A DNA stretch of 64,000 bases, from assembly GCF_038404985.1 (NCBI RefSeq), contig NZ_JBBKBA010000001.1, positions 524,001 through 588,000 on the forward strand, written 5' to 3'. Origin of the DNA: Ferrovibrio sp. MS7 (GTDB lineage Bacteria; Pseudomonadota; Alphaproteobacteria; Ferrovibrionales; Ferrovibrionaceae). The notes under the pieces were generated by a model. It was not told the DNA's origin and did not search any database. It was given only the letters and a program-made list of their open reading frames with translations. The translations under genes were made by a program, and so were the position numbers. Below, piece after piece: positions 1 through 64,000 of the stretch. How positions within the stretch are numbered: the first letter of the stretch is position 1; each line of letters opens with the position of its first letter.

Positions 1-536
1 GACCAGCCGCTCTTGGTAGCGGCAAGGCGCTCCAGCGCGGCGCGGGCCTGCGCCATGGCAGCCTGGATCTCCGGCTCGTCCGGCTCGGTGTCGATGCCAT
101 CGACCTGCTTGCGGCCACCGACATAGCGGCCTTCGGAATTGAATTTCAGATTCAGCGTGATCTTGCGATAGCCATCGGCGACACCGGCCTGGCCGGCAAC
201 GCGGCGGCTCTGTTCGCCGTAATGCATCAGATTGCCACGATGAAAATCGAACACCACATTGGCATCGCCATGCTGGCCATAATGGCGCCACTCGACGATG
301 CGTGCCGGACGGCCATCTTCCACCATGGCTTCCCACTCGGCGTTGAGTTCACCAGCTGCGTATTTGCCGCGCACGGTCAGCGGCGCATTGTCGCCCGCCT
401 CGGCCTCGTCCTGGCTGTCACCGCTCAGCAGCTGCGCGCGCGCCGGGGCAGCCCCCGCCAGCAGGCCAGCCAGCAGCGCTGGCGCCAGCAGGGTCGCCAA
501 CGCGCCATGGGTAAAATGGGTCCGCTCGATCCGCAT
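1..536 (-). CDS. Exported protein of unknown function (3' end outside window)
   Basis: The frame opens at the ATG read from 536 and stays open to the window edge, giving about 178 residues without a stop. The N-terminus has a few charged residues, a long Ala/Leu stretch and an Ala-Arg-Ala type signal peptidase site near residue 33, so the protein is probably periplasmic. The mature part is hydrophilic, with a Trp-Arg-His-Tyr-Gly-rich segment and a C-terminal Ala-rich helix. I recognise no family. The upstream gap 537-752 separates it divergently from the nitroreductase gene and holds no clear gene. Confidence 0.7.
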   Translation of the reverse strand, partial: MRIERTHFTHGALATLLAPALLAGLLAGAAPARAQLLSGDSQDEAEAGDNAPLTVRGKYAAGELNAEWEAMVEDGRPARIVEWRHYGQHGDANVVFDFHRGNLMHYGEQSRRVAGQAGVADGYRKITLNLKFNSEGRYVGGRKQVDGIDTEPDEPEIQAAMAQARAALERLAATKSGW

Positions 537-752
537 GTACGGCCTCCTTGGTCCGCTGCGTCCTGGCCCTTAATAAAGGGCACGATCTGGGCAGGAATAG
601 GGCAATCGGACTTTCGCCGGATATATCAAGCAGACCAGCGGTTTATTCATGGTTAACAAAAGCCTTTCCATGGGTTCCGGGGCCTTGGCCGGCCACGCGC
701 ACCACGCTTAAAGTAGATAACCCCGTTCCATCAATCCGTCCAAGGGTCACCC

Positions 753-1346
753 ATGACACAAGCCAACAGCCGCACGGCCGATCACCCGATCGACCCGATC
801 TTCCTCAAGCGCTTCTCGCCCCGCGCCTTCACCGGCGAGGCGATCCCGGTGCCGGAGCTGATGACCCTGTTCGAGGCGGCGCGCTGGGCACCCTCGGCCT
901 ATAATTCCCAGCCCTGGCGCCTGTTCTATGCCCGCCGCGACACCGCGCCGTGGCCGCTTTTCCTCAGCCTGCTCAACGAGCATAACCAGACCTGGGCGAA
1001 GAACGCCGCCGCCATCGTGGTGGTGGCTTCCAAGCCGACCTTCACGCCGCCGGGCGGCCAGGAGATGACCTCCAAGACCCAGAGCTACGACAGCGGCGCC
1101 GCCTGGGCCAACCTGGCCCTGCAGGCGACGATGCTGAACTGGATCGCGCATGGCATCGTCGGCTTCGACCTCGCCCGCGCCGCCAAGGAATTGAAACTGC
1201 CCGAGGATTGGCGCGTGGAAGCCGGCATCGTGATCGGCCGCCTCGGCGACAAGTCGATCCTGCCGGAAGCGCTGGCCGCCCGCGAAGGGCCGAACGGCCG
1301 CCGCCCGCTGAACGAGACCGCCTTCGAGGGTGGCTGGCCGGGGTGA
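753..1346 (+). CDS. Nitroreductase family protein
   Basis: 197 residues. The N-terminal half has the nitroreductase-fold pattern: an Arg-Arg/Phe-Ser-type segment (KRFSPRAF, about residues 19-26), a helix ending in ARWAPSAYNSQPW (about 43-55), which in this family contacts FMN, and a later segment around SGAAWANLALQA near residue 115. Such enzymes use FMN and NAD(P)H to reduce nitro groups, quinones or related electrophiles, and the natural substrate cannot be read from sequence. The gene stands alone, divergent from the exported protein and convergent with pnp. The start is the first ATG, preceded by an AAGGGTCACCC stretch. Confidence 0.85.
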   Translation: MTQANSRTADHPIDPIFLKRFSPRAFTGEAIPVPELMTLFEAARWAPSAYNSQPWRLFYARRDTAPWPLFLSLLNEHNQTWAKNAAAIVVVASKPTFTPPGGQEMTSKTQSYDSGAAWANLALQATMLNWIAHGIVGFDLARAAKELKLPEDWRVEAGIVIGRLGDKSILPEALAAREGPNGRRPLNETAFEGGWPG

Positions 1347-1363
1347 ATACCTAAAAAATGGGG

Positions 1364-1419
1364 TACCGGCTTTCGCCGGTATGACTCCAGACTTTTGTCA
1401 CCCTCGCGGAAGCGAGGGT
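1364..1419. repeat. Pair of short palindromic intergenic repeats
   Basis: Two hairpin-forming palindromes lie between the nitroreductase and pnp genes. The first has 7-bp arms (1364-1370 and 1375-1381) around TTTC and ends in ATGAC. The second has 8-bp arms (1400-1407 and 1412-1419) around GGAA and begins after GTC. The GTCAY...CCC style resembles elements at 28066, 31455, 36099, 38003 and 55531. Confidence 0.7.
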
Positions 1420-1445
1420 CCCATTTCGTCTTTCATCGCAGCCAA

Positions 1446-1478
1446 ACAAAAAAAGGGCCGGGATTGCTCCCGGCCCTT
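1446..1478 (-). terminator. Rho-independent terminator of pnp
   Basis: Read on the minus strand, a GC-rich stem with 8 strong pairs (1455-1462 with 1469-1476, loop of 6) is followed by an uninterrupted run of seven to eight T. It sits 24-55 bases past the pnp stop codon. On the plus strand the hairpin is not followed by T, so it serves pnp rather than the nitroreductase gene. Confidence 0.9.
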
Positions 1479-1501
1479 CGTCATTCCACAGAGGTGGAAA
1501 C

Positions 1502-3643
1502 TTACTCGCCGTCGGCGGCGTCGCCTTCAGCGCGCGGCTTGTTGGTGAGGTCTTCGCCAGTGGCCTGATCGACCACCTTCATCGACAGGCGGACCTTGCC
1601 GCGCTCGTCGATGCCGAGCACCTTGACGCGCACTTCCTGGCCTTCCTGGACCACATCGCTCGGCTTGTTGACGCGGCGCGGCGCCATTTCCGACACATGC
1701 ACCAGGCCATCGCGGGCGCCGAAGAAGTTCACGAAGGCGCCGAAATCGACGATCTTCACGACCTTGCCCTTGTAGATCACGCCGACTTCCGGCTCGGAGG
1801 CAATCGACTTGATCCAGTTGATCGCGGCTTCCGACGCGGTCTCGTCGGTGGACGCGACCTTGATCGTGCCATCATCCTCGATGTCGATCTTGCAGCCGGT
1901 CTTCTCCACGATCTCGCGGATCACCTTGCCGCCGGAACCGATCACTTCGCGGATCTTGTCCTTCGGGATGGTGAAGGTGGTGATGCGCGGCGCGGTGGCC
2001 TTCACGCCAGTGCGGTTCTCGGTGATGGCCTTGGCCATCTCGCCGAGGATATGCAGGCGGCCGGCCTGGGCCTGATTGAGGGCCACCTTCATGATCTCTT
2101 CGGTGATGCCGGCGATCTTGATGTCCATCTGCAGCGAGGTCACGCCCTCGGCAGTACCGGCCACCTTGAAGTCCATGTCGCCGAGATGATCTTCATCACC
2201 CAGGATGTCGGACAACACGGCGAAACGCTCGCCTTCCAGGATCAGGCCCATGGCGATGCCAGCAACCGGCGCCTTCATCGGCACACCAGCATCCATCAGC
2301 GCCAGCGAGGTGCCGCAGACGGTGGCCATCGAGGAGGAGCCGTTCGACTCGGTGATTTCCGACACCACGCGGATGGTGTAGGGGAAATCGGTCTTGCTGG
2401 GCAGCAGCGGACGCACGGCGCGCCAGGCCAGCTTGCCGTGGCCGATTTCGCGGCGGCCCGGCGAGCCCATGCGGCCGGCTTCACCCACCGAGTAGGGGGG
2501 GAAGTTGTAATGCAGCATGAAGCTTTCGCGATATTCGCCGTCCAGCGCGTCGATGATCTGCTCATCCGAACCGGTGCCCAGCGTGGTAACGACCAGCGCC
2601 TGGGTTTCGCCGCGGGTGAACAGGGCAGCGCCATGAGCGCGCGGCAGGATGCCGATTTCGGCAACGATCGGGCGCACGGTCTTGGTGTCGCGGCCATCGA
2701 TGCGCAGGCCGGTATCCAGGATGTTGAAGCGCACCACCTTGGCTTCCAGATCCTTGAAGGCGTCGGAGACGTCGACCGGATTGGCTTCGCCCTCGGCGAA
2801 CAGCGCCTTGGCCTTCTTCTTCACTTCGCCGACCTTGGCGTAGCGGGCCTGCTTCACCTTCTCTTCGTAGGCGACGCGCAGCTCGGCCTCGATGCCGGAG
2901 TCTTCCAGCTTCTTCAGCGCGGCTTCGTAACCGGTGCGCTCGGACAGCGGCATCGGCTCCTTGGCGGCGCGCTCGGCCAGGCCGATGATCGCCTGAATCA
3001 CCGGCTGGAAATGCTGGTGGCCGAACATCACGGCGCCGAGCATCACGTCTTCCGGCAACTGCTGCGCTTCCGATTCCACCATCAGCACGGCCTTGTCGGT
3101 ACCGGCGACGACGAGATCGAGCTTGCTCTCGGCGACCTGCTTGGTGGTCGGGTTGAGCACGAACTGGCCATCGATATAGCCGACGCGGGCGGCGCCGACC
3201 GGGCCCATGAACGGGATGCCCGAAATGGTCAGCGCGGCAGAGGCGCCAACCATGGCGACGACATCGGGATCGTTCTCCAGGTCATGCGCCAGCACGGTGC
3301 AGACCACCTGGGTCTCATTGCGGAAGCCTTCGGCGAAGAGCGGGCGGATCGGACGGTCGATCAGGCGGGAGACCAGCGTCTCCTTCTCGCTCGGACGGCC
3401 TTCACGCTTGAAGAAGCCACCCGGGATCTTGCCGGCGGCGAAGGTCTTTTCCTGGTAGTTCACGGTGAGCGGGAAGAAGTCGACGCCCGGCTTGGGGGAC
3501 TTCGCCGCAACGGCGGTGCAGAGCACGGTGGTTTCGCCATAGGTCACCAGCACGGCGCCATCGGCCTGGCGGGCGATCTTGCCCGTTTCGATGGTGAGCT
3601 TGCGCCCACCCCACATCAGTTCGGTCTTGTGGATATTGAACAT
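1502..3643 (-). CDS. pnp: Polyribonucleotide nucleotidyltransferase (PNPase)
   Basis: 713 residues, the usual length for bacterial PNPase. It degrades RNA 3'-to-5' by phosphorolysis, as a homotrimer and part of the RNA degradosome. Two RNase PH-type domains fill about residues 10-230 and 310-540. The second carries the [10 protein letters not shown] and TLGTGSDEQ segments. Then come a KH domain with [10 protein letters not shown] near residue 565 and an S1 domain ([18 protein letters not shown], about 625-695). The ATG follows GGAAGAACAACC. It lies downstream of rpsO with a strong hairpin between them, the classic rpsO-pnp arrangement, and ends in a clear terminator. Confidence 0.98.
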
Positions 3644-3785
3644 GGTTGTTCTTCCTTACCTATAAGGGCTGGCCTGTCCCTGACAGGTGCCCTCAGCACG
3701 GCGGCGCCCATCGCCCCGTGCTTCGTTGAACCCCGGGCAGGGCCCATCCCCGCCCGTTGTTCTCCCCGGCCGGTTAAACGGACAA

Positions 3786-3816
3786 CGCCCGATGCTGCTT
3801 CACGCAGCACCGGGCG
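3786..3816 (-). other. Long stem-loop in the rpsO-pnp intergenic region
   Basis: A 13-bp stem (3786-3798 with 3804-3816, one A/C mismatch) closes a 5-base loop between the rpsO stop and the pnp start. Only a weak T-rich stretch follows it on the minus strand, so it is either a partial terminator or an RNase III-type processing hairpin. In enterobacteria the equivalent hairpin controls pnp mRNA decay; transferring that role here is inference. Confidence 0.6.
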
Positions 3817-3883
3817 TCACCGAACCAATCCGAGGGCTGACCGCCGGAGCGCAACAATGCGATGCCAGCGGCCATCATCCTGA

Positions 3884-4153
3884 TTACTTGCGCAGACCCA
3901 GACGCTGGATCAGCTTGTCGTAGCGCGGCGCGTCGACCTTCTTCAGGTAGTCGAGCAGGCTGCGGCGCTTGGAAACCATCATCAGCAGGCCGCGGCGGGA
4001 ATGCACATCCTTGCCATGGGCCTTGAAGTGGTCGGAAAGATTGTTGATGCGCTCGGTGAGCAGGGCCACCTGGACTTCCGGCGAACCGGTGTCGCCCGAC
4101 TTGGTGGCGTATTCAGCGACGAGAGCCTTCTTGCGCTCTGCGGTAATGGTCAT
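3884..4153 (-). CDS. rpsO: 30S ribosomal protein S15
   Basis: 89 residues, exactly the family length. S15 binds the central domain of 16S rRNA early in small-subunit assembly. Diagnostic segments are [18 protein letters not shown] near residues 19-36, the HSRRGL motif near 51-56 and the DYLKK motif near 68-72. The start codon overlaps the truB stop as ATGA, so S15 translation is probably coupled to TruB. A long stem-loop and then pnp follow. Confidence 0.98.
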
Positions 4154-5085
4154 GTTTTCAACTCCGCGACATCATGGTGGTTAAAAAGCCGCACGGGCCT
4201 GACTTCATCGGCGATGCGCTGGCCGATGCCGACGGGCTTGCCATCGGCTTTGACCAGCAGCTCACCTTCTGGGGGAAGCGGTAAGCCCGTGCAGATAACC
4301 CGTATGCTCTGGCCATGTCTGAGACGTTCGGCCTGAGGTCCGGTCACGACCAGGGCCGGGATGTCGTCCAGCGCGGTCTCAATCGGTAACAGGTATTCTG
4401 ACGCGGCGCCCTTTTGGCATAGATCGCTTAGCGAATCCAGCGAAAAAGCCCGCTCTGCGCGGAATTTGCCGACCTGTTCGCGGCGCAGCATGGCGACATG
4501 GCCATGGCAGCCGAGCCGTTCCCCGAAATCCCGGGCGAGCGAGCGAATATAGGCTCCCTTGCCGCAGGCGACCTCGAAAAGCGCCTGGTTTTCATCAATT
4601 ATTTCAACGAGTTCCAGGCGGTCTATGCGGATTGGGCGGGGTTCCAGCACCACATCCTCGCCCTTGCGTGCCAGGTCATAGGCGCGGCGGCCATGAATCT
4701 TGAGGGCCGAATAGGCCGGCGGCCGCTGCATGATCTCGCCGGTGAAACCGGGCAGCAGGGCGCGGATCGCGGCTTCGGTCGGCCGGGTATCGGAAGTGGC
4801 GACTATCTCGCCTTCCTTGTCGTCGGTGCTGGTGGCGCTGCCCCATTGCACGATGAACCGGTAGACCTTGGCCGCGCCCATGGCATAGGCGACGGTCTTG
4901 GTCGCCTCGCCCAAGGCAATCGGCAGCACGCCGGAAGCCAGCGGATCGAGCGTGCCGCCATGGCCGGCCTTGGCCGCCTGGGTCAGGCGCCGCACTGCCG
5001 CCACCGCCTGGGTGGAAGTCATGCCGAGCGGCTTGTCGAGAATAATCCAGCCGCTGATCGGGCGGCCTTTACGCACGCGGCTCAC
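4150..5085 (-). CDS. truB: tRNA pseudouridine(55) synthase
   Basis: 311 residues. TruB makes pseudouridine 55 in the T-loop of tRNAs. The [11 protein letters not shown] segment (about 19-29) and the catalytic [14 protein letters not shown] motif (about 43-56, Asp in GTLDP) are intact. A C-terminal domain follows. The start is GTG, overlapping the rbfA stop as GTGA, and the stop overlaps rpsO as ATGA. It therefore sits inside a run of coupled genes for ribosome assembly and tRNA modification. Confidence 0.97.
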
Positions 5086-5525
5086 GACTGTTCGTCGTCA
5101 GCAGACGCTTTATCGATATCGGCCCGCACTTCGGGCCGGTGCAGCACGGTATCGATGCGGCCGGCATTGTCGAAGCTGGTATCAAGCTTGAAGGACAGCG
5201 TCGGCGCGAAACGCAGGTTGATCTCCTGCGCCACCAGCGTACGGATATAGACTTGCGCGCGGGTGAGCGCCTTGACCACTTTCGGGCCATCGTCGCCTGC
5301 CAGCGGCAGCACGAAGGCCGTGGCATTCTTGAGATCGGGGCTGACCCGCACTTCCGTCACGGTGACGATCAGGCCATCGAGATCGGGATCGCGGAAATGC
5401 GCCTGGCGCAGCACATCCGACAGCACGTGGCGGATTTCCTCGCCGACACGCAATTGCCGCTGGCTGCGCCCGCCGGAGATCGCATCCCCGCCCGCAGCGC
5501 CACCGCCTTTACCGCGTCGTGTCAT
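5082..5525 (-). CDS. rbfA: Ribosome-binding factor A
   Basis: 147 residues. RbfA is a KH-like 30S maturation factor needed for processing and folding of the 16S rRNA 5' end. The segment RVGEEIRHVLSDVL (about 26-39) and the VTVTEVRVSPDLKNATAFV segment (about 54-72) are characteristic. The N-terminal 20 residues are Gly-rich and basic, a common alphaproteobacterial extension. The gene lies 30 bases after infB and overlaps truB by 4 bases. Confidence 0.96.
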   Translation of the reverse strand: MTRRGKGGGAAGGDAISGGRSQRQLRVGEEIRHVLSDVLRQAHFRDPDLDGLIVTVTEVRVSPDLKNATAFVLPLAGDDGPKVVKALTRAQVYIRTLVAQEINLRFAPTLSFKLDTSFDNAGRIDTVLHRPEVRADIDKASADDEQS

Positions 5526-5555
5526 GTCACGCTCCCGCAGAGTAACGCGCCGGCT

Positions 5556-8486
5556 TTAGAGCTGGCGCGCCACCGTCTCGAGTTCGAAACACTCGATCAT
5601 GTCGCCCTGCTTGATGTCGTCGTAATTCTCGAACGACATACCGCAATCCATGCCCTGCTTCACTTCGCGGACATCGTCCTTGAAGCGCTTCAGCGTGGAA
5701 AGCTGGCCTTCGTGGATCACCACGTTGTCGCGCAGCAGGCGCACCTTGGCGCCGCGCTTGACCAGGCCTTCAGTGACCATGCAGCCCGCGACCTTGCCAA
5801 CCTTGGTGATGTTGAACACTTCGCGGATCTGGGCGTAGCCGAGGAAGTTCTCGCGCACCGTCGGCGCGAGCATGCCGGAGAGCAGCGCCTTCAGGTCATC
5901 GAGCACATTGTAGATGATCGAGTAGTAGCGGATATCGACGCCATCGCGCTCGGCCAGGTCGCGCGCCTGCTTCGAGGCACGGACGTTGAAGCCGATGATG
6001 ATGCCACCCGAGGCCTGCGCCAGGGCGATATCGCTTTCGCTGATCGCACCCACGGCACCATGCAGGATGCGCACGGAGACTTCCTCGGTGGCCAGCTTCT
6101 GCGCCGAGCCGATAATCGCTTCCAGCGAGCCCTGCACGTCGGTCTTGACCACCACGGGCAGTTCCTTGACCTCGCCGGCCTTGATCTTGGAGAACATCTG
6201 CTCCAGCGTGCCGCGCGCGCCGAGGGCGGCACGGGCATCGCGCTGCTTGCGCTGACGGAATTCGGCGACCTCGCGGGCGCGGGCCTCGTTTTCCACCACC
6301 TGGAACTCATCGCCAGCTTCCGGCGTACCCTGCAGGCCGAGCACTTCGACCGGCACGGCCGGGCCGGCTTCGACCACGTTCTTGCCCTTGTCGTCGATCA
6401 GGGCACGCACGCGGCCCGAAGCATTGCCGGCCACGAACACATCGCCGACATGCAGGGTGCCGCGCTGCACCAGCACGGTGGCGACCGAACCACGGCCGCG
6501 CTCCAGCTTGGCTTCGATCACCACGCCATCGGCGCGGCGGGCCGGATTGGCCTTGAGATCGAGGATTTCCGCCTGCAGCAGGATCTGCTCTTCGAGCTGA
6601 TCGAGGTTGGTCTTGGCCTTGGCCGAGACTTCCACCGACTGCACTTCGCCGCCGAGCTGTTCGACCACGATGCCATGCTGCAGCAGTTCGCGGCGCACCT
6701 TGTCCGGATTGGCCTGCGGCTTGTCGCACTTGTTGATCGCCACCACGATCGGCACGTTGGCCGCCTTGGCATGGTGGATGGCTTCCACGGTCTGCGGCAT
6801 CACGCTGTCGTCAGCCGCAACCACCAGCACCACGATATCCGTGGCCTTGGCGCCGCGGGCGCGCATCTGCGTGAAGGCTTCGTGGCCCGGCGTGTCGAGG
6901 AAGGTGATCGCCTTGCCCGACTTCAGGTGCACCTGGTAAGCGCCGATATGCTGTGTGATGCCACCGGCTTCGCCGCCGGCCACATCGGTTTCGCGCAAGG
7001 CATCGAGCAGCGAGGTCTTGCCGTGGTCGACGTGGCCCATGATGGTAACCACCGGCGGACGCGGCAGCAGCACTGCCTCATCATCCTGCTCGGCGACGAG
7101 GCCGATTTCGACGTCGGATTCCGCCACACGCTGCACGCGGTGGCCGAACTCGGCGACCAGCAATTCGGCGGTATCGGCATCGATAACCTGGTTGATTGTC
7201 GCCATCACGCCCATCTTCATCAGCGAGCGGATCACGTCCACAGCGCGTTCGGCCATACGGTTGGCCAGTTCCTGCACCGTGATATTTTCCGGCACCACGA
7301 CATCGCGCAGCACCTTCTGCGGCGCATCGGATGCCTGCTGCATCATGCGCTTCTCGCGCTCGACGCGGCGGCGGAAGGACGCCACCGAGCGCACGCGCTC
7401 GTTGTCGTCCAACGCGGCGGTGATGGTCAGCTTGCCGCGGCGGCGGTCATCGCCGGTGCGGGCCTTGCTCGGCGCCGGCCGTGCCGGTGCGGCCTTGGCG
7501 CCAGCACCAGGCTTGCGGCGCGCGCCGCTTTCATCCTCGTCATCGCGATCAGCCGCCGGGCGGCCCGTGCCGGGCAGCGCGGCTGCGGGCGCGGCGGAAT
7601 CGGCGGTGGTGGCAGAGGCGGGCTTGTTCTGCTCGCTGAGCCGGCGCGCAGCCTCGGCCTCGGCCCGCTTGCGGGCTTCTTCCTCGGCCTTCTTGCGCGC
7701 TTCCTCTTCGGCGGCGCGGCGGGCGGCGGCTTCGCGTTCAGCGACAGCGCGCGACAGGTGGTCCTGCCGCTTCTTCATGTCCTCTTCGGCCGCGCGGCGC
7801 ATTTCGCCAACGCGGTTACGCAGCGCATCATCGCGCACGCGCTGCTGCTTTTCCTCTTCGGTCAGCGACTTCAGCACCATGCCGGTGGGACGCTGCGGCG
7901 AGGCCGGGCGCTGCGGCGCGGCGCTGCGCTGCGGACCGCGCGTGCCACGCACCTCACCCGTGGCGGGTGCCGACATGCGCGGACCAGCCGTATTCGGCTG
8001 CGCCGGGGCGCTCATGCGCGGGCCAGCCGAAGGCTGCGCGGGACGCGGCGGCTCGGCAGGGGCCTGGATTGCAGAAGCCGGCGCGGCGGCCTTGACCTCG
8101 GGCTGCGGCGCGGCGGCTGCCGGGGCGGCATCCGCCTCGATCACCTCGGGCGCAGCATCCGGCTCGGCAGCGGCCTTGGCGGCCTCGGCGGCGGCAATGG
8201 TGGCGGCCAGCGACGGCCGCGTCTGCAAAGCCGGGCCGGGCTGCGCCGGACGCGGGGCGGCAGCCTGCGGCGCAGGCGCGGCAGCCGTTTCCGGCTTGGC
8301 ATCGGCAGGCTTGGCGCCTCCCGGTGGCGTAATGGTGCGCTTCTTGCGCACCTCCACCGTCACGGCCTTGGTGCGGCCGTGGCTGAAGCTCTGGCGCACC
8401 TGACCCGTCTCGACCGTCTTCTTCAACTCAAGACGCTTCGGGCGGCCCGCCAGCTTGTCCTTATCCTGCTCGTTAATATCGCTCAT
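5556..8486 (-). CDS. infB: Translation initiation factor IF-2
   Basis: 976 residues. IF-2 is the GTPase that delivers initiator tRNA to the 30S subunit. A long Ala/Pro/Gln-rich and then highly charged region (about 60-370, with coiled-coil character near 220-290) precedes the conserved core. The G1 motif GHVDHGKTS is near residue 480, DTPGHE about 50 residues later, and the NKCDKP specificity motif follows. Beta-barrel domains II and IV complete the protein. The N-terminus [11 protein letters not shown] and the [17 protein letters not shown] segment are typical of alphaproteobacterial IF-2. It follows ylxR after 110 bases. Confidence 0.98.
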
Positions 8487-8596
8487 TCCTGATCCGCTTC
8501 CGCCACCACGGAATCCAATCCGTGGCCTTTCCTGTTGGCGCGACGGCCGCCATGGTCGCCGCGCTTACTCCCAAATCACTCAACGCAACTCAAACC

Positions 8597-9001
8597 TCAC
8601 GCCTGCCCGCGCAACCGCGCCAGACAGGCCAAATCCCGTTGCAGCCGCCGGCATAACGGTGCCTCGGGCCGCCTTTGCAATCCCGCCCGCGCCACCCGCC
8701 GCGCCAGTTCGGCGCAATGGGCTTCATGGGCGGCCAGCGTCACCGCCGGCAGATCCGCCGGCAGCTTCACTCCCCGGCGTGCCGCGCGGGCAAAAGCCTT
8801 GCGCAGCACCGCCGCATCGGCGGGCCATCCCGCCTGCGGCGCCAGCCACAATCCGCGCCCGCCCAACAGCCGGCCCGGATCGGGTACCACATCGCCCGAT
8901 GCCGTCACCGCAAAGCGGATCAGTTCATCAGGTTGCCGGCGCTCGCCGCTCAAGATGCAGCGGCGGGCCGGCCCCAACACATCAGCCTTGCTCGTCGGCA
9001 T
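8597..9001 (-). CDS. ylxR: YlxR family RNA-binding protein (DUF448)
   Basis: About 134 residues from the ATG at 9001, which lies inside the last codons of nusA (20-base overlap). The frame is also open further upstream, but this start places the family motif GPARRCILSGERRQP near residue 10, as in homologues, followed by LIRFAV and a Gly-rich GGRGLWL segment. YlxR/DUF448 proteins are small basic proteins almost always encoded between nusA and infB. A role in RNA or nucleoid binding has been proposed for the family. The C-terminal half is Ala/Arg-rich. Confidence 0.9.
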   Translation of the reverse strand: MPTSKADVLGPARRCILSGERRQPDELIRFAVTASGDVVPDPGRLLGGRGLWLAPQAGWPADAAVLRKAFARAARRGVKLPADLPAVTLAAHEAHCAELARRVARAGLQRRPEAPLCRRLQRDLACLARLRGQA

Positions 9002-10496
9002 ACCAATGCTGACGCGCCGCCATGATGATGGCGTTGGCATCGTCGTTCGAGAGCACGCCCTCGCCGACAATTTCCTGCAACTCGTCGCCGGCCAGATCGG
9101 CCAGGTCATCCAGCGTCTTCACGCCCTTCTCGCCCAACGCGGCGAGCATCGGCGGGGTCAGGCCCTGGATCTCGGCAACCTCGTCGGCAACGCCCAGTTC
9201 CTTGCGCTTGTCCTCGAACTCGGCATTGCGCTTCTCGATGAATTCCAGCGCGCGGTCGTGCAGTTCCTGCGCCAGATCGCCGTCGAAGCCTTCGATTTCC
9301 ATCAGTTCTTCGAGCGGCAGATAGGCCAGTTCCTCGACCTTGGTGAAACCTTCGGTGACCAGCAGCTGCGCGATCACTTCGTCCACGTCCAGGGCATCGA
9401 TGAAGAGCTGGCTGCGCTCGCGGAATTCCTTCTGGCGGCGCTCGGACTCTTCTTCCTCGGTCAGGATGTCGATGTCGTAGCCGGTAAGCTGGGACGCCAG
9501 ACGCACATTCTGGCCACGGCGGCCAATCGCCAGCGAAAGCTGGTCGGTCGGCACCACGACCTCGACGCGGTTGGTTTCTTCATCAAGCACCACCTTGGCG
9601 ACTTCCGCCGGGGCCAGCGCGTTGACGATGAAGGTGGCCGGATCGGGCGACCACTTGATGATGTCGATCTTCTCGCCCTGCAGTTCGTTCACCACCGCCT
9701 GCACGCGGCTGCCGCGCATACCGACGCAGGCGCCGACCGGATCGATCGAATTGTCATTCGACAGCACCGCGATCTTGGCACGGCTGCCCGGATCGCGCGC
9801 CACAGCGCGGATCTCGATGATGCCGTCATAGACTTCCGGCACTTCCTGGGCGAACAGCTTGGCCATGAATTGCGGATGCGAGCGCGACAGGAAGATCTGC
9901 GGGCCGCGCGGCTCCTTGCGCACATCGAAGATATAGGCGCGCACGCGGTCGCCCTGGCGGAAGGTCTCGCGCGGCAGCAGCTCGTCGCGGCGGATGATGG
10001 CTTCGGCGCGGCCCAGATCGACCGTGACATTGCCGTATTCGACGCGCTTGACCAGGCCGTTGACGATCTCGCCGATGCGGTCCTTGTATTCCTCGTATTG
10101 CCGCTCGCGCTCGGCTTCGCGCACCTTCTGCACGATCACCTGCTTCGCGGTCTGCGCCTGGATGCGGCCGAAATCGATCGGCGGCAGCGGCTCGGCGATC
10201 ACGTCGCCGATCTGCGCATCGGGATTGCGGCGCTGCGCTTCGACCAAGCCGATCTCGATGGCGTCGTTCTCGATCTGCTCAACCACCTGCAGATAACGCG
10301 CCAGGCGGATCTCGCCGGTCTTGCGGTCGATATCGGCGTGGATGTCGTTCTCCAGGCCGTAGCGCGCGCGCGCTGCCTTCTGGATCGCATCCTCCATCGC
10401 CATCAGCACCACATCGCGGTCGATGGTCTTTTCGCGGGCGACGGCATCGGCCACCTGCAGCAACTCGATGCGGTTGTAACTGGTCACGGGTTCCAT
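8982..10496 (-). CDS. nusA: Transcription elongation/antitermination factor NusA
   Basis: 504 residues. NusA binds RNA polymerase and nascent RNA and modulates pausing, termination and rRNA antitermination. Order of domains: RNA polymerase-binding N-domain (about 1-130), S1 domain (about 135-200), two KH domains including [14 protein letters not shown] and [13 protein letters not shown] segments (about 230-345), and two acidic C-terminal repeats (about 360-490) with helix-hairpin-helix character. It follows rimP after 36 bases and overlaps ylxR. Confidence 0.98.
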
Positions 10497-10532
10497 GGTC
10501 AGGTCCTCGTACGCATGCTTGAACTGGTCAAA

Positions 10533-11066
10533 TCACTCTGCCGCCTGCTCGGCGGCCGCCTTCTGGGCGGCTCCGAGACGCAGCAACTCATCGGTCAGCA
10601 CCAACTTGGCGCTGGTGATATCGGCGTGCGGCAGGTTCCACACAGTGGCATCCTTGCCTTCGTCATCCTGCAGCTTCACGGTCTCGCCTTCGATGCCGAG
10701 CAGACGACCGCGGAAACGCTTGCGGCCCTCATGGGCATGGCCCAGTTCGACACGGGCGACGAAGCCCTTGAAACGCCCGAAATCCTTCAGCTTCACCAAC
10801 GGCCGGTCGAGGCCGGGCGAAGACACTTCGAGATTGTAGGCCTCCGGAATCGGATCCTCGACATCGAGGATCGCCGACACCGCACGGCTGATCTCGGTGC
10901 AATCGTCGATGTTGAAACCGCCGTCATGCGGTTCCTCGGTCTGGCGCTCGGCCATGATCTGCAACACCGGGCGCTGGCCACCATGCAGCTTCACGCGCAC
11001 GACGGCATAGCCCATCGCCTCAAGCGTCGGCGCGATCATCTGCTCAATCTTGGCAGCCGTGGACAT
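10533..11066 (-). CDS. rimP: Ribosome maturation factor RimP
   Basis: 177 residues. RimP is needed for 30S subunit maturation. The N-terminal alpha/beta domain contains the Asp-Cys-Thr-Glu-Ile-Ser-Arg segment and LEVSSPGLDRPL (about 79-90), the family signature. An Sm-like C-terminal domain follows, and the tail is Ala-rich. It is the first gene of rimP-nusA-ylxR-infB-rbfA-truB-rpsO-pnp and is separated from the upstream gene by a terminator at 11153-11176, so its promoter should lie between 11067 and 11153. Confidence 0.96.
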   Translation of the reverse strand: MSTAAKIEQMIAPTLEAMGYAVVRVKLHGGQRPVLQIMAERQTEEPHDGGFNIDDCTEISRAVSAILDVEDPIPEAYNLEVSSPGLDRPLVKLKDFGRFKGFVARVELGHAHEGRKRFRGRLLGIEGETVKLQDDEGKDATVWNLPHADITSAKLVLTDELLRLGAAQKAAAEQAAE

Positions 11067-11152
11067 GCCTCGGTTTACAGCTCCGTATTGCGGATCAAGC
11101 GGCCCGGTTTCCCGCAGCGCAGCCCTGGCGAAAATGGCGTGGGCGCAGAAAC

Positions 11153-11176
11153 GAAAAATGGGCCGTCTGGCCCATC
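11153..11176 (-). terminator. Terminator between the CbtA-like gene and rimP
   Basis: On the minus strand a 7-bp perfect stem (11158-11164 with 11169-11175, 4-base loop) is followed by TTTT and then a T-rich stretch. It lies about 110 bases past the stop of the CbtA-like gene and about 90 bases before rimP, dividing the two transcription units. Confidence 0.8.
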
Positions 11177-11284
11177 CTCATCCAATCTTCTGATCCAACC
11201 AGGACCAGGCCAGCAATGTGGCGCCTTTATAGCGCCAAATAGCCGCGATGCAAGGCTTTTCTGGCCAGGAATCGGCCCGCTGTG

Positions 11285-11878
11285 TCAGGCATTCATGCGC
11301 CGCAGCACCCAGGCCGTGACCAGGCCCAGGATCAGCCAGAAACCCAGATCCAGCGCCAGGTCTATATAAAGGAACCCTTCCGGGGCCTCGGCGGTGGCGG
11401 ATTCCGGCGCCAAAAGCGCCGGCCCCAGCAAAGGCAGCAGCCCCAGCCAGCGCCCGCGCCGGCCGAAAGCGAGCTGCGCCAGACCGATAATCGCACCCAG
11501 CGCGGCGACCAGCCACCAGACCGGGGCATCCTCATGCATCAGGCCATCGATGGTCGGCGGCAGGGTCAGGGCGGGCGCCAGGGCCAGGGCAATGAACCCG
11601 GCCAGGCCCCAGAGCAAAGCCTCAACCCGGCTGACTTCGCCCCTGGGCGGCATCCGGTGCGTGAAAATGGCCGCGAGCAATGTGGAAAAGACAAATCCGA
11701 ACAATATGTTACGGATGATGATGGCATCCATCTGGCGGCTCGGCGGTGGTAATTCCAGGCCGGCCATCAGCATCGCCTGCTGGCGCAAGGGCAGTTCCAG
11801 GATGTGCTGACCGAGGGTAAGCGCCAGGGCGGCGATCAGGCCACCGCTGAAACCCGCCAGGATCAGCCGCAAGGTCAA
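11285..11878 (-). CDS. CbtA-like (predicted cobalt transporter) membrane protein
   Basis: About 197 residues with five to six hydrophobic segments. The central stretch LLWGLAGFIALALAPALTLP followed by an acidic/Trp-Trp segment is the feature I recognise from CbtA, a family predicted to move cobalt. Assignment rests on that stretch and the membrane layout only. The best start is TTG at 11878, 7 bases after GGAGG; a TTG two codons earlier is too close to it. No His-rich CbtB partner and no cobalamin riboswitch are visible. It sits 18 bases after trmB, so it is probably transcribed with metK-trmB. Confidence 0.6.
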   Translation of the reverse strand: MTLRLILAGFSGGLIAALALTLGQHILELPLRQQAMLMAGLELPPPSRQMDAIIIRNILFGFVFSTLLAAIFTHRMPPRGEVSRVEALLWGLAGFIALALAPALTLPPTIDGLMHEDAPVWWLVAALGAIIGLAQLAFGRRGRWLGLLPLLGPALLAPESATAEAPEGFLYIDLALDLGFWLILGLVTAWVLRRMNA

Positions 11879-11896
11879 GACCAAGCCTCCGCTTGC

Positions 11897-12622
11897 TCAG
11901 ATGCGCTGGAAACGAAGATACAGGCAGGCGCGACCGGCGGCGACGGCCTTTCGCTCATATTTGCTGCTCGGCCAGTCGGCCGGGCGCTGGCGCCAATCGG
12001 CGGCGCATTCGGCCAGCCAGCGGAAAGCCGGCTGGTTCAGCGTATGCAGCAGCATGCCGCGACCGTAATCCGGCACATCGGTGGCAAGCCGCAATTCACC
12101 GCCCGGCTTTATCACGCGGGCAAGGTCGGCCAGCGTGTCCGGGTTGACGATACGGCGCCATTGATGCCGCTTCTTCGGCCAGGGATCGGGGAACAGCACG
12201 AAAGCGCGCTCGATGCTGGCCTCGGGCAGGGCCTTGAGCAGCAGGCGGGCATCGTCGGTGAACAGCCGGATGCGCTCAGCCAGGCTGTCATCGCCGGCCT
12301 CGGCGCGTTCGGCGACATGGCCGACCAGCCGCGCCACGCCATTGAGAAACGGTTCGACGCCGATGATGCCGACATCGGGATGGGCTTCAGCCTGGGCCTG
12401 GAGATGATCGCCGACGCCGAAGCCGATTTCGAGCCAGGTGGCGCGCAAAGGCCTGCCGAACGCGATGGGTGAATCGGCGCGCGGCACTTCCAGCCGCGGC
12501 AGCCAGGTGTCCATGCGCGTGTTGCCGAGCGGCGTCAGCTTGCGGCCACGGCGGCGACCGAAAATGAGACGGCGCGGCATTGCTGCCGCGCCGTCGGTAT
12601 CGTCTTCGGTAGAGGGCGTCAC
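11897..12622 (-). CDS. trmB: tRNA (guanine-N7)-methyltransferase
   Basis: 241 residues. TrmB methylates G46 of tRNA with S-adenosylmethionine. The SAM-binding motif [12 protein letters not shown] is near residue 63, [12 protein letters not shown] near 142, and the family C-terminal signature [13 protein letters not shown] near 218. The start is GTG overlapping the metK stop as GTGA. An internal ATG at codon 15 is a weaker alternative. Its place directly after metK, the SAM synthetase, is the common alphaproteobacterial order. Confidence 0.97.
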
Positions 12623-13836
12623 TTCACGTTGAAGGCCGACTTCAGGTCCTTGACCAGATCGGTCTTCTCCCAGGAGAAGCCGCCGTCCTTCTCGGGCTTG
12701 CGGCCGAAATGGCCGTAGGCGGCGGTGCGGGCATAGATCGGGCGGTTGAGCTTGAGATGCTCGCGGATGCCGCGCGGGCTCAAGCTCACCAGTTCCTGCA
12801 GCACCTTGGCGATCTTGGCTTCATCGGCCTTGCCAGTGCCGTAGGTAGAGACATAGACCGACAGCGGATGGGCGACGCCGATGGCATAGGAAAGCTGGAT
12901 CAGGCACTTGTCGGCCAGGCCGGCAGCAACCACGTTCTTCGCCAGGTAGCGCGCGGCATAGGCGGCCGAGCGGTCGACCTTGGTCGGGTCCTTGCCCGAG
13001 AAGGCGCCGCCGCCATGGGGCGCCGCGCCGCCGTAGGTGTCGACGATGATCTTGCGGCCGGTGAGGCCGGCATCGCCATCCGGACCGCCGATGACGAAAC
13101 GGCCGGTCGGGTTGACGTAGAAATGCTCTTCATCGCACATCCAGCCCTTCGGCAGCGCCTTGAGCACATAGGGACGCACGATCTTCTTGATATCGCCGGA
13201 CTCGAGCTCGCGGCCCTTCTTGTCCTTGGCGGCATGCTGGGTCGAGACGACGACGGCGGTGGCGCCGGTCGGCTTGCCGTTCTTGTACAGCAGGGTCACC
13301 TGGCTCTTGGCATCGGGGCCAAGCAGCGGCTCCTTGCCGCTGTGGCGCGCAGCGGCCATCAACGACAGGATATTGTGCGAGAGCTGGATCGGCGCCGGCA
13401 TCAATTCCGGCGTTTCGTTGCAGGCATAGCCGAACATGATGCCCTGGTCGCCGGCGCCTTCATCCTTGTTGCCGGCGGCATCGACGCCGACCGCGATATC
13501 GGCCGACTGGCCGTGCAGCAGCACATCAACCTTGGCATGCTTCCAGTGGAAGCCATCCTGCTCGTAGCCGATCTTCTTGACCGTGGCGCGGGCCACTTCC
13601 TCGATCTTCTTCTTGTTCACCGCACCCGACTTCGACACCAGGCTCGCCGGGCCGCGCACTTCGCCGGCCAGCACAATGCGATTGGTGGTGGTCAGGGTTT
13701 CGCAGGCAACGCGCGCATAGGGATCTTCCTTGAGGAAGAGATCGAGCACGGCATCGGAAATCTGGTCGCAGACCTTGTCCGGATGGCCTTCGGAAACCGA
13801 TTCGCTGGTGAAGAGATAGGAAGAGTTACGCGCCAC
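12619..13836 (-). CDS. metK: S-adenosylmethionine synthetase
   Basis: About 405 residues. MetK joins methionine and ATP to give SAM. It opens with [20 protein letters not shown], and the signatures [12 protein letters not shown] and GGGAFSGKD are intact. The true start is GTG at 13836, nine bases after GGAG, because an upstream in-frame ATG would add about 34 residues not seen in homologues. I looked for SAM-sensing leader motifs in 13837-13941 and saw none. trmB is coupled behind it. Confidence 0.98.
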
Positions 13837-13941
13837 GTCGTTTATCTCCGTGCGACCACGCCAAACGGTCGATGTCAGATAGGCACCGGCAGCGCATGGC
13901 GCGCGCCCCGGATCCGGCGATTCGCGGCTGCCGGACAAGCG

Positions 13942-13972
13942 AAAAAGCCCCGTTATGTCGCAGAGGCGGGGC
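13942..13972 (-). terminator. Terminator after the HTH gene, repeat-like
   Basis: On the minus strand a 6-bp G/C stem (13947-13952 with 13967-13972) with a 14-base loop is followed by TTTTT. It lies past the stop of the HTH gene and upstream of metK. Its sequence resembles the palindromic repeat at 55531-55556, so a repeat may have been used as the terminator. Confidence 0.6.
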
Positions 13973-14039
13973 AGCCGGTCAAGTTACATCGGCTATGGTC
14001 AGCGATGAAGGTGGGCCAGGGCTGGCGGCAAAGCCGGCT

Positions 14040-14480
14040 TCAGTCCCCGCCGGCACCGGTATCCGGGCCCTGCTCCAGCGCCATGGAGCGCACCAGATCC
14101 AGCACCCGGCGGCGCAGCGAACTGTTGCGGATCGCCTCGAAGGCGCGCAGCAATTCCAGATTTTCCCGCGTCATCTGCGGCTCCGGCGGCAGCGGCTGGC
14201 CCTCGATCTCGGGCGCCGGGGCCTCGGCCAGGCCGGGCACATTTTCCATCCCTGGCTGTGCGTCCAGGCCCTCGAAGAAATAGGCCGGGGCCACGTTCAG
14301 CAGCCGGGCGAACTGGTAGAGCCGGCTGGCGCCGATGCGGTTGGCGCCTTTTTCGTATTTCTGGATCTGCTGGAAGGTGAGACCGACATACTGGCCCAGG
14401 CGTTCCTGGCTCATGCCGACATATGTGCGGCGAATCTTGAGACGGCCGCCGACATACACATCCACCGGATTCTTCGCCAC
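14040..14480 (-). CDS. XRE/HipB-type helix-turn-helix regulator
   Basis: About 146 residues from the GTG at 14480, eight bases after AGGGG; this gives the family-like start AKNPVDVYVGGRL. The HTH domain spans about 10-68, with MSQERLGQYVGLTFQQIQKY as the DNA-binding helices and KGANRIGASRLYQ after it. The rest is Pro/Glu-rich and ends with a helical segment. Regulators of this type next to lnt and metK are common in alphaproteobacteria and related to the SocB/SinR-like XRE group. The target is unknown. It has its own candidate promoter at 14605-14634. Confidence 0.88.
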   Translation of the reverse strand: MAKNPVDVYVGGRLKIRRTYVGMSQERLGQYVGLTFQQIQKYEKGANRIGASRLYQFARLLNVAPAYFFEGLDAQPGMENVPGLAEAPAPEIEGQPLPPEPQMTRENLELLRAFEAIRNSSLRRRVLDLVRSMALEQGPDTGAGGD

Positions 14481-14604
14481 GCCACCGTCCCCTATTGCGG
14501 TCGCCAAGTCAGGGCGGCCCCCAATACCTGCCGCTCTTTCCCCACTCGACCGTCGGATATGCTCGCGGCCGTCCAGACGTCCGCATACACTTTTATGGGT
14601 TACG

Positions 14605-14634
14605 TTTGTATGCTCGGTAGGCGCGTAGGGTCAA
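14605..14634 (-). promoter_or_regulatory. Candidate sigma-70 promoter of the HTH gene
   Basis: On the minus strand TTGACC (14634-14629) and TACAAA (14610-14605) are separated by 18 bases, about 125 bases upstream of the HTH start. The placement between lnt stop and the HTH gene makes sense, but it is predicted by pattern only. Confidence 0.4.
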
Positions 14635-14651
14635 CCGTCGCAATCACGGTA

Positions 14652-16235
14652 TCAGAGAAACTTGGGGCGAAATCGGCGGTAAATCCAGCCGACAAGTAGA
14701 AAAACGCCGGCCAGAGAGTGCACGGGCAGATCACCCACTCGACTATAGAGGGTGCGCTGCGGGATCGGCGCTGGCAGCGGCCCTTCGACAAAGCCGACGT
14801 CATCGAGTCCCAGACTGGCAATAATCCGGCCCCAGGGATCGACAATGGCCGAAACGCCGTTATTGGCGGCACGGACCAAAGGAACCCCCTGCTCCACCGC
14901 GCGCATGCGGGCGGAGGCGAAATGCTGGTAGGGACCGGAGGAACGGCCGAACCAGGCATCGTTGGTGATATTGAGCAGCATGGCGGCCGGCGGCGGCTCG
15001 TGATCCATCACCTCGGCGGGAAAAATCGCCTCGTAGCAGATCAGCGGCCGGATCAGCGGCAAGTCACCAGGCAGGATCAGCGGCTCGGCATCATGGCCGG
15101 GCGAGAAATCGATGCTGCCGACCGCCAGCTTGTCGAGCCCGATGGCGCCGAGCACGGCGCGGAACGGCAGGTATTCGCCAAACGGCACCAGGTGCAGCTT
15201 GTCGTAGCGCGCATCCAGGCCGCCCTTGTCGTTGATCACGAACAGCGAATTATACAGCCGCAGGGTCTGGCCGTTCTGGAATTCGCGGCGCGGCGCACCG
15301 GCCAGCAACTGTCCACCCGGCGGCAGCAGCGTAGCCAGGGCCTGCAGCAGATCCGGATTCTCATCCACCAGATAGGGGATCGCGGTTTCCGGCCAGATCA
15401 CATGGGTGAACGGCTTCTGGCCCGGCTTGCGCGTCAGCTCGGCATGCAGGCGCAAATGATTCTGACGCAGGTCGTCGCGCCATTTCAGCGTCTGCGCCAC
15501 GCTCGGCTGCACCAGGCGCAGCCAGATATCGGGCATGTCCTCGCCTTCGGCCTGGGCCAGGCGCAGCGCGCCGCCGCCAATACTCAAGCCCAGCAGCAGC
15601 GGCAGGGCCAGTGCCACAACCCGCAGCGGCTTAGCCGCCTGCAACAGCAGCGGCAAGGCCAGGGCACAAGCGGCCAGCAGGGTGAGCAGGCCAAGGCCAT
15701 GGCTGCCGATGAAAGCCGTGAGCTGCATCGCCGCCGGGGTATCGGCCCAGACATAGCCGATCAGGTTCCAGGGAAAGCCGGTGAGAATGACGCCGCGCAG
15801 GGCTTCGCCGAGCGTAACGCCGAAGGGCAGCAGCAACACGCGCCAGGGCACGGCACCGCCGCCGAGGCGCTGTGCCGCCCAGGCGCCCAGCGCCGGAAAC
15901 ACCGCCAGCAAGGCGGGCAGGCCGAGCACCGGCAACGGCAGCAGGATGGCGAAACGCGCCGCATCGACGAAGAAGGCAATGCCAATCCAATACAGGCCGG
16001 CGACGAAATAGCCGTAGAAGAAGGCAGCGTGAATGAAGAAATAGCGCCGGCCATATTTATCATCCGCGCCACCGGCGGATTGCCCGAGCAGCAGCAGCAC
16101 CGGTATGCAGACGAACACCAGCGGCCAGGCATAGATCGGTGCCTGCGCGGCGGCGAGCAGCGCGCCGGCAAGCCAGGCGGCAACCAGCCGCTTCCAGCCG
16201 GCGAGGCCGAGCAACGCATCACGCAGCTTGATCAT
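14652..16235 (-). CDS. lnt: Apolipoprotein N-acyltransferase
   Basis: About 527 residues from the ATG at 16235, four bases past the corC stop. Lnt adds the third acyl chain to lipoproteins in the inner membrane. About seven membrane helices fill roughly 1-200, then a nitrilase-type domain with the Glu-Lys-Cys triad: Glu in IWPETAIPYL, Lys in YDKLHLVPFGEYLP, Cys in ICYEAIFP. NITNDAWFG and a final transmembrane helix follow. It belongs to the phoH-ybeY-corC-lnt run. Confidence 0.96.
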   Translation of the reverse strand: MIKLRDALLGLAGWKRLVAAWLAGALLAAAQAPIYAWPLVFVCIPVLLLLGQSAGGADDKYGRRYFFIHAAFFYGYFVAGLYWIGIAFFVDAARFAILLPLPVLGLPALLAVFPALGAWAAQRLGGGAVPWRVLLLPFGVTLGEALRGVILTGFPWNLIGYVWADTPAAMQLTAFIGSHGLGLLTLLAACALALPLLLQAAKPLRVVALALPLLLGLSIGGGALRLAQAEGEDMPDIWLRLVQPSVAQTLKWRDDLRQNHLRLHAELTRKPGQKPFTHVIWPETAIPYLVDENPDLLQALATLLPPGGQLLAGAPRREFQNGQTLRLYNSLFVINDKGGLDARYDKLHLVPFGEYLPFRAVLGAIGLDKLAVGSIDFSPGHDAEPLILPGDLPLIRPLICYEAIFPAEVMDHEPPPAAMLLNITNDAWFGRSSGPYQHFASARMRAVEQGVPLVRAANNGVSAIVDPWGRIIASLGLDDVGFVEGPLPAPIPQRTLYSRVGDLPVHSLAGVFLLVGWIYRRFRPKFL

Positions 16236-16239
16236 GTAG

Positions 16240-17127
16240 TCAGGTGCCTTCGACGGCAGCCGGCGGCTCGGCCACCGGCACGCGGATACGCACGCGCTTG
16301 ACCCGGCGCGGATCGGCATCCACGACCTCGAAAGCGAGGCCGGATTCATGTTCCACCAGTTCGCCGCGCTGCGGCACGCGGCCAAGCTTGGCGACGATCA
16401 GGCCGCCCAGCGTATCCACCGGCTCGTCCTCCTCGGGATCGATCAGGCGGCGGCCGAAGCGTTCTTCCAGTTCCTCGATCGGGCAACGGCCCTGGGCATC
16501 ATAGAGGCCCGGCGCGCGCTCGGTGAGCAGCGGGCCTTCCACCTCATCATGCTCGTCGTCGATTTCGCCAACGATCTGCTCGACCAGGTCCTCGATGGTG
16601 ACGAGGCCGTCGATGCCGCCATATTCATCCACCACCACGGCCATATGGGTGCGGGTATTGCGCATCTCGCGCAGCAGGTCCAGCACCACCTTGCTCGGCG
16701 GCACCACCAGCACGCGGCGCAGCACCTTGTTCATCGCGAAGCCTTTGCGGCCGGCGAGATAGGGCATCACGTCCTTGATGTGAATCATGCCGATCACATC
16801 ATCCAGCGTCTCGCGGTAGACCGGCAGGCGCGAATGTTCGGCCTCGACGAACACCTTCACCAGATCTTCGAAACCGATATCTTCTGCCACCGCATTGATA
16901 TCGGCGCGCGGCACGCGGATTTCGCCGACGCGCAGATCGCCCACTTCCAGCACGTTGCGCAGCAGCGCGCGCTCGGCGGAGGCGGCGGTGGTTTCCGTTT
17001 CCGGATTCTCCTGCAGCAATTCCTCGATGCTCTCGCGCAGGCTTTCCTCGTTGCCGCGACCGCGCAATGCCTGCAGCAGGCGGCTCCAGAAACCCAGGCC
17101 GCCGGACTCCGGGCGGTTCTCACTCAT
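16240..17127 (-). CDS. corC: CorC/HlyC family CBS-domain protein
   Basis: 295 residues. Two CBS domains span about 65-190 (RVPRADINAV, SRLPVYRETLDDVIGMIHIKD, then VVVDEYGGIDGLVTIEDLVE), followed by a CorC/HlyC C-terminal domain (about 210-285). No DUF21 membrane domain is present, so it is the soluble CorC type. Family members are linked to Mg2+/Co2+ efflux, but the biochemical role is uncertain. It overlaps ybeY by 4 bases (ATGA). Confidence 0.93.
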   Translation of the reverse strand: MSENRPESGGLGFWSRLLQALRGRGNEESLRESIEELLQENPETETTAASAERALLRNVLEVGDLRVGEIRVPRADINAVAEDIGFEDLVKVFVEAEHSRLPVYRETLDDVIGMIHIKDVMPYLAGRKGFAMNKVLRRVLVVPPSKVVLDLLREMRNTRTHMAVVVDEYGGIDGLVTIEDLVEQIVGEIDDEHDEVEGPLLTERAPGLYDAQGRCPIEELEERFGRRLIDPEEDEPVDTLGGLIVAKLGRVPQRGELVEHESGLAFEVVDADPRRVKRVRIRVPVAEPPAAVEGT

Positions 17128-17708
17128 GACTTCTTCTTCCTTCCGGCCGGCGCTGGCTGCTTGCCGCGCGGCGCTGTTTTGGCCCGGCTCCGGGGCTTGG
17201 CCTGGGGCCGGGCATAGGGATCGGGAATCTTCAGGCCCCCGAGGATTTCAACTTCGCGCGGCTCCATCGCCTGCGCCTGTTCGTCGGTTTCGTGATCATA
17301 ACCGAGCAGATGCAGCGTGCCATGCACCACCAGATGCGCCACATGATCAGCCAACGGCTTGTGCTGCGCGCGCGCTTCCTTCTCGCAAATTTCCAGGCCC
17401 AGCGCGATATCGCCGAGATAGGGCGGCGGCTTGGCCGGGTCGACGGCAGCCTCGGTGGGAAACGACAGCACGTTGGTCGGCTTCGGCTTGCCGCGCCAAT
17501 CGGTGTTGAGCTGCATCATCTCGGCATCGCTGGTCAGCAGCAGCGATAAAGCCGTGCGGCCCTTGGGCAGTTCATCCTTCAGCGCGGCGCGGCAGGCGCG
17601 GCGCACCAGGGCGGCGGCATTGGGCAGCGCGCGGCGCCAGGCCGGATCGGCCAGCCTGAGATCAATAGCGAAGCGCGCCGCGCTACTATGGCCCTCTCCT
17701 GACGGCAT
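17124..17708 (-). CDS. ybeY: Endoribonuclease YbeY
   Basis: 194 residues. YbeY is a metal-dependent single-strand RNase that matures 16S rRNA 3' ends and takes part in ribosome quality control. The zinc motif has His at residues 129, 133 and 139 within HGTLHLLGYDHE. NVLSFP (about 79-84) is conserved. The last 25 residues form a Lys/Arg/Pro-rich tail absent from most homologues. Its ATG shares one base with the phoH stop. Confidence 0.96.
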   Translation of the reverse strand: MPSGEGHSSAARFAIDLRLADPAWRRALPNAAALVRRACRAALKDELPKGRTALSLLLTSDAEMMQLNTDWRGKPKPTNVLSFPTEAAVDPAKPPPYLGDIALGLEICEKEARAQHKPLADHVAHLVVHGTLHLLGYDHETDEQAQAMEPREVEILGGLKIPDPYARPQAKPRSRAKTAPRGKQPAPAGRKKKS

Positions 17709-18907
17709 CAGCGGCGCCGGTTACCGGCGGCATCGGGCCGTGCCAGGCCAAGATCCTGTTCGCGCTGGGCATAGGCCCGCACCACCTTGGTGACGAGCGG
17801 ATGGCGCACCACGTCCTGATCGGAAAAGCGCACGAAGGAAATACCCTCGATGCCTTCCAGGATGTCGAGCGCATCGCGCAAGCCCGACGGCACACCGAGC
17901 GGCAGGTCGATCTGCGACAGATCGCCGGTCACCGCCAGGCGCGAATTCTCGCCCAGGCGGGTGAGCAGCATCTTCATCTGCACCGGCGAGGTATTCTGCG
18001 CTTCGTCCAGAATCACATAGGCATTGGCGAGCGTGCGGCCGCGCATGAAGGCGAGCGGCGCCACTTCGATCTCGCCCGAGGCCAGGCCCTTCTCGACGCG
18101 GTCCGGCGGCAGCATGTCGTAAAGCGCATCGTAAAGCGGGCGCAGATAGGGATCGATCTTCTCGCGCATGTCGCCGGGCAGAAAGCCCAAGCGTTCGCCG
18201 GCCTCCACGGCGGGACGCGACAGGATGATGCGGTCGACGCGGCCTTCCAGCAGCATCTGCACCGCCACCGCCACCGCCATGTAGGTCTTGCCGGTGCCGG
18301 CGGGGCCGAGGCCGAAGACCAGTTCATGACGCAGCAATTCGGCGATGTAGCGCGCCTGGGTCTGCGAACGCGGCACGATCACGCGTTTCTTGGTGCGGAT
18401 GGCGCCATCGGGCAGCCGGCTTTCCGTGTTGGCGGCGGCACGCTCTGCAGCGCGCGCTTCTGCTTCGCGTGACGCCCTGGTGGAGGGCATCGCCTGAGTA
18501 ACCACGGATTTGCCGAATGCCTGCATTTCGCCTCCCCGACTGGTTGCTGATTGCTGATTGGTTGCCGACTGCTGACTGGTTGCTTCCTGCTGGCGGCCGA
18601 GCGCCATGCGCACGGCCCCTTCCACATCACCCATTTCAATCTGCGCGCCGCCTTCGAGGCGGCCATAGAGTTCGGTGAGCACGGCACGCGCCGATTGCTG
18701 CGATGCCTCCGGCCCGCTGATCACCACGCGATTGCCGCGCGGCGATACCGAAACGCCAAGCTGCTGCTCGATACGCGAAAGATGCCGGTCATGCTCGCCA
18801 AACAGCATCGACAGCAGGCGATTATCGGCGAAATCGAGCACCACGGGCTGACGCGCCGGTGCATTGCCTGGGGGAGGATTGCCTGGAGTATTGGCCGGAG
18901 CACTCAT
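17708..18907 (-). CDS. phoH: PhoH-like ATPase
   Basis: About 399 residues. It is the YbeZ/PhoH NTPase whose gene precedes ybeY. A KH-like domain (about 15-100) is followed by a low-complexity linker with repeated SAT(S/N)QQ units, then the PhoH ATPase domain with Walker A GLGPAGTGKT and Walker B YVILDEAQN. The second of two nearby ATGs (18907) sits nine bases after AGAGG and is preferred over 18913. An 18-bp tandem repeat lies inside the linker. Confidence 0.95.
   Translation of the reverse strand: MSAPANTPGNPPPGNAPARQPVVLDFADNRLLSMLFGEHDRHLSRIEQQLGVSVSPRGNRVVISGPEASQQSARAVLTELYGRLEGGAQIEMGDVEGAVRMALGRQQEATSQQSATNQQSATSRGGEMQAFGKSVVTQAMPSTRASREAEARAAERAAANTESRLPDGAIRTKKRVIVPRSQTQARYIAELLRHELVFGLGPAGTGKTYMAVAVAVQMLLEGRVDRIILSRPAVEAGERLGFLPGDMREKIDPYLRPLYDALYDMLPPDRVEKGLASGEIEVAPLAFMRGRTLANAYVILDEAQNTSPVQMKMLLTRLGENSRLAVTGDLSQIDLPLGVPSGLRDALDILEGIEGISFVRFSDQDVVRHPLVTKVVRAYAQREQDLGLARPDAAGNRRR
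18538..18584. repeat. 18-bp tandem repeat inside phoH
   Basis: Two full 18-bp units (18538-18555, 18556-18573) and an 11-bp partial unit (18574-18584) follow the pattern GAYTGGTTGCYGAYTGCT. Being a multiple of three, each unit adds six residues (SAT, S or N, QQ) to the PhoH linker without shifting frame. Copy number could vary between strains. Confidence 0.85.
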
Positions 18908-18962
18908 GGGCATGATCCTCTTGCCGAGGTGGGGCAGGCGAGTGTGCGCCAGCGGCCCAGGA

Positions 18963-20387
18963 TCATGCGGCCTCCTGATCCGAGAGGCTGCCGCCAAGGC
19001 TGCCACCGGGGCCACCGACAGGCACCGCTGCAAGACTGTTCAGGTAGCCCGCGGTGATTTCGACCTCGAGCATCTGGCCGATACCAGCACTGGGCGCTTC
19101 GATCACCACGGATTGCATATAGGGGCTGCGGCCCAAAAGCTGGCCCGGCTTCTTGCCGACGCGGTCCAGCAGCACCTGCACCCGGCGCCCGGCCATCGCG
19201 GCATTGAAGCCGGCCTGCTGCTCGCGCAGCAATTCCTGCAGGGCCTGGAGGCGTTCGTCCTTGACGCTTTCCGCCACCTGGTTCGGCAGCAAGGCGGCCG
19301 GCGTGCCGGGCCGCGCGGAATACTTGAAGCTATAGGCCTGGGCGAAATTGGCATCGCGCACCAACTGCATGGTGGCGGCGAAATCCTTGTCGCTCTCGCC
19401 CGGGAAGCCGACGATGAAATCGCTCGACAGCGCGATATCGGGCCGCGCGGCGCGCAGCCGGCGCACGATGTCGCGGTAGAGATCGGCCGCATGGCCACGG
19501 TTCATCGCCTTCAGGATCGCATCCGAACCCGCCTGCACCGGCAGATGCAGGAACGGCATCAGGTGTTCCAGTTCGCCATGGGCGCGGATCAGCGCCTCAT
19601 CCATCTCACGCGGATGCGAGGTGGTGTAGCGCCAGCGTGGGGCATCGCTGCTAGCGCTGTGGCGACGGTGCAGTTCGCCGAGCAGATCGGCCAGCGACCA
19701 GACGCGGCCATTCGCTGCCTCGCCGTGATAAGCATTCACATTCTGGCCCAGCAGCGCGATTTCACGCGCGCCAGCGGCCACCAGGCGCTCGGCCTCGGCG
19801 AGAATGGCTTCCGGCGGGCGGGAATATTCCGCGCCGCGGGTATAGGGCACGACACAGAAGGTGCAGAACTTGTCGCAGCCTTCCTGGATCGCCAGGAAGG
19901 CAACCGGGCCCGGCGGTGTGGCCAGGGCTTCCGGCAGATGGTCGAATTTCGAGTCCGCCGGAAAATCGGTATCCAGCACGCCAAGCCGCGGCGCGGTGGC
20001 GCCGGCCTTCAGCCGCTTGCGGCCCTTGTGGCGCTCGGCCTGGGCGAGCAATTCGGGTAAGCGATGATAAGCCTGCGGCCCCACCACCATGTCGACGAAG
20101 GGCGCGCGGTTGAGGATTTCCTCGCCCTCGGCCTGGGCGACACAGCCAGCCACCGCGATGGTGAGATCGGCGCCGGCTTCCTTGCGCCTGCGCCAATGGC
20201 CCAGTTCCGAGAATACCTTCTCGGCGGCCTTTTCGCGGATATGGCAGGTGTTGAGGATCACCATGTCGGCATCCTCGGGCGAATCGGTCTTGGCGTATCC
20301 GAGCGGTGCCAGCACGTCCGCCATGCGGGCGGAATCGTACACATTCATCTGGCAACCGTATGTTTTAATATAGAGTTTTCTAGCCAA
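18963..20387 (-). CDS. miaB: tRNA-2-methylthio-N6-dimethylallyladenosine synthase
   Basis: 474 residues. MiaB is a radical-SAM methylthiotransferase acting on A37 of tRNA. The N-terminal cluster ligands are Cys12, Cys48 and Cys82, the radical-SAM motif CDKFCTFC gives Cys171, Cys175 and Cys178, and a C-terminal TRAM domain is present. The start is TTG with no convincing ribosome-binding site, and the first codons are unusually AT-rich. phoH starts about 55 bases downstream. Confidence 0.97.
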
Positions 20388-20525
20388 GAGCGTTGTGTAG
20401 CCGGGCGGAAGCCGCCGGGCCGGGACTCCTCGTCACGTTGCGACTGCGAACCACACTACCACCCACCCCGCCGCCGTCAAGCGATGATCCGGGGAAGGTA
20501 AAAATGTCATAGATTTTTCAAGTGG

Positions 20526-21392
20526 TTATTTTTCCGGCGGGAGCGTGTCGCCGCTCTCCTCGGTGGCCGGTTCCTCGGGCGGGCCGAGACGCGATTTCGG
20601 CAGGCTGCGCGGCCCCGGTTCGCGGCCGGCATTGATATCCGACAGGCCCTCGATCACCACCTGGTGGCAATAGGCCGCCATCTCCTTGCGCGACTTGAAA
20701 TCCTGGATCGTCACCGGCTGGTGAAATTCGATCACCGCCTCGGCCGGGCCGGATTTCAGGTAGCGCCACAGATGCGGCACCAGATCCTCGTCGCCGACCC
20801 AGGCGAACAGATGCATCCAGCGCCTTCCCACCGGCATGTGGTTGAGCTTGGCATAGCCGAGGCTGACCGGCTGCACGGTGAGCGGATTGCCGTTTACCGG
20901 CTGCTCGGCAAGGGCGAAGAAGGCAGTCTTGAACGGCAGGATGCGCAGGCCGTCCGACGAGGTGCCTTCCGGGAACAGGATCAGGTTGTCGCCGGCGCTG
21001 AGCCGCTCCTGCATCTCGTCGCGATGCTCGGCGGTCTTCTGCCGCACATGGCGCTGCACGAACACGGTGCGCTGCAGGCGCGACAGCAGGCCGAAGAACG
21101 GCCAGGATTCGATCTCGCTCTTGGCCACGAAGCTGACCGGCACCACGGTGGAGAGCACCACGATATCGAGCCAGGAAATATGGTTGATGATGAACAGCAC
21201 CGGCGCCTGGTTGGCGGGCCGGCCCTCGACGCGGATCTTCACCCGCATCAGCCAGGCGACAACGCGATGATAATACAGCGGCAGCCATTTGCGCCCGGGA
21301 TGCTGCAGCTTGACCAGCAGCAATTGCAGCGGGATCAGCGGCAGCGTCCAGCACAGGAACAGCAGCAGGATCAGCGTAGGGCGCAGGGCCAT
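20526..21392 (-). CDS. Lysophospholipid acyltransferase, PlsC family
   Basis: About 288 residues from the ATG at 21392. One strong N-terminal hydrophobic segment (about 8-30) anchors it in the inner membrane. The acyltransferase motifs are NHISWLD (the HX4D box) and FPEGTSSDG (the EGT box), as in 1-acyl-sn-glycerol-3-phosphate acyltransferases that make phosphatidate. The C-terminal 35 residues are Pro/Glu-rich. An upstream in-frame extension would overlap the Fur-family gene and lacks a good start. Gene order fur-plsC-miaB is typical of the group. Confidence 0.9.
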   Translation of the reverse strand: MALRPTLILLLFLCWTLPLIPLQLLLVKLQHPGRKWLPLYYHRVVAWLMRVKIRVEGRPANQAPVLFIINHISWLDIVVLSTVVPVSFVAKSEIESWPFFGLLSRLQRTVFVQRHVRQKTAEHRDEMQERLSAGDNLILFPEGTSSDGLRILPFKTAFFALAEQPVNGNPLTVQPVSLGYAKLNHMPVGRRWMHLFAWVGDEDLVPHLWRYLKSGPAEAVIEFHQPVTIQDFKSRKEMAAYCHQVVIEGLSDINAGREPGPRSLPKSRLGPPEEPATEESGDTLPPEK

Positions 21393-21447
21393 GGAGCGAT
21401 ACCGATAGGCCCAGCGGCCGGGATGAGAGGTTACGTCTCTTAAAAGG

Positions 21448-21882
21448 TTACTTGCGCGCCTTCGGATCCGCCGGATCGGCAAGCGGCACGCCATAAAGCT
21501 CAAGACGGTGATCGACTAGGCGATACCCGAGCTTGGCCGCGATCTTTTCCTGCAGGGCTTCGAGTTCGGGATCGTTGAACTCGATGATATTGCCGGTGCG
21601 GGTATCGATCAGGTGGTCGTGATGCGCTTCCGGCATTTCCTCGTAGCGCGCACGGCCATCGCCGAAATCGAGCCGGCTGAGAATGCCGGCTTCCTCGAAC
21701 AGGCGCACAGTGCGGTACACGGTGGCAATCGAAATGCGCGGGTCCACCGCATGGCTGCGCCGGTGCAATTCCTCCACGTCCGGATGGTCGGAGGATTGGC
21801 TGAGCACGCGCGCAATCACCCGGCGCTGCTCGGTCATGCGCATGCCCTTGGTCATGCACAATTGCTCAAGGCGGCTGGTCAT
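21448..21882 (-). CDS. Fur/Mur family metalloregulator
   Basis: 144 residues, normal Fur length. The winged helix covers about 1-85 (MRMTEQRRVIARVL, DPRISIATVYRTVRLFEEAG) and the dimerisation domain has HHDHLID, a metal-binding segment. The only cysteine is near residue 9, so the paired-cysteine structural zinc site of enterobacterial Fur is absent. In alphaproteobacteria such proteins sense iron or manganese (Fur/Mur), and which metal applies here is not readable. It lies between mucR and plsC. Confidence 0.92.
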   Translation of the reverse strand: MTSRLEQLCMTKGMRMTEQRRVIARVLSQSSDHPDVEELHRRSHAVDPRISIATVYRTVRLFEEAGILSRLDFGDGRARYEEMPEAHHDHLIDTRTGNIIEFNDPELEALQEKIAAKLGYRLVDHRLELYGVPLADPADPKARK

Positions 21883-21938
21883 GCCGTCACCTGCTCCCTG
21901 CTATGCCCGCAAACCGGGCTATTCATCACCCCGGGGAA

Positions 21939-22373
21939 TCAGCGGCCGCCCTTGCGGCGTGCCGTACCGAGCCCGATTTTCTTCGCCAGCGCCTGACGAT
22001 GCAAGGCGTAGTTCGGGGCCACCATGGGATAATCCGCCGGCAGGCCCCATTTCTCGCGATACTGCTCCGGCGTCATGTCGTAATGGCTCATCAGGTGACG
22101 CTTGAGCATCTTCAATTTCTTGCCGTCTTCCAGACAGATGATGTAATCGGCGGCCACCGATTTCTTGATCGGCACCGCCGGTTGCGGCCTGTCATTGGCC
22201 TGGGGGCCAGCCGAAACCTGTGACGCTGTGCCATCCAGCCCGGCGAGCGTGCCGAAAACCTGGCGGATCAGTGCCGGCAATTCGGAAGTCTCGACCTTGT
22301 TATTCGAGACATGCGCCGCGACAATATCCGCCGTCAGCGACAGCAATTCCGATTTATTCGTGCCCTCGGCCAT
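21939..22373 (-). CDS. mucR: Ros/MucR family zinc-finger transcriptional regulator
   Basis: 144 residues. The N-terminal half is helical, and the Ros/MucR zinc finger is in the C-terminal half: ICLEDGKKLKMLKRHL followed by MSHYDMTPEQYREKWGLP. Ligands appear to be Cys, an Asp two residues on, and two His, the variant described for MucR-type fingers. MucR proteins are global regulators of exopolysaccharide, motility and cell-cycle genes and bind AT-rich DNA, often their own promoter. Two palindromes lie just upstream of the start. Confidence 0.95.
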   Translation of the reverse strand: MAEGTNKSELLSLTADIVAAHVSNNKVETSELPALIRQVFGTLAGLDGTASQVSAGPQANDRPQPAVPIKKSVAADYIICLEDGKKLKMLKRHLMSHYDMTPEQYREKWGLPADYPMVAPNYALHRQALAKKIGLGTARRKGGR

Positions 22374-22386
22374 TTCCCGATCCCCG

Positions 22387-22422
22387 GCAGCAAATATTTG
22401 CTGCTCTGCAATATAGTATTGC
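22387..22422. promoter_or_regulatory. Two adjacent palindromes in the mucR leader
   Basis: A perfect 18-bp palindrome (22387-22404, centre CAAATATTTG) ends 14 bases before the mucR ATG. Four bases beyond it lies a second inverted repeat with 6-bp arms (22408-22413 and 22417-22422) around TAG. On the minus strand the second contains TATATT, a possible -10. Together they could be an autoregulatory operator. This is inference from position and symmetry. Confidence 0.5.
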
Positions 22423-22459
22423 CGGCCCGGAATCGCCAGTGATCAGGTTGCGAATAAGT

Positions 22460-23626
22460 CTAACTTTTACGAATTTCTGCCCGCATCACCAGGCCATCCT
22501 CGAAACGCAGCGGTGCATCCGGGGATATTCTTTCCAGTTGATAGTAATCCTTGCGCCTGCCAACTTTCTGGAACCCGCCGGCACGGTAGAGCGCCTGGGC
22601 CGCAAGGTTGCTCACCGCCACTTCCAGGAACAGGCTCTTAGCCCCCCGCAAGCCGGCCTCGGCTGCCAGCGCCTTGAGCAGGGCGGCGCCGATGCCGAGC
22701 TGGCGCAGGCGTGGTCGCACCGTGATGGTGATGACCTCGGCCTCATCAGCCGCGACACGGCCCATACCGAAGCCCGCCGGCTGCCCGGCCGGATCAATCG
22801 CCAGCAGCACGAAGGTACCAGGCATGCCGAGCAGGTCGCGCAACGCCGCCTCGCTCCAGCCGTCATGGAAGCCCTCGCGGTGCATGGCGCTCAACACCGC
22901 CGCATGGCTGGCATCGGCGGGCTGGATGGTCACGGCCAAGCTCGCCGCCGGCTGCACCACGCGCGGCAGGGCGGCATCGGGCGGACGGATATAGAGCGGC
23001 TTCGGCGGCGGCGGCAAGGCATCATTCGGCTGCCAGGGGCCGGCGGCCTGCTGCGCGGCACGCAGCAACGACGCGGCCGTCGGCTGCGCTGGACAAGCGG
23101 CGATGACACGATCAACGCCTTGCCGCAGCAGGGCGGCGCCAGAGCCGACCAAGGTGAGCGGTCCGGGCGGCAGGATTTCTTCTGCCTGCTCCAGCGGCAG
23201 GATGCAGGCCGGCCAAAGTTCTTTACCGAGGCCCGCCTCGCTGGCGGCAAAGGCCTGAAGATAGACCTCGCCGCGTCGCGCATCGATAGCCGCCACGGTG
23301 GCACGGCCGGGCTGCGCCGCCTGCAGGCCAAGCGCCTGCGTGGTGGTGACGCCCCAGAGCGGCTTGCGCAGGGCGAGGCTCAGGCCGCGCGCCACGCTTA
23401 AAGCGGTACGGATGCCGGTGAAGGAGCCCGGCCCGATGGTGACGGCAATAGCGCCCAGTGCCTTGAGCTCGATGCCGGCAGCCAGGCGTGCCGCCTCGAT
23501 GGTCGGCAGCAGGCGTTCGGCGTGCCCCTTCCCTCCTGTACCGCGCTGTTCCACCATGACCGCATCGGCTTGAGCGATGGCGGCGAGGCAATCATCGAGC
23601 GCGGTATCGAGCAGCAGCCACTTCAT
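22460..23626 (-). CDS. TsaB-RimI fusion: t6A biosynthesis protein fused to N-acetyltransferase
   Basis: 388 residues. Residues 1 to about 220 are TsaB-like: LLLDTALDDCLAAI at the start, then GPGSFTGIRTALSVARGL near residue 66, the fold that partners TsaD in making N6-threonylcarbamoyl-adenosine at tRNA position 37. After a Pro-rich linker (about 200-215), residues 232-388 form a GNAT domain (ITVRPRLRQLGIGAALL acetyl-CoA loop) matching RimI, which acetylates ribosomal protein S18. tsaB and rimI are usually adjacent separate genes, and here they share one frame. Confidence 0.92.
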   Translation of the reverse strand: MKWLLLDTALDDCLAAIAQADAVMVEQRGTGGKGHAERLLPTIEAARLAAGIELKALGAIAVTIGPGSFTGIRTALSVARGLSLALRKPLWGVTTTQALGLQAAQPGRATVAAIDARRGEVYLQAFAASEAGLGKELWPACILPLEQAEEILPPGPLTLVGSGAALLRQGVDRVIAACPAQPTAASLLRAAQQAAGPWQPNDALPPPPKPLYIRPPDAALPRVVQPAASLAVTIQPADASHAAVLSAMHREGFHDGWSEAALRDLLGMPGTFVLLAIDPAGQPAGFGMGRVAADEAEVITITVRPRLRQLGIGAALLKALAAEAGLRGAKSLFLEVAVSNLAAQALYRAGGFQKVGRRKDYYQLERISPDAPLRFEDGLVMRAEIRKS

Positions 23627-23691
23627 TGCCGCCGCGCGCCTGTGTAGGAATAAGAAGAAGAGTAGAGTGAGCGAAACATGGAGACGCGCCG

Positions 23692-24246
23692 ATGCCGCTG
23701 GTGGCGATTGCCCCGCCTGACTATCCCGTGCTGATCGACCTGCGCTATGCCACGGAGGACAACATCACCGGCAAGCCGGTCTATGGCCGCCAGGCGGCGT
23801 TCCTCAACGAAGAGGCTGCCGAAGCGCTGGGCCGCGCCATCGCGCTGGCGGCGCAGCTTGGCTATCGCTTCCGCATCTTCGATGCCTTCCGCCCGAGCGA
23901 GGCGCAATGGGTGCTGTGGAACCACAATCCCGATCCGAATTTCCTGGCCGATCCGCGGCGCGGCTCGCCGCATTCGCGCGGCGCCGCCGTGGACCTGACG
24001 CTGGTGGATGCCGATGGCCGCGACCTGGAGATGGGCACCGGCTTCGATGCCTTCACGCCGCTGTCGCATCACGGCCGGCTGGACATAACGCCCGAGGCGC
24101 AACGCAACCGCGCGCTGCTGCTGGGCATCATGACCGCCGCCGGCTGGGACTTTTACCGCAATGAATGGTGGCACTACCAGCTTTTCGATGCCAAGCGTCA
24201 TCCGGTGCTCTCGGACGCGGAAGCCGGTTCGGGCTTGATGCCGTAA
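23692..24246 (+). CDS. D-alanyl-D-alanine dipeptidase (VanX/DdpX type)
   Basis: 184 residues, no signal peptide. Zinc-ligand and catalytic motifs are complete: SPHSRGAAVD gives His94 and Asp101, and NEWWHYQ gives Glu158 and His161. Arg in DAFRPSEAQ is the transition-state residue of the family. Such enzymes hydrolyse D-Ala-D-Ala in the cytoplasm, either for resistance or for recycling cell wall dipeptide. No vanHA genes are nearby, so salvage is more likely. The ATG follows GGAG by eight bases. The 3' end overlaps the convergent FAD oxidase gene by 49 bases. Confidence 0.92.
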   Translation: MPLVAIAPPDYPVLIDLRYATEDNITGKPVYGRQAAFLNEEAAEALGRAIALAAQLGYRFRIFDAFRPSEAQWVLWNHNPDPNFLADPRRGSPHSRGAAVDLTLVDADGRDLEMGTGFDAFTPLSHHGRLDITPEAQRNRALLLGIMTAAGWDFYRNEWWHYQLFDAKRHPVLSDAEAGSGLMP

Positions 24247-25379
24247 TCATACGGGACGGACTGCAAGCCACCAGCAATCCAGCCGGCCACCGCCTGATAC
24301 TCGGCACGCTCAAGCACAGCCGCCGCCATCTGCTCACCGAGGCAGGCGCCGAACTTGAAGCCATGGCCGGACGAACCGCAGAAGGCAAAGCCGCGCGCAC
24401 CGATCTGGCGGAACTGGAATTGCTCGCTGGCCTCGACATCGTAGAAACAGGTCTTGGCACTCGCCACGCGGTATTCCTCGCCGCGCACTAGGCGCTTGCG
24501 CACAGGCTCCAGGATCGCTTCGATTTCTTCCTGGCGCGGCTCGCGATCGCTGCCCGGATCCGCCGTGGGACCGAAGCGGTGATCGCTGACCTTGAGGCCG
24601 AGCCGCATGCCATCGCCGCAGACGCGCGGCGGCACGGCGTAGAAGCCAGCAGACGCGCCAATATCCAGCAGCATCGGCGCGCGATACCAATGCGCCGCCA
24701 GATCGGCCGGGGCGTTGAGATACACCGCCACCTGCCGGCTCGGCCGCGCCACCTCGGCCAGATCCGGCAGCAGCGTGTTGGTCCATGGTCCTGCCGTCAC
24801 CAGCACGCGGTCGGCGTTCAGCATACGGCCATCGGCCAGGGTGACGGTAGCCGCCTCGCCATCCACCGCCTGCACGCGGGTACGCGTCAGCAGGCGCAGG
24901 CCGCGATCCAGCAGATGATGCTTCAAGCTGCCGATGATCGCTTCGGCGCGCAGCAGGCCACCATGTTCGCAATGGAAGGCTTCTTCCAGTCCCTCCGCCT
25001 GCACCAATGGAAAGCGTTCGGCGAGCGTGTCCAGCGCCAGCGGCTCATGCTGGATGCCTTCCGCCTGCAACACCGCGCGGCTCTCAGCAGCCCAATTGTC
25101 GCCAGGGCCGCAGAGTACCAGCGTGCCGGTTTCGATCTGCAAGCGCACGCCGAGATCGCGCCACAGTCTTTCCCAGGCATCGTAGGCAGCGTGGTTCATG
25201 CGCGCATAGCCGCGCGCACTGCCATAGGGATAACGGATCAGGCGATGCTGATCGACGGAGCTGCCCAGCGGATTGGGCAAGGCATGTTGTTCGATCAGCG
25301 TCACCCTGGCGCCGCCACGGATCAGTGCCCAGGCGCTGCTGAGGCCCATGATGCCGCCGCCGACGACGATGATATTCAA
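24198..25379 (-). CDS. FAD-dependent oxidoreductase, MSOX/SolA family
   Basis: About 393 residues starting at TTG 25379, which overlaps the preceding stop codon as TTGA. The N-terminal dinucleotide-binding motif is VVGGGIMGLSSAW. The segment KTCFYD near residue 325 places a Cys where monomeric sarcosine oxidase links FAD covalently, and GSSGHGFKFG closes the FAD site. The family oxidises N-methyl amino acids (sarcosine, N-methyltryptophan) or pipecolate-like imino acids. Coupling with an ornithine cyclodeaminase-family gene suggests amino or imino acid catabolism. The exact substrate is unknown. Confidence 0.88.
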   Translation of the reverse strand: MNIIVVGGGIMGLSSAWALIRGGARVTLIEQHALPNPLGSSVDQHRLIRYPYGSARGYARMNHAAYDAWERLWRDLGVRLQIETGTLVLCGPGDNWAAESRAVLQAEGIQHEPLALDTLAERFPLVQAEGLEEAFHCEHGGLLRAEAIIGSLKHHLLDRGLRLLTRTRVQAVDGEAATVTLADGRMLNADRVLVTAGPWTNTLLPDLAEVARPSRQVAVYLNAPADLAAHWYRAPMLLDIGASAGFYAVPPRVCGDGMRLGLKVSDHRFGPTADPGSDREPRQEEIEAILEPVRKRLVRGEEYRVASAKTCFYDVEASEQFQFRQIGARGFAFCGSSGHGFKFGACLGEQMAAAVLERAEYQAVAGWIAGGLQSVPYDYGIKPEPASASESTG

Positions 25380-26326
25380 GGCGCGCTCTCGGCGACCAGT
25401 TCGGCTGCCGCCAGATCCTCCAGCGCGAAGCCGACCGACTTGAACAAGGTGATCGCTTCCGGCCCGGAGCGCAGCGGACATTGGTCGCGCACCAGGGCGA
25501 AGAGATCGCCGCGCACCCGCTCCGGCGTCAGGATGCCGCGCTCCAGCGGCTGCACGATATCGCCGGCCTCCTTCATGGCGCCGGCCCTGGTATCGACATA
25601 GATTTCGGCGCGCGCCACGGCGGTATCATCGGCCTCGCGCATCTTCGGCGTGAAGCCGCCGACCAGATCGAGATGCGCGCCCTTCTTGAGCCAGGCGCCC
25701 TGCACCAGTGGCTCATGGCTAAGCGTGGCACAGGAAATCGTGTCGGCCACTTTCGCTGCCGCTTCCAGATCCTCGATCACCTTCACCGCCGCGCCCTGGG
25801 CGTTGAGATCGGCGCGCAACGCTGCCGCCAGTTCCTCGGCGCGGTCCGGATTGCGGTTCCACAGGCTGACCTTGGTGTAGCGCCGCACAGCGCAATGGGC
25901 GCGCACCAGATGCGGCGCCAGCGCACCGGCGCCAACCATCAGCAGATGCGAGGCCTCGCGCCGCGCCAGGTAGCCGGCAGCCAAAGCCGAGGCGCAGGCG
26001 GTGCGCCGCAAGGTGAGCGCCACGCCATCGATCACCGCCTTCGGCGCGCCGCTGCGGGCATCGAACAGCAGGTAAGCGCCGATCACCGAGGGCAGGCCCT
26101 GCTTTGGATTGTCGGGGTAGACGCTCACCGCCTTGATGCCCATATGGCGGCCCGCCTGCCAGGCCGGCATCACCAGCAGCATGCCATCGGCGCCGCTGGG
26201 ATTGGGGATGGTGTAATGCTGGCGCAGCGGCACATCGCCACCGGTGCGGAACGCCTCGCGCAATGCCTCGATCAGTTCCGGATAAGGCAGGGCGGCATGT
26301 ACCGAGGCGGCATCGATCACGCGCAT
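25376..26326 (-). CDS. Ornithine cyclodeaminase/mu-crystallin family protein
   Basis: 316 residues, the family size. It has the NAD(P)-binding segment LLMVGAGALAPHLVRAH (about 129-145) and the characteristic PLRQHYTIPNPSG, GIKAVSVYPDNP and RTACASALAA segments. Members include ornithine cyclodeaminase, alanine dehydrogenase and ketimine reductase, which act on alpha-amino or cyclic imino acids, and sequence reading alone does not separate these. It starts four bases from the lapA-like gene's stop and its stop overlaps the FAD oxidase start codon. Confidence 0.88.
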   Translation of the reverse strand: MRVIDAASVHAALPYPELIEALREAFRTGGDVPLRQHYTIPNPSGADGMLLVMPAWQAGRHMGIKAVSVYPDNPKQGLPSVIGAYLLFDARSGAPKAVIDGVALTLRRTACASALAAGYLARREASHLLMVGAGALAPHLVRAHCAVRRYTKVSLWNRNPDRAEELAAALRADLNAQGAAVKVIEDLEAAAKVADTISCATLSHEPLVQGAWLKKGAHLDLVGGFTPKMREADDTAVARAEIYVDTRAGAMKEAGDIVQPLERGILTPERVRGDLFALVRDQCPLRSGPEAITLFKSVGFALEDLAAAELVAESAP

Positions 26327-26330
26327 GCGG

Positions 26331-26591
26331 TCAGCTTACCAGCGGAAGCGGGGGCTTGGCCCCCGGTGCGGCAGCAGGCGGCGGCTTGCGCCCCAGGCGG
26401 CCAAGCCAATGGGCGAAGGCGCCGAGCAGCAGCCCGATGATGAAGGTGATGAACACCAGCAGGTAGAGCGGCAATTCAACAGCGAAGGGCAGCGGATCAA
26501 GCGAGACGGCGACGCCCTGACGGTTGGCGACGGCGAAAATCACCAGGACGAGCAATAGCAAGGCGCCGAGGATGACTCGCAGGAAACGCAT
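26331..26591 (-). CDS. LapA-like (DUF1049) membrane protein
   Basis: 86 residues. Two transmembrane helices (about 4-23 and 41-63) and a Pro/Ala-rich C-terminal tail. The ANRQGVAVSLDP turn between helices is typical of LapA/YciS proteins, which in E. coli act with LapB in lipopolysaccharide assembly control. A LapB partner is not encoded beside it here. It follows ihfB after about 100 bases, a common alphaproteobacterial neighbour. Confidence 0.88.
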   Translation of the reverse strand: MRFLRVILGALLLLVLVIFAVANRQGVAVSLDPLPFAVELPLYLLVFITFIIGLLLGAFAHWLGRLGRKPPPAAAPGAKPPLPLVS

Positions 26592-26692
26592 GGCCGCACT
26601 CCTTGAACCTGCCCGGAATCTCTCCGGGACGCCCGCTCAAGCCGGAATCACGCCGACCTCCGGCACCAGGAGACGCCGGATGCAACAGTGGC

Positions 26693-27013
26693 TTAGGCTT
26701 CGTTCGCCTTCGCCGCGGCGGCCTGGGCCTTGGCAGCGAGATTGAGCTTCTGGCGCAATTCCTTGCCGGTCTTGAAGAACGGCACATACTTTTCTGCCAC
26801 GTCCACGGCAGTGCCAGTGCGCGGGTTGCGACCGGTGCGTGCCGGCCGGCATTTCACCGAAAAGGCGCCAAAACCGCGCAATTCCACTCTGTCACCCCGC
26901 GCCAGGGCATTCGCAATCTCATCGAAAATCGTACCGACGATGCGCTCGATATCACGCTGCGTCAGATGCTGATTGCCCTCGGCCAAACGATTGATCAATT
27001 CAGATTTTATCAT
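26693..27013 (-). CDS. ihfB: Integration host factor subunit beta
   Basis: 106 residues. IHF-beta pairs with IHF-alpha to bend DNA sharply at specific sites. It has the HU/IHF fold: [12 protein letters not shown] start, [14 protein letters not shown], and the DNA-inserting arm with RTGRNPRTG, whose Pro intercalates in the minor groove. The C-terminal 15 residues are Ala/Lys-rich. It sits between sppA (41-base gap) and lapA. The IHF-alpha gene is not in this window. Confidence 0.95.
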
Positions 27014-27054
27014 CGGCTATTCCCTGCGCTTTCGCCGGGGTGCCCCCCTCTTGC

Positions 27055-27984
27055 CTAGTCAGGGTGCCAAACCGAAACCAGTCCGTCAAGCCTAAGCCGT
27101 TCGGTTAAAAGGGTTTTTCCAAAGAGCGCGTGGGCCGTGCCGCCGAGCAGCTCGGCCATCATGGAGACTGGCGGCTCGGATGAGACTTCCCGCACCGGCA
27201 GGCCAAGCGGGATTCCGTGGGTGCGGGCCAGCCATTGCCGCGCCTCTGGCTCGGCACCGAGCGCGTCGATCAATTTAAGGTTGAAGGCAGACCGCCCGGA
27301 ATAGACCCGGCCATCGGCCAGCCGCGCCACCTCGGCGCGGTCGAGCTTGCGCCGCGCCGCCACCAGGTCGACGAACCATTCATGGGTTTCCATCACCATG
27401 CGGCGCATCTGCTCGCGGCCCGCCGGCGACATCGGCTTGATCGGCGAGGGTTCGTCCTTCATCGCCCCCGAGGCGATGCTCTCGGCGCCGACGCCGATCT
27501 TTTCCAGCAGCTTGGAGAATTCCGCACTCTGGAACAGCACGCCGATGGACCCGGTGAGCGAGGTTTCGCGCGCCACCACATGATCGGCGGCAATCGCCGC
27601 CATGTAGCCCGCCGAGGCGCCAAGCGTGCCGATCACCGCCACCACCGGCTTCTGCGCCGCCACATTGCGCAAGGCAGCATAGAGCGCCTCGCCACCATAG
27701 GTGGAGCCGCCGGGCGAATTGATCTGCACGATCAGCGCCTGGGCATTGTCGTTCTTCGCCACCTTGTCGAGCTGCTCGGCCCAATAGGCATTCTGCGCGA
27801 TGACGCCGTTGATCTCGATGCGCGCGACATGGGCGCGGTTGCGCTCGAACAGATTGCCGGGATCAAGGCGGTAGAACACGCCAAGCCCTAAGGCCAGCAC
27901 GGCCATGACAGCAACCAGTCGCCACCAGAAAACCTTGCGGCTCAGGCGGCGGCGCTCCAGCAGGGCATCGATATCCAGCGACAT
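27055..27984 (-). CDS. sppA: Signal peptide peptidase SppA (S49 serine protease)
   Basis: 309 residues, the short SppA36K-like form. One N-terminal membrane helix (about 22-41) anchors a periplasmic S49 domain. The segment GGSTYGGEALYAAL and the nucleophile region IGTLGASAGYMAAIAAD (Ser in GASAGY) are present, and the Lys general base should lie in the region of about 190-200 (KDEPSPIKP). It degrades cleaved signal peptides and other membrane peptides. It is upstream of ihfB in the same direction. Confidence 0.93.
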   Translation of the reverse strand: MSLDIDALLERRRLSRKVFWWRLVAVMAVLALGLGVFYRLDPGNLFERNRAHVARIEINGVIAQNAYWAEQLDKVAKNDNAQALIVQINSPGGSTYGGEALYAALRNVAAQKPVVAVIGTLGASAGYMAAIAADHVVARETSLTGSIGVLFQSAEFSKLLEKIGVGAESIASGAMKDEPSPIKPMSPAGREQMRRMVMETHEWFVDLVAARRKLDRAEVARLADGRVYSGRSAFNLKLIDALGAEPEARQWLARTHGIPLGLPVREVSSEPPVSMMAELLGGTAHALFGKTLLTERLRLDGLVSVWHPD

Positions 27985-28065
27985 GCCCCGACTTTACGCG
28001 AGCCGGCGGCCGGAGGCTAGGCGTGGCGAATGACCCAAAACGTCATGCCACATCTGTATTATCTC

Positions 28066-28138
28066 GTCATGCCCGGGCTTGACCCGGGCATCTTCCGCCG
28101 CGCGGCATGAGATGCCCGCATCAAGTGCGGGCATGACG
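28066..28138. repeat. Inverted pair of palindromic intergenic repeats
   Basis: Two palindromes with 9-bp perfect arms (28069-28077/28083-28091 and 28112-28120/28126-28134) lie between sppA and ctrA. The loop of the first is CTTGA and that of the second TCAAG, so the second copy is inverted relative to the first. The pair begins with GTCAT and ends with ATGAC. Confidence 0.85.
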
Positions 28139-28152
28139 AAAATTAAAGTGAG

Positions 28153-28893
28153 TTACCGGCCCATTGCGGCGCGCTTCGGCGCGCCGGGGGAGTTGGCGGC
28201 CTGGGGCACGGCGGCGGCATCGGGATCGCGCAGCACATAGCCGCGGCCCCATACCGTCTCGATGTAATTGTCGCCCGAGGTGGCCGAGGCGATCTTCTTG
28301 CGCAGTTTGCAGATGAACACGTCGATGATCTTGAGTTCCGGCTCGTCCATGCCGCCATAGAGATGATTGAGGAACATCTCCTTGGTCAGCGTGGTGCCCT
28401 TGCGCAAGCTGAGCAGTTCCAGCATGGCGTATTCCTTGCCGGTGAGGTGCAGGCGCTGGCCGCCCACTTCCACCGACTTGGAATCGAGATTGACCAGCAG
28501 CTTGCCGGTCTGGATCGAGCTTTGCGCATGGCCCTTGGCGCGGCGCACGATGGCGTTGATGCGCGCCACCAGCTCATCCTTGTTGAACGGCTTGGTGAGG
28601 TAGTCGTCGGCGCCGAAGCCGAGGCCCTTCACCTTCTTGTCCGGCTCGCCCATGCCTGAGAGGATCAGGATCGGCGTCGAGACCTTGGCCGCCCGCAACT
28701 TCTTCAGCACGTCATAGCCGTGCATGTCGGGCAGGTTGAGATCCAGGATGATGATGTCGTAGTCGTAGAGCTTGCCGAGATCGAGGCCTTCCTCGCCATA
28801 CTCGGTCTTGTAGACGTTGAAGCCCTCATGGCCGAGCATCAGTTCGATGCTCTTGGCGGTAGCGGCGTCGTCTTCGATCAGCAATACGCGCAT
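28153..28893 (-). CDS. ctrA: Cell-cycle response regulator CtrA
   Basis: 246 residues. The receiver domain (1-120) has Asp51 in [13 protein letters not shown] and Lys in LTKPF. The OmpR-type winged helix follows (about 125-232), with [13 protein letters not shown] and VWGRGYVL. CtrA binds TTAA-N7-TTAA sites and controls division, motility and, in Caulobacter, replication. The C-terminus ends with Met-Gly-Arg rather than the Ala-Ala that Caulobacter CtrA needs for ClpXP turnover. fliI-fliJ are divergent, and candidate CtrA and GANTC sites lie in the shared upstream region. Confidence 0.97.
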
Positions 28894-28952
28894 GGCAGCC
28901 CCCTTTGGCAGGTACCGCGAGATTTGGCCCGGTTTTTGGCTGGAACCTTGGC

Positions 28953-29040
28953 GATTCGCGGTAGTTTACCATTCTTAATAAATAAAGTTAACGAATTCTT
29001 ACCCCGGCGGAAGTTCCGTTAACTATTTACCGCCGCTTAA
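28953..29040. promoter_or_regulatory. AT-rich ctrA/fliI divergent control region with CtrA-like and GANTC sites
   Basis: In otherwise GC-rich DNA this stretch holds GATTC (28953-28957, a GANTC methylation site), TTAA at 28975, 28988, 29019 and 29037, and TTAA-N7-TTAC at 28988-29002, one base off the CtrA consensus. It starts about 60 bases from the ctrA ATG and ends about 40 bases from fliI, so it could serve both genes. The sites are predicted by pattern. Confidence 0.5.
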
Positions 29041-29078
29041 AGATTTCCCTGTTACGCTGGACCTCTCTCCCAGGAGTT

Positions 29079-30419
29079 ATGGTGCCGATGCAAAGCCTGC
29101 TGATGGAACTCGACCGCATCAAGGACATGACCTTCACCGGCCGTGTGGTCTCGATTCAGGGGCTGCTGGTCGAGGTGGCCGGCGTCGAGCGCTATCTCTC
29201 CATCGGCTCGCGCGTCCGCCTGCTGGCGCGCGACAACCGCATGGTCGAGGGCGAGGTGGTCGGCTTCCGCCAGAACCGCGCCCTGCTGATGCCCTATGGC
29301 TCGCTGGAAGGCGTTGGCCTCGGCACCCGCGCCGTGGTGGCCGAGGAACAGCCGGTGGTCTATCCGGATGTGAGCTGGCTTGGCCGCGTCATCGACGGCC
29401 AGGGCCGGCCACTGGATGGCGGCCCGCCGCTGGTCAACGGCCTGCGGCCCTATCCTTTGCGCAACAATCCACCGCCGGCCAATTCGCGCCGCCGCGTCGG
29501 CCCCAAGATCGATCTCGGCATCCGCTCGATCAACACCTTCATCTCCTGCTGCCGTGGCCAGCGCATGGGCATCTTCGCCGGCTCCGGCGTCGGTAAATCC
29601 GTGCTGCTTTCGATGATGGCGCGCTACACCGAAGCCGATGTCAACGTCGTCGGCCTGATCGGCGAACGCGGCCGCGAAGTGCAGGAATTCATCGAGGACG
29701 ATCTCGGCCCTGCCGGCCTTGCCCGCACCGTGGTGGTGGTGGCGACCTCGGATGAAAGCGCCCTGGTGCGCCGCCAGGCCGCCTACATGACGCTGACGCT
29801 GGCCGAATTCTTCCGCGACCTCGGCCTGCAGGTGCTGTGCCTGATGGATTCCGTCACCCGCTTCGCCATGGCACAGCGCGAGATCGGCCTTTCGGGCGGC
29901 GAGCCGCCAACCACCAAGGGCTATCCGCCGACGGCTTTCGCTGAATTGCCGCGCCTGCTGGAACGCGCCGGCCCCGGCACCGGCGAGGGCAGCATCACCG
30001 GATTGTTCACCGTGCTGGTGGATGGCGACGACCACAACGAACCCATCGCCGACGCGGTGCGCGGTATTCTCGATGGCCATATCGTGATGGAGCGCCGCAT
30101 CGCAGAACGCGGCCGCTATCCCGCGATCAACATCCTGCGCTCGATTTCGCGCACCATGCCGGGCTGCAACTCGGCCGCCGAGAATGAACTGGTGAACCGC
30201 GCGCGGCAGATGATGGCGGCCTACGAGGACATGGCGGAACTGATCCGGCTCGGCGCCTACCGCATGGGTTCCGATCCGCGCGTCGATGAAGCAATCCGCT
30301 ACCAGCCGGCGCTGGAGGCCTTCCTCAAGCAGCTCAAGACCGAGCGTGCCGATCTGGCCTCCTGCTATATGGGTCTGGCCGATATCTTTGCCGCCGGCGA
30401 TGCCCAGGCGATGCAGTAG
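29079..30419 (+). CDS. fliI: Flagellum-specific ATPase FliI
   Basis: 446 residues. FliI is the F1-beta-like ATPase that energises flagellar type III export. The P-loop is [12 protein letters not shown] (about 167-178), followed by [13 protein letters not shown] and [17 protein letters not shown]. The start is ambiguous: ATG 29079 lies two bases after GGAG, GTG 29082 five bases and ATG 29088 eleven bases, so the N-terminus may be one to three residues shorter. It is coupled with fliJ 13 bases downstream and divergent from ctrA. Confidence 0.96.
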
Positions 30420-30432
30420 GAGACGCTAGCGT

Positions 30433-30864
30433 ATGCGCGGGCTTGATGGACTGATCCGGCTGTGGAAATGGCGCCTCGACGAGAAGCGCCGCGTCGTCGT
30501 CGACCTGGAAGTGCTGCGCGCCGAACTGGAACGCCAGATGACGGCGCTGGATGACGAACTGGAACATGAGCGCCGCGTTGCCGCGCAATCGCTGGAAGGC
30601 GGCATGGCCTTCACGCCGTATCGCCGCGTCAACCGCGAGAAGATGGACCGCCTGCTGGCCTCGCGCGAGGAAGTGCAGGACAAGATCGCCGCCGCCCAGG
30701 AAGAAGTGAACGACGCCTTCCGTGAGCTTAAGAAATACGAGTTGGTGAAGGAAAACCGCCTGGCGCAGAAGGCCCGCGAACAGGCCGCCGCCGAGCAGGC
30801 GGAGCTTGACGAAGCCGGCCTGCAGGGCTTCCTGCGCCAGAACCAGCCCGAGCCCGGGCTTTAA
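30433..30864 (+). CDS. fliJ: Flagellar export chaperone FliJ
   Basis: 143 residues, almost wholly charged helix with heptad character from about 15 to 125, matching the coiled-coil FliJ that inserts into the FliI hexamer. Primary sequence is poorly conserved in this family, so the call leans on fliI lying directly upstream and on the length. A short G/C hairpin (30845-30860) overlaps the stop codon and is followed by only TTAAT, so termination there is doubtful. Confidence 0.85.
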   Translation: MRGLDGLIRLWKWRLDEKRRVVVDLEVLRAELERQMTALDDELEHERRVAAQSLEGGMAFTPYRRVNREKMDRLLASREEVQDKIAAAQEEVNDAFRELKKYELVKENRLAQKAREQAAAEQAELDEAGLQGFLRQNQPEPGL

Positions 30865-30898
30865 TCGTCATCCGATACCTGCCAGTTGCAGCATGGCC

Positions 30899-30941
30899 TT
30901 GCACAGGATTGGCTGACGCGCTATTGTACCGATAGGTACAA
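30899..30941 (+). promoter_or_regulatory. Promoter with overlapping TetR-type operator
   Basis: TTGCAC (30899-30904) and TATTGT (30922-30927) are 17 bases apart, a good sigma-70 layout. The perfect inverted repeat TTGTACC-GATA-GGTACAA (30924-30941) covers the -10 and the start region. The operon it heads encodes a TetR repressor as its second gene, so autorepression through this site is the likely logic. Its ACCGATAGGT centre resembles operators of several TetR regulators. Confidence 0.7.
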
Positions 30942-30959
30942 CAAGCCCTGGACCTCATC

Positions 30960-31448
30960 ATGACCGCCCCGCAAAGCCGCCCGCCGCTGCCGCCCTTCAC
31001 CGCCGAAACCGCGGCCCAGAAGGCGCGCATGGCAGAAGATGCCTGGAACAGCCGCGATGCCGCCCGCGTGGCGCTGGCCTATACGGAAGATAGCTGGTGG
31101 CGCAACCGCGCCGAATTTATTCAAGGCCGCGACGCGATCCGCGCCTTCCTGGAGCGCAAATGGCAGCGCGAACTGGATTACCGCCTGATCAAACAGGTCT
31201 GGGCCTTCACCGGCAACCGCATAGCGGCGCGCTTCGCCTATGAATGGCATGACGATAGCGGCCAGTGGTATCGCAGCCATGGCAACGAGCAATGGGAATT
31301 CGATGAGCATGGCCTGATGCGCCGCCGCGAGGCCAGCATCAACGACACCCGCATCACGGCGGCCGAGCGCAAATTCCTATGGCCGCGCGGCAGCAACAAC
31401 GACCGCCGCCCGGACGACTATCCGATCTTGAGTGACCTCGGCCTGTAA
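30960..31448 (+). CDS. DUF1348 family protein (NTF2-like fold)
   Basis: 162 residues. The DUF1348 hallmarks are all visible: [56 protein letters not shown] and [20 protein letters not shown]2-like proteins form a cone-shaped pocket for small molecules, and no activity is established for this subfamily as far as I know. It is the first gene after the TetR operator, and the repressor follows after 97 bases, so expression is probably inducible. Confidence 0.9.
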
Positions 31449-31454
31449 TCAGAG

Positions 31455-31529
31455 AGATGCCCGGGTCTGCGCCCGGGCATGACGATTCTACTATATTTGT
31501 CGTCACCCCCGGGCTTGACCCGGGGGTCT
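31455..31529. repeat. Pair of palindromic intergenic repeats
   Basis: Two palindromes with 9-bp arms (31457-31465/31472-31480 and 31505-31513/31519-31527) lie between the DUF1348 gene and tetR, inside the presumed operon. The first ends in ATGAC and the second begins with GTCAC, so they are inverted relative to each other. The hairpins could reduce read-through from the first gene. Confidence 0.85.
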
Positions 31530-31545
31530 CTATGGGAGGTATCTA

Positions 31546-32115
31546 ATGCCCGCCGCCATCATCACCCGCGAGGCAGCTCTGGCCCGCCTTGCCGAATGTT
31601 TCCGCATGCTTGGCTATGACGGCGCCTCTTTGAGCGCGCTGACGGATGCCAGCGGCCTAGGCAAGGGCAGCCTGTATAACTACTTTCCCGGCGGCAAGGA
31701 GCAGATGGCGGCGGAAGTGCTGGCGCATATTGATGCCTGGTTCGAGGCTGAAGTTTACACGCCACTGCGCCAGACCAAGAATCCCCGCGCTGCCATCGCG
31801 GCGATGTTCCAGGCGACGGAAGACTATTTCCATGGCGGCGGCCGCGTCTGCCTGGTTGGCGCCTTTGCGCTGGATGCGACTCGCGACCGCTTTGCCGCTG
31901 CCGTGCATGACTATTTCGCCCGCTGGATAACGGCTTTGGCCAAGGCGCTGAAACGCGGCGGCGCGGCTGAGCCACGCCAACGGGCGGAAGGCATCGTCGC
32001 CGGCATCCAGGGGGCGCTGACACTCGCCCGCGCGCTGGATGAGCCGGCGCTGTTCCGGCGCCAGCTTCACGAAATGCGGAAGCAGATCGATCAAGCCTTG
32101 CCTGACGCCGGGTAA
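31546..32115 (+). CDS. TetR family transcriptional repressor
   Basis: 189 residues. The N-terminal HTH (about 5-52) includes GASLSALTDASGLGKGSLYN and YFPGGKEQM, the style of TetR regulators that control electrophile or drug-response genes. The C-terminal ligand domain is of the YxaF/LmrA-like type. The ATG follows GGAGG by about six bases. It likely binds the inverted repeat at 30924-30941 and so controls its own operon of DUF1348, GST and HCCA isomerase genes. The inducing ligand is unknown. Confidence 0.92.
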   Translation: MPAAIITREAALARLAECFRMLGYDGASLSALTDASGLGKGSLYNYFPGGKEQMAAEVLAHIDAWFEAEVYTPLRQTKNPRAAIAAMFQATEDYFHGGGRVCLVGAFALDATRDRFAAAVHDYFARWITALAKALKRGGAAEPRQRAEGIVAGIQGALTLARALDEPALFRRQLHEMRKQIDQALPDAG

Positions 32116-32154
32116 GCCGGCCTAGACTCCCGGCAACAATCACGGGAGGACATC

Positions 32155-33063
32155 ATGGCGGACCTGATCCTGCATCATTACGGCACCTCGCCGTTTTCGG
32201 AGAAAGTGCGCATCGCCTTCGGCATCAAGCGCCTGGCCTGGCGCTCGGTGACCATTCCAGTGATCATGCCGAAGCCGGAGCTGATGCCGCTGACCGGCGG
32301 CTACCGCAAGACGCCGGTGCTGCAGATCGGCGCCGATATCTACTGCGACACCCAGGTGATCCTGCGCGAACTTGATCGCCGCCAGCCCGAACCGCCGCTT
32401 GGCACCGGCAGCATCGCCGAGGGCTTCGCCTTCTGGGCCGATCACCCGTTGTTCTCTGCTGCCGTAGCCACCGCGTTTGGCACCATGGGCGAGCACCTGC
32501 CCGATGCCTTTTTCGCCGACCGCGCCGCTTTCTCTGGCCGCGCCATGGACCGCACCAAGCTCAAAATGCAGTCTGCCGTGATGCAGGGGCCGCTGCGCGC
32601 CCATCTCGGCTGGGCCGAGCAATCTTTAAGCGATGGCCGCCGCTTCCTGCTTGGCGATGCCCCGAGCCTCGCTGACCTGGCGATATATCATCCGGTGTGG
32701 TTCGTGCGCGACCGCGCCAAAAGCCAGGCCCTGTCTGATTACACTGCCTTGAATGCCTGGGCCGACCGCATGGCGGCCTTCGGCCATGGCGAGAAGAGCG
32801 AGATGACCGCCACAGAAGCCTTGAGCGTTGCGCGCGAAGCGGAACCGGCGGCGGAAACCCGCGGCGTGGCCGCCAACAGCCTGGGCCTGCAAGCCGGGCA
32901 GCCGGTCAGCGTCACGCCAGATGACACTGGCCGCGACCCGACCATCGGCGCATTGGTGGCGCTGGACGCGCAGACCATCGTGATCCGCCGCGAAGCGCCG
33001 GAATGCGGCGCCGTGCATGTACATTTCCCCCGCGCCGGCTTTATTCTCGTGCCGGCAAAATAG
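32155..33063 (+). CDS. Glutathione S-transferase-like protein with extra C-terminal domain
   Basis: 302 residues. The N-terminal thioredoxin-like domain (about 1-78) opens with LILHHYGTSPFSEKVRIAFG and has the cis-Pro in YRKTPVLQIG. A helical GST domain follows to about 210. An additional beta-rich segment (about 225-302) is unusual for a plain GST. The Ser in SPFSEK may be catalytic. It is 39 bases after tetR and 18 bases before the HCCA isomerase gene, both glutathione-linked, pointing to detoxification of an electrophile or aromatic compound. Confidence 0.85.
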   Translation: MADLILHHYGTSPFSEKVRIAFGIKRLAWRSVTIPVIMPKPELMPLTGGYRKTPVLQIGADIYCDTQVILRELDRRQPEPPLGTGSIAEGFAFWADHPLFSAAVATAFGTMGEHLPDAFFADRAAFSGRAMDRTKLKMQSAVMQGPLRAHLGWAEQSLSDGRRFLLGDAPSLADLAIYHPVWFVRDRAKSQALSDYTALNAWADRMAAFGHGEKSEMTATEALSVAREAEPAAETRGVAANSLGLQAGQPVSVTPDDTGRDPTIGALVALDAQTIVIRREAPECGAVHVHFPRAGFILVPAK

Positions 33064-33081
33064 AAAAACCGGAGAGGAAAC

Positions 33082-33687
33082 ATGGCCCGCCTGGAAGTGT
33101 TCTACGACGTCTCGAGTCCCTGGACCTATCTCTGCTTCCACAATATCCAGCCGATGGCCGAGCGCCTGGGCGAACAGATCGAGTGGAAGCCGATCCTGGT
33201 CGGCGGCGTGTTCAACGCGGTGAACCCTTCGGTTTATGCCAGCCGCGAGAATCCGGTGCCGGCGAAAGCGAATTACACCCAGAAGGACCTGCAGGACTGG
33301 GCCCGCCATAGCGGCATCAAAATAAAGTTTCCGCCCAGCGTGTTTCCGGTGAACAGCGTGAAGGCGATGCGCGGCTGCATCTGGGCCAATGAACAAGGCA
33401 AGCAGACAGCATTGGCGCGGGCCTGTTTCGAACTCTACTGGGGCGAGGACAAGGATATCAGCCAGGACGCGGTGCTGGCCGAGGCCTGCAAGCGCGCCGG
33501 CGTTGATCCGGCTGGTTTCGCGCAAGCGGTGAACGACCCCGAGATCAAATCGGAACTCAAGGCCAATACCGACGAGGTAATCTCGCGCGGCGGCTTCGGC
33601 TCGCCGACCATCTTCGTCGATGGCCACGACATGTATTTCGGCAATGACCGCCTGGCGCTGATCGAGGCGGCGCTGACAAGACCCTGA
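33082..33687 (+). CDS. 2-hydroxychromene-2-carboxylate isomerase family (DsbA-like, GSH-dependent)
   Basis: 201 residues. The fold is the kappa-GST/DsbA type. FYDVSSPWTYL near residues 7-17 supplies the Ser that activates glutathione, and GSPTIFVDG near residue 173 is the cis-Pro loop. Family members isomerise 2-hydroxychromene-2-carboxylate in naphthalene breakdown or act as general GSH-dependent isomerases. No ring-cleavage genes are in the window, so the natural substrate is open. It is the last gene of the TetR operon. Confidence 0.88.
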   Translation: MARLEVFYDVSSPWTYLCFHNIQPMAERLGEQIEWKPILVGGVFNAVNPSVYASRENPVPAKANYTQKDLQDWARHSGIKIKFPPSVFPVNSVKAMRGCIWANEQGKQTALARACFELYWGEDKDISQDAVLAEACKRAGVDPAGFAQAVNDPEIKSELKANTDEVISRGGFGSPTIFVDGHDMYFGNDRLALIEAALTRP

Positions 33688-33691
33688 AAGC

Positions 33692-34021
33692 CTATGTCGC
33701 GAACAATGCACGGTGGACGAGGATCACTACGGCTAGTGCCGCTGTCAAAGAAAAATGCAGTATTATCGAGAAAACAGCGCGGCGCTGCCACGGTCGACAA
33801 TCCTCGTTGATTGGTGGCAAGAATATCGCAAATCCACTAGCTGCGTCTTCTCGCAGATACTCAAAAAGCGTAACCGCTTTTGACCTGTATGCCGCCCGAT
33901 ATTTCTGCATAAAGACGAGATGAATCACAAAGAGATAGATAATATTGGCAAAAGCAACGGCGCATACTATCCAACCCAGGCCGTATATCGCTCCATTCGC
34001 AATGGAGGACAGGCCGTCCAT
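33692..34021 (-). CDS. Small membrane protein of unknown function, low GC
   Basis: About 109 residues from the ATG at 34021, directly after the LysE stop. Two hydrophobic segments are visible (about 13-37 and 84-105), with a charged loop between them. Codon use is clearly different from its neighbours: GC over 33721-34020 is about 49% by hand count, dropping to about 35% at 33901-33960. I recognise no family. It ends almost against the convergent isomerase gene. A recent acquisition or a fast-evolving gene would both explain the composition. Confidence 0.6.
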   Translation of the reverse strand: MDGLSSIANGAIYGLGWIVCAVAFANIIYLFVIHLVFMQKYRAAYRSKAVTLFEYLREDAASGFAIFLPPINEDCRPWQRRAVFSIILHFSLTAALAVVILVHRALFAT

Positions 34022-34022
34022 A

Positions 34023-34661
34023 TTACGCCCGCCGCAGCAGCAAGCCGCCACCGGCCTGCCATAAGGCTTGCAGGCTGAAGCCTATGAACATGACGCCGGT
34101 GGCGCGGGTGATCAGCAAAGCGTGGCGGGCATAGAGCCGCCGCACCGGGCCTAAGCCGATCACGGCAATCAGGATCAGGTCGGCAGCGATGAAGCCGAAA
34201 AAGGCGGCGCCGAGCAGCAAAGGCAGGTTGCTCCAGGTGAGCTGTGCCGCCTGGCCCGAAAGCAGGGCCGTGAACATGGCGACGCTGACCGGGTAACCTT
34301 TCGGGTTGGTGAGGCCGAAGGCGACGCCACGCAGCAGGGGGCGCTCGACCTTGAGATCGACTTCGCCGCTCTCGGAGGCCTTGGCCCGCACCGCCTTCCA
34401 GCCGAGCCAGAACAGGTAGATGCCGCAGACCAGGCCGAGCAGATCGAAGGCCAGCCGCCCGAGCGAGGCGGAACCGACAATGGCGGTGAGCGCCAGGCTG
34501 GCCCAGACGATATCGCCGGCAAGATGCCCGGTGACGAAATTCAGGCCGGGCCGCCTGCCCTGCGACGCGACGATGCCGAGCAGGGCGAGGAAAGCGGGGC
34601 CCGGCATCAGCACATAGGCGGCTCCGGCGAGGAAGGTGGCAAGCAGCAGCATGATATCCAT
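34023..34661 (-). CDS. LysE/RhtB family amino acid exporter
   Basis: 212 residues with six predicted membrane helices. The family start is seen as LATFLAGAAYVLMPGPAFLALLG, followed by GHLAGDIVW and the conserved GLTNPKGYPVSVAMF near residue 118. LysE/RhtB carriers export amino acids such as homoserine, threonine or lysine, and the substrate here is unknown. No Lrp/LysG regulator is adjacent. It is divergent from the dienelactone hydrolase gene. Confidence 0.9.
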   Translation of the reverse strand: MDIMLLLATFLAGAAYVLMPGPAFLALLGIVASQGRRPGLNFVTGHLAGDIVWASLALTAIVGSASLGRLAFDLLGLVCGIYLFWLGWKAVRAKASESGEVDLKVERPLLRGVAFGLTNPKGYPVSVAMFTALLSGQAAQLTWSNLPLLLGAAFFGFIAADLILIAVIGLGPVRRLYARHALLITRATGVMFIGFSLQALWQAGGGLLLRRA

Positions 34662-34713
34662 GACCCAAACCTAGCGGATGGCATCCCGCGGACGGAAGGC
34701 CTAGATTGTCGCC

Positions 34714-35574
34714 ATGCAATCGCCTCGATTCTTCACCCTGTCCTTGATCATCGCCCTGGGCCTGGGCAGCGGTGCCAGGGCGCAGGAAACGGTGCAGTTT
34801 TCCTCCGCCAATGGCCGCACGCAGTTGACCGGCTATTTCTTCCTGCCGGCGAAGCTTTCCTCGGCACGGCCGGCCATCGTGCTGATGCATGGCCGTGCCG
34901 GTGCCTATTCCTCAGCAGCCAAGGGCAGCTACACGGCGGCAACGCTGTCGCAGCGCCACCGTGCCTGGGCCAGCTATTGGGCAGCCAATGGTTTCGCCGC
35001 CCTGCTGGTGGATGGCTTCGGGCCGCGCGGCTATCCCGCCGGCTTCGGCCGCAACAGCTATCACGAGCGGCCCGAGGAATTGGATGAGACCGTGGCACGA
35101 CCGCAGGATGCCTATGGCGCGCTGGCCTATCTGCGTGGCCGGCCAGAGGTGGATGCCACCCGGGTCGGCCTGATGGGCTGGTCGAATGGCGGCAGCGCGA
35201 CCCTGGCGGCCTTGATGCTGAAGGCGCCAGGCAGCGATTACGCGCCGCTCGGCGGGCTGCATTTCCAGGCCGGGCTGGCGCTCTATCCCGGCTGTGCGCT
35301 GAAGGACAAGGCTAAGGCCGGCCTGAAAAGCAGCGTGCCGATCCGCGTGCTGGCGGCATCGGACGACGATGAAGTGTCGCCGAAAATCTGCGAGACGCTG
35401 ACGCGCCGCAGCCGCGAGATCGGCAGCGATATCACGCTGACCATCTATCCGGGCGCGGTGCACAGCTTCGACGATCCCGGCAAGGAACGGCAAAGCCACG
35501 CGCCGAACCGCGCCGCCACCGAGGATGCCTATCGCCAGGCTCTCGCTTTCTTTGCGGAGAAGCTGAAGCCATGA
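34714..35574 (+). CDS. Exported dienelactone hydrolase family protein
   Basis: 286 residues. A signal peptide of about 24 residues ends in Ala-Arg-Ala-Gln, so the enzyme is probably periplasmic. The alpha/beta-hydrolase fold has the oxyanion region VLMHGRAGAY and the nucleophile Ser157 in GWSNGG. Asp in the ASDDDEVSP area and His in AVHSFDD would complete the triad. Typical dienelactone hydrolases use Cys, so the Ser indicates an esterase or peptidase-like activity. It overlaps the next gene by four bases. Confidence 0.85.
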   Translation: MQSPRFFTLSLIIALGLGSGARAQETVQFSSANGRTQLTGYFFLPAKLSSARPAIVLMHGRAGAYSSAAKGSYTAATLSQRHRAWASYWAANGFAALLVDGFGPRGYPAGFGRNSYHERPEELDETVARPQDAYGALAYLRGRPEVDATRVGLMGWSNGGSATLAALMLKAPGSDYAPLGGLHFQAGLALYPGCALKDKAKAGLKSSVPIRVLAASDDDEVSPKICETLTRRSREIGSDITLTIYPGAVHSFDDPGKERQSHAPNRAATEDAYRQALAFFAEKLKP

Positions 35575-36080
35575 GCGTGGCGCTGATCGCCATACCCGAG
35601 TGGGAGGACGGCGCCGCAAGCTGGATCGACACCATCCGGCGCATGCACGATCCGCAGCATGGCGCCGTGGCGGCGCATGTCACGCTGGTGTTTCCCAGCC
35701 AGGAGATCAGCGAAGGCACGCTGAATGCCGCCGCCTCGATTCTCGCCGCCAGTTTCCAGCCCTTCGATATCGCCTGCGACCGCCTGAGCTGGTTCAGCGA
35801 TCCGCGCGGCGGCAAATATCCCAACCTGGTCTACCTGCATCCCGATGCGGCGAGCGCCTGGACCTTGAGCGAGATGCGCCAGCAATTGCCGCAGCAGGGC
35901 GAATTCGAGCCGCATGTGACGCTGTCGCGTTTTGGTGCGGTATATTCCGCCAAGGCCTTCCTGCGCCAGATGGGCGAAGATGTGAACCCGCCGGCCATGG
36001 GCCGTATCGCATCGCTGGACATGCTGCGCATCGAGCATGGCAATGTGCGCATGCTGCGGCGCTATGACTTGAAGGGGTAG
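35571..36080 (+). CDS. 2'-5' RNA ligase/2H phosphoesterase family protein
   Basis: 169 residues with two HxT signature motifs, AHVTLVFP (His36) and EPHVTLSRF (about residue 123), which define 2H phosphoesterases such as ThpR and related cyclic phosphodiesterases. Substrate is not predictable. The start overlaps the hydrolase stop as ATGA, so the two are co-expressed, although a shared function is not obvious. Confidence 0.82.
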   Translation: MSVALIAIPEWEDGAASWIDTIRRMHDPQHGAVAAHVTLVFPSQEISEGTLNAAASILAASFQPFDIACDRLSWFSDPRGGKYPNLVYLHPDAASAWTLSEMRQQLPQQGEFEPHVTLSRFGAVYSAKAFLRQMGEDVNPPAMGRIASLDMLRIEHGNVRMLRRYDLKG

Positions 36081-36098
36081 GCTGCCCCCGTACACACC

Positions 36099-36173
36099 AC
36101 CGTCACGCCGACGAAAGCCGGCATCCCATTTACTACAGATAAAAATGGGATTCCCGCTTTCGCGGGAATGACA
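36099..36173. repeat. Composite palindromic repeat
   Basis: An imperfect palindrome beginning GTCACGCCG (36102 on) and a perfect one with 8-bp arms (36150-36157/36162-36169) flank a spacer that is itself inverted (TCCCATTT ... AAATGGGA, 36124-36150), so the whole unit can fold into one long cruciform. It lies between convergent genes. Confidence 0.75.
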
Positions 36174-36193
36174 CGTGATAGATTGATTCAGTG

Positions 36194-36814
36194 TTACGGC
36201 GTTTCCAGCGGGTGCGCCTTGAACGCCGGCAGCGCCTCGCAGGCAGTCGCCAGCGCTTCCAGATTTGGATAGACGCCGGGCGGCAGCAATTCCGGCAGCA
36301 TGACGCGCAGGAAGCTGACGGTGACGCCGGCGGTGACATCGGCCATGGAGAAATGCTCGCCCATCAGCCAGGGATGCGGCTGCACGGCTTCCAGCGCCTT
36401 GAGGCCGCCAGTGGCCTGGGAAAGCAGCAACTGCCGCCACGGCTCATGCACTTTCTCGGCCGGGCGGCGGCGCACTTCGTAGATCGCGCTGACCGCCTTA
36501 TCCAGCACGCCGCTGCCCCAGGCCATCAGGCGCAGGCAGTCGCGGCGCGGCTTGCCATGCGGCGGCACCAGGGTTTTCGGCCCCGCCAACTCCATCAGGT
36601 AATCCAGGATCGCGGCGGATTCGATCAGCGTCTCACTGGCCGAGATCTGCAAGGCCGGCACGCGGCCGACCGGATTGATGCTGAGGCCGCGCTGCGGGTC
36701 GGCGGTGACCGAGAGATATTCGCGTTCGTGCGGGATATCGAGCAGGGTGAGCGCGATGGCTACCCGTCGGGTATAGGGGGAGAGATTGCGGCCGATCAGT
36801 TTCATGGTCGTCAT
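36194..36814 (-). CDS. Glutathione S-transferase
   Basis: 206 residues. The thioredoxin-like domain (about 1-80) begins with IGRNLSPYTRRVAIAL, where SPYTRR holds the likely catalytic Ser, and has the cis-Pro in GRVPAL followed by ESAAILDYL. The helical C-terminal domain contains HPWLMGEHFSMADV, the GST N-capping region. It lies 48 bases downstream of leuB in the same direction and could be a late member of that transcript, but no functional link is evident. Confidence 0.9.
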   Translation of the reverse strand: MTTMKLIGRNLSPYTRRVAIALTLLDIPHEREYLSVTADPQRGLSINPVGRVPALQISASETLIESAAILDYLMELAGPKTLVPPHGKPRRDCLRLMAWGSGVLDKAVSAIYEVRRRPAEKVHEPWRQLLLSQATGGLKALEAVQPHPWLMGEHFSMADVTAGVTVSFLRVMLPELLPPGVYPNLEALATACEALPAFKAHPLETP

Positions 36815-36862
36815 TGCAATCCCTCCCCTGTATTTTGTGGGAAGAGTGTAGCCGGAAGCGGC

Positions 36863-37972
36863 TTACGCCGCCAGCTTGTCGAGTTCCTTCAACAGCGCAT
36901 CGCCCATGCCGGTGGTACCGACCTTGGTCGTACCGCCGCCGAGATCGGCGGTGCGCACGCCGGCCTTGAGCACGGCTTCCGCCGCCTGGTCGATCAGGTC
37001 GGCATCCTCGCCGAGATCGTAGGCATAGCGCAAAGCCATCGAGAAGCTCTGGATGGTGGCGAGCGGGTTGGCGATGCCCTTGCCCATGATGTCGGGGGCC
37101 GAGCCATGCACCGGCTCGAACAGGGCCATGCGGCGGCCCGTTGCAGGGTCGGCCGCGCCAATGGACGCCGACGGCAGCATGCCGAGCGAACCGGTGAGCA
37201 TGGCGGCGGCATCCGACAGGATATCGCCGAACAGGTTGTCGGTGACCATGACATCGAACTGCTTCGGCGCGCGCACCAGCTGCATGGCGCCGTTATCGGC
37301 ATACATATGCTCGAGCTGCACGTCCTTATACTGCTCCTGGTGCAGCTTGGTGACTTCCTCGCGCCACAGCACGCCGGATTCCATCACATTGGCCTTTTCC
37401 AGCGAGGTGACCTTGTTGCCGCGCTTCTGCGCCAGTTCGAAGGCAACGGCCGCGACGCGGCGGATTTCGCTGGTGGTGTAGACCTGGGTGTTGATGCCGC
37501 GGCGCTCGCCATTGGGCAGGGTCTCAATGCCACGCGGCTGGCCGAAATAGACGCCGCCGGTGAGTTCGCGCACGATCATGATATCCAGGCCCTGCACGAT
37601 TTCCGGCTTCAGCGTGCTGGCTTCCACCAGGGCATCGAAGCACTTGGCCGGGCGCAGGTTGGCGAACAGGTCCATTTCCTTGCGCAGCCGCAGCAGGCCA
37701 CGTTCCGGCTTCTTGTCGAAGGGCAGGTTGTCCCACTTGGGGCCGCCGACGGCACCGAGCAGCACCACGCCGCAATCCAGCGCGGTCTGCATGGTCTTGT
37801 CGGCCAGCGGCGTGCCATGCTTGTCGTAGGCCGAACCACCGACCAGGTCTTCCTTCACGTCGAAGGAAACGTGGCGGCGCTTGTCCATCCATTCGATGAC
37901 GCGGCGCACTTCACCCATCACCTCGGGCCCGATCCCGTCGCCGGGCAGCATCAGCATGGTACGATTCGACAT
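36863..37972 (-). CDS. leuB: 3-isopropylmalate dehydrogenase
   Basis: 369 residues. LeuB oxidatively decarboxylates 3-isopropylmalate with NAD+ in leucine synthesis. [10 protein letters not shown] opens the protein, RPAKCFDAL (Arg binding malate) lies near 105, [15 protein letters not shown] near 135-149, and [25 protein letters not shown] follows, read in parts, with the catalytic Lys and Asp residues. [10 protein letters not shown] is the NAD-binding loop. It lies 118 bases after leuD, a gap filled with a palindromic repeat pair. Confidence 0.97.
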
Positions 37973-38002
37973 GGTGTTTCCTTTTTCGGTAGATCCTCAC
38001 CT

Positions 38003-38077
38003 CGTCATGCGCGGACTTGATCCGCGCATCTCCCACCGGCTTCGATGAGACCCCCGGGTCAAGCCCGGGGGTGACGA
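38003..38077. repeat. Inverted pair of palindromic intergenic repeats in the leu operon
   Basis: Two perfect palindromes with 9-bp arms (38007-38015/38021-38029, loop CTTGA; 38050-38058/38064-38072, loop TCAAG) occupy the leuD-leuB gap. The unit starts CGTCAT and ends GTGACG, the same pattern as at 28066-28138. Confidence 0.85.
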
Positions 38078-38090
38078 GGGCAAAGAAGGG

Positions 38091-38720
38091 TCAGGCGGTG
38101 CGGCCGGCCTTGGCGTAGCGCCAGGGCTGGGAGGCGCGCTGGCGGGTTTCGAAATCGTCGATATTGGCCTTCTTCTCCAGCGTCAGGCCGATATTGTCGA
38201 GGCCGTTGAGCAGGCAATGCTTCTTGAAGGCATCAATCTCGAACTTGATCACATCGCCATCGGGACGGGTGATCTCCTGCTTCTCCAGATCGACCGTGAA
38301 GCGGGCATTCTGGCCGCGCTTGGCATCATCCATCAGCTTGTCCACATCGGCCTGCGGCAGCTTGATCGGCAGGATGCCGTTCTGGAAGCAGTTGTTGTGG
38401 AAGATATCGGCGAAGCTGGTGGAGATGACGCAGCGGATACCCTGATCGAGCAGGGCCCAGGGGGCATGTTCGCGCGAGGAGCCGCAGCCGAAATTATCGC
38501 CGGCGACCAGGATCTGGGCGCCCTTGTATTGCGGCTGGTTCATGAAGAAATCGGGATTCGGCTTGCCGTTCTCGTCCTCGCGGAGTTCGAAGAACAGGCC
38601 GCGCGCCAAGCCGGTGCGCTCCACGGTTTTCAGGAACTGCTTCGGGATGATCATGTCGGTATCGACATTGATCATCGGCAGCGGCGCGGCGACAGCGGTC
38701 AGAGTCGTGAACTTGTCCAT
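38091..38720 (-). CDS. leuD: 3-isopropylmalate dehydratase small subunit
   Basis: 209 residues, the usual length. With LeuC it isomerises 2- to 3-isopropylmalate. [19 protein letters not shown] (about 13-31) and the substrate-loop region [21 protein letters not shown] (read as [12 protein letters not shown]) are characteristic. The ATG lies 15 bases after the leuC stop, so both subunits come from one message. Confidence 0.97.
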
Positions 38721-38735
38721 GGTGTTCTCTCCCCC

Positions 38736-40130
38736 TTACAGGCTGCGCACGTCGGCGAGGCGGCCGGTGACGGCAGCCGCCGCGGCCATCGCCGGGCTCA
38801 TCAGATGGGTGCGGCCACGCGGACCCTGGCGGCCCTCGAAATTGCGGTTCGAGGTCGAGGCACAGCGTTCGCCCGGCGCCAGACGGTCGGCATTCATCGC
38901 CAGGCACATCGAGCAGCCCGGTTCGCGCCATTCAAAGCCGGCTTCGGTAAAGATCTTGTCGAGACCTTCCTCCTCCGCCTGGTGCTTCACCAGGCCAGAG
39001 CCCGGCACCACCATGGCCTGCACGCCGGCGGCCACCTTGCGGCCCTTGGCGATGGCGGCGGCGGCGCGCAAATCCTCGATGCGGCCATTGGTGCACGAGC
39101 CGATGAAGACGCGCTGCACCGGCACCGCATCCAGCTTCTCGCCGGCCTTCAGGCCCATGTAATCCAGCGCGCGCAGCAGGGCGGCGCGCTTGGCCTCATC
39201 GGCCACTTCGGCCGGGTTCGGCACGAAGCCGGTGATCGGCGCCACGTCCTGCGGGCTGGTGCCCCAGGTGACATGCGGCACGATATCCTCGGCCTTGAGG
39301 AACACCTCGGTATCGTATTTGGCGCCCGGATCGGAGGGCAGCGTCTTCCACCAGGCCAGCGCCTGTTCCCAGGCGGCACCCTTGGGCGCATGCGGCCGGC
39401 CCTTGAGATACTCGAACGTGATCTCGTCCGGCGCGATCAGGCCGGCGCGGGCACCCGCCTCGATCGACATGTTGCACACCGTCATGCGGCCTTCCATAGA
39501 AAGGCCACGGATGGCGCTGCCGGTATATTCCATCACATAGCCGGTGCCGCCGGCGGTGCCGATCTTGCCGATCACCGCCAGGATGATGTCCTTCGCCGTC
39601 ACGCCCGGGCCAAGCTGGCCATCGATATCGATGCGCATGTTCTTGGCGTGCTTCTGCTGCAGCGTCTGGGTCGCCAGCACATGCTCGACTTCCGAGGTGC
39701 CGATGCCGAAGGCCAGGCTGCCGAAAGCGCCATGGGTGGCGGTGTGGCTGTCGCCGCAAACGATGGTCATGCCCGGCTGGGTGAAGCCCTGCTCCGGCCC
39801 GACGATATGCACGATGCCCTGGTTGACGTCGTTCATCGGATAGTAGATGACGCCGAATTCCCGCGCATTCTTGTCCAGGGTTTCAACCTGGATGCGGGAT
39901 TCCTCATCGGCGATGATGCCCTTCAGGCGGTCCGGCGTGGTCGGCACGTTATGGTCCGGCACCGCCACGGTGGCGTCAGGGCGGCGCACCTTGCGGCCCG
40001 AGGCGCGCAGGCCGGCAAAAGCCTGCGGGCTGGTCACTTCATGCACCAAATGCAGGTCGATATAGATCAGATCCTCGGCAACGAGGTGAGAATCCCAGAT
40101 TTTGTCGTACAGCGTGCGGGGCGCGGTCAT
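38736..40130 (-). CDS. leuC: 3-isopropylmalate dehydratase large subunit
   Basis: 464 residues. LeuC carries the [4Fe-4S] cluster of isopropylmalate isomerase. Cluster cysteines are visible in FIGSCTNGR (about residue 346) and CSMCLAMN (about 408-415). Substrate and fold signatures include [14 protein letters not shown] and [11 protein letters not shown] at the N-terminus. It is the first gene of leuC-leuD-leuB and divergent from the LysR gene at 40262, with 131 bases between starts. No leuA is in this window. Confidence 0.97.
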
Positions 40131-40261
40131 GGCTTTGTCCGTCGGTTCCGTGGGGCGTTTCCGTAATGGCCGGCGATTGAACTGGAGGAACGCCCTGGCC
40201 GCAAGAGGCTTTCAGGGATTTCGGGGTCGAATTAAGATCAAGCCGGAAACGAGGAAATCTC

Positions 40262-41233
40262 ATGCCTGCCCCCGAGCAAGCCCCCAAGCAAGCCGCCGAG
40301 CCAGCCGCTATCAGCCCCAAGGAGACCCCGGCCCCGCCGTCGGCCGGCGTCGCCAGCCGCCGCCTGCTGCCGCTGAACGCGCTGAAAGCCTTCGAGGCCG
40401 CCGGCCGGCACCTGAATTTCACTGCCGCCGCCGAGGAACTCTCGGTGACGCTCTCCGCCATCAGCCACCAGATCCGCCAGCTCGAGGAACTGCTCGGCGT
40501 GCCGCTGTTCAATCGCACCCGCAAGGGCCTGGTGCTGTCGCCGGAAGGCCAGCTCATCCTGCCGGACGTGCAGCAGGGCTTCGACCACCTGGCCCATGCC
40601 CTGGCCCGGCTGGAAGCGCGGCGCGGCGAAGGCCCGCTCACCATCAGCATGTTCTCCACCGTGGCGATGCGCTGGTTCATCCCGCGCCTGCCGCGCTTCC
40701 AGGCCCGGCACCCGGATATCGATGTGCGCATCACCACCTCGATGAAACCGGTGGACCTGGAACGCGAGGGGCTGGATTGCGCCATCCGCTATGGCAATGG
40801 CGACTGGCCCGGCCTGCATGCCACGCGCCTCTTCGCCGAGGAACTGATCGTGGTGGCGCATCCCGATCTGGCGCGTAGCATCAAGAAGCCGGTCGACCTG
40901 GTGGGCCACAAGCTGCTGCATTCGCAGAACCGCTTCGAGCATTGGCGCATCTGGCTGATCGCCATGGGCGTGACCGAGGTGGACCCCACTGTCGGCACGG
41001 TGTTCGAGACCCGCAGCTTCACCATCCAGGCTGCCGTGCAGGGCATGGGCGTGGCGGTGATGGACCCGGCCTTTGTCGCCGATGAGATCAAGGCTGGCAG
41101 GCTGGTGCAGGTCTTCGACAAGACCCTGCCGGTGCGCGGCGCCTATTGGCTGGTCTGCCTGGAACACATGGCGGAAGCGGCACGCATCAAGCTGCTGCGT
41201 GAGTGGCTGATCGAGGAAGTAACGACATCATGA
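40262..41233 (+). CDS. LysR family regulator (GcvA-like)
   Basis: 323 residues. A Pro/Ala-rich extension of about 35 residues precedes the winged HTH: LPLNALKAFEAAGRHLNFTA and AAEELSVTLSAISHQIRQLE, then LFNRTRKGLVLS. This style and the SMKPVDLEREGLDCAIRYG segment match the GcvA-like LysR group. The ATG follows GAGGAAATCTC. Its stop overlaps the HAD gene as ATGA, so the regulator is cotranscribed with the nitrile hydratase genes and may also act at the leuC-facing promoter. The effector is unknown. Confidence 0.9.
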   Translation: MPAPEQAPKQAAEPAAISPKETPAPPSAGVASRRLLPLNALKAFEAAGRHLNFTAAAEELSVTLSAISHQIRQLEELLGVPLFNRTRKGLVLSPEGQLILPDVQQGFDHLAHALARLEARRGEGPLTISMFSTVAMRWFIPRLPRFQARHPDIDVRITTSMKPVDLEREGLDCAIRYGNGDWPGLHATRLFAEELIVVAHPDLARSIKKPVDLVGHKLLHSQNRFEHWRIWLIAMGVTEVDPTVGTVFETRSFTIQAAVQGMGVAVMDPAFVADEIKAGRLVQVFDKTLPVRGAYWLVCLEHMAEAARIKLLREWLIEEVTTS

Positions 41234-41967
41234 AGTTGCCGCGCGCCATCCTGTTCGACATGGACGACACGATCCTCGCTGCCTATGGCGAGCCGGAGAA
41301 AGCCTGGCAGGCGGTGGCCGGCGAATTCGCTGAGCAGATGGATGGCCTCTCCATGCAGCAGCTCGCCGATGCGGTCAGCGATTTCGGCCGCCGCTTCTGG
41401 AGCGACCGCTCGATGCACAAGCATTGGCGGTTGAATCTCGAGGAAGCGCGGCACAAGATCGTTGCCGGCGCGCTGACCGAACTGGCGGCACGCGGCCACA
41501 GCGTGCCCGATGCCGGCCTCGCCTTCCGTATCGCCGAACGCTACACCAGCTATCGCCAGGAGAAGATGCACCTGTTTCCCGGCGTGGAAGAAACCCTGGC
41601 GCATTTCAAGACCGCCGGCGTGAAGCTGGCGCTGATCACCAACGGCGCCGCCCATACTCAGCGCGCCAAGGTGGAACGCTTCGCGCTGGAGCAGCATTTC
41701 CAGCATATTCAGATCGAGGGCGAACACGGCTTCGGCAAGCCCGAGGAACAGGCCTATCGCCATGCGCTCGATACTTTGGGCGTGGCAGCATCGGAAACAT
41801 GGATGGTGGGCGATAATCTGGAATGGGAAGTGGAAGTGCCCCAGGGCTTCGGCATGCGCGGCATCTGGTGCGATGCCTATGCCCAAGGGCTGCCGGCCAA
41901 TACCCATGTGAAACCGGACAAGATCATCCACCGCCTGCCGGAACTGCTGAGCGAGGAAGCGGCATGA
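41230..41967 (+). CDS. HAD family hydrolase
   Basis: About 245 residues from the ATG at 41230. The HAD motif I is ILFDMDDTI with two catalytic Asp, motif II is LALITNGAA, and motif III/IV appear as [13 protein letters not shown] and [13 protein letters not shown] helical cap lies between about 20 and 100. This is the phosphatase/2-haloacid dehalogenase-like group resembling YjjG nucleotidases. It overlaps both the LysR gene and the nitrile hydratase alpha gene by four bases, so it is firmly part of the operon. What it contributes is unclear. Confidence 0.87.
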
Positions 41968-42614
41968 CACACGACCATGACCACCATCATCATCATGGGC
42001 ATGATCATGATCACAGCGATGTGCCGTCCGATCCGGCCCTCAGGGTGAAGGCGCTGGAAACCCTGCTGACCCGCAAGGGCCTGGTGGACCAAGCCGCGCT
42101 GGATGTCTATATCGACACCTACGAAACCAAGATCGGCCCGCGCAACGGCGCCCATGTGGTGGCGAAAGCCTGGAGCGATCCTGCCTATCTCAAGGCCCTG
42201 CGCGAGGATGCCACCGCAGCGATTGCCAGCCTTGGTTACACAGGGCGCCAGGGCGAGCATATGGTAATCGTGGAGAACACGCCCGAGACCCATAACCTCG
42301 TGGTCTGCACGCTCTGCTCCTGCTACCCCTGGAGCGTGCTGGGCCTGCCGCCGGTCTGGTACAAGTCGGATTCCTATCGTGCCCGCGCCGTGCTCGATCC
42401 TCGTGGCGTGCTGGCGGAATTCGATCTCACCCTGCCCGAGACCAAGAAGATCGCAGTGTGGGATTCCACCGCCGAGATCCGCTATCTGGTGATCCCGGAG
42501 CGGCCCGCCGGCACCGAGGGCTGGAGCGAAGCAGAGCTTGCCGAACTGGTGACGCGCGACAGCATGATCGGCACCGGTATTGCCACGCAACCCAGCGCGA
42601 GGAGCCCGGCATGA
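41964..42614 (+). CDS. nthA: Nitrile hydratase alpha subunit, cobalt type
   Basis: 216 residues. With the beta subunit it hydrates nitriles to amides. The metal site is [10 protein letters not shown], Cys115-Thr-Leu-Cys118-Ser-Cys120. Thr after the first Cys marks the cobalt class, whereas iron enzymes have Ser. Cys118 and Cys120 would be the oxidised ligands. The first 18 residues are extraordinarily rich in His and Asp (about ten His), a possible metal-holding tail. The ATG overlaps the HAD stop, and the stop overlaps nthB. Thiocyanate hydrolase gamma is the main alternative. Confidence 0.93.
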
Positions 42615-43264
42615 ACGGCGTGCATGACATGGGCGGCATGGAGGGCTTTGGCCCGCTGCCGCTTGAGAAAGACGAGCCGATCTTCCATGGCGAGTGGGAG
42701 AAGCGTGCGCTGGCCATCACCCTGGCCACCGGCAGTTTGGGCAAGTGGAATATCGATGCCTCGCGCCATGCCCGCGAACGCAGCCCTGCCCGCACCTATA
42801 TCCGCGAGAGCTATTACGAACGCTGGATGAGCGGCCTGGAGCGGCTGCTGGTGGAGCGTGGCCTGCTGAGCGAAGCCGAACTGGAAAGCGGTGAACCGGC
42901 GGGCAAGACCGAACTCAAGCCGGTGCCGCCGGAAGCTGTGCCCGGTATTCTCGCGCGCGGTGGGCCGACCTTGCGCGCCACCGGCAAGCCGGCGCGTTTT
43001 CAGATCGGCCAGCGCGTGCGGGCGCTGAATATCCATCCCGCCGGCCATACACGGCTGCCGCGCTACCTGCGCGGCAAGGTGGGCGTGATTGCCATGGATC
43101 ATGGCCTGCATGTCTTTGCCGACAGCAACGCGCATTTCCAGGGCGAGGATGCGCAGCATCTCTATAACGTAGTGTTCGATGTCGCCGAGGTGTTCGGCCC
43201 GGCGGCGCGCTATGCCGGCGAAATCCGTGCCGATCTGTGGGACGCGCATCTTGAAGCCCTCTGA
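42611..43264 (+). CDS. nthB: Nitrile hydratase beta subunit
   Basis: 217 residues. The start [15 protein letters not shown] is the textbook NHase-beta N-terminus. The middle has [14 protein letters not shown], and the C-terminal SH3-like domain carries [14 protein letters not shown], with Arg residues that contact the oxidised metal site of alpha, then [10 protein letters not shown]. As a single full-length beta chain it argues for nitrile hydratase rather than thiocyanate hydrolase, whose beta is split into two subunits. It overlaps nthA by four bases. Confidence 0.94.
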
Positions 43265-43613
43265 GCTTGATCTTGCCGCACTCGGCCCCCTGCCGCTGAA
43301 TGACGAGGGCAGTCCGGTCTTTGCCGAGCCCTGGCAGGCGGCTGCCTTTGCCCTGACCCTGCGGCTGCACGAGGCCGGCGCCTTTGCCTGGAGCGAATGG
43401 GCCGAGGCTTTGGGCCATGAACTCAGCGCCAACCGTGCCGATTGCGGCCCGAATGATGGCGGCGCCTATTACGAACGCTGGCTTGCAGCATTGCAGGCCC
43501 TGCTTGCCGCCAAAGGCATCGTCTCAGCCGATGAACTGCTGACCATGCGTGATGCCTGGGCGGATGCTTACGCCCATACCCCGCATGGCCAGCCGGTGCA
43601 TCTGCGCAGCTAG
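43251..43613 (+). CDS. Nitrile hydratase activator/accessory protein (14K type)
   Basis: About 120 residues. It resembles the N-terminal half of the NHase beta subunit (FAEPWQAAAFALTLRLHEAG, then GAYYERWLAALQALL), the pattern of the small activator that delivers cobalt by subunit swapping. No ATG is available at the right place; TTG 43251, inside the last codons of nthB, is the best start. Its presence matches the cobalt-type alpha subunit. It is the last gene of the operon. Confidence 0.85.
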   Translation: MKPSELDLAALGPLPLNDEGSPVFAEPWQAAAFALTLRLHEAGAFAWSEWAEALGHELSANRADCGPNDGGAYYERWLAALQALLAAKGIVSADELLTMRDAWADAYAHTPHGQPVHLRS

Positions 43614-43674
43614 CTAGAGCCGTGCCGCAATATAGCGGCGCTCAGTTTATATTCGTGCGGCGATATATCGCCGC
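43614..43674 (-). repeat. Duplicated tautomerase tail / paired palindromes
   Basis: Read on the minus strand, the last codons of the tautomerase gene (ERRYIAAR-Ile-stop) are followed, after one codon, by a second in-frame copy encoding ERRYIAAR-Leu and a stop at 43614. The two copies differ at five positions that are all synonymous within the eight shared residues. Each copy is also palindromic (43657-43674 perfect over 18 bp; 43624-43639 with 5-bp arms), so paired hairpins are an alternative reading. Confidence 0.7.
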
Positions 43675-44048
43675 TCCTGGGTCTGGCCGCCATAGCCATA
43701 GGCAAAGCCCTGCGCCTCATGCACATGCACATAGCTTTCGGCATGCAGCGGCCCGAGCAGTTCGGTGAAGCCGGCATAGGCGGCGGCAACGAAAGCCGCC
43801 ATCTCGTCCTTGGTGTTGGTACCGGTGGTAATCCGGATATCGAGGAAGAAGCTGGCAAGGCCTACTTCGGCCAATGACTGCCCGGCGATGAACCAGTCCT
43901 CTGGCGCCACGCGCTGCACCGCCACCGCCGTCACGTCCGGCTGCTTGCCAAGCTTTTCCTGCGCCAGCCGCGTGCTGAGCGCAGCGATCTGGCGCGGCAG
44001 GTCTGGCGTTGCATTGGATGTTGAATAGCTTACCTGGATCATCGGCAT
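43647..44048 (-). CDS. Tautomerase superfamily (4-OT/MIF-like) protein
   Basis: About 133 residues from the ATG at 44048, seven bases after GGAG. This start places Pro directly after Met, and this family uses an N-terminal Pro as the catalytic base, which an upstream start would bury. The protein is about twice the length of 4-oxalocrotonate tautomerase, so a fused-domain or MIF-like arrangement is likely. The substrate is unknown. It is divergent from the LysR gene at 44155, a likely regulator. A second copy of its C-terminal codons lies beyond the stop. Confidence 0.8.
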   Translation of the reverse strand: MPMIQVSYSTSNATPDLPRQIAALSTRLAQEKLGKQPDVTAVAVQRVAPEDWFIAGQSLAEVGLASFFLDIRITTGTNTKDEMAAFVAAAYAGFTELLGPLHAESYVHVHEAQGFAYGYGGQTQERRYIAARI

Positions 44049-44154
44049 TGTCTGTCTCCTTTGCCGGGCGTGCCTGCCCGTTGCCAAGAGACGTAGCGCC
44101 AATGCCTTCATTTTTATATGTTATGTCTTTCTATATCTATGATAATGAAATGTT

Positions 44155-45009
44155 ATGAATGGTCCGAGCCTGGATATTGATGCCCTGCGCGCCCTGGTAC
44201 TGCTGGCCGAGCATCGCAGCTTCACCCGCGCCGCCGAGGCGCTGGCGGCGACCCAGGCCGCCATCAGCCTGCGGCTGAAGCGGCTGGAGGACAAGCTCGG
44301 CCGCCGCCTGGTGGAGCGCAGCCCGCGCCATGTGGCGCTGACCCGCGATGGCGAAATCCTGGTGGCGGAAGCGCGCCAGGTGCTGGCGGCCCATGATGCG
44401 GCGCTGGCGGCCCTGGGCCAGAAGCCTTTGCGCCCCTTGCGGCTAGCGATCAGCGACCAGACGCTGGGGCCGCGCCTGCCGGCTTTGCTCGCCGGTCTGC
44501 GGCGGCGACATCCGGCTTTACGGCTGGACGTGCGGCTCGGGCTGTCGCGCGATATGGCCGCTGCTTTCGAGGCCGGCGAGGTGGATGCCGCCCTGTTGCA
44601 GCATGTCGGCTCGACGAGGCAGGGGCCCAAGCAGGGCGAATTGCTGCGGCGCGATCAGCTTGCCTGGTTCGCCGCGGCGGATTTCGCCTGGAACTGGCCC
44701 GAGCCCTTGCCGCTGATTGCGCTGGCCGCACCCTGTGGCGTGCGCGCGGCAGCCATCGCGGCACTGGAGCGTGGCCGCGTGAAGTGGCGCGAAGCCTTCA
44801 CCGGCGGCGGGGTTTCCGCTCTGGTGGCGGCGGCACGCGCCGGCCTTGGCATCGTGGCCTTGCCGCGCCGCCTGGTGCCCGAAGGATTGAATGAAAGGGA
44901 AAACCTGCCGGCATTGCCGACGAGCCTGGTGGTGCTGCAAACCCGCGCCAACGATGCTTTGCTGGCGCGGGCCTTGCGCGATATCGCCGCGGCGATCCGG
45001 GCTGATTAA
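44155..45009 (+). CDS. LysR family regulator
   Basis: 284 residues. The HTH is at the N-terminus (DIDALRALVLLAEHRSFTRA, then ATQAAISLRLKRLEDKLG) and is followed by a type 2 periplasmic-binding-like effector domain. Classic LysR logic would have it control the divergent tautomerase gene across the 106-base AT-rich gap 44049-44154, though I found no clear T-N11-A site there. No ribosome-binding site stands out. It converges on the DoxX gene with a 4-base overlap. Confidence 0.9.
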   Translation: MNGPSLDIDALRALVLLAEHRSFTRAAEALAATQAAISLRLKRLEDKLGRRLVERSPRHVALTRDGEILVAEARQVLAAHDAALAALGQKPLRPLRLAISDQTLGPRLPALLAGLRRRHPALRLDVRLGLSRDMAAAFEAGEVDAALLQHVGSTRQGPKQGELLRRDQLAWFAAADFAWNWPEPLPLIALAAPCGVRAAAIAALERGRVKWREAFTGGGVSALVAAARAGLGIVALPRRLVPEGLNERENLPALPTSLVVLQTRANDALLARALRDIAAAIRAD

Positions 45010-45416
45010 TCAGCCTTGGCGCGGTTATCCAGCGACAGCGGGCCGGCACCATAGGCAACGATGAAGAACAGGCCGCCGCTGATCGCCAGATTCTTGAAGA
45101 ACTGGATGCGGTTGAGCATCACCTTGGCTTCTTCCATGGCCCAGAAATTATGGAAACCAATGGCGGCAGCAATCGTGAACAGTGCCAGGATCAGCGCCGC
45201 ATAGCGCGCCTTGAAACCGACCAGCACAGCGCCGGCAACCACGACTTCGACCAGGATGGCAATCACCGCACCAACTTCCGGCAGCGGCAGGCCGACCGAC
45301 TTGATATAGCCGACCGTGCCGGCAAAGCCAGTGAGCTTTGAAATGCCGGCGGGAATGAACAGCAGCGCGATCAGGATGCGGCCGAGCAGCGGCGCGAATT
45401 TCTCCAGACTAGCCAT
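45006..45416 (-). CDS. DoxX family membrane protein
   Basis: 136 residues with four hydrophobic helices. The first helix and loop, LLGRILIALLFIPAGISKLTGF, and the later Gly-Phe-Lys-Ala-Arg turn are typical of DoxX proteins, a broad inner-membrane family linked in some species to thiosulfate oxidation or redox protection. Function here is not predictable. The gene stands between two convergent or codirectional single genes. Confidence 0.88.
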   Translation of the reverse strand: MASLEKFAPLLGRILIALLFIPAGISKLTGFAGTVGYIKSVGLPLPEVGAVIAILVEVVVAGAVLVGFKARYAALILALFTIAAAIGFHNFWAMEEAKVMLNRIQFFKNLAISGGLFFIVAYGAGPLSLDNRAKAD

Positions 45417-45515
45417 GGGTGTTCCTTTTCTTGTTGTTACAAAGCAAACGGCGGGAACCGCTTGTTTAAGCTACTCCCGCCGCGCTCGGTAATGAAAAGA
45501 ATTTGTACGCTCAGA

Positions 45516-46157
45516 TCACGCCAAGGCCGCCTGCGCCTCGGCCTCGCGGGCGAGCGCGCGTTGCACCGCCGGGCGGGCCGAAACCCGTTCGGCGAGCGCG
45601 GCGTAGTTCTTGAAGGCCGTGGTGTCGATCTTGAGATGCTGGCACCAGCGCCAGAAGACCAGCAGGTAGCCATCCACGGCGGAGAAACTGCCGAGCATGT
45701 ATTCCTTGCCTTCCAGCATCTTGTCGATGATGGCGAAGTTCTTGGCATTGGCGGCGGTGGCCAGTGCGATCACGTTCGGCGTCGCATCAGGCAAGTCGCA
45801 AAAGCGCTGCGGGCCGAAGAAGCGGCTGAGCACCGGATGGATGCCGGCGGCACAGAAGGAGATCAGCGACAGGCCCTGCAGGGCCTGTGCGGAGTTGCCC
45901 GCCGGCAGCAGCTTGGCATCGGGATAGAGCGACGCGAGATAGGTGATGATCGCCGGGTTCTCGGTCAGCGGCAGGCCATCCACCACCAGCATTGGCACTT
46001 TACCCTTGGGGTTCAGCGCCAGGTATTCCGGCGTCATCTGCTGGCCCTTGCGCAGCGAGATCGGCTTCGGCTCGAACTGGGCACCGGCTTCCTCGAGCGC
46101 GATATGGCTGGCCAGCGAACAGGCGCCGGGGGCGAAATAGAAAGTAAGAGACGGCAT
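45516..46157 (-). CDS. Glutathione S-transferase, beta-like
   Basis: 213 residues. The N-terminal domain reads TFYFAPGACSLASHIALEEAG, with Cys13 in the position used by bacterial beta-class GSTs to bind glutathione. KGKVPMLVVDGLPLTENPAI is the cis-Pro region and Glu-Asn the gamma-Glu contact. The C-terminal helical domain is complete. Beta GSTs protect against oxidants and xenobiotics. This is the third GST-fold gene in about 14 kb. Confidence 0.92.
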   Translation of the reverse strand: MPSLTFYFAPGACSLASHIALEEAGAQFEPKPISLRKGQQMTPEYLALNPKGKVPMLVVDGLPLTENPAIITYLASLYPDAKLLPAGNSAQALQGLSLISFCAAGIHPVLSRFFGPQRFCDLPDATPNVIALATAANAKNFAIIDKMLEGKEYMLGSFSAVDGYLLVFWRWCQHLKIDTTAFKNYAALAERVSARPAVQRALAREAEAQAALA

Positions 46158-46304
46158 GGTTTCCTCGCATATGGCCGCGCCGCGAAAGGCGGCTGCTTGT
46201 CGGCCTGGCGAGGCTGCTATGATGAGGGGCGGATTACAAGCCGCCGCGCCGTCACGGCTGCTTGAATTTGCGCGGCGTTTATTTTCGCCGGATTTATGCC
46301 GGGC

Positions 46305-46868
46305 TTAGTCCTCGTCCGCGAAATGCACGCCGTAAACGATGCGGCTAGGCGTGCCGTCGCCGAACGGCAGCAGCAGGCAGGTGTAATCCACCGGGCCCTT
46401 GTCCAGCCGGCGGTGGCGCTGCAGCAGCATCGGCTGTTCGCCATGCAGCACCTTGGCTACCGCCTGCTCAGTGTAATGCCGCGCGACATCGTTGGAGATG
46501 CTCGACAGCAGCCGGCCGGTGAGATCATAGCCAAGCCGGCTGGCGACGCGGCTGCCGAACAGCCGCACCCTGAAATCGAGACCGCCGGCAATTGGTTCCA
46601 TCACCACCAGGTTGCCCAACGCAAAGCGCAGCGAAAATGGGTCAATGGCGCTGACTGGCGGCATCGCCGCACCGTTGCGGGCGCCGCGCCAGAAATCATA
46701 GAGCTGTTGCAGCAGGGGGGCGTCGAGGCGGCTGGCATCGTTGAGCCAGGTAGTGCGGATGGTGACGAACTTGTCATCCTCGCTACGCGGCACCGGCAGC
46801 CGCCGCAGGGGCGAGTCGAGGTCCGCCCAGTAGGCGATGTTCATCGCCGCCACTTCATCCGTCATCAT
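46305..46868 (-). CDS. PAS-fold domain protein (PAS_5-like)
   Basis: 187 residues with no output domain. The pattern of a Trp-rich start, LYDFWRGARNGAAMPPVSAIDP, LGNLVVMEP and FRVRLFGSRVASRLGYDLTGR is typical of the stand-alone PAS-like proteins that are numerous in Rhodospirillales and relatives. They presumably sense a small ligand, but no role is established. Its start is one of two consecutive ATGs, with AAGG upstream. Confidence 0.8.
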   Translation of the reverse strand: MMTDEVAAMNIAYWADLDSPLRRLPVPRSEDDKFVTIRTTWLNDASRLDAPLLQQLYDFWRGARNGAAMPPVSAIDPFSLRFALGNLVVMEPIAGGLDFRVRLFGSRVASRLGYDLTGRLLSSISNDVARHYTEQAVAKVLHGEQPMLLQRHRRLDKGPVDYTCLLLPFGDGTPSRIVYGVHFADED

Positions 46869-47172
46869 CGCTGAGCCCTTCCGCCTTTCGCTACGAGAAG
46901 ATGCTTCAGGCCGGGGCGAGGGTAAAATTACCTTCGACTAATACGCGTGACGAATCGCTAATATGCACAACCAGGAATTCACATACCTTCGCGTGTCCCC
47001 ATGGGAATGTCCGTTTTACCGGCAGCACCCCGCGGCGACCGGTGCCGGGCAAACAAAAGCCGCCCGCAGGCCAGGGGCGATCCCAGGGCATGCAGGCGGC
47101 TGATGTGTAACGCAAAAGCACCAGAACGGCGCGGGCTGCAAGCCCAGGCGCCGATCTGCCGTAAGCCTATGC
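46869..47172. other. Intergenic region between the PAS gene and rplS
   Basis: About 300 bases without a gene. The left part (46920-46985) is comparatively AT-rich and should hold the promoter of the PAS gene, but no convincing -35/-10 pair stands out. The right part carries the rplS terminator. I see nothing else in it. Confidence 0.7.
47050..47101 (-). terminator. Terminator of the ffh-rpsP-rimM-trmD-rplS operon
   Basis: On the minus strand a 7-bp closing stem (47095-47101 with 47058-47064) encloses a further partly paired GC-rich arm and is followed by TTTTGTTT. It lies 72 bases past the rplS stop. Confidence 0.8.
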
Positions 47173-47553
47173 TCAGGCCTTGGCTTCGGTGTTTTCGGAG
47201 CGCTTCTCGGTGATGCGCGCCGACTTGCCGGTGCGGCCACGCAGGTAATACAGCTTGGCGCGACGCACGTCGCCGCGGCGCACCACGGTGATCGATTCGA
47301 TGCGCGGCGAGTAGAGCGGGAAGATACGCTCGACGCCTTCGCCGTAGGAAATCTTGCGCACCGTGAAGTTGGAATTCACGCCGCGGTTGGAGCGGGCGAT
47401 GCAGACGCCTTCATAGGCCTGCACGCGCTCGCGGCCGCCTTCGGAGACCTTCACGTTGACGCGAAGCGTGTCGCCCGGAGCGAATTCCGGCACCGCACGC
47501 GCCGTCGCCAGGGCTTCGGTCTGCTCCTTCTCGAGCTGCTGCAGAATGTTCAT
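47173..47553 (-). CDS. rplS: 50S ribosomal protein L19
   Basis: 126 residues from the ATG at 47553, eight bases after AGG, giving the usual N-terminus [11 protein letters not shown]; a TTG two codons earlier is less likely. L19 lies at the 30S-50S interface. [20 protein letters not shown] and [15 protein letters not shown] are diagnostic. The C-terminus has a short extension. It is the last gene of the cluster, 44 bases after trmD. Confidence 0.97.
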
Positions 47554-47597
47554 GGCCAAAGCCTTTCTTCTCTTACCAGTCGTTTAATACCAGTCGT

Positions 47598-48341
47598 TCA
47601 ACCTTCACCGCCGCGCCCGGACTTGCCGGTGCGGCGATAGCTCTCCCACAGGTCCGGGCGGCGTTCGGCGGTGATCTGTTCCGCCATCGCGCGCCGCCAG
47701 GCTGCGATCTTCTCATGGTGGCCCGACAGCAGCACTTCCGGCACTGCCCGGCCTTCCCACTCTACGGGCCGCGTATACTGGGGATATTCCAGCAGACCAG
47801 CCGAAAAACTCTCGTCGGTGGCGGATGCCTGCTCGCCCATCACGCCGGGCAACAGGCGCACCACCGCATCCATCAATGCCAGCGCGGCCAACTCGCCGCC
47901 CGACAGTACGAAATCGCCGAGGCTGACCTCGGTGATCGGCCGGGCTTCGAGTACGCGTTCATCAACGCCCTCGAACCGGCCACAAATCAACGTGGCACCA
48001 CCGGCCACCCGCAGCTCCTGCACCAGCGCCTGATCCATCCGCCGGCCACGCGGCGAGAAATAGATCAGCGGCAATCCGGGCTGCGCTGCCATGGCGTCGT
48101 CCACCGCCGCCGCCAGCACATCCGCCCGCATCACCATGCCAGGGCCGCCGCCGCAGGGGGTGTCGTCCACGGAGCGGTGTTTATCGCGCGCGTAATCGCG
48201 AATGTCCACCGCCTGCAACGACCACAGGCCCCGCTCCAGCGCCCGCCCGGCCAGACTGATGCCAAGCGGTCCTGGAAACATCGACGGAAACAAGGTCAGC
48301 ACCCGCGCCGTCCAGGCCGCGTTTGCCTTCACCTGCGTCAC
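47598..48341 (-). CDS. trmD: tRNA (guanine-N1)-methyltransferase
   Basis: 247 residues. TrmD methylates G37 of tRNAs and prevents frameshifting. The SPOUT trefoil-knot region is seen in [15 protein letters not shown] and [31 protein letters not shown] is the N-terminal signature. The start is GTG overlapping the rimM stop as GTGA, so synthesis is coupled. Confidence 0.97.
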
Positions 48342-48910
48342 GCCGTCTCCTTACCCTGCTCCTCCAGGCCGTCATCCTGGGGACCGGAGGCATCGCCGAG
48401 CCAGAAACCCGGCGCCACCACCAGCCGCCCGCCGTCGATATCCACTTCGGGCACGGAATCGGGACTGAACGAGACAAACACGATATCCCGGTTGGCCGAC
48501 TTGCCGACCGGCATCACTTCCAGCAGATCGCTGGCGCCGAAATTCTGCAGCCCCACCACCTCGCCAAGCACTTCGCCTTCCGGCGTCTCGGCCCGCAGAC
48601 CGACAAGGTCCGACTGGTAGAACGCGTCTTCGTCATCCAGCGCCGGCAGCCTGGCACGGTCGATGAACAGCTCGGTGTTGCGCAGGGCCTCGGCGGCGTT
48701 GCGGTCGGCGATGCCTTCGATCGCCGCCACCACCATCTCGCCTTTCGGCTTGCCGCGCAGCTTGAGCTTGAACACCCGGCCGGAACGGTCGGTCAGCGGC
48801 CCGTAATCCCCCAGCGCAACCGGATCGGTGGTGTAGGACTTGATCCTCACCTCACCCCGAATGCCATGCGCCGTGGTGATCATGCCGAGACAGACCTTCT
48901 CTTCAGCCAT
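48338..48910 (-). CDS. rimM: 16S rRNA processing protein RimM
   Basis: 190 residues. RimM binds S19 and helps mature the 30S head. [19 protein letters not shown] is the family N-terminus, and the PRC-barrel C-terminal domain is seen around [14 protein letters not shown] and DLLEVMPVG. The C-terminal 15 residues are acidic. It lies between rpsP (30-base gap) and trmD (overlap). Confidence 0.95.
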
Positions 48911-48940
48911 ACCGTGTCAGCCAACGCTGCCGGTCAGACC

Positions 48941-49315
48941 TTAGCCGGCATTCTCGGCGGAAGCGGCGGCAGCGGCTTCCGCCGCCTTCTGCGCTTCGGC
49001 CTTCAGACGCTCCTGCGCCTTCGCCTTCGGCTTCGCCTTTTCCGGGTTGTTGCCATGCGCCCAGGTGGTGATCAGGCCGGCCTGGGTGAAGAAGCGGGCA
49101 ACGCGGTCGGACGGCTGCGCGCCCTGGCTCAGCCAATGCTTGCAACGCTCGACATCGAGCTGCACGCGCTCGCGGTCCTTCGGCAGCATCGGATCATAGG
49201 AACCGATCTTCTCGATGAAGCGGCCATCGCGCGGGCTGCGCGAGTCGGCCACCACGATGCGGTAATACGGGCGCTTCTTGGCACCACCGCGGGTCATGCG
49301 GATCTTGACGGACAT
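48941..49315 (-). CDS. rpsP: 30S ribosomal protein S16
   Basis: 124 residues. The first 80 are conserved S16: [36 protein letters not shown] and [11 protein letters not shown]. The remaining 40 residues are an Ala/Lys/Glu-rich helical tail common in alphaproteobacterial S16. It lies 42 bases after ffh. Confidence 0.97.
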
Positions 49316-49357
49316 GGTCTTCCTTTCTTTCAGAACCTGATTACGCGTAACTCAAAA

Positions 49358-50749
49358 TCACTTCGGCATGCCGGGAAAGCCGCCCATGGCGCCCATCATC
49401 GAGCGCATGAAGCCCTTCTGTCCCAGCTTCGACATGCGCTTCATCATGTCGGCCATCTGCATATGCTGCTTCAGCAGCTTATTCACATCCTGCACCGAGG
49501 TGCCGGAGCCCGCCGCGATGCGCTTCTTGCGCGAGGCGTGGATCACCTTGGGATTCTTGCGCTCCTCGCCGGTCATCGAGGAGATGATCGCCTCCTGGCG
49601 CTTCAAAACCTTCTCGTCGACATTGGCGTTGGCCATCTGCTGCTTGATCTTGCCGACACCCGGCAGCATGTCCATGACGCTCGACATGCCGCCCATCTTG
49701 CGCAACTGCTTGAGCTGGCTGGCCATGTCGTTGAGGTCGAACTGACCCTTCTGCACACGGGCAGCCAGGCGCTCGGCCTCTTCCTTCTCGATGGTCTCCG
49801 CCGCCTTCTCGACCAGGCTGACGATATCGCCCATGCCGAGGATGCGCTGCGCGATGCGCTGCGGGTGGAACGGCTCGATGGCATCGAGCTTTTCGCCGAC
49901 ACCGATCAGCTTGATCGGCTTGCCGGTGACGGCACGCATCGAGAGCGCAGCACCGCCACGGCCATCGCCATCGACGCGGGTGAGCACGATGCCAGTGACG
50001 GCAAGGCGCTCATTGAACGCCTTGGCGACAGTGACCGCATCCTGGCCGGTGAGGCTATCGGCGACCAGCAGCACTTCATGCGGCTGCACCACATCGCGTA
50101 CCGCCGCCACTTCATGCATCAGCGCTTCATCGACATGCAGGCGGCCGGCGGTATCCAGCATCAGCACGTCATAGCCGCCGAGCTTGGCGGCCTGCACGGC
50201 GCGCTTGGCGATCTCCACCGGCATCTGGCCGGGCACGATCGGCAACGTGGCGACGCCGGTCTGCTCGCCGAGAATCTTCAACTGCTCTTGCGCGGCGGGG
50301 CGATGCACGTCAAGCGACGCCATCAGCACCTTCTTGCGTTCTTTCTGCGTCAGGCGCAGCGCGATCTTGGCCGTGCTGGTGGTCTTGCCCGAACCCTGCA
50401 GACCGACCATGAGCACCGGCACCGGCGGCACGGCGGCAAGGTCGATGCCGACGGCATCTTCGCCAGCGCCGGGCGCATCACTGCGGCCGCCGAGCATCTC
50501 GATCAGGTTGTCGTGGACGATCTTGATGACCATCTGGCCCGGCGTCACCGAGCGCAGCACTTCCTGGCCGACCGCCTTCGCCTTCACCGCATCGATGAAG
50601 GTCTTAACCACCGGGAGCGCGACATCGGCTTCCAGCAAGGCGACGCGCACTTCCCGCATCGCCTCGTTGACATCGGCTTCGTTCAACGCGCCGCGCTTGC
50701 GCAGACGGTCGAAGACCTGGCCGAGTTTGCCGCTTAAATTCTCGAACAT
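49358..50749 (-). CDS. ffh: Signal recognition particle protein Ffh
   Basis: About 463 residues from the ATG at 50749, which gives MFENLSGKLGQVFDRLRKRG; an in-frame upstream extension is not conserved. Ffh with 4.5S RNA targets nascent inner-membrane proteins. The GTPase has GLQGSGKTTSTAKIA and DTAGR, and the TRVDGDGRGG motif follows. The Met-rich M domain at the C-terminus (many Met after about residue 320) binds signal peptides and RNA, ending in Met/Gly-rich residues. It is first in the cluster. Confidence 0.97.
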   Translation of the reverse strand: MFENLSGKLGQVFDRLRKRGALNEADVNEAMREVRVALLEADVALPVVKTFIDAVKAKAVGQEVLRSVTPGQMVIKIVHDNLIEMLGGRSDAPGAGEDAVGIDLAAVPPVPVLMVGLQGSGKTTSTAKIALRLTQKERKKVLMASLDVHRPAAQEQLKILGEQTGVATLPIVPGQMPVEIAKRAVQAAKLGGYDVLMLDTAGRLHVDEALMHEVAAVRDVVQPHEVLLVADSLTGQDAVTVAKAFNERLAVTGIVLTRVDGDGRGGAALSMRAVTGKPIKLIGVGEKLDAIEPFHPQRIAQRILGMGDIVSLVEKAAETIEKEEAERLAARVQKGQFDLNDMASQLKQLRKMGGMSSVMDMLPGVGKIKQQMANANVDEKVLKRQEAIISSMTGEERKNPKVIHASRKKRIAAGSGTSVQDVNKLLKQHMQMADMMKRMSKLGQKGFMRSMMGAMGGFPGMPK

Positions 50750-50965
50750 CTGTCCGATCAGCTCCTTCAGTGTTCCGGTGCGGTGCGGCCAAACGGATAA
50801 AGCGCCCGTGCGCGACACTCGCGGACGGACGGCGATCCTCGGACCGGGTCAGTTTCCCTAACCGGAAGCGGGCGGAATAAACCGCCTCGGGGCAACAAAG
50901 TCAAGCCGGCTTTGCCGGCCCGCGCCCGACGAAAGGCGATCTAAATAAAATCAATAACTTAGTGA

Positions 50966-51835
50966 TTAAGGTGCGATTTTCGGCGGTTCCGGCGGTGGGG
51001 CATCGTCGGCCACCGGTATAAGCGTCTGGCGGCCATTTATGCGGGCCGCCGTGATATGGCCGTTGACCTCGCCGAGCATCCAGGCCGAGCGCAGCCGCAC
51101 CGGCAGCCAGACCGGCTGGCCGGGTAGGCGGGCGAGCCACATCTCGGTGACCTCATCCTCCAGCTTGCGGGTCTGGTCCATATATTTGCGGCTATAGCCG
51201 GCGATCGGCTCGAACCGCAGGCGGCATTTCAGCGCCAGGCCGGCATAGGCGGAGCGGTTATGGGCCTCCAGCTGCTCCATGCCGGCGGCCTCGTAATGCA
51301 GGTTATAGCGGCGGCGACCGTCGAAAATCCTGTCGCTGCCTTCGCAGGGCGCCGCCGTATCGCGGCGCAGCGCACGGGCGAGAACCGCGGTGGTGGGGTC
51401 GAAGGTGCCCCTGGTCTGCTCCGGCAGCACGGGGTCGCGGTCATCGGCGGCGGCCGGCGGTTCCACCACGCTGGTGGGCAGGCCATCGGCACCCCACAGG
51501 ATCATGATGGTGCGCTTGGAAAAGCTGCCATCGCTCTGGCTGGCATAGCGCAGCGGCCTGAGCAGGCCATCATCCGCCTGCCGCACCGAAAGATCGCTTT
51601 GCATGCGGAACCGCAGCAGCAGGTTGGCCGCGCCCGTGCTCCGGACAGCGGAGGCGACGTTCAAGCCATCGCTGCCGCGGGCCACCTTCATCTCGACATC
51701 GAACGCCTTGGCGCCCAGCGCGTAGATGCCGAAGCCGAGATCGGCATTCTGCAGGCGCTCCTCTGCCTGGGCCTCAGCCTGAGCCGGAGACACCAGGAAA
51801 AGCAGGGCTGCAAGACTGGCTGAAAAGCGGCGCAT
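50966..51835 (-). CDS. DUF3108 family exported protein
   Basis: 289 residues. A clear signal peptide ends near residue 20 (Ala-Gln-Ala). The body matches DUF3108 in style: FGIYALGAKAFDVEMKV, LRPLRYASQSDGSFSKR, FDGRRRYNLHYE and later LPVRLRSAWMLGEVNG. DUF3108 proteins are predicted periplasmic beta-rich proteins, and no activity is assigned. The C-terminal tail is Pro-rich. The gap 50750-50965 between it and ffh probably contains the ffh promoter, but no strong motif stands out. Confidence 0.82.
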   Translation of the reverse strand: MRRFSASLAALLFLVSPAQAEAQAEERLQNADLGFGIYALGAKAFDVEMKVARGSDGLNVASAVRSTGAANLLLRFRMQSDLSVRQADDGLLRPLRYASQSDGSFSKRTIMILWGADGLPTSVVEPPAAADDRDPVLPEQTRGTFDPTTAVLARALRRDTAAPCEGSDRIFDGRRRYNLHYEAAGMEQLEAHNRSAYAGLALKCRLRFEPIAGYSRKYMDQTRKLEDEVTEMWLARLPGQPVWLPVRLRSAWMLGEVNGHITAARINGRQTLIPVADDAPPPEPPKIAP

Positions 51836-51896
51836 AACCCAATGATCGGCTTTTCATCGGTGATTTCAAGCGGCATTAACCGCTTTGTGATCGGCG

Positions 51897-52418
51897 TCAA
51901 TCTTTGACGGCTTCGTCGTCATCGCGCTCATCGCCATCGAAATGCTGCCAGGCGGCGCGGCGCAGGCCATTGAGCAATTCATCGGCCAGTACCAGAGCCT
52001 CGGCGGCATTGAGGCGGAACAGGGCGCGGGCGGCTTCGAGCTGCAACTGCATGACATCGAAATGCATACGGTTCAGCGGTTCGGCGCGGCGCAGCGAGGC
52101 ACCGAGCAGGCCAAGCGCCTCGGCGGCATGGCGCTGGCCAAGCCGCTGGCAGGCCTCGCGCAAGCCCTGCACCGTATTCTGGGCATCACCGAGGATCAGC
52201 ACACCGGCCAGCGCCTCGCGCCGGGCTGCCTCGAACCGCTGGCTGAGCAGTTCAAGCTGGGCGGCGAGGCTTTCCGGGCTGGGCAGCGGCGGCGGCGGTT
52301 CCGGCGGCGGCGGCTCTTCCACAACCTCTGGCTCGGCAGGCACGGCTTCTGCCTCGGCACCGTCATAGCCGAGGGCAGCCCTGAGGCGCTTGCTGCGCTG
52401 CGAGGAGAACGGGTTCAT
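51897..52418 (-). CDS. Hypothetical alpha-helical protein with Pro/Glu-rich segment
   Basis: 173 residues, no signal or membrane segment. Residues about 20-50 are an acidic Pro/Glu tract with runs of Pro, and the rest looks like four or more amphipathic helices with an acidic end. I recognise no family. It is 61 bases upstream of the DUF3108 gene in the same direction, so the two may be cotranscribed, and divergent from meaB. Confidence 0.65.
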   Translation of the reverse strand: MNPFSSQRSKRLRAALGYDGAEAEAVPAEPEVVEEPPPPEPPPPLPSPESLAAQLELLSQRFEAARREALAGVLILGDAQNTVQGLREACQRLGQRHAAEALGLLGASLRRAEPLNRMHFDVMQLQLEAARALFRLNAAEALVLADELLNGLRRAAWQHFDGDERDDDEAVKD

Positions 52419-52560
52419 CGGCGCGGTCTGCGACGTTTGTGCACAATGGGGAGTTCGTTACCCTGTTCTACCGTAAAGCTAGCCGGGACCACAACCGGGC
52501 TTATTGCATTTACGTGGCTCGGCCTAGCAAAAACAGTGGGATATCCGGTAGACTCTCGTC

Positions 52561-53580
52561 ATGTCCGCCGCCGTTGCCCTGCCCCGCCGCAGCTCCGACC
52601 CGACCGCCCTGGCGGCGGTGCTGGCGGATGGGGTGCTGGCCGGCGAGCGCCGCGCCCTGGCCCGCGCCATCACCTTGATCGAATCCCGCCACCCCACCGA
52701 CCAGCTTGCCGCCGAAGCGCTGCTCTCCCGCCTGCTGCCCCATACCGGCAAGGCGGTGCGGCTCGGCATCAGCGGCACGCCGGGCGTCGGCAAGTCGAGT
52801 TTCATCGAACGCTTCGGCGGCTTCCTCACCGCCCAGGGCCTGCAGGTGGCGGTGCTGGCGATCGATCCGTCCTCGCAGCTTTCCGGCGGTTCCATCCTTG
52901 GCGACAAGACCCGCATGGAAACCCTGGTGCGCGATCCGCGCGCCTTCATCCGCCCCTCGCCTTCCGCCGGCTCGCTCGGCGGCGTGGCGCGGCGCACGCG
53001 GGAAGCCATGCTGCTGGTGGAGGCCGCCGGCTTCGACGTGGTGCTGGTGGAAACCGTCGGCGTCGGCCAGTCGGAAACCACGGTGGCGAGCATGGTGGAC
53101 ATGTTCCTGCTGCTGCTGGCGCCGGGCGGCGGCGATGACCTGCAAGGCATCAAGCGCGGCATCATGGAACTCGCTGATCTGGTGATCGTGAACAAGGCCG
53201 ATGGCGACCTGGTGAATGCCGCCAACATGGCGCAGGCCGATTACCGCGCAGCGCTGCATCTGATGCGCCCGCGCCATGCCGCCTGGCGGGCGCAGGTGCT
53301 GCAGGTTTCCTCGCTGCTCAACCGCGGCATCGACACGGTTTGGGAAAACATCACCGCTTACCGCGCCGCCTTGCAGGAAGATGGTAGCTGGGCCCGCCAG
53401 CGCCGCAATCAGGCCCAGGGCTGGCTGAAGCGTGAATTGCAGGATGGCCTGTGGGACTGGCTGCAGGCCGATCCGCGCATCAAAGCCAGGCTGCCCCAAC
53501 TGGAAGCCGAAGTGGGCGATGGCCTTATGACGCCGGCTGCCGCTGCGCGGCGCCTGCTGGGGCTGCTGCAACGGCCATGA
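52561..53580 (+). CDS. meaB: MeaB/ArgK family GTPase (methylmalonyl-CoA mutase chaperone)
   Basis: 339 residues. MeaB loads and protects adenosylcobalamin in methylmalonyl-CoA mutase. The P-loop is GISGTPGVGKSSFIE (about 76-90), then AIDPSS with GGSILGDKTRM, ETVGVGQSE (switch II) and the NKADGD specificity motif. The C-terminal dimerisation helices are present. The mutase genes are not in this window. Its stop overlaps the histidine kinase start as ATGA, an unexpected partner. Confidence 0.95.
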   Translation: MSAAVALPRRSSDPTALAAVLADGVLAGERRALARAITLIESRHPTDQLAAEALLSRLLPHTGKAVRLGISGTPGVGKSSFIERFGGFLTAQGLQVAVLAIDPSSQLSGGSILGDKTRMETLVRDPRAFIRPSPSAGSLGGVARRTREAMLLVEAAGFDVVLVETVGVGQSETTVASMVDMFLLLLAPGGGDDLQGIKRGIMELADLVIVNKADGDLVNAANMAQADYRAALHLMRPRHAAWRAQVLQVSSLLNRGIDTVWENITAYRAALQEDGSWARQRRNQAQGWLKRELQDGLWDWLQADPRIKARLPQLEAEVGDGLMTPAAAARRLLGLLQRP

Positions 53581-55520
53581 TGAATCCTTCCCCGCCTTTG
53601 CTTGATCCCGCCATCCCGCTGCTGATCCGTGCCGGCACCTTGCTGCTGCTGGTGGTGGTGATGTGGCTGAACCGCAACCGCTTCGGCGGCAATGGCGGCT
53701 ACCAGATGATGATGGCAGGCATCGGTGTGGTGCTGCTGGCCAACGTCTTCGAGGCGCTGACGCTGAACCTGCGCCTGTCGCAGCTCCGGTTCAGTGGCAT
53801 CGCCCTGCTCTATGGCGTCGGGGTCGTTCTGATCTGCTATGGCATCACGCGCTGGGCGCGCTGGATCGACAGCATCCGCAAGGATGCCGCCGAGGCCGAG
53901 CGGCTGCAGGCGCAGCTTGAAGGCCAGCGGCTGCAATTGCTGGAAAGCCACCGCGTCGGCCGGCTCGGCTACTGGGTGGCCGATCCGCAGGCACAATCCA
54001 TCACCTGGTCAGGCGTGCCGGCCGATACATTGGGCCTCGACCCGCGCCAGCGGCTGCCGTTCCGCGAAGTGGAAGCCTTGCTGCATCCCGATCATCGCCA
54101 GATGCTTCAGGATGCGCTGGCGGAGACGCTGCGCAGTGGCCGACGCTTCGACCTGCAGGTGCAGATGCGCGACCGCGGCGGCGTTTTTCACTGGCTGGCG
54201 CTGGCCGGCGTGCCGCAGCGCGATGCCGAGGGCAAGCGCTGGGTATTCGGCGTGGTGCAGGATGTGGATGCGGCCAAGCGCGCGGAATTGTCGCGTGCCG
54301 CGATGTCGGCCCTGCTGCAAGGGGTGATCGATGCCATTCCCTGCATGATCGCGGTGAAGGACCGCGATCTGCGCTACCTGTTCGCCAATGCCTATGCCCG
54401 GGCGCTGTTTCTGCCGCCGGCCATGGCGGGCGAAAGCCTGGTCGGCCGCACCTATGCCGAGATCGCGCCGCCGGAACTGGTCGCGATCACCGACGCCGAG
54501 GACCGCGCCGTACTCGATGGCCAGCCAATGCCTTTCACCGAGGTGCAAAGGCGCTACCGCGACGATGCCTCCGACCGCTGGTGGATGACCAAGGTGGCAT
54601 TGCGCAGCCGGCCCGATGGCCCGGCCGATCATCTGCTGACCGTGGCACTGGATATCAGCGCGCTGAAGCAGGCCGAGGAAACCGCGCGCCACGCCCAGCG
54701 CGAAATCGAATACCAGGCGGCGCAGTTGCAGGATCTGGCCGAGCAGTACCGCCTGGAATGCGAGCGCGCGGTGGAAGCCAGCCGCGCCAAGTCGGACTTC
54801 CTCGCCTCGATGAGCCATGAGCTGCGCACGCCACTCAACGCCATCATCGGCTTCGCCGAGATCATCACCAACCAGCTTTTCGGCAGCGTGACGCCGAAAT
54901 ACATCGAGTGCAGCGAGGATATACTCTCCAGCGGCCGCCACCTTCTGAATCTGATCAACGACATTCTCGACATGGCGCGCATCGAGGCCGGGCGCTACGA
55001 ACTCGATATCCGCCAGGCCGATGCCGGCGCCATCCTGGAATCGAGCATGCGGCTGGTGCGGCTGCGGGCGCAGAACCGCGGCATTAACCTGGAACACCAG
55101 ATCGACGACGACCTCGACGACGTGGCGGTGGATGCGCAGGCGCTGAAGCAGATCGCCATCAACCTGCTGACCAATGCCGTGAAGTTCACTGAGGCCGGTG
55201 GCGATGTGCGGCTGTTGGCGGTGCGCGTCGGCGATGGCCTCAGGCTCTCGGTCAGCGATACCGGCATCGGCATCAAGCGCGAGCATCAGGAAAAGATCTT
55301 TGAGCCGTTCTGGCAGGTGGAGGGGCCGCTGGCGCGGCGCCATGAAGGCAGCGGGCTTGGCCTGGCCATCACGCGGCAGCTTGTCGACCTGCATCATGGC
55401 CGCATCGAAGTGCATTCGATCCCGGAACGCGGCACCAATGTCAGCGTCTGGCTCTACCCGGCGCCGCAGCACCCACACGACACGCCTGGCTTCCCCTTTG
55501 CCGGCGCGGCGGCGGATTAA
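53577..55520 (+). CDS. Membrane PAS-domain sensor histidine kinase, PleC/DivJ-like core
   Basis: About 647 residues from the ATG at 53577. Three hydrophobic helices lie within the first 95 residues, then a coiled coil, two PAS domains (about 125-230 and 250-370) and the kinase core. The phospho-acceptor His is in FLASMSHELRTPLNAIIGFA. The following helix, with DILSSGRHLLNLINDILDMA, resembles PleC/DivJ kinases that act on DivK. The ATP-binding domain has NLLTNAVKFT, SVSDTGIGI and GSGLGLAI. No response regulator is adjacent. A bidirectional terminator follows. Confidence 0.92.
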   Translation: MMNPSPPLLDPAIPLLIRAGTLLLLVVVMWLNRNRFGGNGGYQMMMAGIGVVLLANVFEALTLNLRLSQLRFSGIALLYGVGVVLICYGITRWARWIDSIRKDAAEAERLQAQLEGQRLQLLESHRVGRLGYWVADPQAQSITWSGVPADTLGLDPRQRLPFREVEALLHPDHRQMLQDALAETLRSGRRFDLQVQMRDRGGVFHWLALAGVPQRDAEGKRWVFGVVQDVDAAKRAELSRAAMSALLQGVIDAIPCMIAVKDRDLRYLFANAYARALFLPPAMAGESLVGRTYAEIAPPELVAITDAEDRAVLDGQPMPFTEVQRRYRDDASDRWWMTKVALRSRPDGPADHLLTVALDISALKQAEETARHAQREIEYQAAQLQDLAEQYRLECERAVEASRAKSDFLASMSHELRTPLNAIIGFAEIITNQLFGSVTPKYIECSEDILSSGRHLLNLINDILDMARIEAGRYELDIRQADAGAILESSMRLVRLRAQNRGINLEHQIDDDLDDVAVDAQALKQIAINLLTNAVKFTEAGGDVRLLAVRVGDGLRLSVSDTGIGIKREHQEKIFEPFWQVEGPLARRHEGSGLGLAITRQLVDLHHGRIEVHSIPERGTNVSVWLYPAPQHPHDTPGFPFAGAAAD

Positions 55521-55530
55521 AAATAAACAC

Positions 55531-55556
55531 GTCATGCCCTGCGGAGGCGGGGCATC
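55531..55556. repeat. Degenerate palindromic intergenic repeat
   Basis: GTCATGCCC at 55531 pairs imperfectly with GGGGCATCC ending at 55556. It shares the GTCAT...CATCC frame with the other intergenic elements and is similar to the terminator hairpin at 13942-13972. Confidence 0.5.
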
Positions 55557-55582
55557 CACGAGTCCACTTTTTTATTCGTAGA

Positions 55583-55620
55583 AAAAGAAAAAAAAGCCCG
55601 GACTTGCGTCCGGGCTTTTT
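55583..55620. terminator. Bidirectional terminator between the histidine kinase gene and rho
   Basis: A 9-bp perfect stem (55595-55603 with 55608-55616, loop TTGC) is flanked by A-runs on the left and T-runs on the right, so it can end transcription of the kinase gene on the plus strand and of rho on the minus strand. Confidence 0.92.
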
Positions 55621-55650
55621 CGTCTCTGGCGACAAGCGCCAGTCCCAATC

Positions 55651-57009
<1,359 letters not shown>

Positions 57010-57276
57010 GGCGAGCGGACGGAGCCTCGGGAAGTTTCTGTTTGTTTGGAATTTGGGTGTCGCGGCGCGGGTAAGCGGAAAGCGACTGCCAAGTGGACGA
57101 TTAGCGGAGTGGAGGGAACCGGAAGGCGGCGGCAGTTCCCTCGATTTCAAGTGAAATCAGGGAAGGCGGCGCGCGCCTGGATCAGCCCGCAGAACCGGGG
57201 CCGATGCGGCGGATGTAGCAATGGCCCGGCGCAATGTCAAGCCGGGTATAAGAATTGGGTCAAACCGGGTATGGCC

Positions 57277-57882
57277 TCAGCCGGCCATCTGGCTGGCGAA
57301 GAAACCCAAGCCGACGAGGCCGGCAACCAGCCCGGCGGCACGCTGCAGCAGGATCGGCCGTGCCGGTGCGAAGCGCAGAAAACCGAGCGCAATGCCGGCG
57401 GTAAGCGCATACTGGATCAGCCCGAGGCCGATCAGGTAGCCGGTGAGCGGCGCGGTTTCAGCACCAACGATGCTTTCCCCGAAGGCATAACCATGAAATA
57501 GCCCAGCAAAGCTGAGCAGCAGCGCGAACAGCGCAACCGGCAGGACGCGGCTCCAGAGCAGCAGGGCGGCAAAGGCGATCACCGACAGCGCCACCAGGGC
57601 CTCGCCGCCGGGCAGGTCATATTCCTGGATATGCAGCAATGTGCCGGCGAGCGAGGCGAGCATGAAGGCCAGCGGCAGTACCAGGAGCCAGCGGCGATGC
57701 GCCAGACTGAGCAGTCCGGCGGCGACCAGGAAAGCAAGATGATCCAGCCCGATCACCGGATGGGCCAGGCCGGAGAGCAATCCGGTTGCGAAGGAATAGG
57801 GCAGCTTGCCATCCATGGCGTGGTGCGCGTGGGCCGGCAGGGTGGCGAGAAGCAGCGGCAGGGCCAGCAGCAGGCGCGTCAT
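57277..57882 (-). CDS. HupE/UreJ family metal transporter
   Basis: 201 residues. A signal-like first helix ends in His-Ala-His-His, and about six further helices follow. The family motif is in LAHPVIGLDHLAFLVAAG (His-Pro, Gly-x-Asp-His) near residue 40-57, and LFHGYAFGES contributes a second metal-binding-type His. HupE/UreJ proteins are predicted nickel or cobalt carriers of the inner membrane. No hydrogenase or urease genes are nearby. It is divergent from the DUF2946-YcnI-TonB genes, so it may share their metal. Confidence 0.9.
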   Translation of the reverse strand: MTRLLLALPLLLATLPAHAHHAMDGKLPYSFATGLLSGLAHPVIGLDHLAFLVAAGLLSLAHRRWLLVLPLAFMLASLAGTLLHIQEYDLPGGEALVALSVIAFAALLLWSRVLPVALFALLLSFAGLFHGYAFGESIVGAETAPLTGYLIGLGLIQYALTAGIALGFLRFAPARPILLQRAAGLVAGLVGLGFFASQMAG

Positions 57883-58021
57883 TCGGATAGCTCCCCTTGA
57901 TATATCGTACGACGGAAACGCTAGACCGGCCCGGCGGGAGCGTCAAATGCCCCAGGCTGCGGCGGCACCTGCGACCATCTGGCGCTTGCGGCCTGAACGG
58001 AAACGGGGTTATGTGCCTGCC

Positions 58022-58456
58022 ATGATGGGAAGCCTGCGCAGCCTGGGAGTTCAGCCGCGCGCCATGATGGCGTGGCTGGCTTTGCTTGCCTTGGCCTTCC
58101 ACAGCCTGCTGCCGCTGGCCTATCACAGCCTGCAGCGCCGCCAGGCCGCCATCGCCGGCTTCGACAGCATTGTCATCTGTACGCCCTATGGCATGCGCAC
58201 GGTGCAGATCGGCGCCGATGGCCAGCCGCTGGCCGATCAGGACGATCCCGGCACCAGCAAGGACAAGCAATCGGCGCGCTATTGCCCGATCTGCCTCGGC
58301 GCGCAGCAGGCCGGCTTCGCCATCCTGCCGGCCAGCATCGTCATCGCCCTGCCTGTGCTGCTGGCGCAGGTGCTCTTCCCGATCCAGCCGCAGGCGCCGC
58401 CGGATGATGCCGCGCGGCATTTCGCCAAGGCCCGCGCCCCTCCCGCTGCCTTCTGA
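58022..58456 (+). CDS. DUF2946 family protein
   Basis: About 144 residues; ATG 58022 or 58025 is the best guess at the start, as no strong ribosome-binding site is visible. One N-terminal hydrophobic segment, a Cys near residue 58 (IVICTPYGM), a Cys-Pro-Ile-Cys pair near residue 94 and a second hydrophobic segment near the C-terminus match DUF2946, a family often encoded beside copper proteins and TonB receptors. It could bind metal at the Cys-x-x-Cys. It opens the plus-strand run that ends with tonB. Confidence 0.75.
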   Translation: MMGSLRSLGVQPRAMMAWLALLALAFHSLLPLAYHSLQRRQAAIAGFDSIVICTPYGMRTVQIGADGQPLADQDDPGTSKDKQSARYCPICLGAQQAGFAILPASIVIALPVLLAQVLFPIQPQAPPDDAARHFAKARAPPAAF

Positions 58457-58512
58457 ACCACGCCGCACCGCGCCCCCTGCGCGGATCTGCCCGTTTCAGA
58501 AGGATTAGTCTC

Positions 58513-59463
58513 ATGACCCCGTTTAACCACACATTCGCAATTGTCGGCGCCCTGCTGCTCGGCAGCTTTTCCCTGCCGGCGGCCGCCCATGTGGTGGCCG
58601 ATCCCGCCGAGGGCCAGGCTGGTAGCTATTTCCGCACCGCGCTCCGCGTCGGCCATGGCTGCGGCACCTCCCCCACCATTGCCGTGAAGGTGATCCTGCC
58701 CGAAGGCCTCACCACGGTACGGCCGCAGGTGAAGCCCGGCTGGCAAATCCAGATCGAAACTGCCAAGCTGGCCAAGCCGGTGGATGCCGGCCATGGCCGC
58801 ATGACCGACACCGCGATCAGCGCGGTTTCCTGGACCGGTGGCAATCTGCCGAACGAGCATTTCGATGAATTCGGCCTCAGCCTGAAACTGCCGGACAATG
58901 CCGGGCCGCTGTGGCTGAAGGTGATCCAGACCTGCAAGGAAGGCGAATTGCGCTGGGAGCAGACCCCGGCCTCCGGCACCTCCACCCGTGGCCTGGACTA
59001 TCCGGCAGCGGTGATCCGCGTGGCCGGCGATACGCCGAAGCCGACAGCGAGTGCCGGCAATATCCGCATCGAGCAGCCTTTCGCGCGGGCCACGCCGGCG
59101 AAGATGGGCGGCGCGTTCATGACCCTGGTGAATGGCGGCCAAGCCGCTGACCGCCTGGTGAAGGCCGCCTCGCCGGTGGCGGAAACAGTTGAACTGCATA
59201 CCCATGTGAAGGACGGCGACACCATGCGCATGCGTCCCGTGGACGGCATCGACATTGCCGCCCAGGGCCGCACCGCGCTGGAGCCGGGCAGCTTTCACGT
59301 GATGCTGATCGGGCTGAAGCAGCCCTTGAAGGAAGGTGCCAGCTTCCCGCTGACGCTGACTTTCGAGAAAGCCGGCCCGGTGACGCTGCAAGTGCCGGTG
59401 CTGAAAGCCGGTGCTACCCCTGGCGGGATGCCCGCCATGGGCGGCGATCACAAGCATCACTAA
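58513..59463 (+). CDS. YcnI-like (DUF1775) and PCuAC copper chaperone fusion
   Basis: 316 residues. A signal peptide ends near Ala-Ala-Ala-His. His as the first mature residue is the copper ligand of YcnI/DUF1775 domains. That domain spans about 26-175 (GSYFRTALRVGHGC, GWTGG-like WTGGNLP, LKVIQTC). A second domain, about 185-300, is PCuAC (DUF461): RIEQPFARATP, AFMTLVNGG, ELHTHVKDGDTMRM and SFHVMLIGL, with the His/Met copper site. The His-rich tail HKHH may add metal binding. Both domains handle periplasmic copper. Confidence 0.92.
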   Translation: MTPFNHTFAIVGALLLGSFSLPAAAHVVADPAEGQAGSYFRTALRVGHGCGTSPTIAVKVILPEGLTTVRPQVKPGWQIQIETAKLAKPVDAGHGRMTDTAISAVSWTGGNLPNEHFDEFGLSLKLPDNAGPLWLKVIQTCKEGELRWEQTPASGTSTRGLDYPAAVIRVAGDTPKPTASAGNIRIEQPFARATPAKMGGAFMTLVNGGQAADRLVKAASPVAETVELHTHVKDGDTMRMRPVDGIDIAAQGRTALEPGSFHVMLIGLKQPLKEGASFPLTLTFEKAGPVTLQVPVLKAGATPGGMPAMGGDHKHH

Positions 59464-59521
59464 GCCCGGCACCACTGAACAATCTCGCCACCTAAAAATC
59501 CTTCTCTGGGGAACTCATACC

Positions 59522-61639
59522 ATGAATCCGTCCTCTATCCGCGCGCGCGTCGAACAGACGCTGCCGCGCATCGCCATCGGCCTGTTCGCCACTGCCAGCC
59601 TGCTGGCCCTGCTGGCGGACCGCGCCTACGGACAAACCACCCTGCCCACCATCACGGTGCAAGGCCAGACGGCCGACGACGCCATCACCGTGCCGAGCGA
59701 AAAGGACGCCCGCAAGGCGATCGAGAAGACGCCCGGCGCGGTTGGCTTCGTTACCGAGGCCGAATTGCGCGAGGAGCGCGCCGCCACGGTGAAGGACATG
59801 CTGGATTTCGTGCCCGGCGTGTTCGCGCAGCCGAAATACGGCCAGGAAGATGCCCGCCTCTCGGTGCGCGGCTCCGGCCTGTCGCGCAACTTCCATCTGC
59901 GCGGCATGCGCTTGCTGCTGGATGGCGTGCCGATCAACCAGGCCGATGGCGCCGGCGATTTCCAGGAAATCGACCCTTTGGCGGTGCGCTATATCGAAAT
60001 CTACAAGGGCGCCAATGCGCTGCAATATGGCGCCGCCGGCCTGGGCGGCGCGGTGAACTATGTCAGCCCCACCGGGCGCAGCAATCCGGGTTTCCTCACC
60101 CGGCTTGAACTCGGCTCGTTCCAGAGCCTGCGCAGCCAAGTCGCCGCTGGCCAGGCGCAAGGCGCTTTCGATTACTACATCACCGGCAGCTACAGCCATT
60201 CCGATGGTTACCGCGACCATACCGGACAGGATTATTCCCGCCTGAACGGCAATGTCGGCTATCGCTTCGGCGATGGTGCCGAGACACGCTTCTATCTCAG
60301 CGCCAACAGCATCAACCAGAAGATCACCGGCGCGCTGACGCGCAACAACGCGTTCGCCACGCCGGAAGCCACGGTAGAAGGCAATTTCGGCAATAACCGC
60401 AACAACACCAAGCGCGACATCAATTCAGTGCGCGTGGCGAACAAGACCACCTGGCTGACCGATAGCGGCGATTTCACCGTCGGCGTCTATTACGCCAACA
60501 AGGAGCTGTTCCATCCGGTGATTTTCAGCCCGTTCTTCGGCATTGTGATCGAGAACGAGGAGAATAATTACGGTGCCTATGGCCGCTACAGCCATAACAG
60601 CCAGCTTTTCGGCAATCGTAATGAGCTGGTGCTGGGGGCGCATTACTTCGGCGGCGTAAACCGGGCGAGGACCTTCAACAATGTCGGCGGCTCACGCGGC
60701 GCGCTGGCCAGCGATGCCGACCAGCGTTCCGAAAATGTCGAGCTGTATGCCGAGAACAGCCATTACGTGATGCCGGCGGTGGCCGTCGTCACCGGCGTGC
60801 AGGGCAGCTTTTCGGAGCGCAACCTGGAGGATCGCTTCCTCTCGGATGGCGACAATTCCGGCAGCCGCAATTTCTATGCGGTGAACCCGAAGGTCGGCCT
60901 GCGCTGGGACTACGCGCCAGGGCAGCAGCTTTTCGGCAATCTCAGCATGGCCAAGGAAGCGCCGCCCTTCTCGGAACTCGATCCGGCCAGCTCCGGCCCC
61001 GGCCTGTTTCCGCTGAAGGCGCAGAAATCCACCACGCTGGAAATCGGCACGCGGGGCCAACGCGGCGATTGGGGCTGGGATGCAGCGATCTATCGCGCCT
61101 GGCTGCGTGACGAAATTCAGCAATTGCTGATTGGCGCCAACGAGGAGGCCCGCAACATCGACAAGACCATTCACCAGGGTCTTGAGCTGGGTGGCGACTG
61201 GGTGGCCCTGCGCGATGCGGTAGCGAAAGGCGACAGCGTGAAGGCGCGTATCGCTTATACCTTCAGCGACTTCCATTTCGACAACGACGCCACCTTCCGG
61301 GATAACAAGATTCCCGGCGCGCCGCGCCACTATCTGCGGGCGGAACTGCGCTATAGCAGCCCGGATGGCTGGTTCCTGGCGCCGAACGCCGAATGGGTGC
61401 CGGAGGCCTATCATGTCGATAACGCCAACACCACCAAGACGGCGGCCTATGCCTTGTTTGGCCTTAAGGCGGGGTACGACTACGGCAACGGCCTCAAGTT
61501 CTTCCTCGATGGCCGCAACCTGCTGGACAAGACCTACATCTCGAATGTCAGCGTCATCTCCACGGCAGCAGCCGGTTCGCTGCTCTACAATCCGGGCGAT
61601 GGCCGCGCCATCTATGCCGGCGTGGAATGGCGCTTCTAG
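59522..61639 (+). CDS. TonB-dependent outer membrane receptor
   Basis: 705 residues from the ATG at 59522. A signal peptide ends at Ala-Tyr-Gly-Gln near residue 38, and TLPTITVQG is a likely TonB box. The plug domain covers about 65-180 (LDFVPGVFAQPKYGQ, IEIYKGANALQYGAAGLGGA) and the 22-strand barrel fills the rest, ending with Trp-Arg-Phe, a proper outer-membrane C-terminus. The ligand is unknown. Neighbouring copper chaperone domains suggest copper or a copper chelate, although the plug resembles FecA-type siderophore receptors. Confidence 0.93.
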   Translation: MNPSSIRARVEQTLPRIAIGLFATASLLALLADRAYGQTTLPTITVQGQTADDAITVPSEKDARKAIEKTPGAVGFVTEAELREERAATVKDMLDFVPGVFAQPKYGQEDARLSVRGSGLSRNFHLRGMRLLLDGVPINQADGAGDFQEIDPLAVRYIEIYKGANALQYGAAGLGGAVNYVSPTGRSNPGFLTRLELGSFQSLRSQVAAGQAQGAFDYYITGSYSHSDGYRDHTGQDYSRLNGNVGYRFGDGAETRFYLSANSINQKITGALTRNNAFATPEATVEGNFGNNRNNTKRDINSVRVANKTTWLTDSGDFTVGVYYANKELFHPVIFSPFFGIVIENEENNYGAYGRYSHNSQLFGNRNELVLGAHYFGGVNRARTFNNVGGSRGALASDADQRSENVELYAENSHYVMPAVAVVTGVQGSFSERNLEDRFLSDGDNSGSRNFYAVNPKVGLRWDYAPGQQLFGNLSMAKEAPPFSELDPASSGPGLFPLKAQKSTTLEIGTRGQRGDWGWDAAIYRAWLRDEIQQLLIGANEEARNIDKTIHQGLELGGDWVALRDAVAKGDSVKARIAYTFSDFHFDNDATFRDNKIPGAPRHYLRAELRYSSPDGWFLAPNAEWVPEAYHVDNANTTKTAAYALFGLKAGYDYGNGLKFFLDGRNLLDKTYISNVSVISTAAAGSLLYNPGDGRAIYAGVEWRF

Positions 61640-62463
61640 CCGAAAGCCTGCTACCGCCGGCCGCGCCCGCGCGCGGCCGGCGTGTTGGCGCGCCCTCGAT
61701 TCTGGGCGCGTTGTTGCTGCATGGCGGCGCGGCGCTGGCCATGCTGCTGCTGGCGCAGCACAGCCTGCCGGTGCCGGCTGTCGAAATCGAAGTGATCTGG
61801 CCGACGCCTCAGCCGGCCCCTGTTCCGACATCACCCGCTGCTGCAGAGCCGGCGGCCGAAACGCTACCAGTGCCGCAGGCCATGCCGGAACCTGAACCGG
61901 AGCCGGAACCACTACCGGATCCGCTGGCAGCGGAACCACCGCCGCCGACGCGAGAGAAACCCAAACCCCCGTCAAAGCCCGTGGTAAAACCAGCACCAGC
62001 GCCACAGCCGGTGCAGGAAATGTCAGCGCCAGCGCCAACACTGACGGAAGCCCCGCCGACCGCAGCTGTCACACCAGCAGCCCAGGCCGTAGCCCCGGCC
62101 ACAGCCGAGCCGGTGCAAAATGCTCCCCCCGCTGCACCGCGTGACATCAAACCGCAAGAAGCGGCGCCGCCAGCTTCACCCTATAACGCCATCCTGCTGG
62201 ATTGGCTGCGCCGCCACATGGAATACCCGCGCGCCGCAAGGCTGCGCCGGCAGCAGGGTGAGGTGCGCCTGAAGCTGGAACTGGATCGCGGCGGCAGGTT
62301 GCTGGCGGCATCGCTCGCCACATCGAGCACCCACGCCATCCTGGATGAAGCGGCGCTGAGCATGGCGCAACGCGCTGCCCCCTATCCGCCGCCGCTCGAT
62401 CTGCTGGGCCAACAGCGCAGCGTGGTGTTCATCGTGCCGTTGCGTTTCGAGCTGACACCTTAA
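61627..62463 (+). CDS. tonB: Energy transducer TonB
   Basis: 278 residues. One N-terminal membrane helix (about 27-45), a long Pro/Glu and Pro/Lys-rich spacer (about 58-180) and a C-terminal TonB domain with MEYPRAARLRRQQGEVRL near residue 199. It links the inner-membrane proton gradient to receptors. The ATG lies within the last codons of the receptor gene (13-base overlap), so the receptor brings its own TonB. exbB/exbD are not in the window. The 3' end overlaps the convergent membrane protein gene by 35 bases. Confidence 0.93.
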   Translation: MALLAESLLPPAAPARGRRVGAPSILGALLLHGGAALAMLLLAQHSLPVPAVEIEVIWPTPQPAPVPTSPAAAEPAAETLPVPQAMPEPEPEPEPLPDPLAAEPPPPTREKPKPPSKPVVKPAPAPQPVQEMSAPAPTLTEAPPTAAVTPAAQAVAPATAEPVQNAPPAAPRDIKPQEAAPPASPYNAILLDWLRRHMEYPRAARLRRQQGEVRLKLELDRGGRLLAASLATSSTHAILDEAALSMAQRAAPYPPPLDLLGQQRSVVFIVPLRFELTP

Positions 62464-62956
62464 CTGCCACCGCATCGGCAATGCCGAGCACGACGAGCAG
62501 GACAGAGAAGCCAAGCACATTCGAGCGCAACACCTCGGCAATGATCGACCAGGTGAAAGCACCCTCGCCGCCCGGCAAGCCTAAGCCGAGCAAATACAAT
62601 ATTGCCTGGTTGGCAATGAAAGCGGCGGTGAAACCCATCGCCAGCGCGAACCAGCGATCCGGGATGCGCCGCATCATTGCCCACGCCGCAAACAGCGCGG
62701 CGAAAGCGGCAAGGCCGAGCGCGATGCCCCAGCCGATGCTTGTGGCATCGACCGGGTAATCGAGCAGGCCATAGCCGATGGCCTGGTTTGCCAACCAGGC
62801 CAGCAGCAGGGTGAGCAGCGCCTCACGCGGTGCCAACCGCTGCGCCGCCACTACGGCCAGGGCCGCGAAAGGTGCGGCACAGGCCAGGGCCAGACTGAAC
62901 AGCGTGGCGATGGTGGCGAAGCATGCGGCTTGCACGACGTTCTGGCGCTGCGTCAT
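62429..62956 (-). CDS. Unknown polytopic membrane protein
   Basis: 175 residues with about five hydrophobic helices and a short cytoplasmic N-terminus (start ATG at 62956; the longer in-frame extension would run into the receptor gene). Repeated Ala-Asn-Gln-Ala-Ile motifs in helices 2 and 4 suggest an internal duplication: LANQAIGYGLLDYP and IANQAILYLLGLG. I recognise no family. Only four bases separate it from the upstream TonB-dependent receptor, so it may be the inner-membrane partner for that receptor's cargo. Confidence 0.75.
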   Translation of the reverse strand: MTQRQNVVQAACFATIATLFSLALACAAPFAALAVVAAQRLAPREALLTLLLAWLANQAIGYGLLDYPVDATSIGWGIALGLAAFAALFAAWAMMRRIPDRWFALAMGFTAAFIANQAILYLLGLGLPGGEGAFTWSIIAEVLRSNVLGFSVLLVVLGIADAVAVKVSARNATAR

Positions 62957-62960
62957 AGCG

Positions 62961-64000
62961 TCAGAAGTCCAGGCTGACGCGGGCCATCGCGGTACGGCCC
63001 GGCTGCGGATAGGCATTGTAGGTACCGAACGTGGTCGCCGAGGCAATCGAGTAATCGTAGTACTCGCGATCCAGCAGATTCTGCACCGAGATTGCCCAGC
63101 GGGCACGGTCATAGAGCGTGCCGCCGAGCGTGACATCGACCAGGGCATAGGCCGGAATCTGCGGCTGGAAATTGGCGCGATCATTATCCATGCGGCGCGC
63201 ATCCACCAGCCGGCCGTCGATATCGAACCGCAGCCATTTCGGAATGATCTCCCAGCTCAGGCCGGCACTGCCGGTCCAGGGCGAAACCAGCGGCACGCGA
63301 TTGCCGGCAAAGCGGCCTTCACGGAATTCGGCATGAATATAGGACAGGCTGCCGCGCAGCTTCAGGTCCGGCAGGACGCGCCAGCCGCCCTGCAGTTCGA
63401 CGCCGCGCCGCCGCGTCGGGTCCAGGTTGATATTGGTGAAGCTGTTGCCATCGAAATAGATTTCGTCGTTCAACTCCATCCAATAGGCACTGACCCGGTA
63501 GTTCGCCGTGCCAATATCGCCATGCAGGCCAGCTTCGATATCATGCGAGGTCTGGGTTTTGAGATTGAACTGACCCGGCACGCCGAAAGCCGTGGTGACG
63601 ATACGTTCATCCAGCGTCGGATAGCGGAAGGATCGACCGATACGGGCAAACGGCACCACTTCCTTCGACAGGCGATGCTCGATACCAAGATGGTAGCTGT
63701 AATTGGTATCCGAACCATCGAACGGATTGGCCGCGGCTTCACCACCATAACCCGGCGCACCGGCATCCATGGCATCGCTGGCTGAGACCTTGGCACGCTG
63801 CACACGCATACCGGCGGCCAGATCGGTGTCGCGGGTCAGCGCAAAGGTTGCCTGACCATAAGCGGCATAGGTCTGCTGCTCGGCATTGTAGCGATGGATC
63901 GGGCGGTCGAAATCGTGGTTCTTGCGGTCGGAATTGTAGTCCGCGCTGTAGATATCCAGACCGCCGATCAGCGCCAGCTTGTGCCCCCAGATTTCCGGCT
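62961..64000 (-). CDS. TonB-dependent receptor, C-terminal part (N-terminus outside window)
   Basis: The frame is open from the window edge to the stop at 62961, about 346 residues. The segments are barrel strands with alternating hydrophobic residues and aromatic girdles, including IGRSFRYPTLDERI, VELQGGWRVLPDL and ISVQNLLDREYYDYSIAS, and it ends with Val-Ser-Leu-Asp-Phe, the C-terminal Phe needed for outer-membrane insertion. NLLDREYYDY is a typical end-of-barrel motif of siderophore or cobalamin receptors. The cargo cannot be named from this part. The next gene starts four bases later. Confidence 0.9.
   Translation of the reverse strand, partial: PEIWGHKLALIGGLDIYSADYNSDRKNHDFDRPIHRYNAEQQTYAAYGQATFALTRDTDLAAGMRVQRAKVSASDAMDAGAPGYGGEAAANPFDGSDTNYSYHLGIEHRLSKEVVPFARIGRSFRYPTLDERIVTTAFGVPGQFNLKTQTSHDIEAGLHGDIGTANYRVSAYWMELNDEIYFDGNSFTNINLDPTRRRGVELQGGWRVLPDLKLRGSLSYIHAEFREGRFAGNRVPLVSPWTGSAGLSWEIIPKWLRFDIDGRLVDARRMDNDRANFQPQIPAYALVDVTLGGTLYDRARWAISVQNLLDREYYDYSIASATTFGTYNAYPQPGRTAMARVSLDF

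What the first reader, a model, noticed from the sequence alone, without database searches (positions are those of the whole stretch)
30899..30941. Perfect TetR-type operator lying on the promoter of a GSH-linked detoxification operon
The 18-bp inverted repeat TTGTACC-GATA-GGTACAA overlaps the -10 of a 17-base-spaced promoter, and tetR is the second gene of the operon it heads. The other genes encode a DUF1348 protein, a GST with an extra C-terminal domain and a 2-hydroxychromene-2-carboxylate isomerase-type enzyme. This gives DUF1348, a family with no known role, a testable inducible setting.
Basis: partly seen in the sequence, partly recalled or inferred. Interest (0 to 1): 0.5.

Follow-up and report, generated by a model that had tools for sequence, protein, structure and literature searches.

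The report
Conserved repressor switch for DUF1348 gene
A short palindromic DNA site in front of a gene of unknown function, DUF1348, recurs at the same place in many bacteria that carry a repressor gene beside it, so it is very probably that repressor's binding site and gives a practical way to ask what DUF1348 does.

Summary
The 18-bp palindrome TTGTACC-GATA-GGTACAA (30924-30941) is real and lies on a weak promoter 18 bp before DUF1348. A palindrome alone proves little: the window holds 18 perfect repeats of this geometry, this one included. Conservation does. It stands directly upstream of DUF1348 in 9 of 9 genus members that hold the gene, one copy each. Across 93 non-redundant loci where DUF1348 sits beside an orthologous TetR, 77 have it with at most 3 mismatches, against 3 of 54 DUF1348 loci without that TetR (all three have another TetR next door) and 3 of 1762 control stretches. 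Of the 80 closest TetR relatives kept from named genomes, 77 are preceded by DUF1348. A second, weaker site exactly 19 bp away occurs in 31 of 93; the window has one. So the site is the likely operator of an autoregulated DUF1348-TetR pair. The glutathione part is weaker: GST and isomerase joined the operon only in Ferrovibrio. A fungal DUF1348 protein, 71cR, raised cercosporin resistance in Neurospora. Cys102 is invariant in 96 of 96 TetRs, which suggests, without showing, a thiol-based sensor. Ordinary regulatory logic, well supported, with unknown ligand and enzyme.

The parts
30899..30904 (+). putative -35 (TTGCAC)
   Evidence: TTGC kept 24-25 bp before the operator in 8 of 9 genus members (by eye); L129 has TTGACA at -20 instead
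30922..30927 (+). putative -10 (TATTGT), overlapping the left operator arm
   Evidence: TATTGT in 5 and CATTGT in 4 of 9 genus members (by eye)
30924..30941 (.). TetR operator TTGTACC-GATA-GGTACAA
   Evidence: unique in genome at up to 2 mismatches; conserved upstream of DUF1348:
30960..31448 (+). DUF1348 protein, 162 aa, NTF2/ketosteroid-isomerase fold
   Evidence: PF07080 E 3.5e-64; PDB 2imj E 4.5e-69; AF2 pLDDT 95.1; 2imj Z 28.4, ketosteroid isomerases Z about 15
31456..31532 (.). REP-like repeat pair in the DUF1348-tetR spacer (approximate limits, by eye)
   Evidence: spacer sequences; core CCCGGGCTTGACCCGGG at 56 places in the genome within 1 mismatch, 34 of them exact
31546..32115 (+). 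TetR-family repressor, LmrA/YxaF-like C-terminal domain, 189 aa; predicted recognition helix about 40-46, conserved Cys102
   Evidence: PF00440 E 7.5e-8, PF21993 E 3.2e-10; AF2 pLDDT 88.2; C102 in 96 of 96 orthologues
32155..33063 (+). glutathione S-transferase-like protein, 302 aa, with C-terminal extension also present in PDB 3ic8 and 4kf9
   Evidence: PF13417 E 1.2e-15; 4kf9 E 1.9e-63 and 3ic8 E 2.2e-63, both over residues 1-297
33082..33687 (+). DsbA-fold protein of the 2-hydroxychromene-2-carboxylate isomerase / kappa-GST kind, 201 aa
   Evidence: PF01323 E 3e-44; 3fz5 E 1.2e-21, 2imd E 5.1e-17, kappa GST 1yzx E 3.5e-14; no NCBIfam hit at E 0.001

Best explanation
The palindrome is the operator of the TetR protein encoded by the second gene. 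A TetR dimer binds it, blocks RNA polymerase at the promoter that heads DUF1348-tetR(-GST-isomerase), and so represses its own operon (inferred from conserved anatomy; not shown by binding). A small molecule, or chemical modification of the invariant Cys102, would release TetR and switch on DUF1348 (the thiol-switch step is inferred, about 0.35). The evolutionarily stable unit is DUF1348 + TetR + operator; in this genome no second target site was found. In Ferrovibrio the unit has gained a GST and an HCCA-isomerase-like gene, which fits a detoxification role in that genus. DUF1348 most likely acts as a small intracellular NTF2-fold enzyme on a hydrophobic, perhaps quinone- or polyketide-like compound (inferred).
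For: Site unique in the genome at up to 2 mismatches. In 18 genomes of the family, 10 have the site at up to 1 mismatch, one each, and all 10 lie just upstream of DUF1348; in 9 of these (the genus) it is exact. Flanks diverge while the arms stay identical. 93 non-redundant DUF1348 loci with an orthologous TetR (E<1e-30) beside them: 77 with a site of up to 3 mismatches in about 165 bp; 54 without that TetR: 3; reversed-pattern control 1 of 93 and 1 of 54; random stretches of the linked loci 3 of 1762, of the unlinked 0 of 1006. The three exceptions (L086, L094, L107) each have another TetR_N protein within 700 bp (Pfam-checked). 77 of the 80 best TetR relatives kept are preceded by DUF1348. 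A second site (up to 5 mismatches) exactly 19 bp off in 31 of 93; other distances: 3 at 20 bp, 7 at 9-10 bp, 6 single ones. TetR residue 39, just before the predicted recognition helix, is Ser in 12 TetRs, whose half-sites are mostly AAACC/AGACC, and Gly in 84, mostly GTACC. Exact TTGAC within 45 bp before the leftmost operator in 44 of 77 loci with a good site, against 41 of 1514 control stretches, clustered 20 and 8 bp before it. C102 in 96 of 96. The TetR model matches NemR (4yze) and CifR among other TetRs. DUF1348 phenotype in fungi.
Against: No binding or expression data. The Gly39/Ser39 correlation is one evolutionary event (single origin), and L133/L002, sister to the Ser39 group, has Gly39 with a mixed operator. 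16 of 93 TetR-linked loci miss the 3-mismatch cut: 11 are Ser39 members with changed outer bases, L133 and L182 keep ACCN4GGT, L206 is a mis-called gene start whose site has 1 mismatch, L160 and L210 have 4 mismatches. The set of 80 was chosen by closeness of TetR. Of 75 non-redundant DUF1348 loci read (family and class samples), 54 lack this TetR, so DUF1348 does not need it. Three loci carry the palindrome with a different TetR, so the site may not be private to this TetR. Residue-level alignment of Cys102 with NemR Cys106 or AltR Cys100 was not obtained, and YxaF (1sgm) has no Cys there. The promoter is weak. The spacer with its REP-like hairpin could uncouple tetR from DUF1348.
Confidence: 0.82

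Rival explanations
1. Same operator logic, other trigger: classical ligand-binding TetR, derepressed by reversible binding of an aromatic or polyketide-like effector in the C-terminal pocket (as LmrA/QdoR-type regulators respond to flavonoids, recalled), with Cys102 merely structural.
For: LmrA/YxaF-like C-terminal domain; best PDB sequence match is YxaF, which has no Cys at that place; many loci come from plant-associated genera such as Rhizobium, Bradyrhizobium and Mesorhizobium (habitat recalled).
Against: C102 is invariant in 96 of 96; thiol-sensing NemR is among the structural neighbours.
Confidence: 0.4
2. The palindrome is a site for a regulator encoded elsewhere, and the adjacent TetR is a passenger.
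For: Three DUF1348 loci carry the palindrome without this TetR type (L086, L094, L107).
Against: Those three have another TetR next door; presence of the site tracks presence of the adjacent TetR (77 of 93 against 3 of 54); operator arms and TetR residue 39 change together, though once.
Confidence: 0.06
3. The palindrome is a chance inverted repeat or part of a transcribed hairpin (RNA element or terminator).
For: Perfect 7-4-7 repeats are frequent in this sequence (18 in the window).
Against: Same sequence and place in 9 of 9 genus members with diverged flanks and far beyond; second sites at exactly 19 bp suggest DNA-bound dimers.
Confidence: 0.02

Closest known systems
E. coli NemR-nemRA (TetR repressor, operator at its own promoter, Cys106 thiol switch)
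   Same: TetR repressor beside the gene it controls, palindromic operator at the promoter, detoxifying partner, conserved Cys in the ligand domain; NemR is among the structural matches; NemR facts from passages of PMC5297802 and PMC13178969
   Different: DUF1348 in place of the NemA reductase; residue-level equivalence of the Cys not obtained; NemR's own Pfam C-terminal family not compared
Pantoea AltR (TetR; thiosulfinate tolerance)
   Same: Inverted repeat overlapping the -10, autoregulation, essential Cys100 (PMC13178969, passages)
   Different: Operator CAATCTAC-N6-GTAGATTG, larger alt cluster; no DUF1348 mentioned in the passages seen
Bacillus YxaF / LmrA
   Same: Best Pfam C-terminal match (PF21993) and best PDB sequence match 1sgm
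   Different: 23% identity by structure alignment, no Cys at the position of C102, other targets (recalled)
Cercospora nicotianae 71cR (fungal DUF1348)
   Same: DUF1348 family; induced under cercosporin toxicity; resistance when expressed in N. crassa (PMC4608573, passages)
   Different: Fungal; disruption mutants not more sensitive; reaction unknown
PDB 2imj, Pseudomonas fluorescens PFL_3262
   Same: Same family, 69% identity over 155 residues, Z 28.4
   Different: Solved structure of a hypothetical protein; no function given in the records seen

Membership tests
TetR family of repressors | TetR_N HTH domain (PF00440) over cut-off | tested here: met
   32.5 bits, cut-off 24
TetR family of repressors | Binds a palindromic operator at its own operon's promoter | not testable with these tools
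   Only conservation evidence
LmrA/YxaF-like TetR sub-family | C-terminal domain PF21993 over cut-off | tested here: met
   40.6 bits, cut-off 27
NemR/AltR-type thiol-sensing TetR | Critical Cys at the NemR Cys106 / AltR Cys100 position | tested here: inconclusive
   A Cys (C102) is present in 96 of 96, but its equivalence to NemR Cys106 was not aligned residue by residue (one search gave no NemR match)
NemR/AltR-type thiol-sensing TetR | Loss of DNA binding on oxidation or alkylation | not testable with these tools
   needs protein
DUF1348 (PF07080) | Pfam match over cut-off, full length | tested here: met
   215 bits, cut-off 22.1, profile 1-129 of 130
Ketosteroid isomerase (enzyme) | Catalytic Tyr/Asp residues and activity | not tested
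   Only the fold was compared
Glutathione S-transferase | GST N- and C-terminal domains over cut-off | tested here: met
   PF13417 58 bits (cut-off 22), PF13410 37.3 bits (cut-off 24.9)
2-hydroxychromene-2-carboxylate isomerase / kappa GST | DsbA-fold domain similar to solved members | tested here: met
2-hydroxychromene-2-carboxylate isomerase / kappa GST | Enzyme activity | not testable with these tools
   needs protein

The most novel reading that the evidence does not exclude
DUF1348-TetR is a widespread, self-contained toxin-response module of Proteobacteria: a thiol-switch repressor (Cys102), often on two operators 19 bp apart, induces a ketosteroid-isomerase-fold enzyme that disarms quinone- or polyketide-type electrophiles or photosensitisers, the same chemistry by which fungal DUF1348 (71cR) protects against cercosporin; Ferrovibrio has extended it with glutathione enzymes.
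Probability: 0.2. Interest if true: 0.7.

Novelty: new member of a known kind. Interest (0 to 1): 0.45.

Why it matters
DUF1348 occurs in bacteria and fungi and, in what was found here, has no assigned reaction. A conserved dedicated repressor with a defined operator means that a reporter screen for what releases TetR would point to DUF1348's substrate class in many species at once. In the literature searches made here (open-access PMC only; listings, with passages read only where cited) no paper on this TetR-DUF1348 pair or this operator was seen; subscription papers were not searched.

Tried and rejected
Significance by palindromicity alone: rejected, 18 perfect 7-4-7 repeats in the window, this one included. 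A wider regulon in this genome: no second site at up to 2 mismatches. Class-wide pattern hits: 60 of 385 genomes have a site at up to 1 mismatch, but by coordinates only 8 of the 60 have it beside DUF1348 (G000, G010, G012, G013, G057, G240, G280, G325); the reversed-pattern control also matches in many genomes (not tallied). Of 4 exact sites outside the genus, 2 are at DUF1348 (G240, G325) and 2 (G184, G142) lie inside a reading frame whose protein I recognise from memory as DapA, with no TetR found nearby. A third operon gene shared across the 80 named loci: none stood out (most frequent neighbour in 5 loci). Novelty of the GST's C-terminal extension: rejected, 3ic8 and 4kf9 align over it. 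Co-variation of TetR residue 39 with the operator as proof of binding: kept only as support, since it is one event. ACCN4GGT as an invariant heart: rejected, strict form in 71 of 93 linked and 4 of 54 unlinked loci. Searching the ligand domain alone for a NemR alignment gave no NemR match. Paper searches for NemR Cys106 and CifR gave mostly unrelated papers; a listing on Ferrovibrio was not used. The repeat finder on the spacer at default settings returned no inverted repeat, though REP-like halves are visible by eye. The alignment script failed part-way and was redone. Ten weak or partial DUF1348 matches were not fetched or counted (G218, G027, G042, G024, G173, G371, G294, G201, G323, G237). 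The HTH profile was built with three of the TetRs it then found, so those and the other five were checked with Pfam (PF00440 over cut-off in 8 of 8).

Full report
What is there. The window comes from a 4.58-Mb genome whose closest named relatives by this TetR are Ferrovibrio MAGs. At 30899-30941 there is TTGCAC, 17 bases, TATTGT, with the palindrome TTGTACC-GATA-GGTACAA at 30924-30941 overlapping the proposed -10 by four bases; DUF1348 starts at 30960. Downstream in the same direction follow a TetR with an LmrA/YxaF-like C-terminal domain, a 302-aa GST and a DsbA-fold protein of the HCCA-isomerase/kappa-GST kind.

Is it more than chance? The shape alone is not: the window has 18 perfect 7-4-7 repeats, this one included. 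The sequence is: it occurs once in the genome at up to 2 mismatches, and in 18 genomes of the family (the order search returned the same 18) 10 have it at up to 1 mismatch, once each, always directly upstream of DUF1348; in the 9 genus members with DUF1348 it is exact, while loop and flanks vary. A further genome of the same species, 72% complete, shows neither DUF1348 nor the site. Two other genera of the family (G001, G002) have DUF1348 without a site at up to 1 mismatch; G001 has the TetR and a diverged site, G002 has no such TetR in the stretch read.

Wider test. In 385 genomes of the class, 75 have a DUF1348 match and 60 have a site at up to 1 mismatch; by coordinates 8 of those 60 have it beside DUF1348, the rest look like background. 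Of 75 non-redundant DUF1348 loci read from the family and class samples, 21 have an orthologous TetR beside them and 54 do not. Pooled and made non-redundant, 77 of 93 TetR-linked DUF1348 loci have a site with at most 3 mismatches against 3 of 54 unlinked; controls: reversed pattern 1 of 93 and 1 of 54, random stretches 3 of 1762 and 0 of 1006. All three unlinked positives have another TetR within 700 bp; in all, 8 of the 54 unlinked loci do (TetR_N confirmed for 8 of 8).

Anatomy of the operator. The commonest heart is ACC-N4-GGT, in strict form in 71 of 93 linked and 4 of 54 unlinked loci. In a group of Rhizobium and relatives the outer bases change from GTACC to AAACC/AGACC, and those TetRs carry Ser39 in place of Gly39 just before the predicted recognition helix (12 of 96). 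L152, a Ser39 member, has one arm of each kind. The tree gives Ser39 a single origin, so this is one coincident change, and the sister L133/L002 has Gly39 with a mixed operator. 35 of 93 loci have a second site of up to 5 mismatches 15-26 bp away, 31 of them exactly 19 bp; the window has one site only. An exact TTGAC lies within 45 bp before the leftmost operator in 44 of the 77 loci with a good site, against 41 of 1514 control stretches, most often 20 or 8 bp before it, so in general the operator lies inside the promoter. In the genus, 8 of 9 have TTGC 24-25 bp before the operator and all have YATTGT over the left arm.

How it most likely works. TetR represses its own operon by occupying the promoter. 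Shown: conserved site, place and linkage. Inferred: binding, repression, induction. The inducer is unknown. Cys102 is invariant in 96 of 96 TetRs; NemR and AltR, TetR repressors of detoxifying genes, use one Cys as their switch (passages of PMC5297802 and PMC13178969), and NemR is among the structural neighbours of the model. This makes an electrophile sensor plausible, but a reversible ligand is about as likely; YxaF has no Cys there, and the equivalence to the NemR and AltR cysteines was not aligned.

The genes. DUF1348 models with pLDDT 95, matches 2imj (Z 28.4) and then ketosteroid isomerases (Z about 15); a shared fold shows no function. W29, N30, W47, L64, K78, E95, W103, R105, G108, E110, W112, G118, N128 and R137 are the same in all 146 sequences aligned. 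The fungal DUF1348 protein 71cR was induced under cercosporin toxicity and gave resistance in N. crassa (11 of 27 transformants tested), though disruption mutants were not more sensitive and the authors had no evidence that it alters cercosporin (passages of PMC4608573); three tobacco lines expressing it had less disease (passages of PMC7075572). GST and isomerase homologues appear in this operon only in the genus, so the GSH link is local.

A complication. In 6 of 9 genus members a REP-like repeat pair sits between DUF1348 and tetR; in the other 3 the genes overlap or abut (by eye). Its core is at 56 places in the genome within 1 mismatch, 34 exact, with no match of the reversed pattern. It may lower tetR, GST and isomerase relative to DUF1348 (inference).

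Verdict. A real, well-conserved site, very probably the operator of a widespread autoregulated DUF1348-TetR pair: known regulatory logic, unknown ligand and unknown enzyme.

Noticed in passing
window 31456-31532, also 28073 and 38054: REP-like repeats (core CCCGGGCTTGACCCGGG); 56 copies within 1 mismatch in the genome, none of the reversed pattern. In the genus they have entered the DUF1348-tetR spacer in 6 of 9 members (by eye).
   Followed up: partly
L148, L153, L161, L176, L178 and others: Two TetR operator-like sites in tandem with a fixed spacing, 19 bp in 31 and 20 bp in 3 of 93 DUF1348-TetR loci.
   Followed up: partly
L086, L094, L107: The same palindrome (1-3 mismatches) stands before DUF1348 genes whose neighbour is a TetR of another kind (L094: 26% identity over 91 residues; PF00440 in all three), suggesting repeated or swapped pairing of DUF1348 with TetR regulators.
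   Followed up: partly
L060, L063, L088, L098, L104: Five more DUF1348 genes without the palindrome also have a TetR_N protein within 700 bp, so DUF1348 is paired with TetRs of several kinds.
   Followed up: no
L017 (G010:C23:135999-136118): A short DUF1348 remnant with an internal stop in a genome that also has an intact copy.
   Followed up: no
window 29079-30864: The operon follows on a flagellar/type III export ATPase-like gene (PF00006 and PF18269) and a FliJ-like gene (below curated cut-offs); L145 and L146 show the same left neighbour sequence by eye.
   Followed up: partly
window 36194-36814 (-): A second GST (PF13417 E 5.3e-16) about 2.5 kb beyond the operon, on the other strand.
   Followed up: no
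L211 (record titled Mycobacterium sp. KBS0706): Its TetR groups with Inquilinus limosus in the tree (support 100/99); the record's label may be a misidentification.
   Followed up: no
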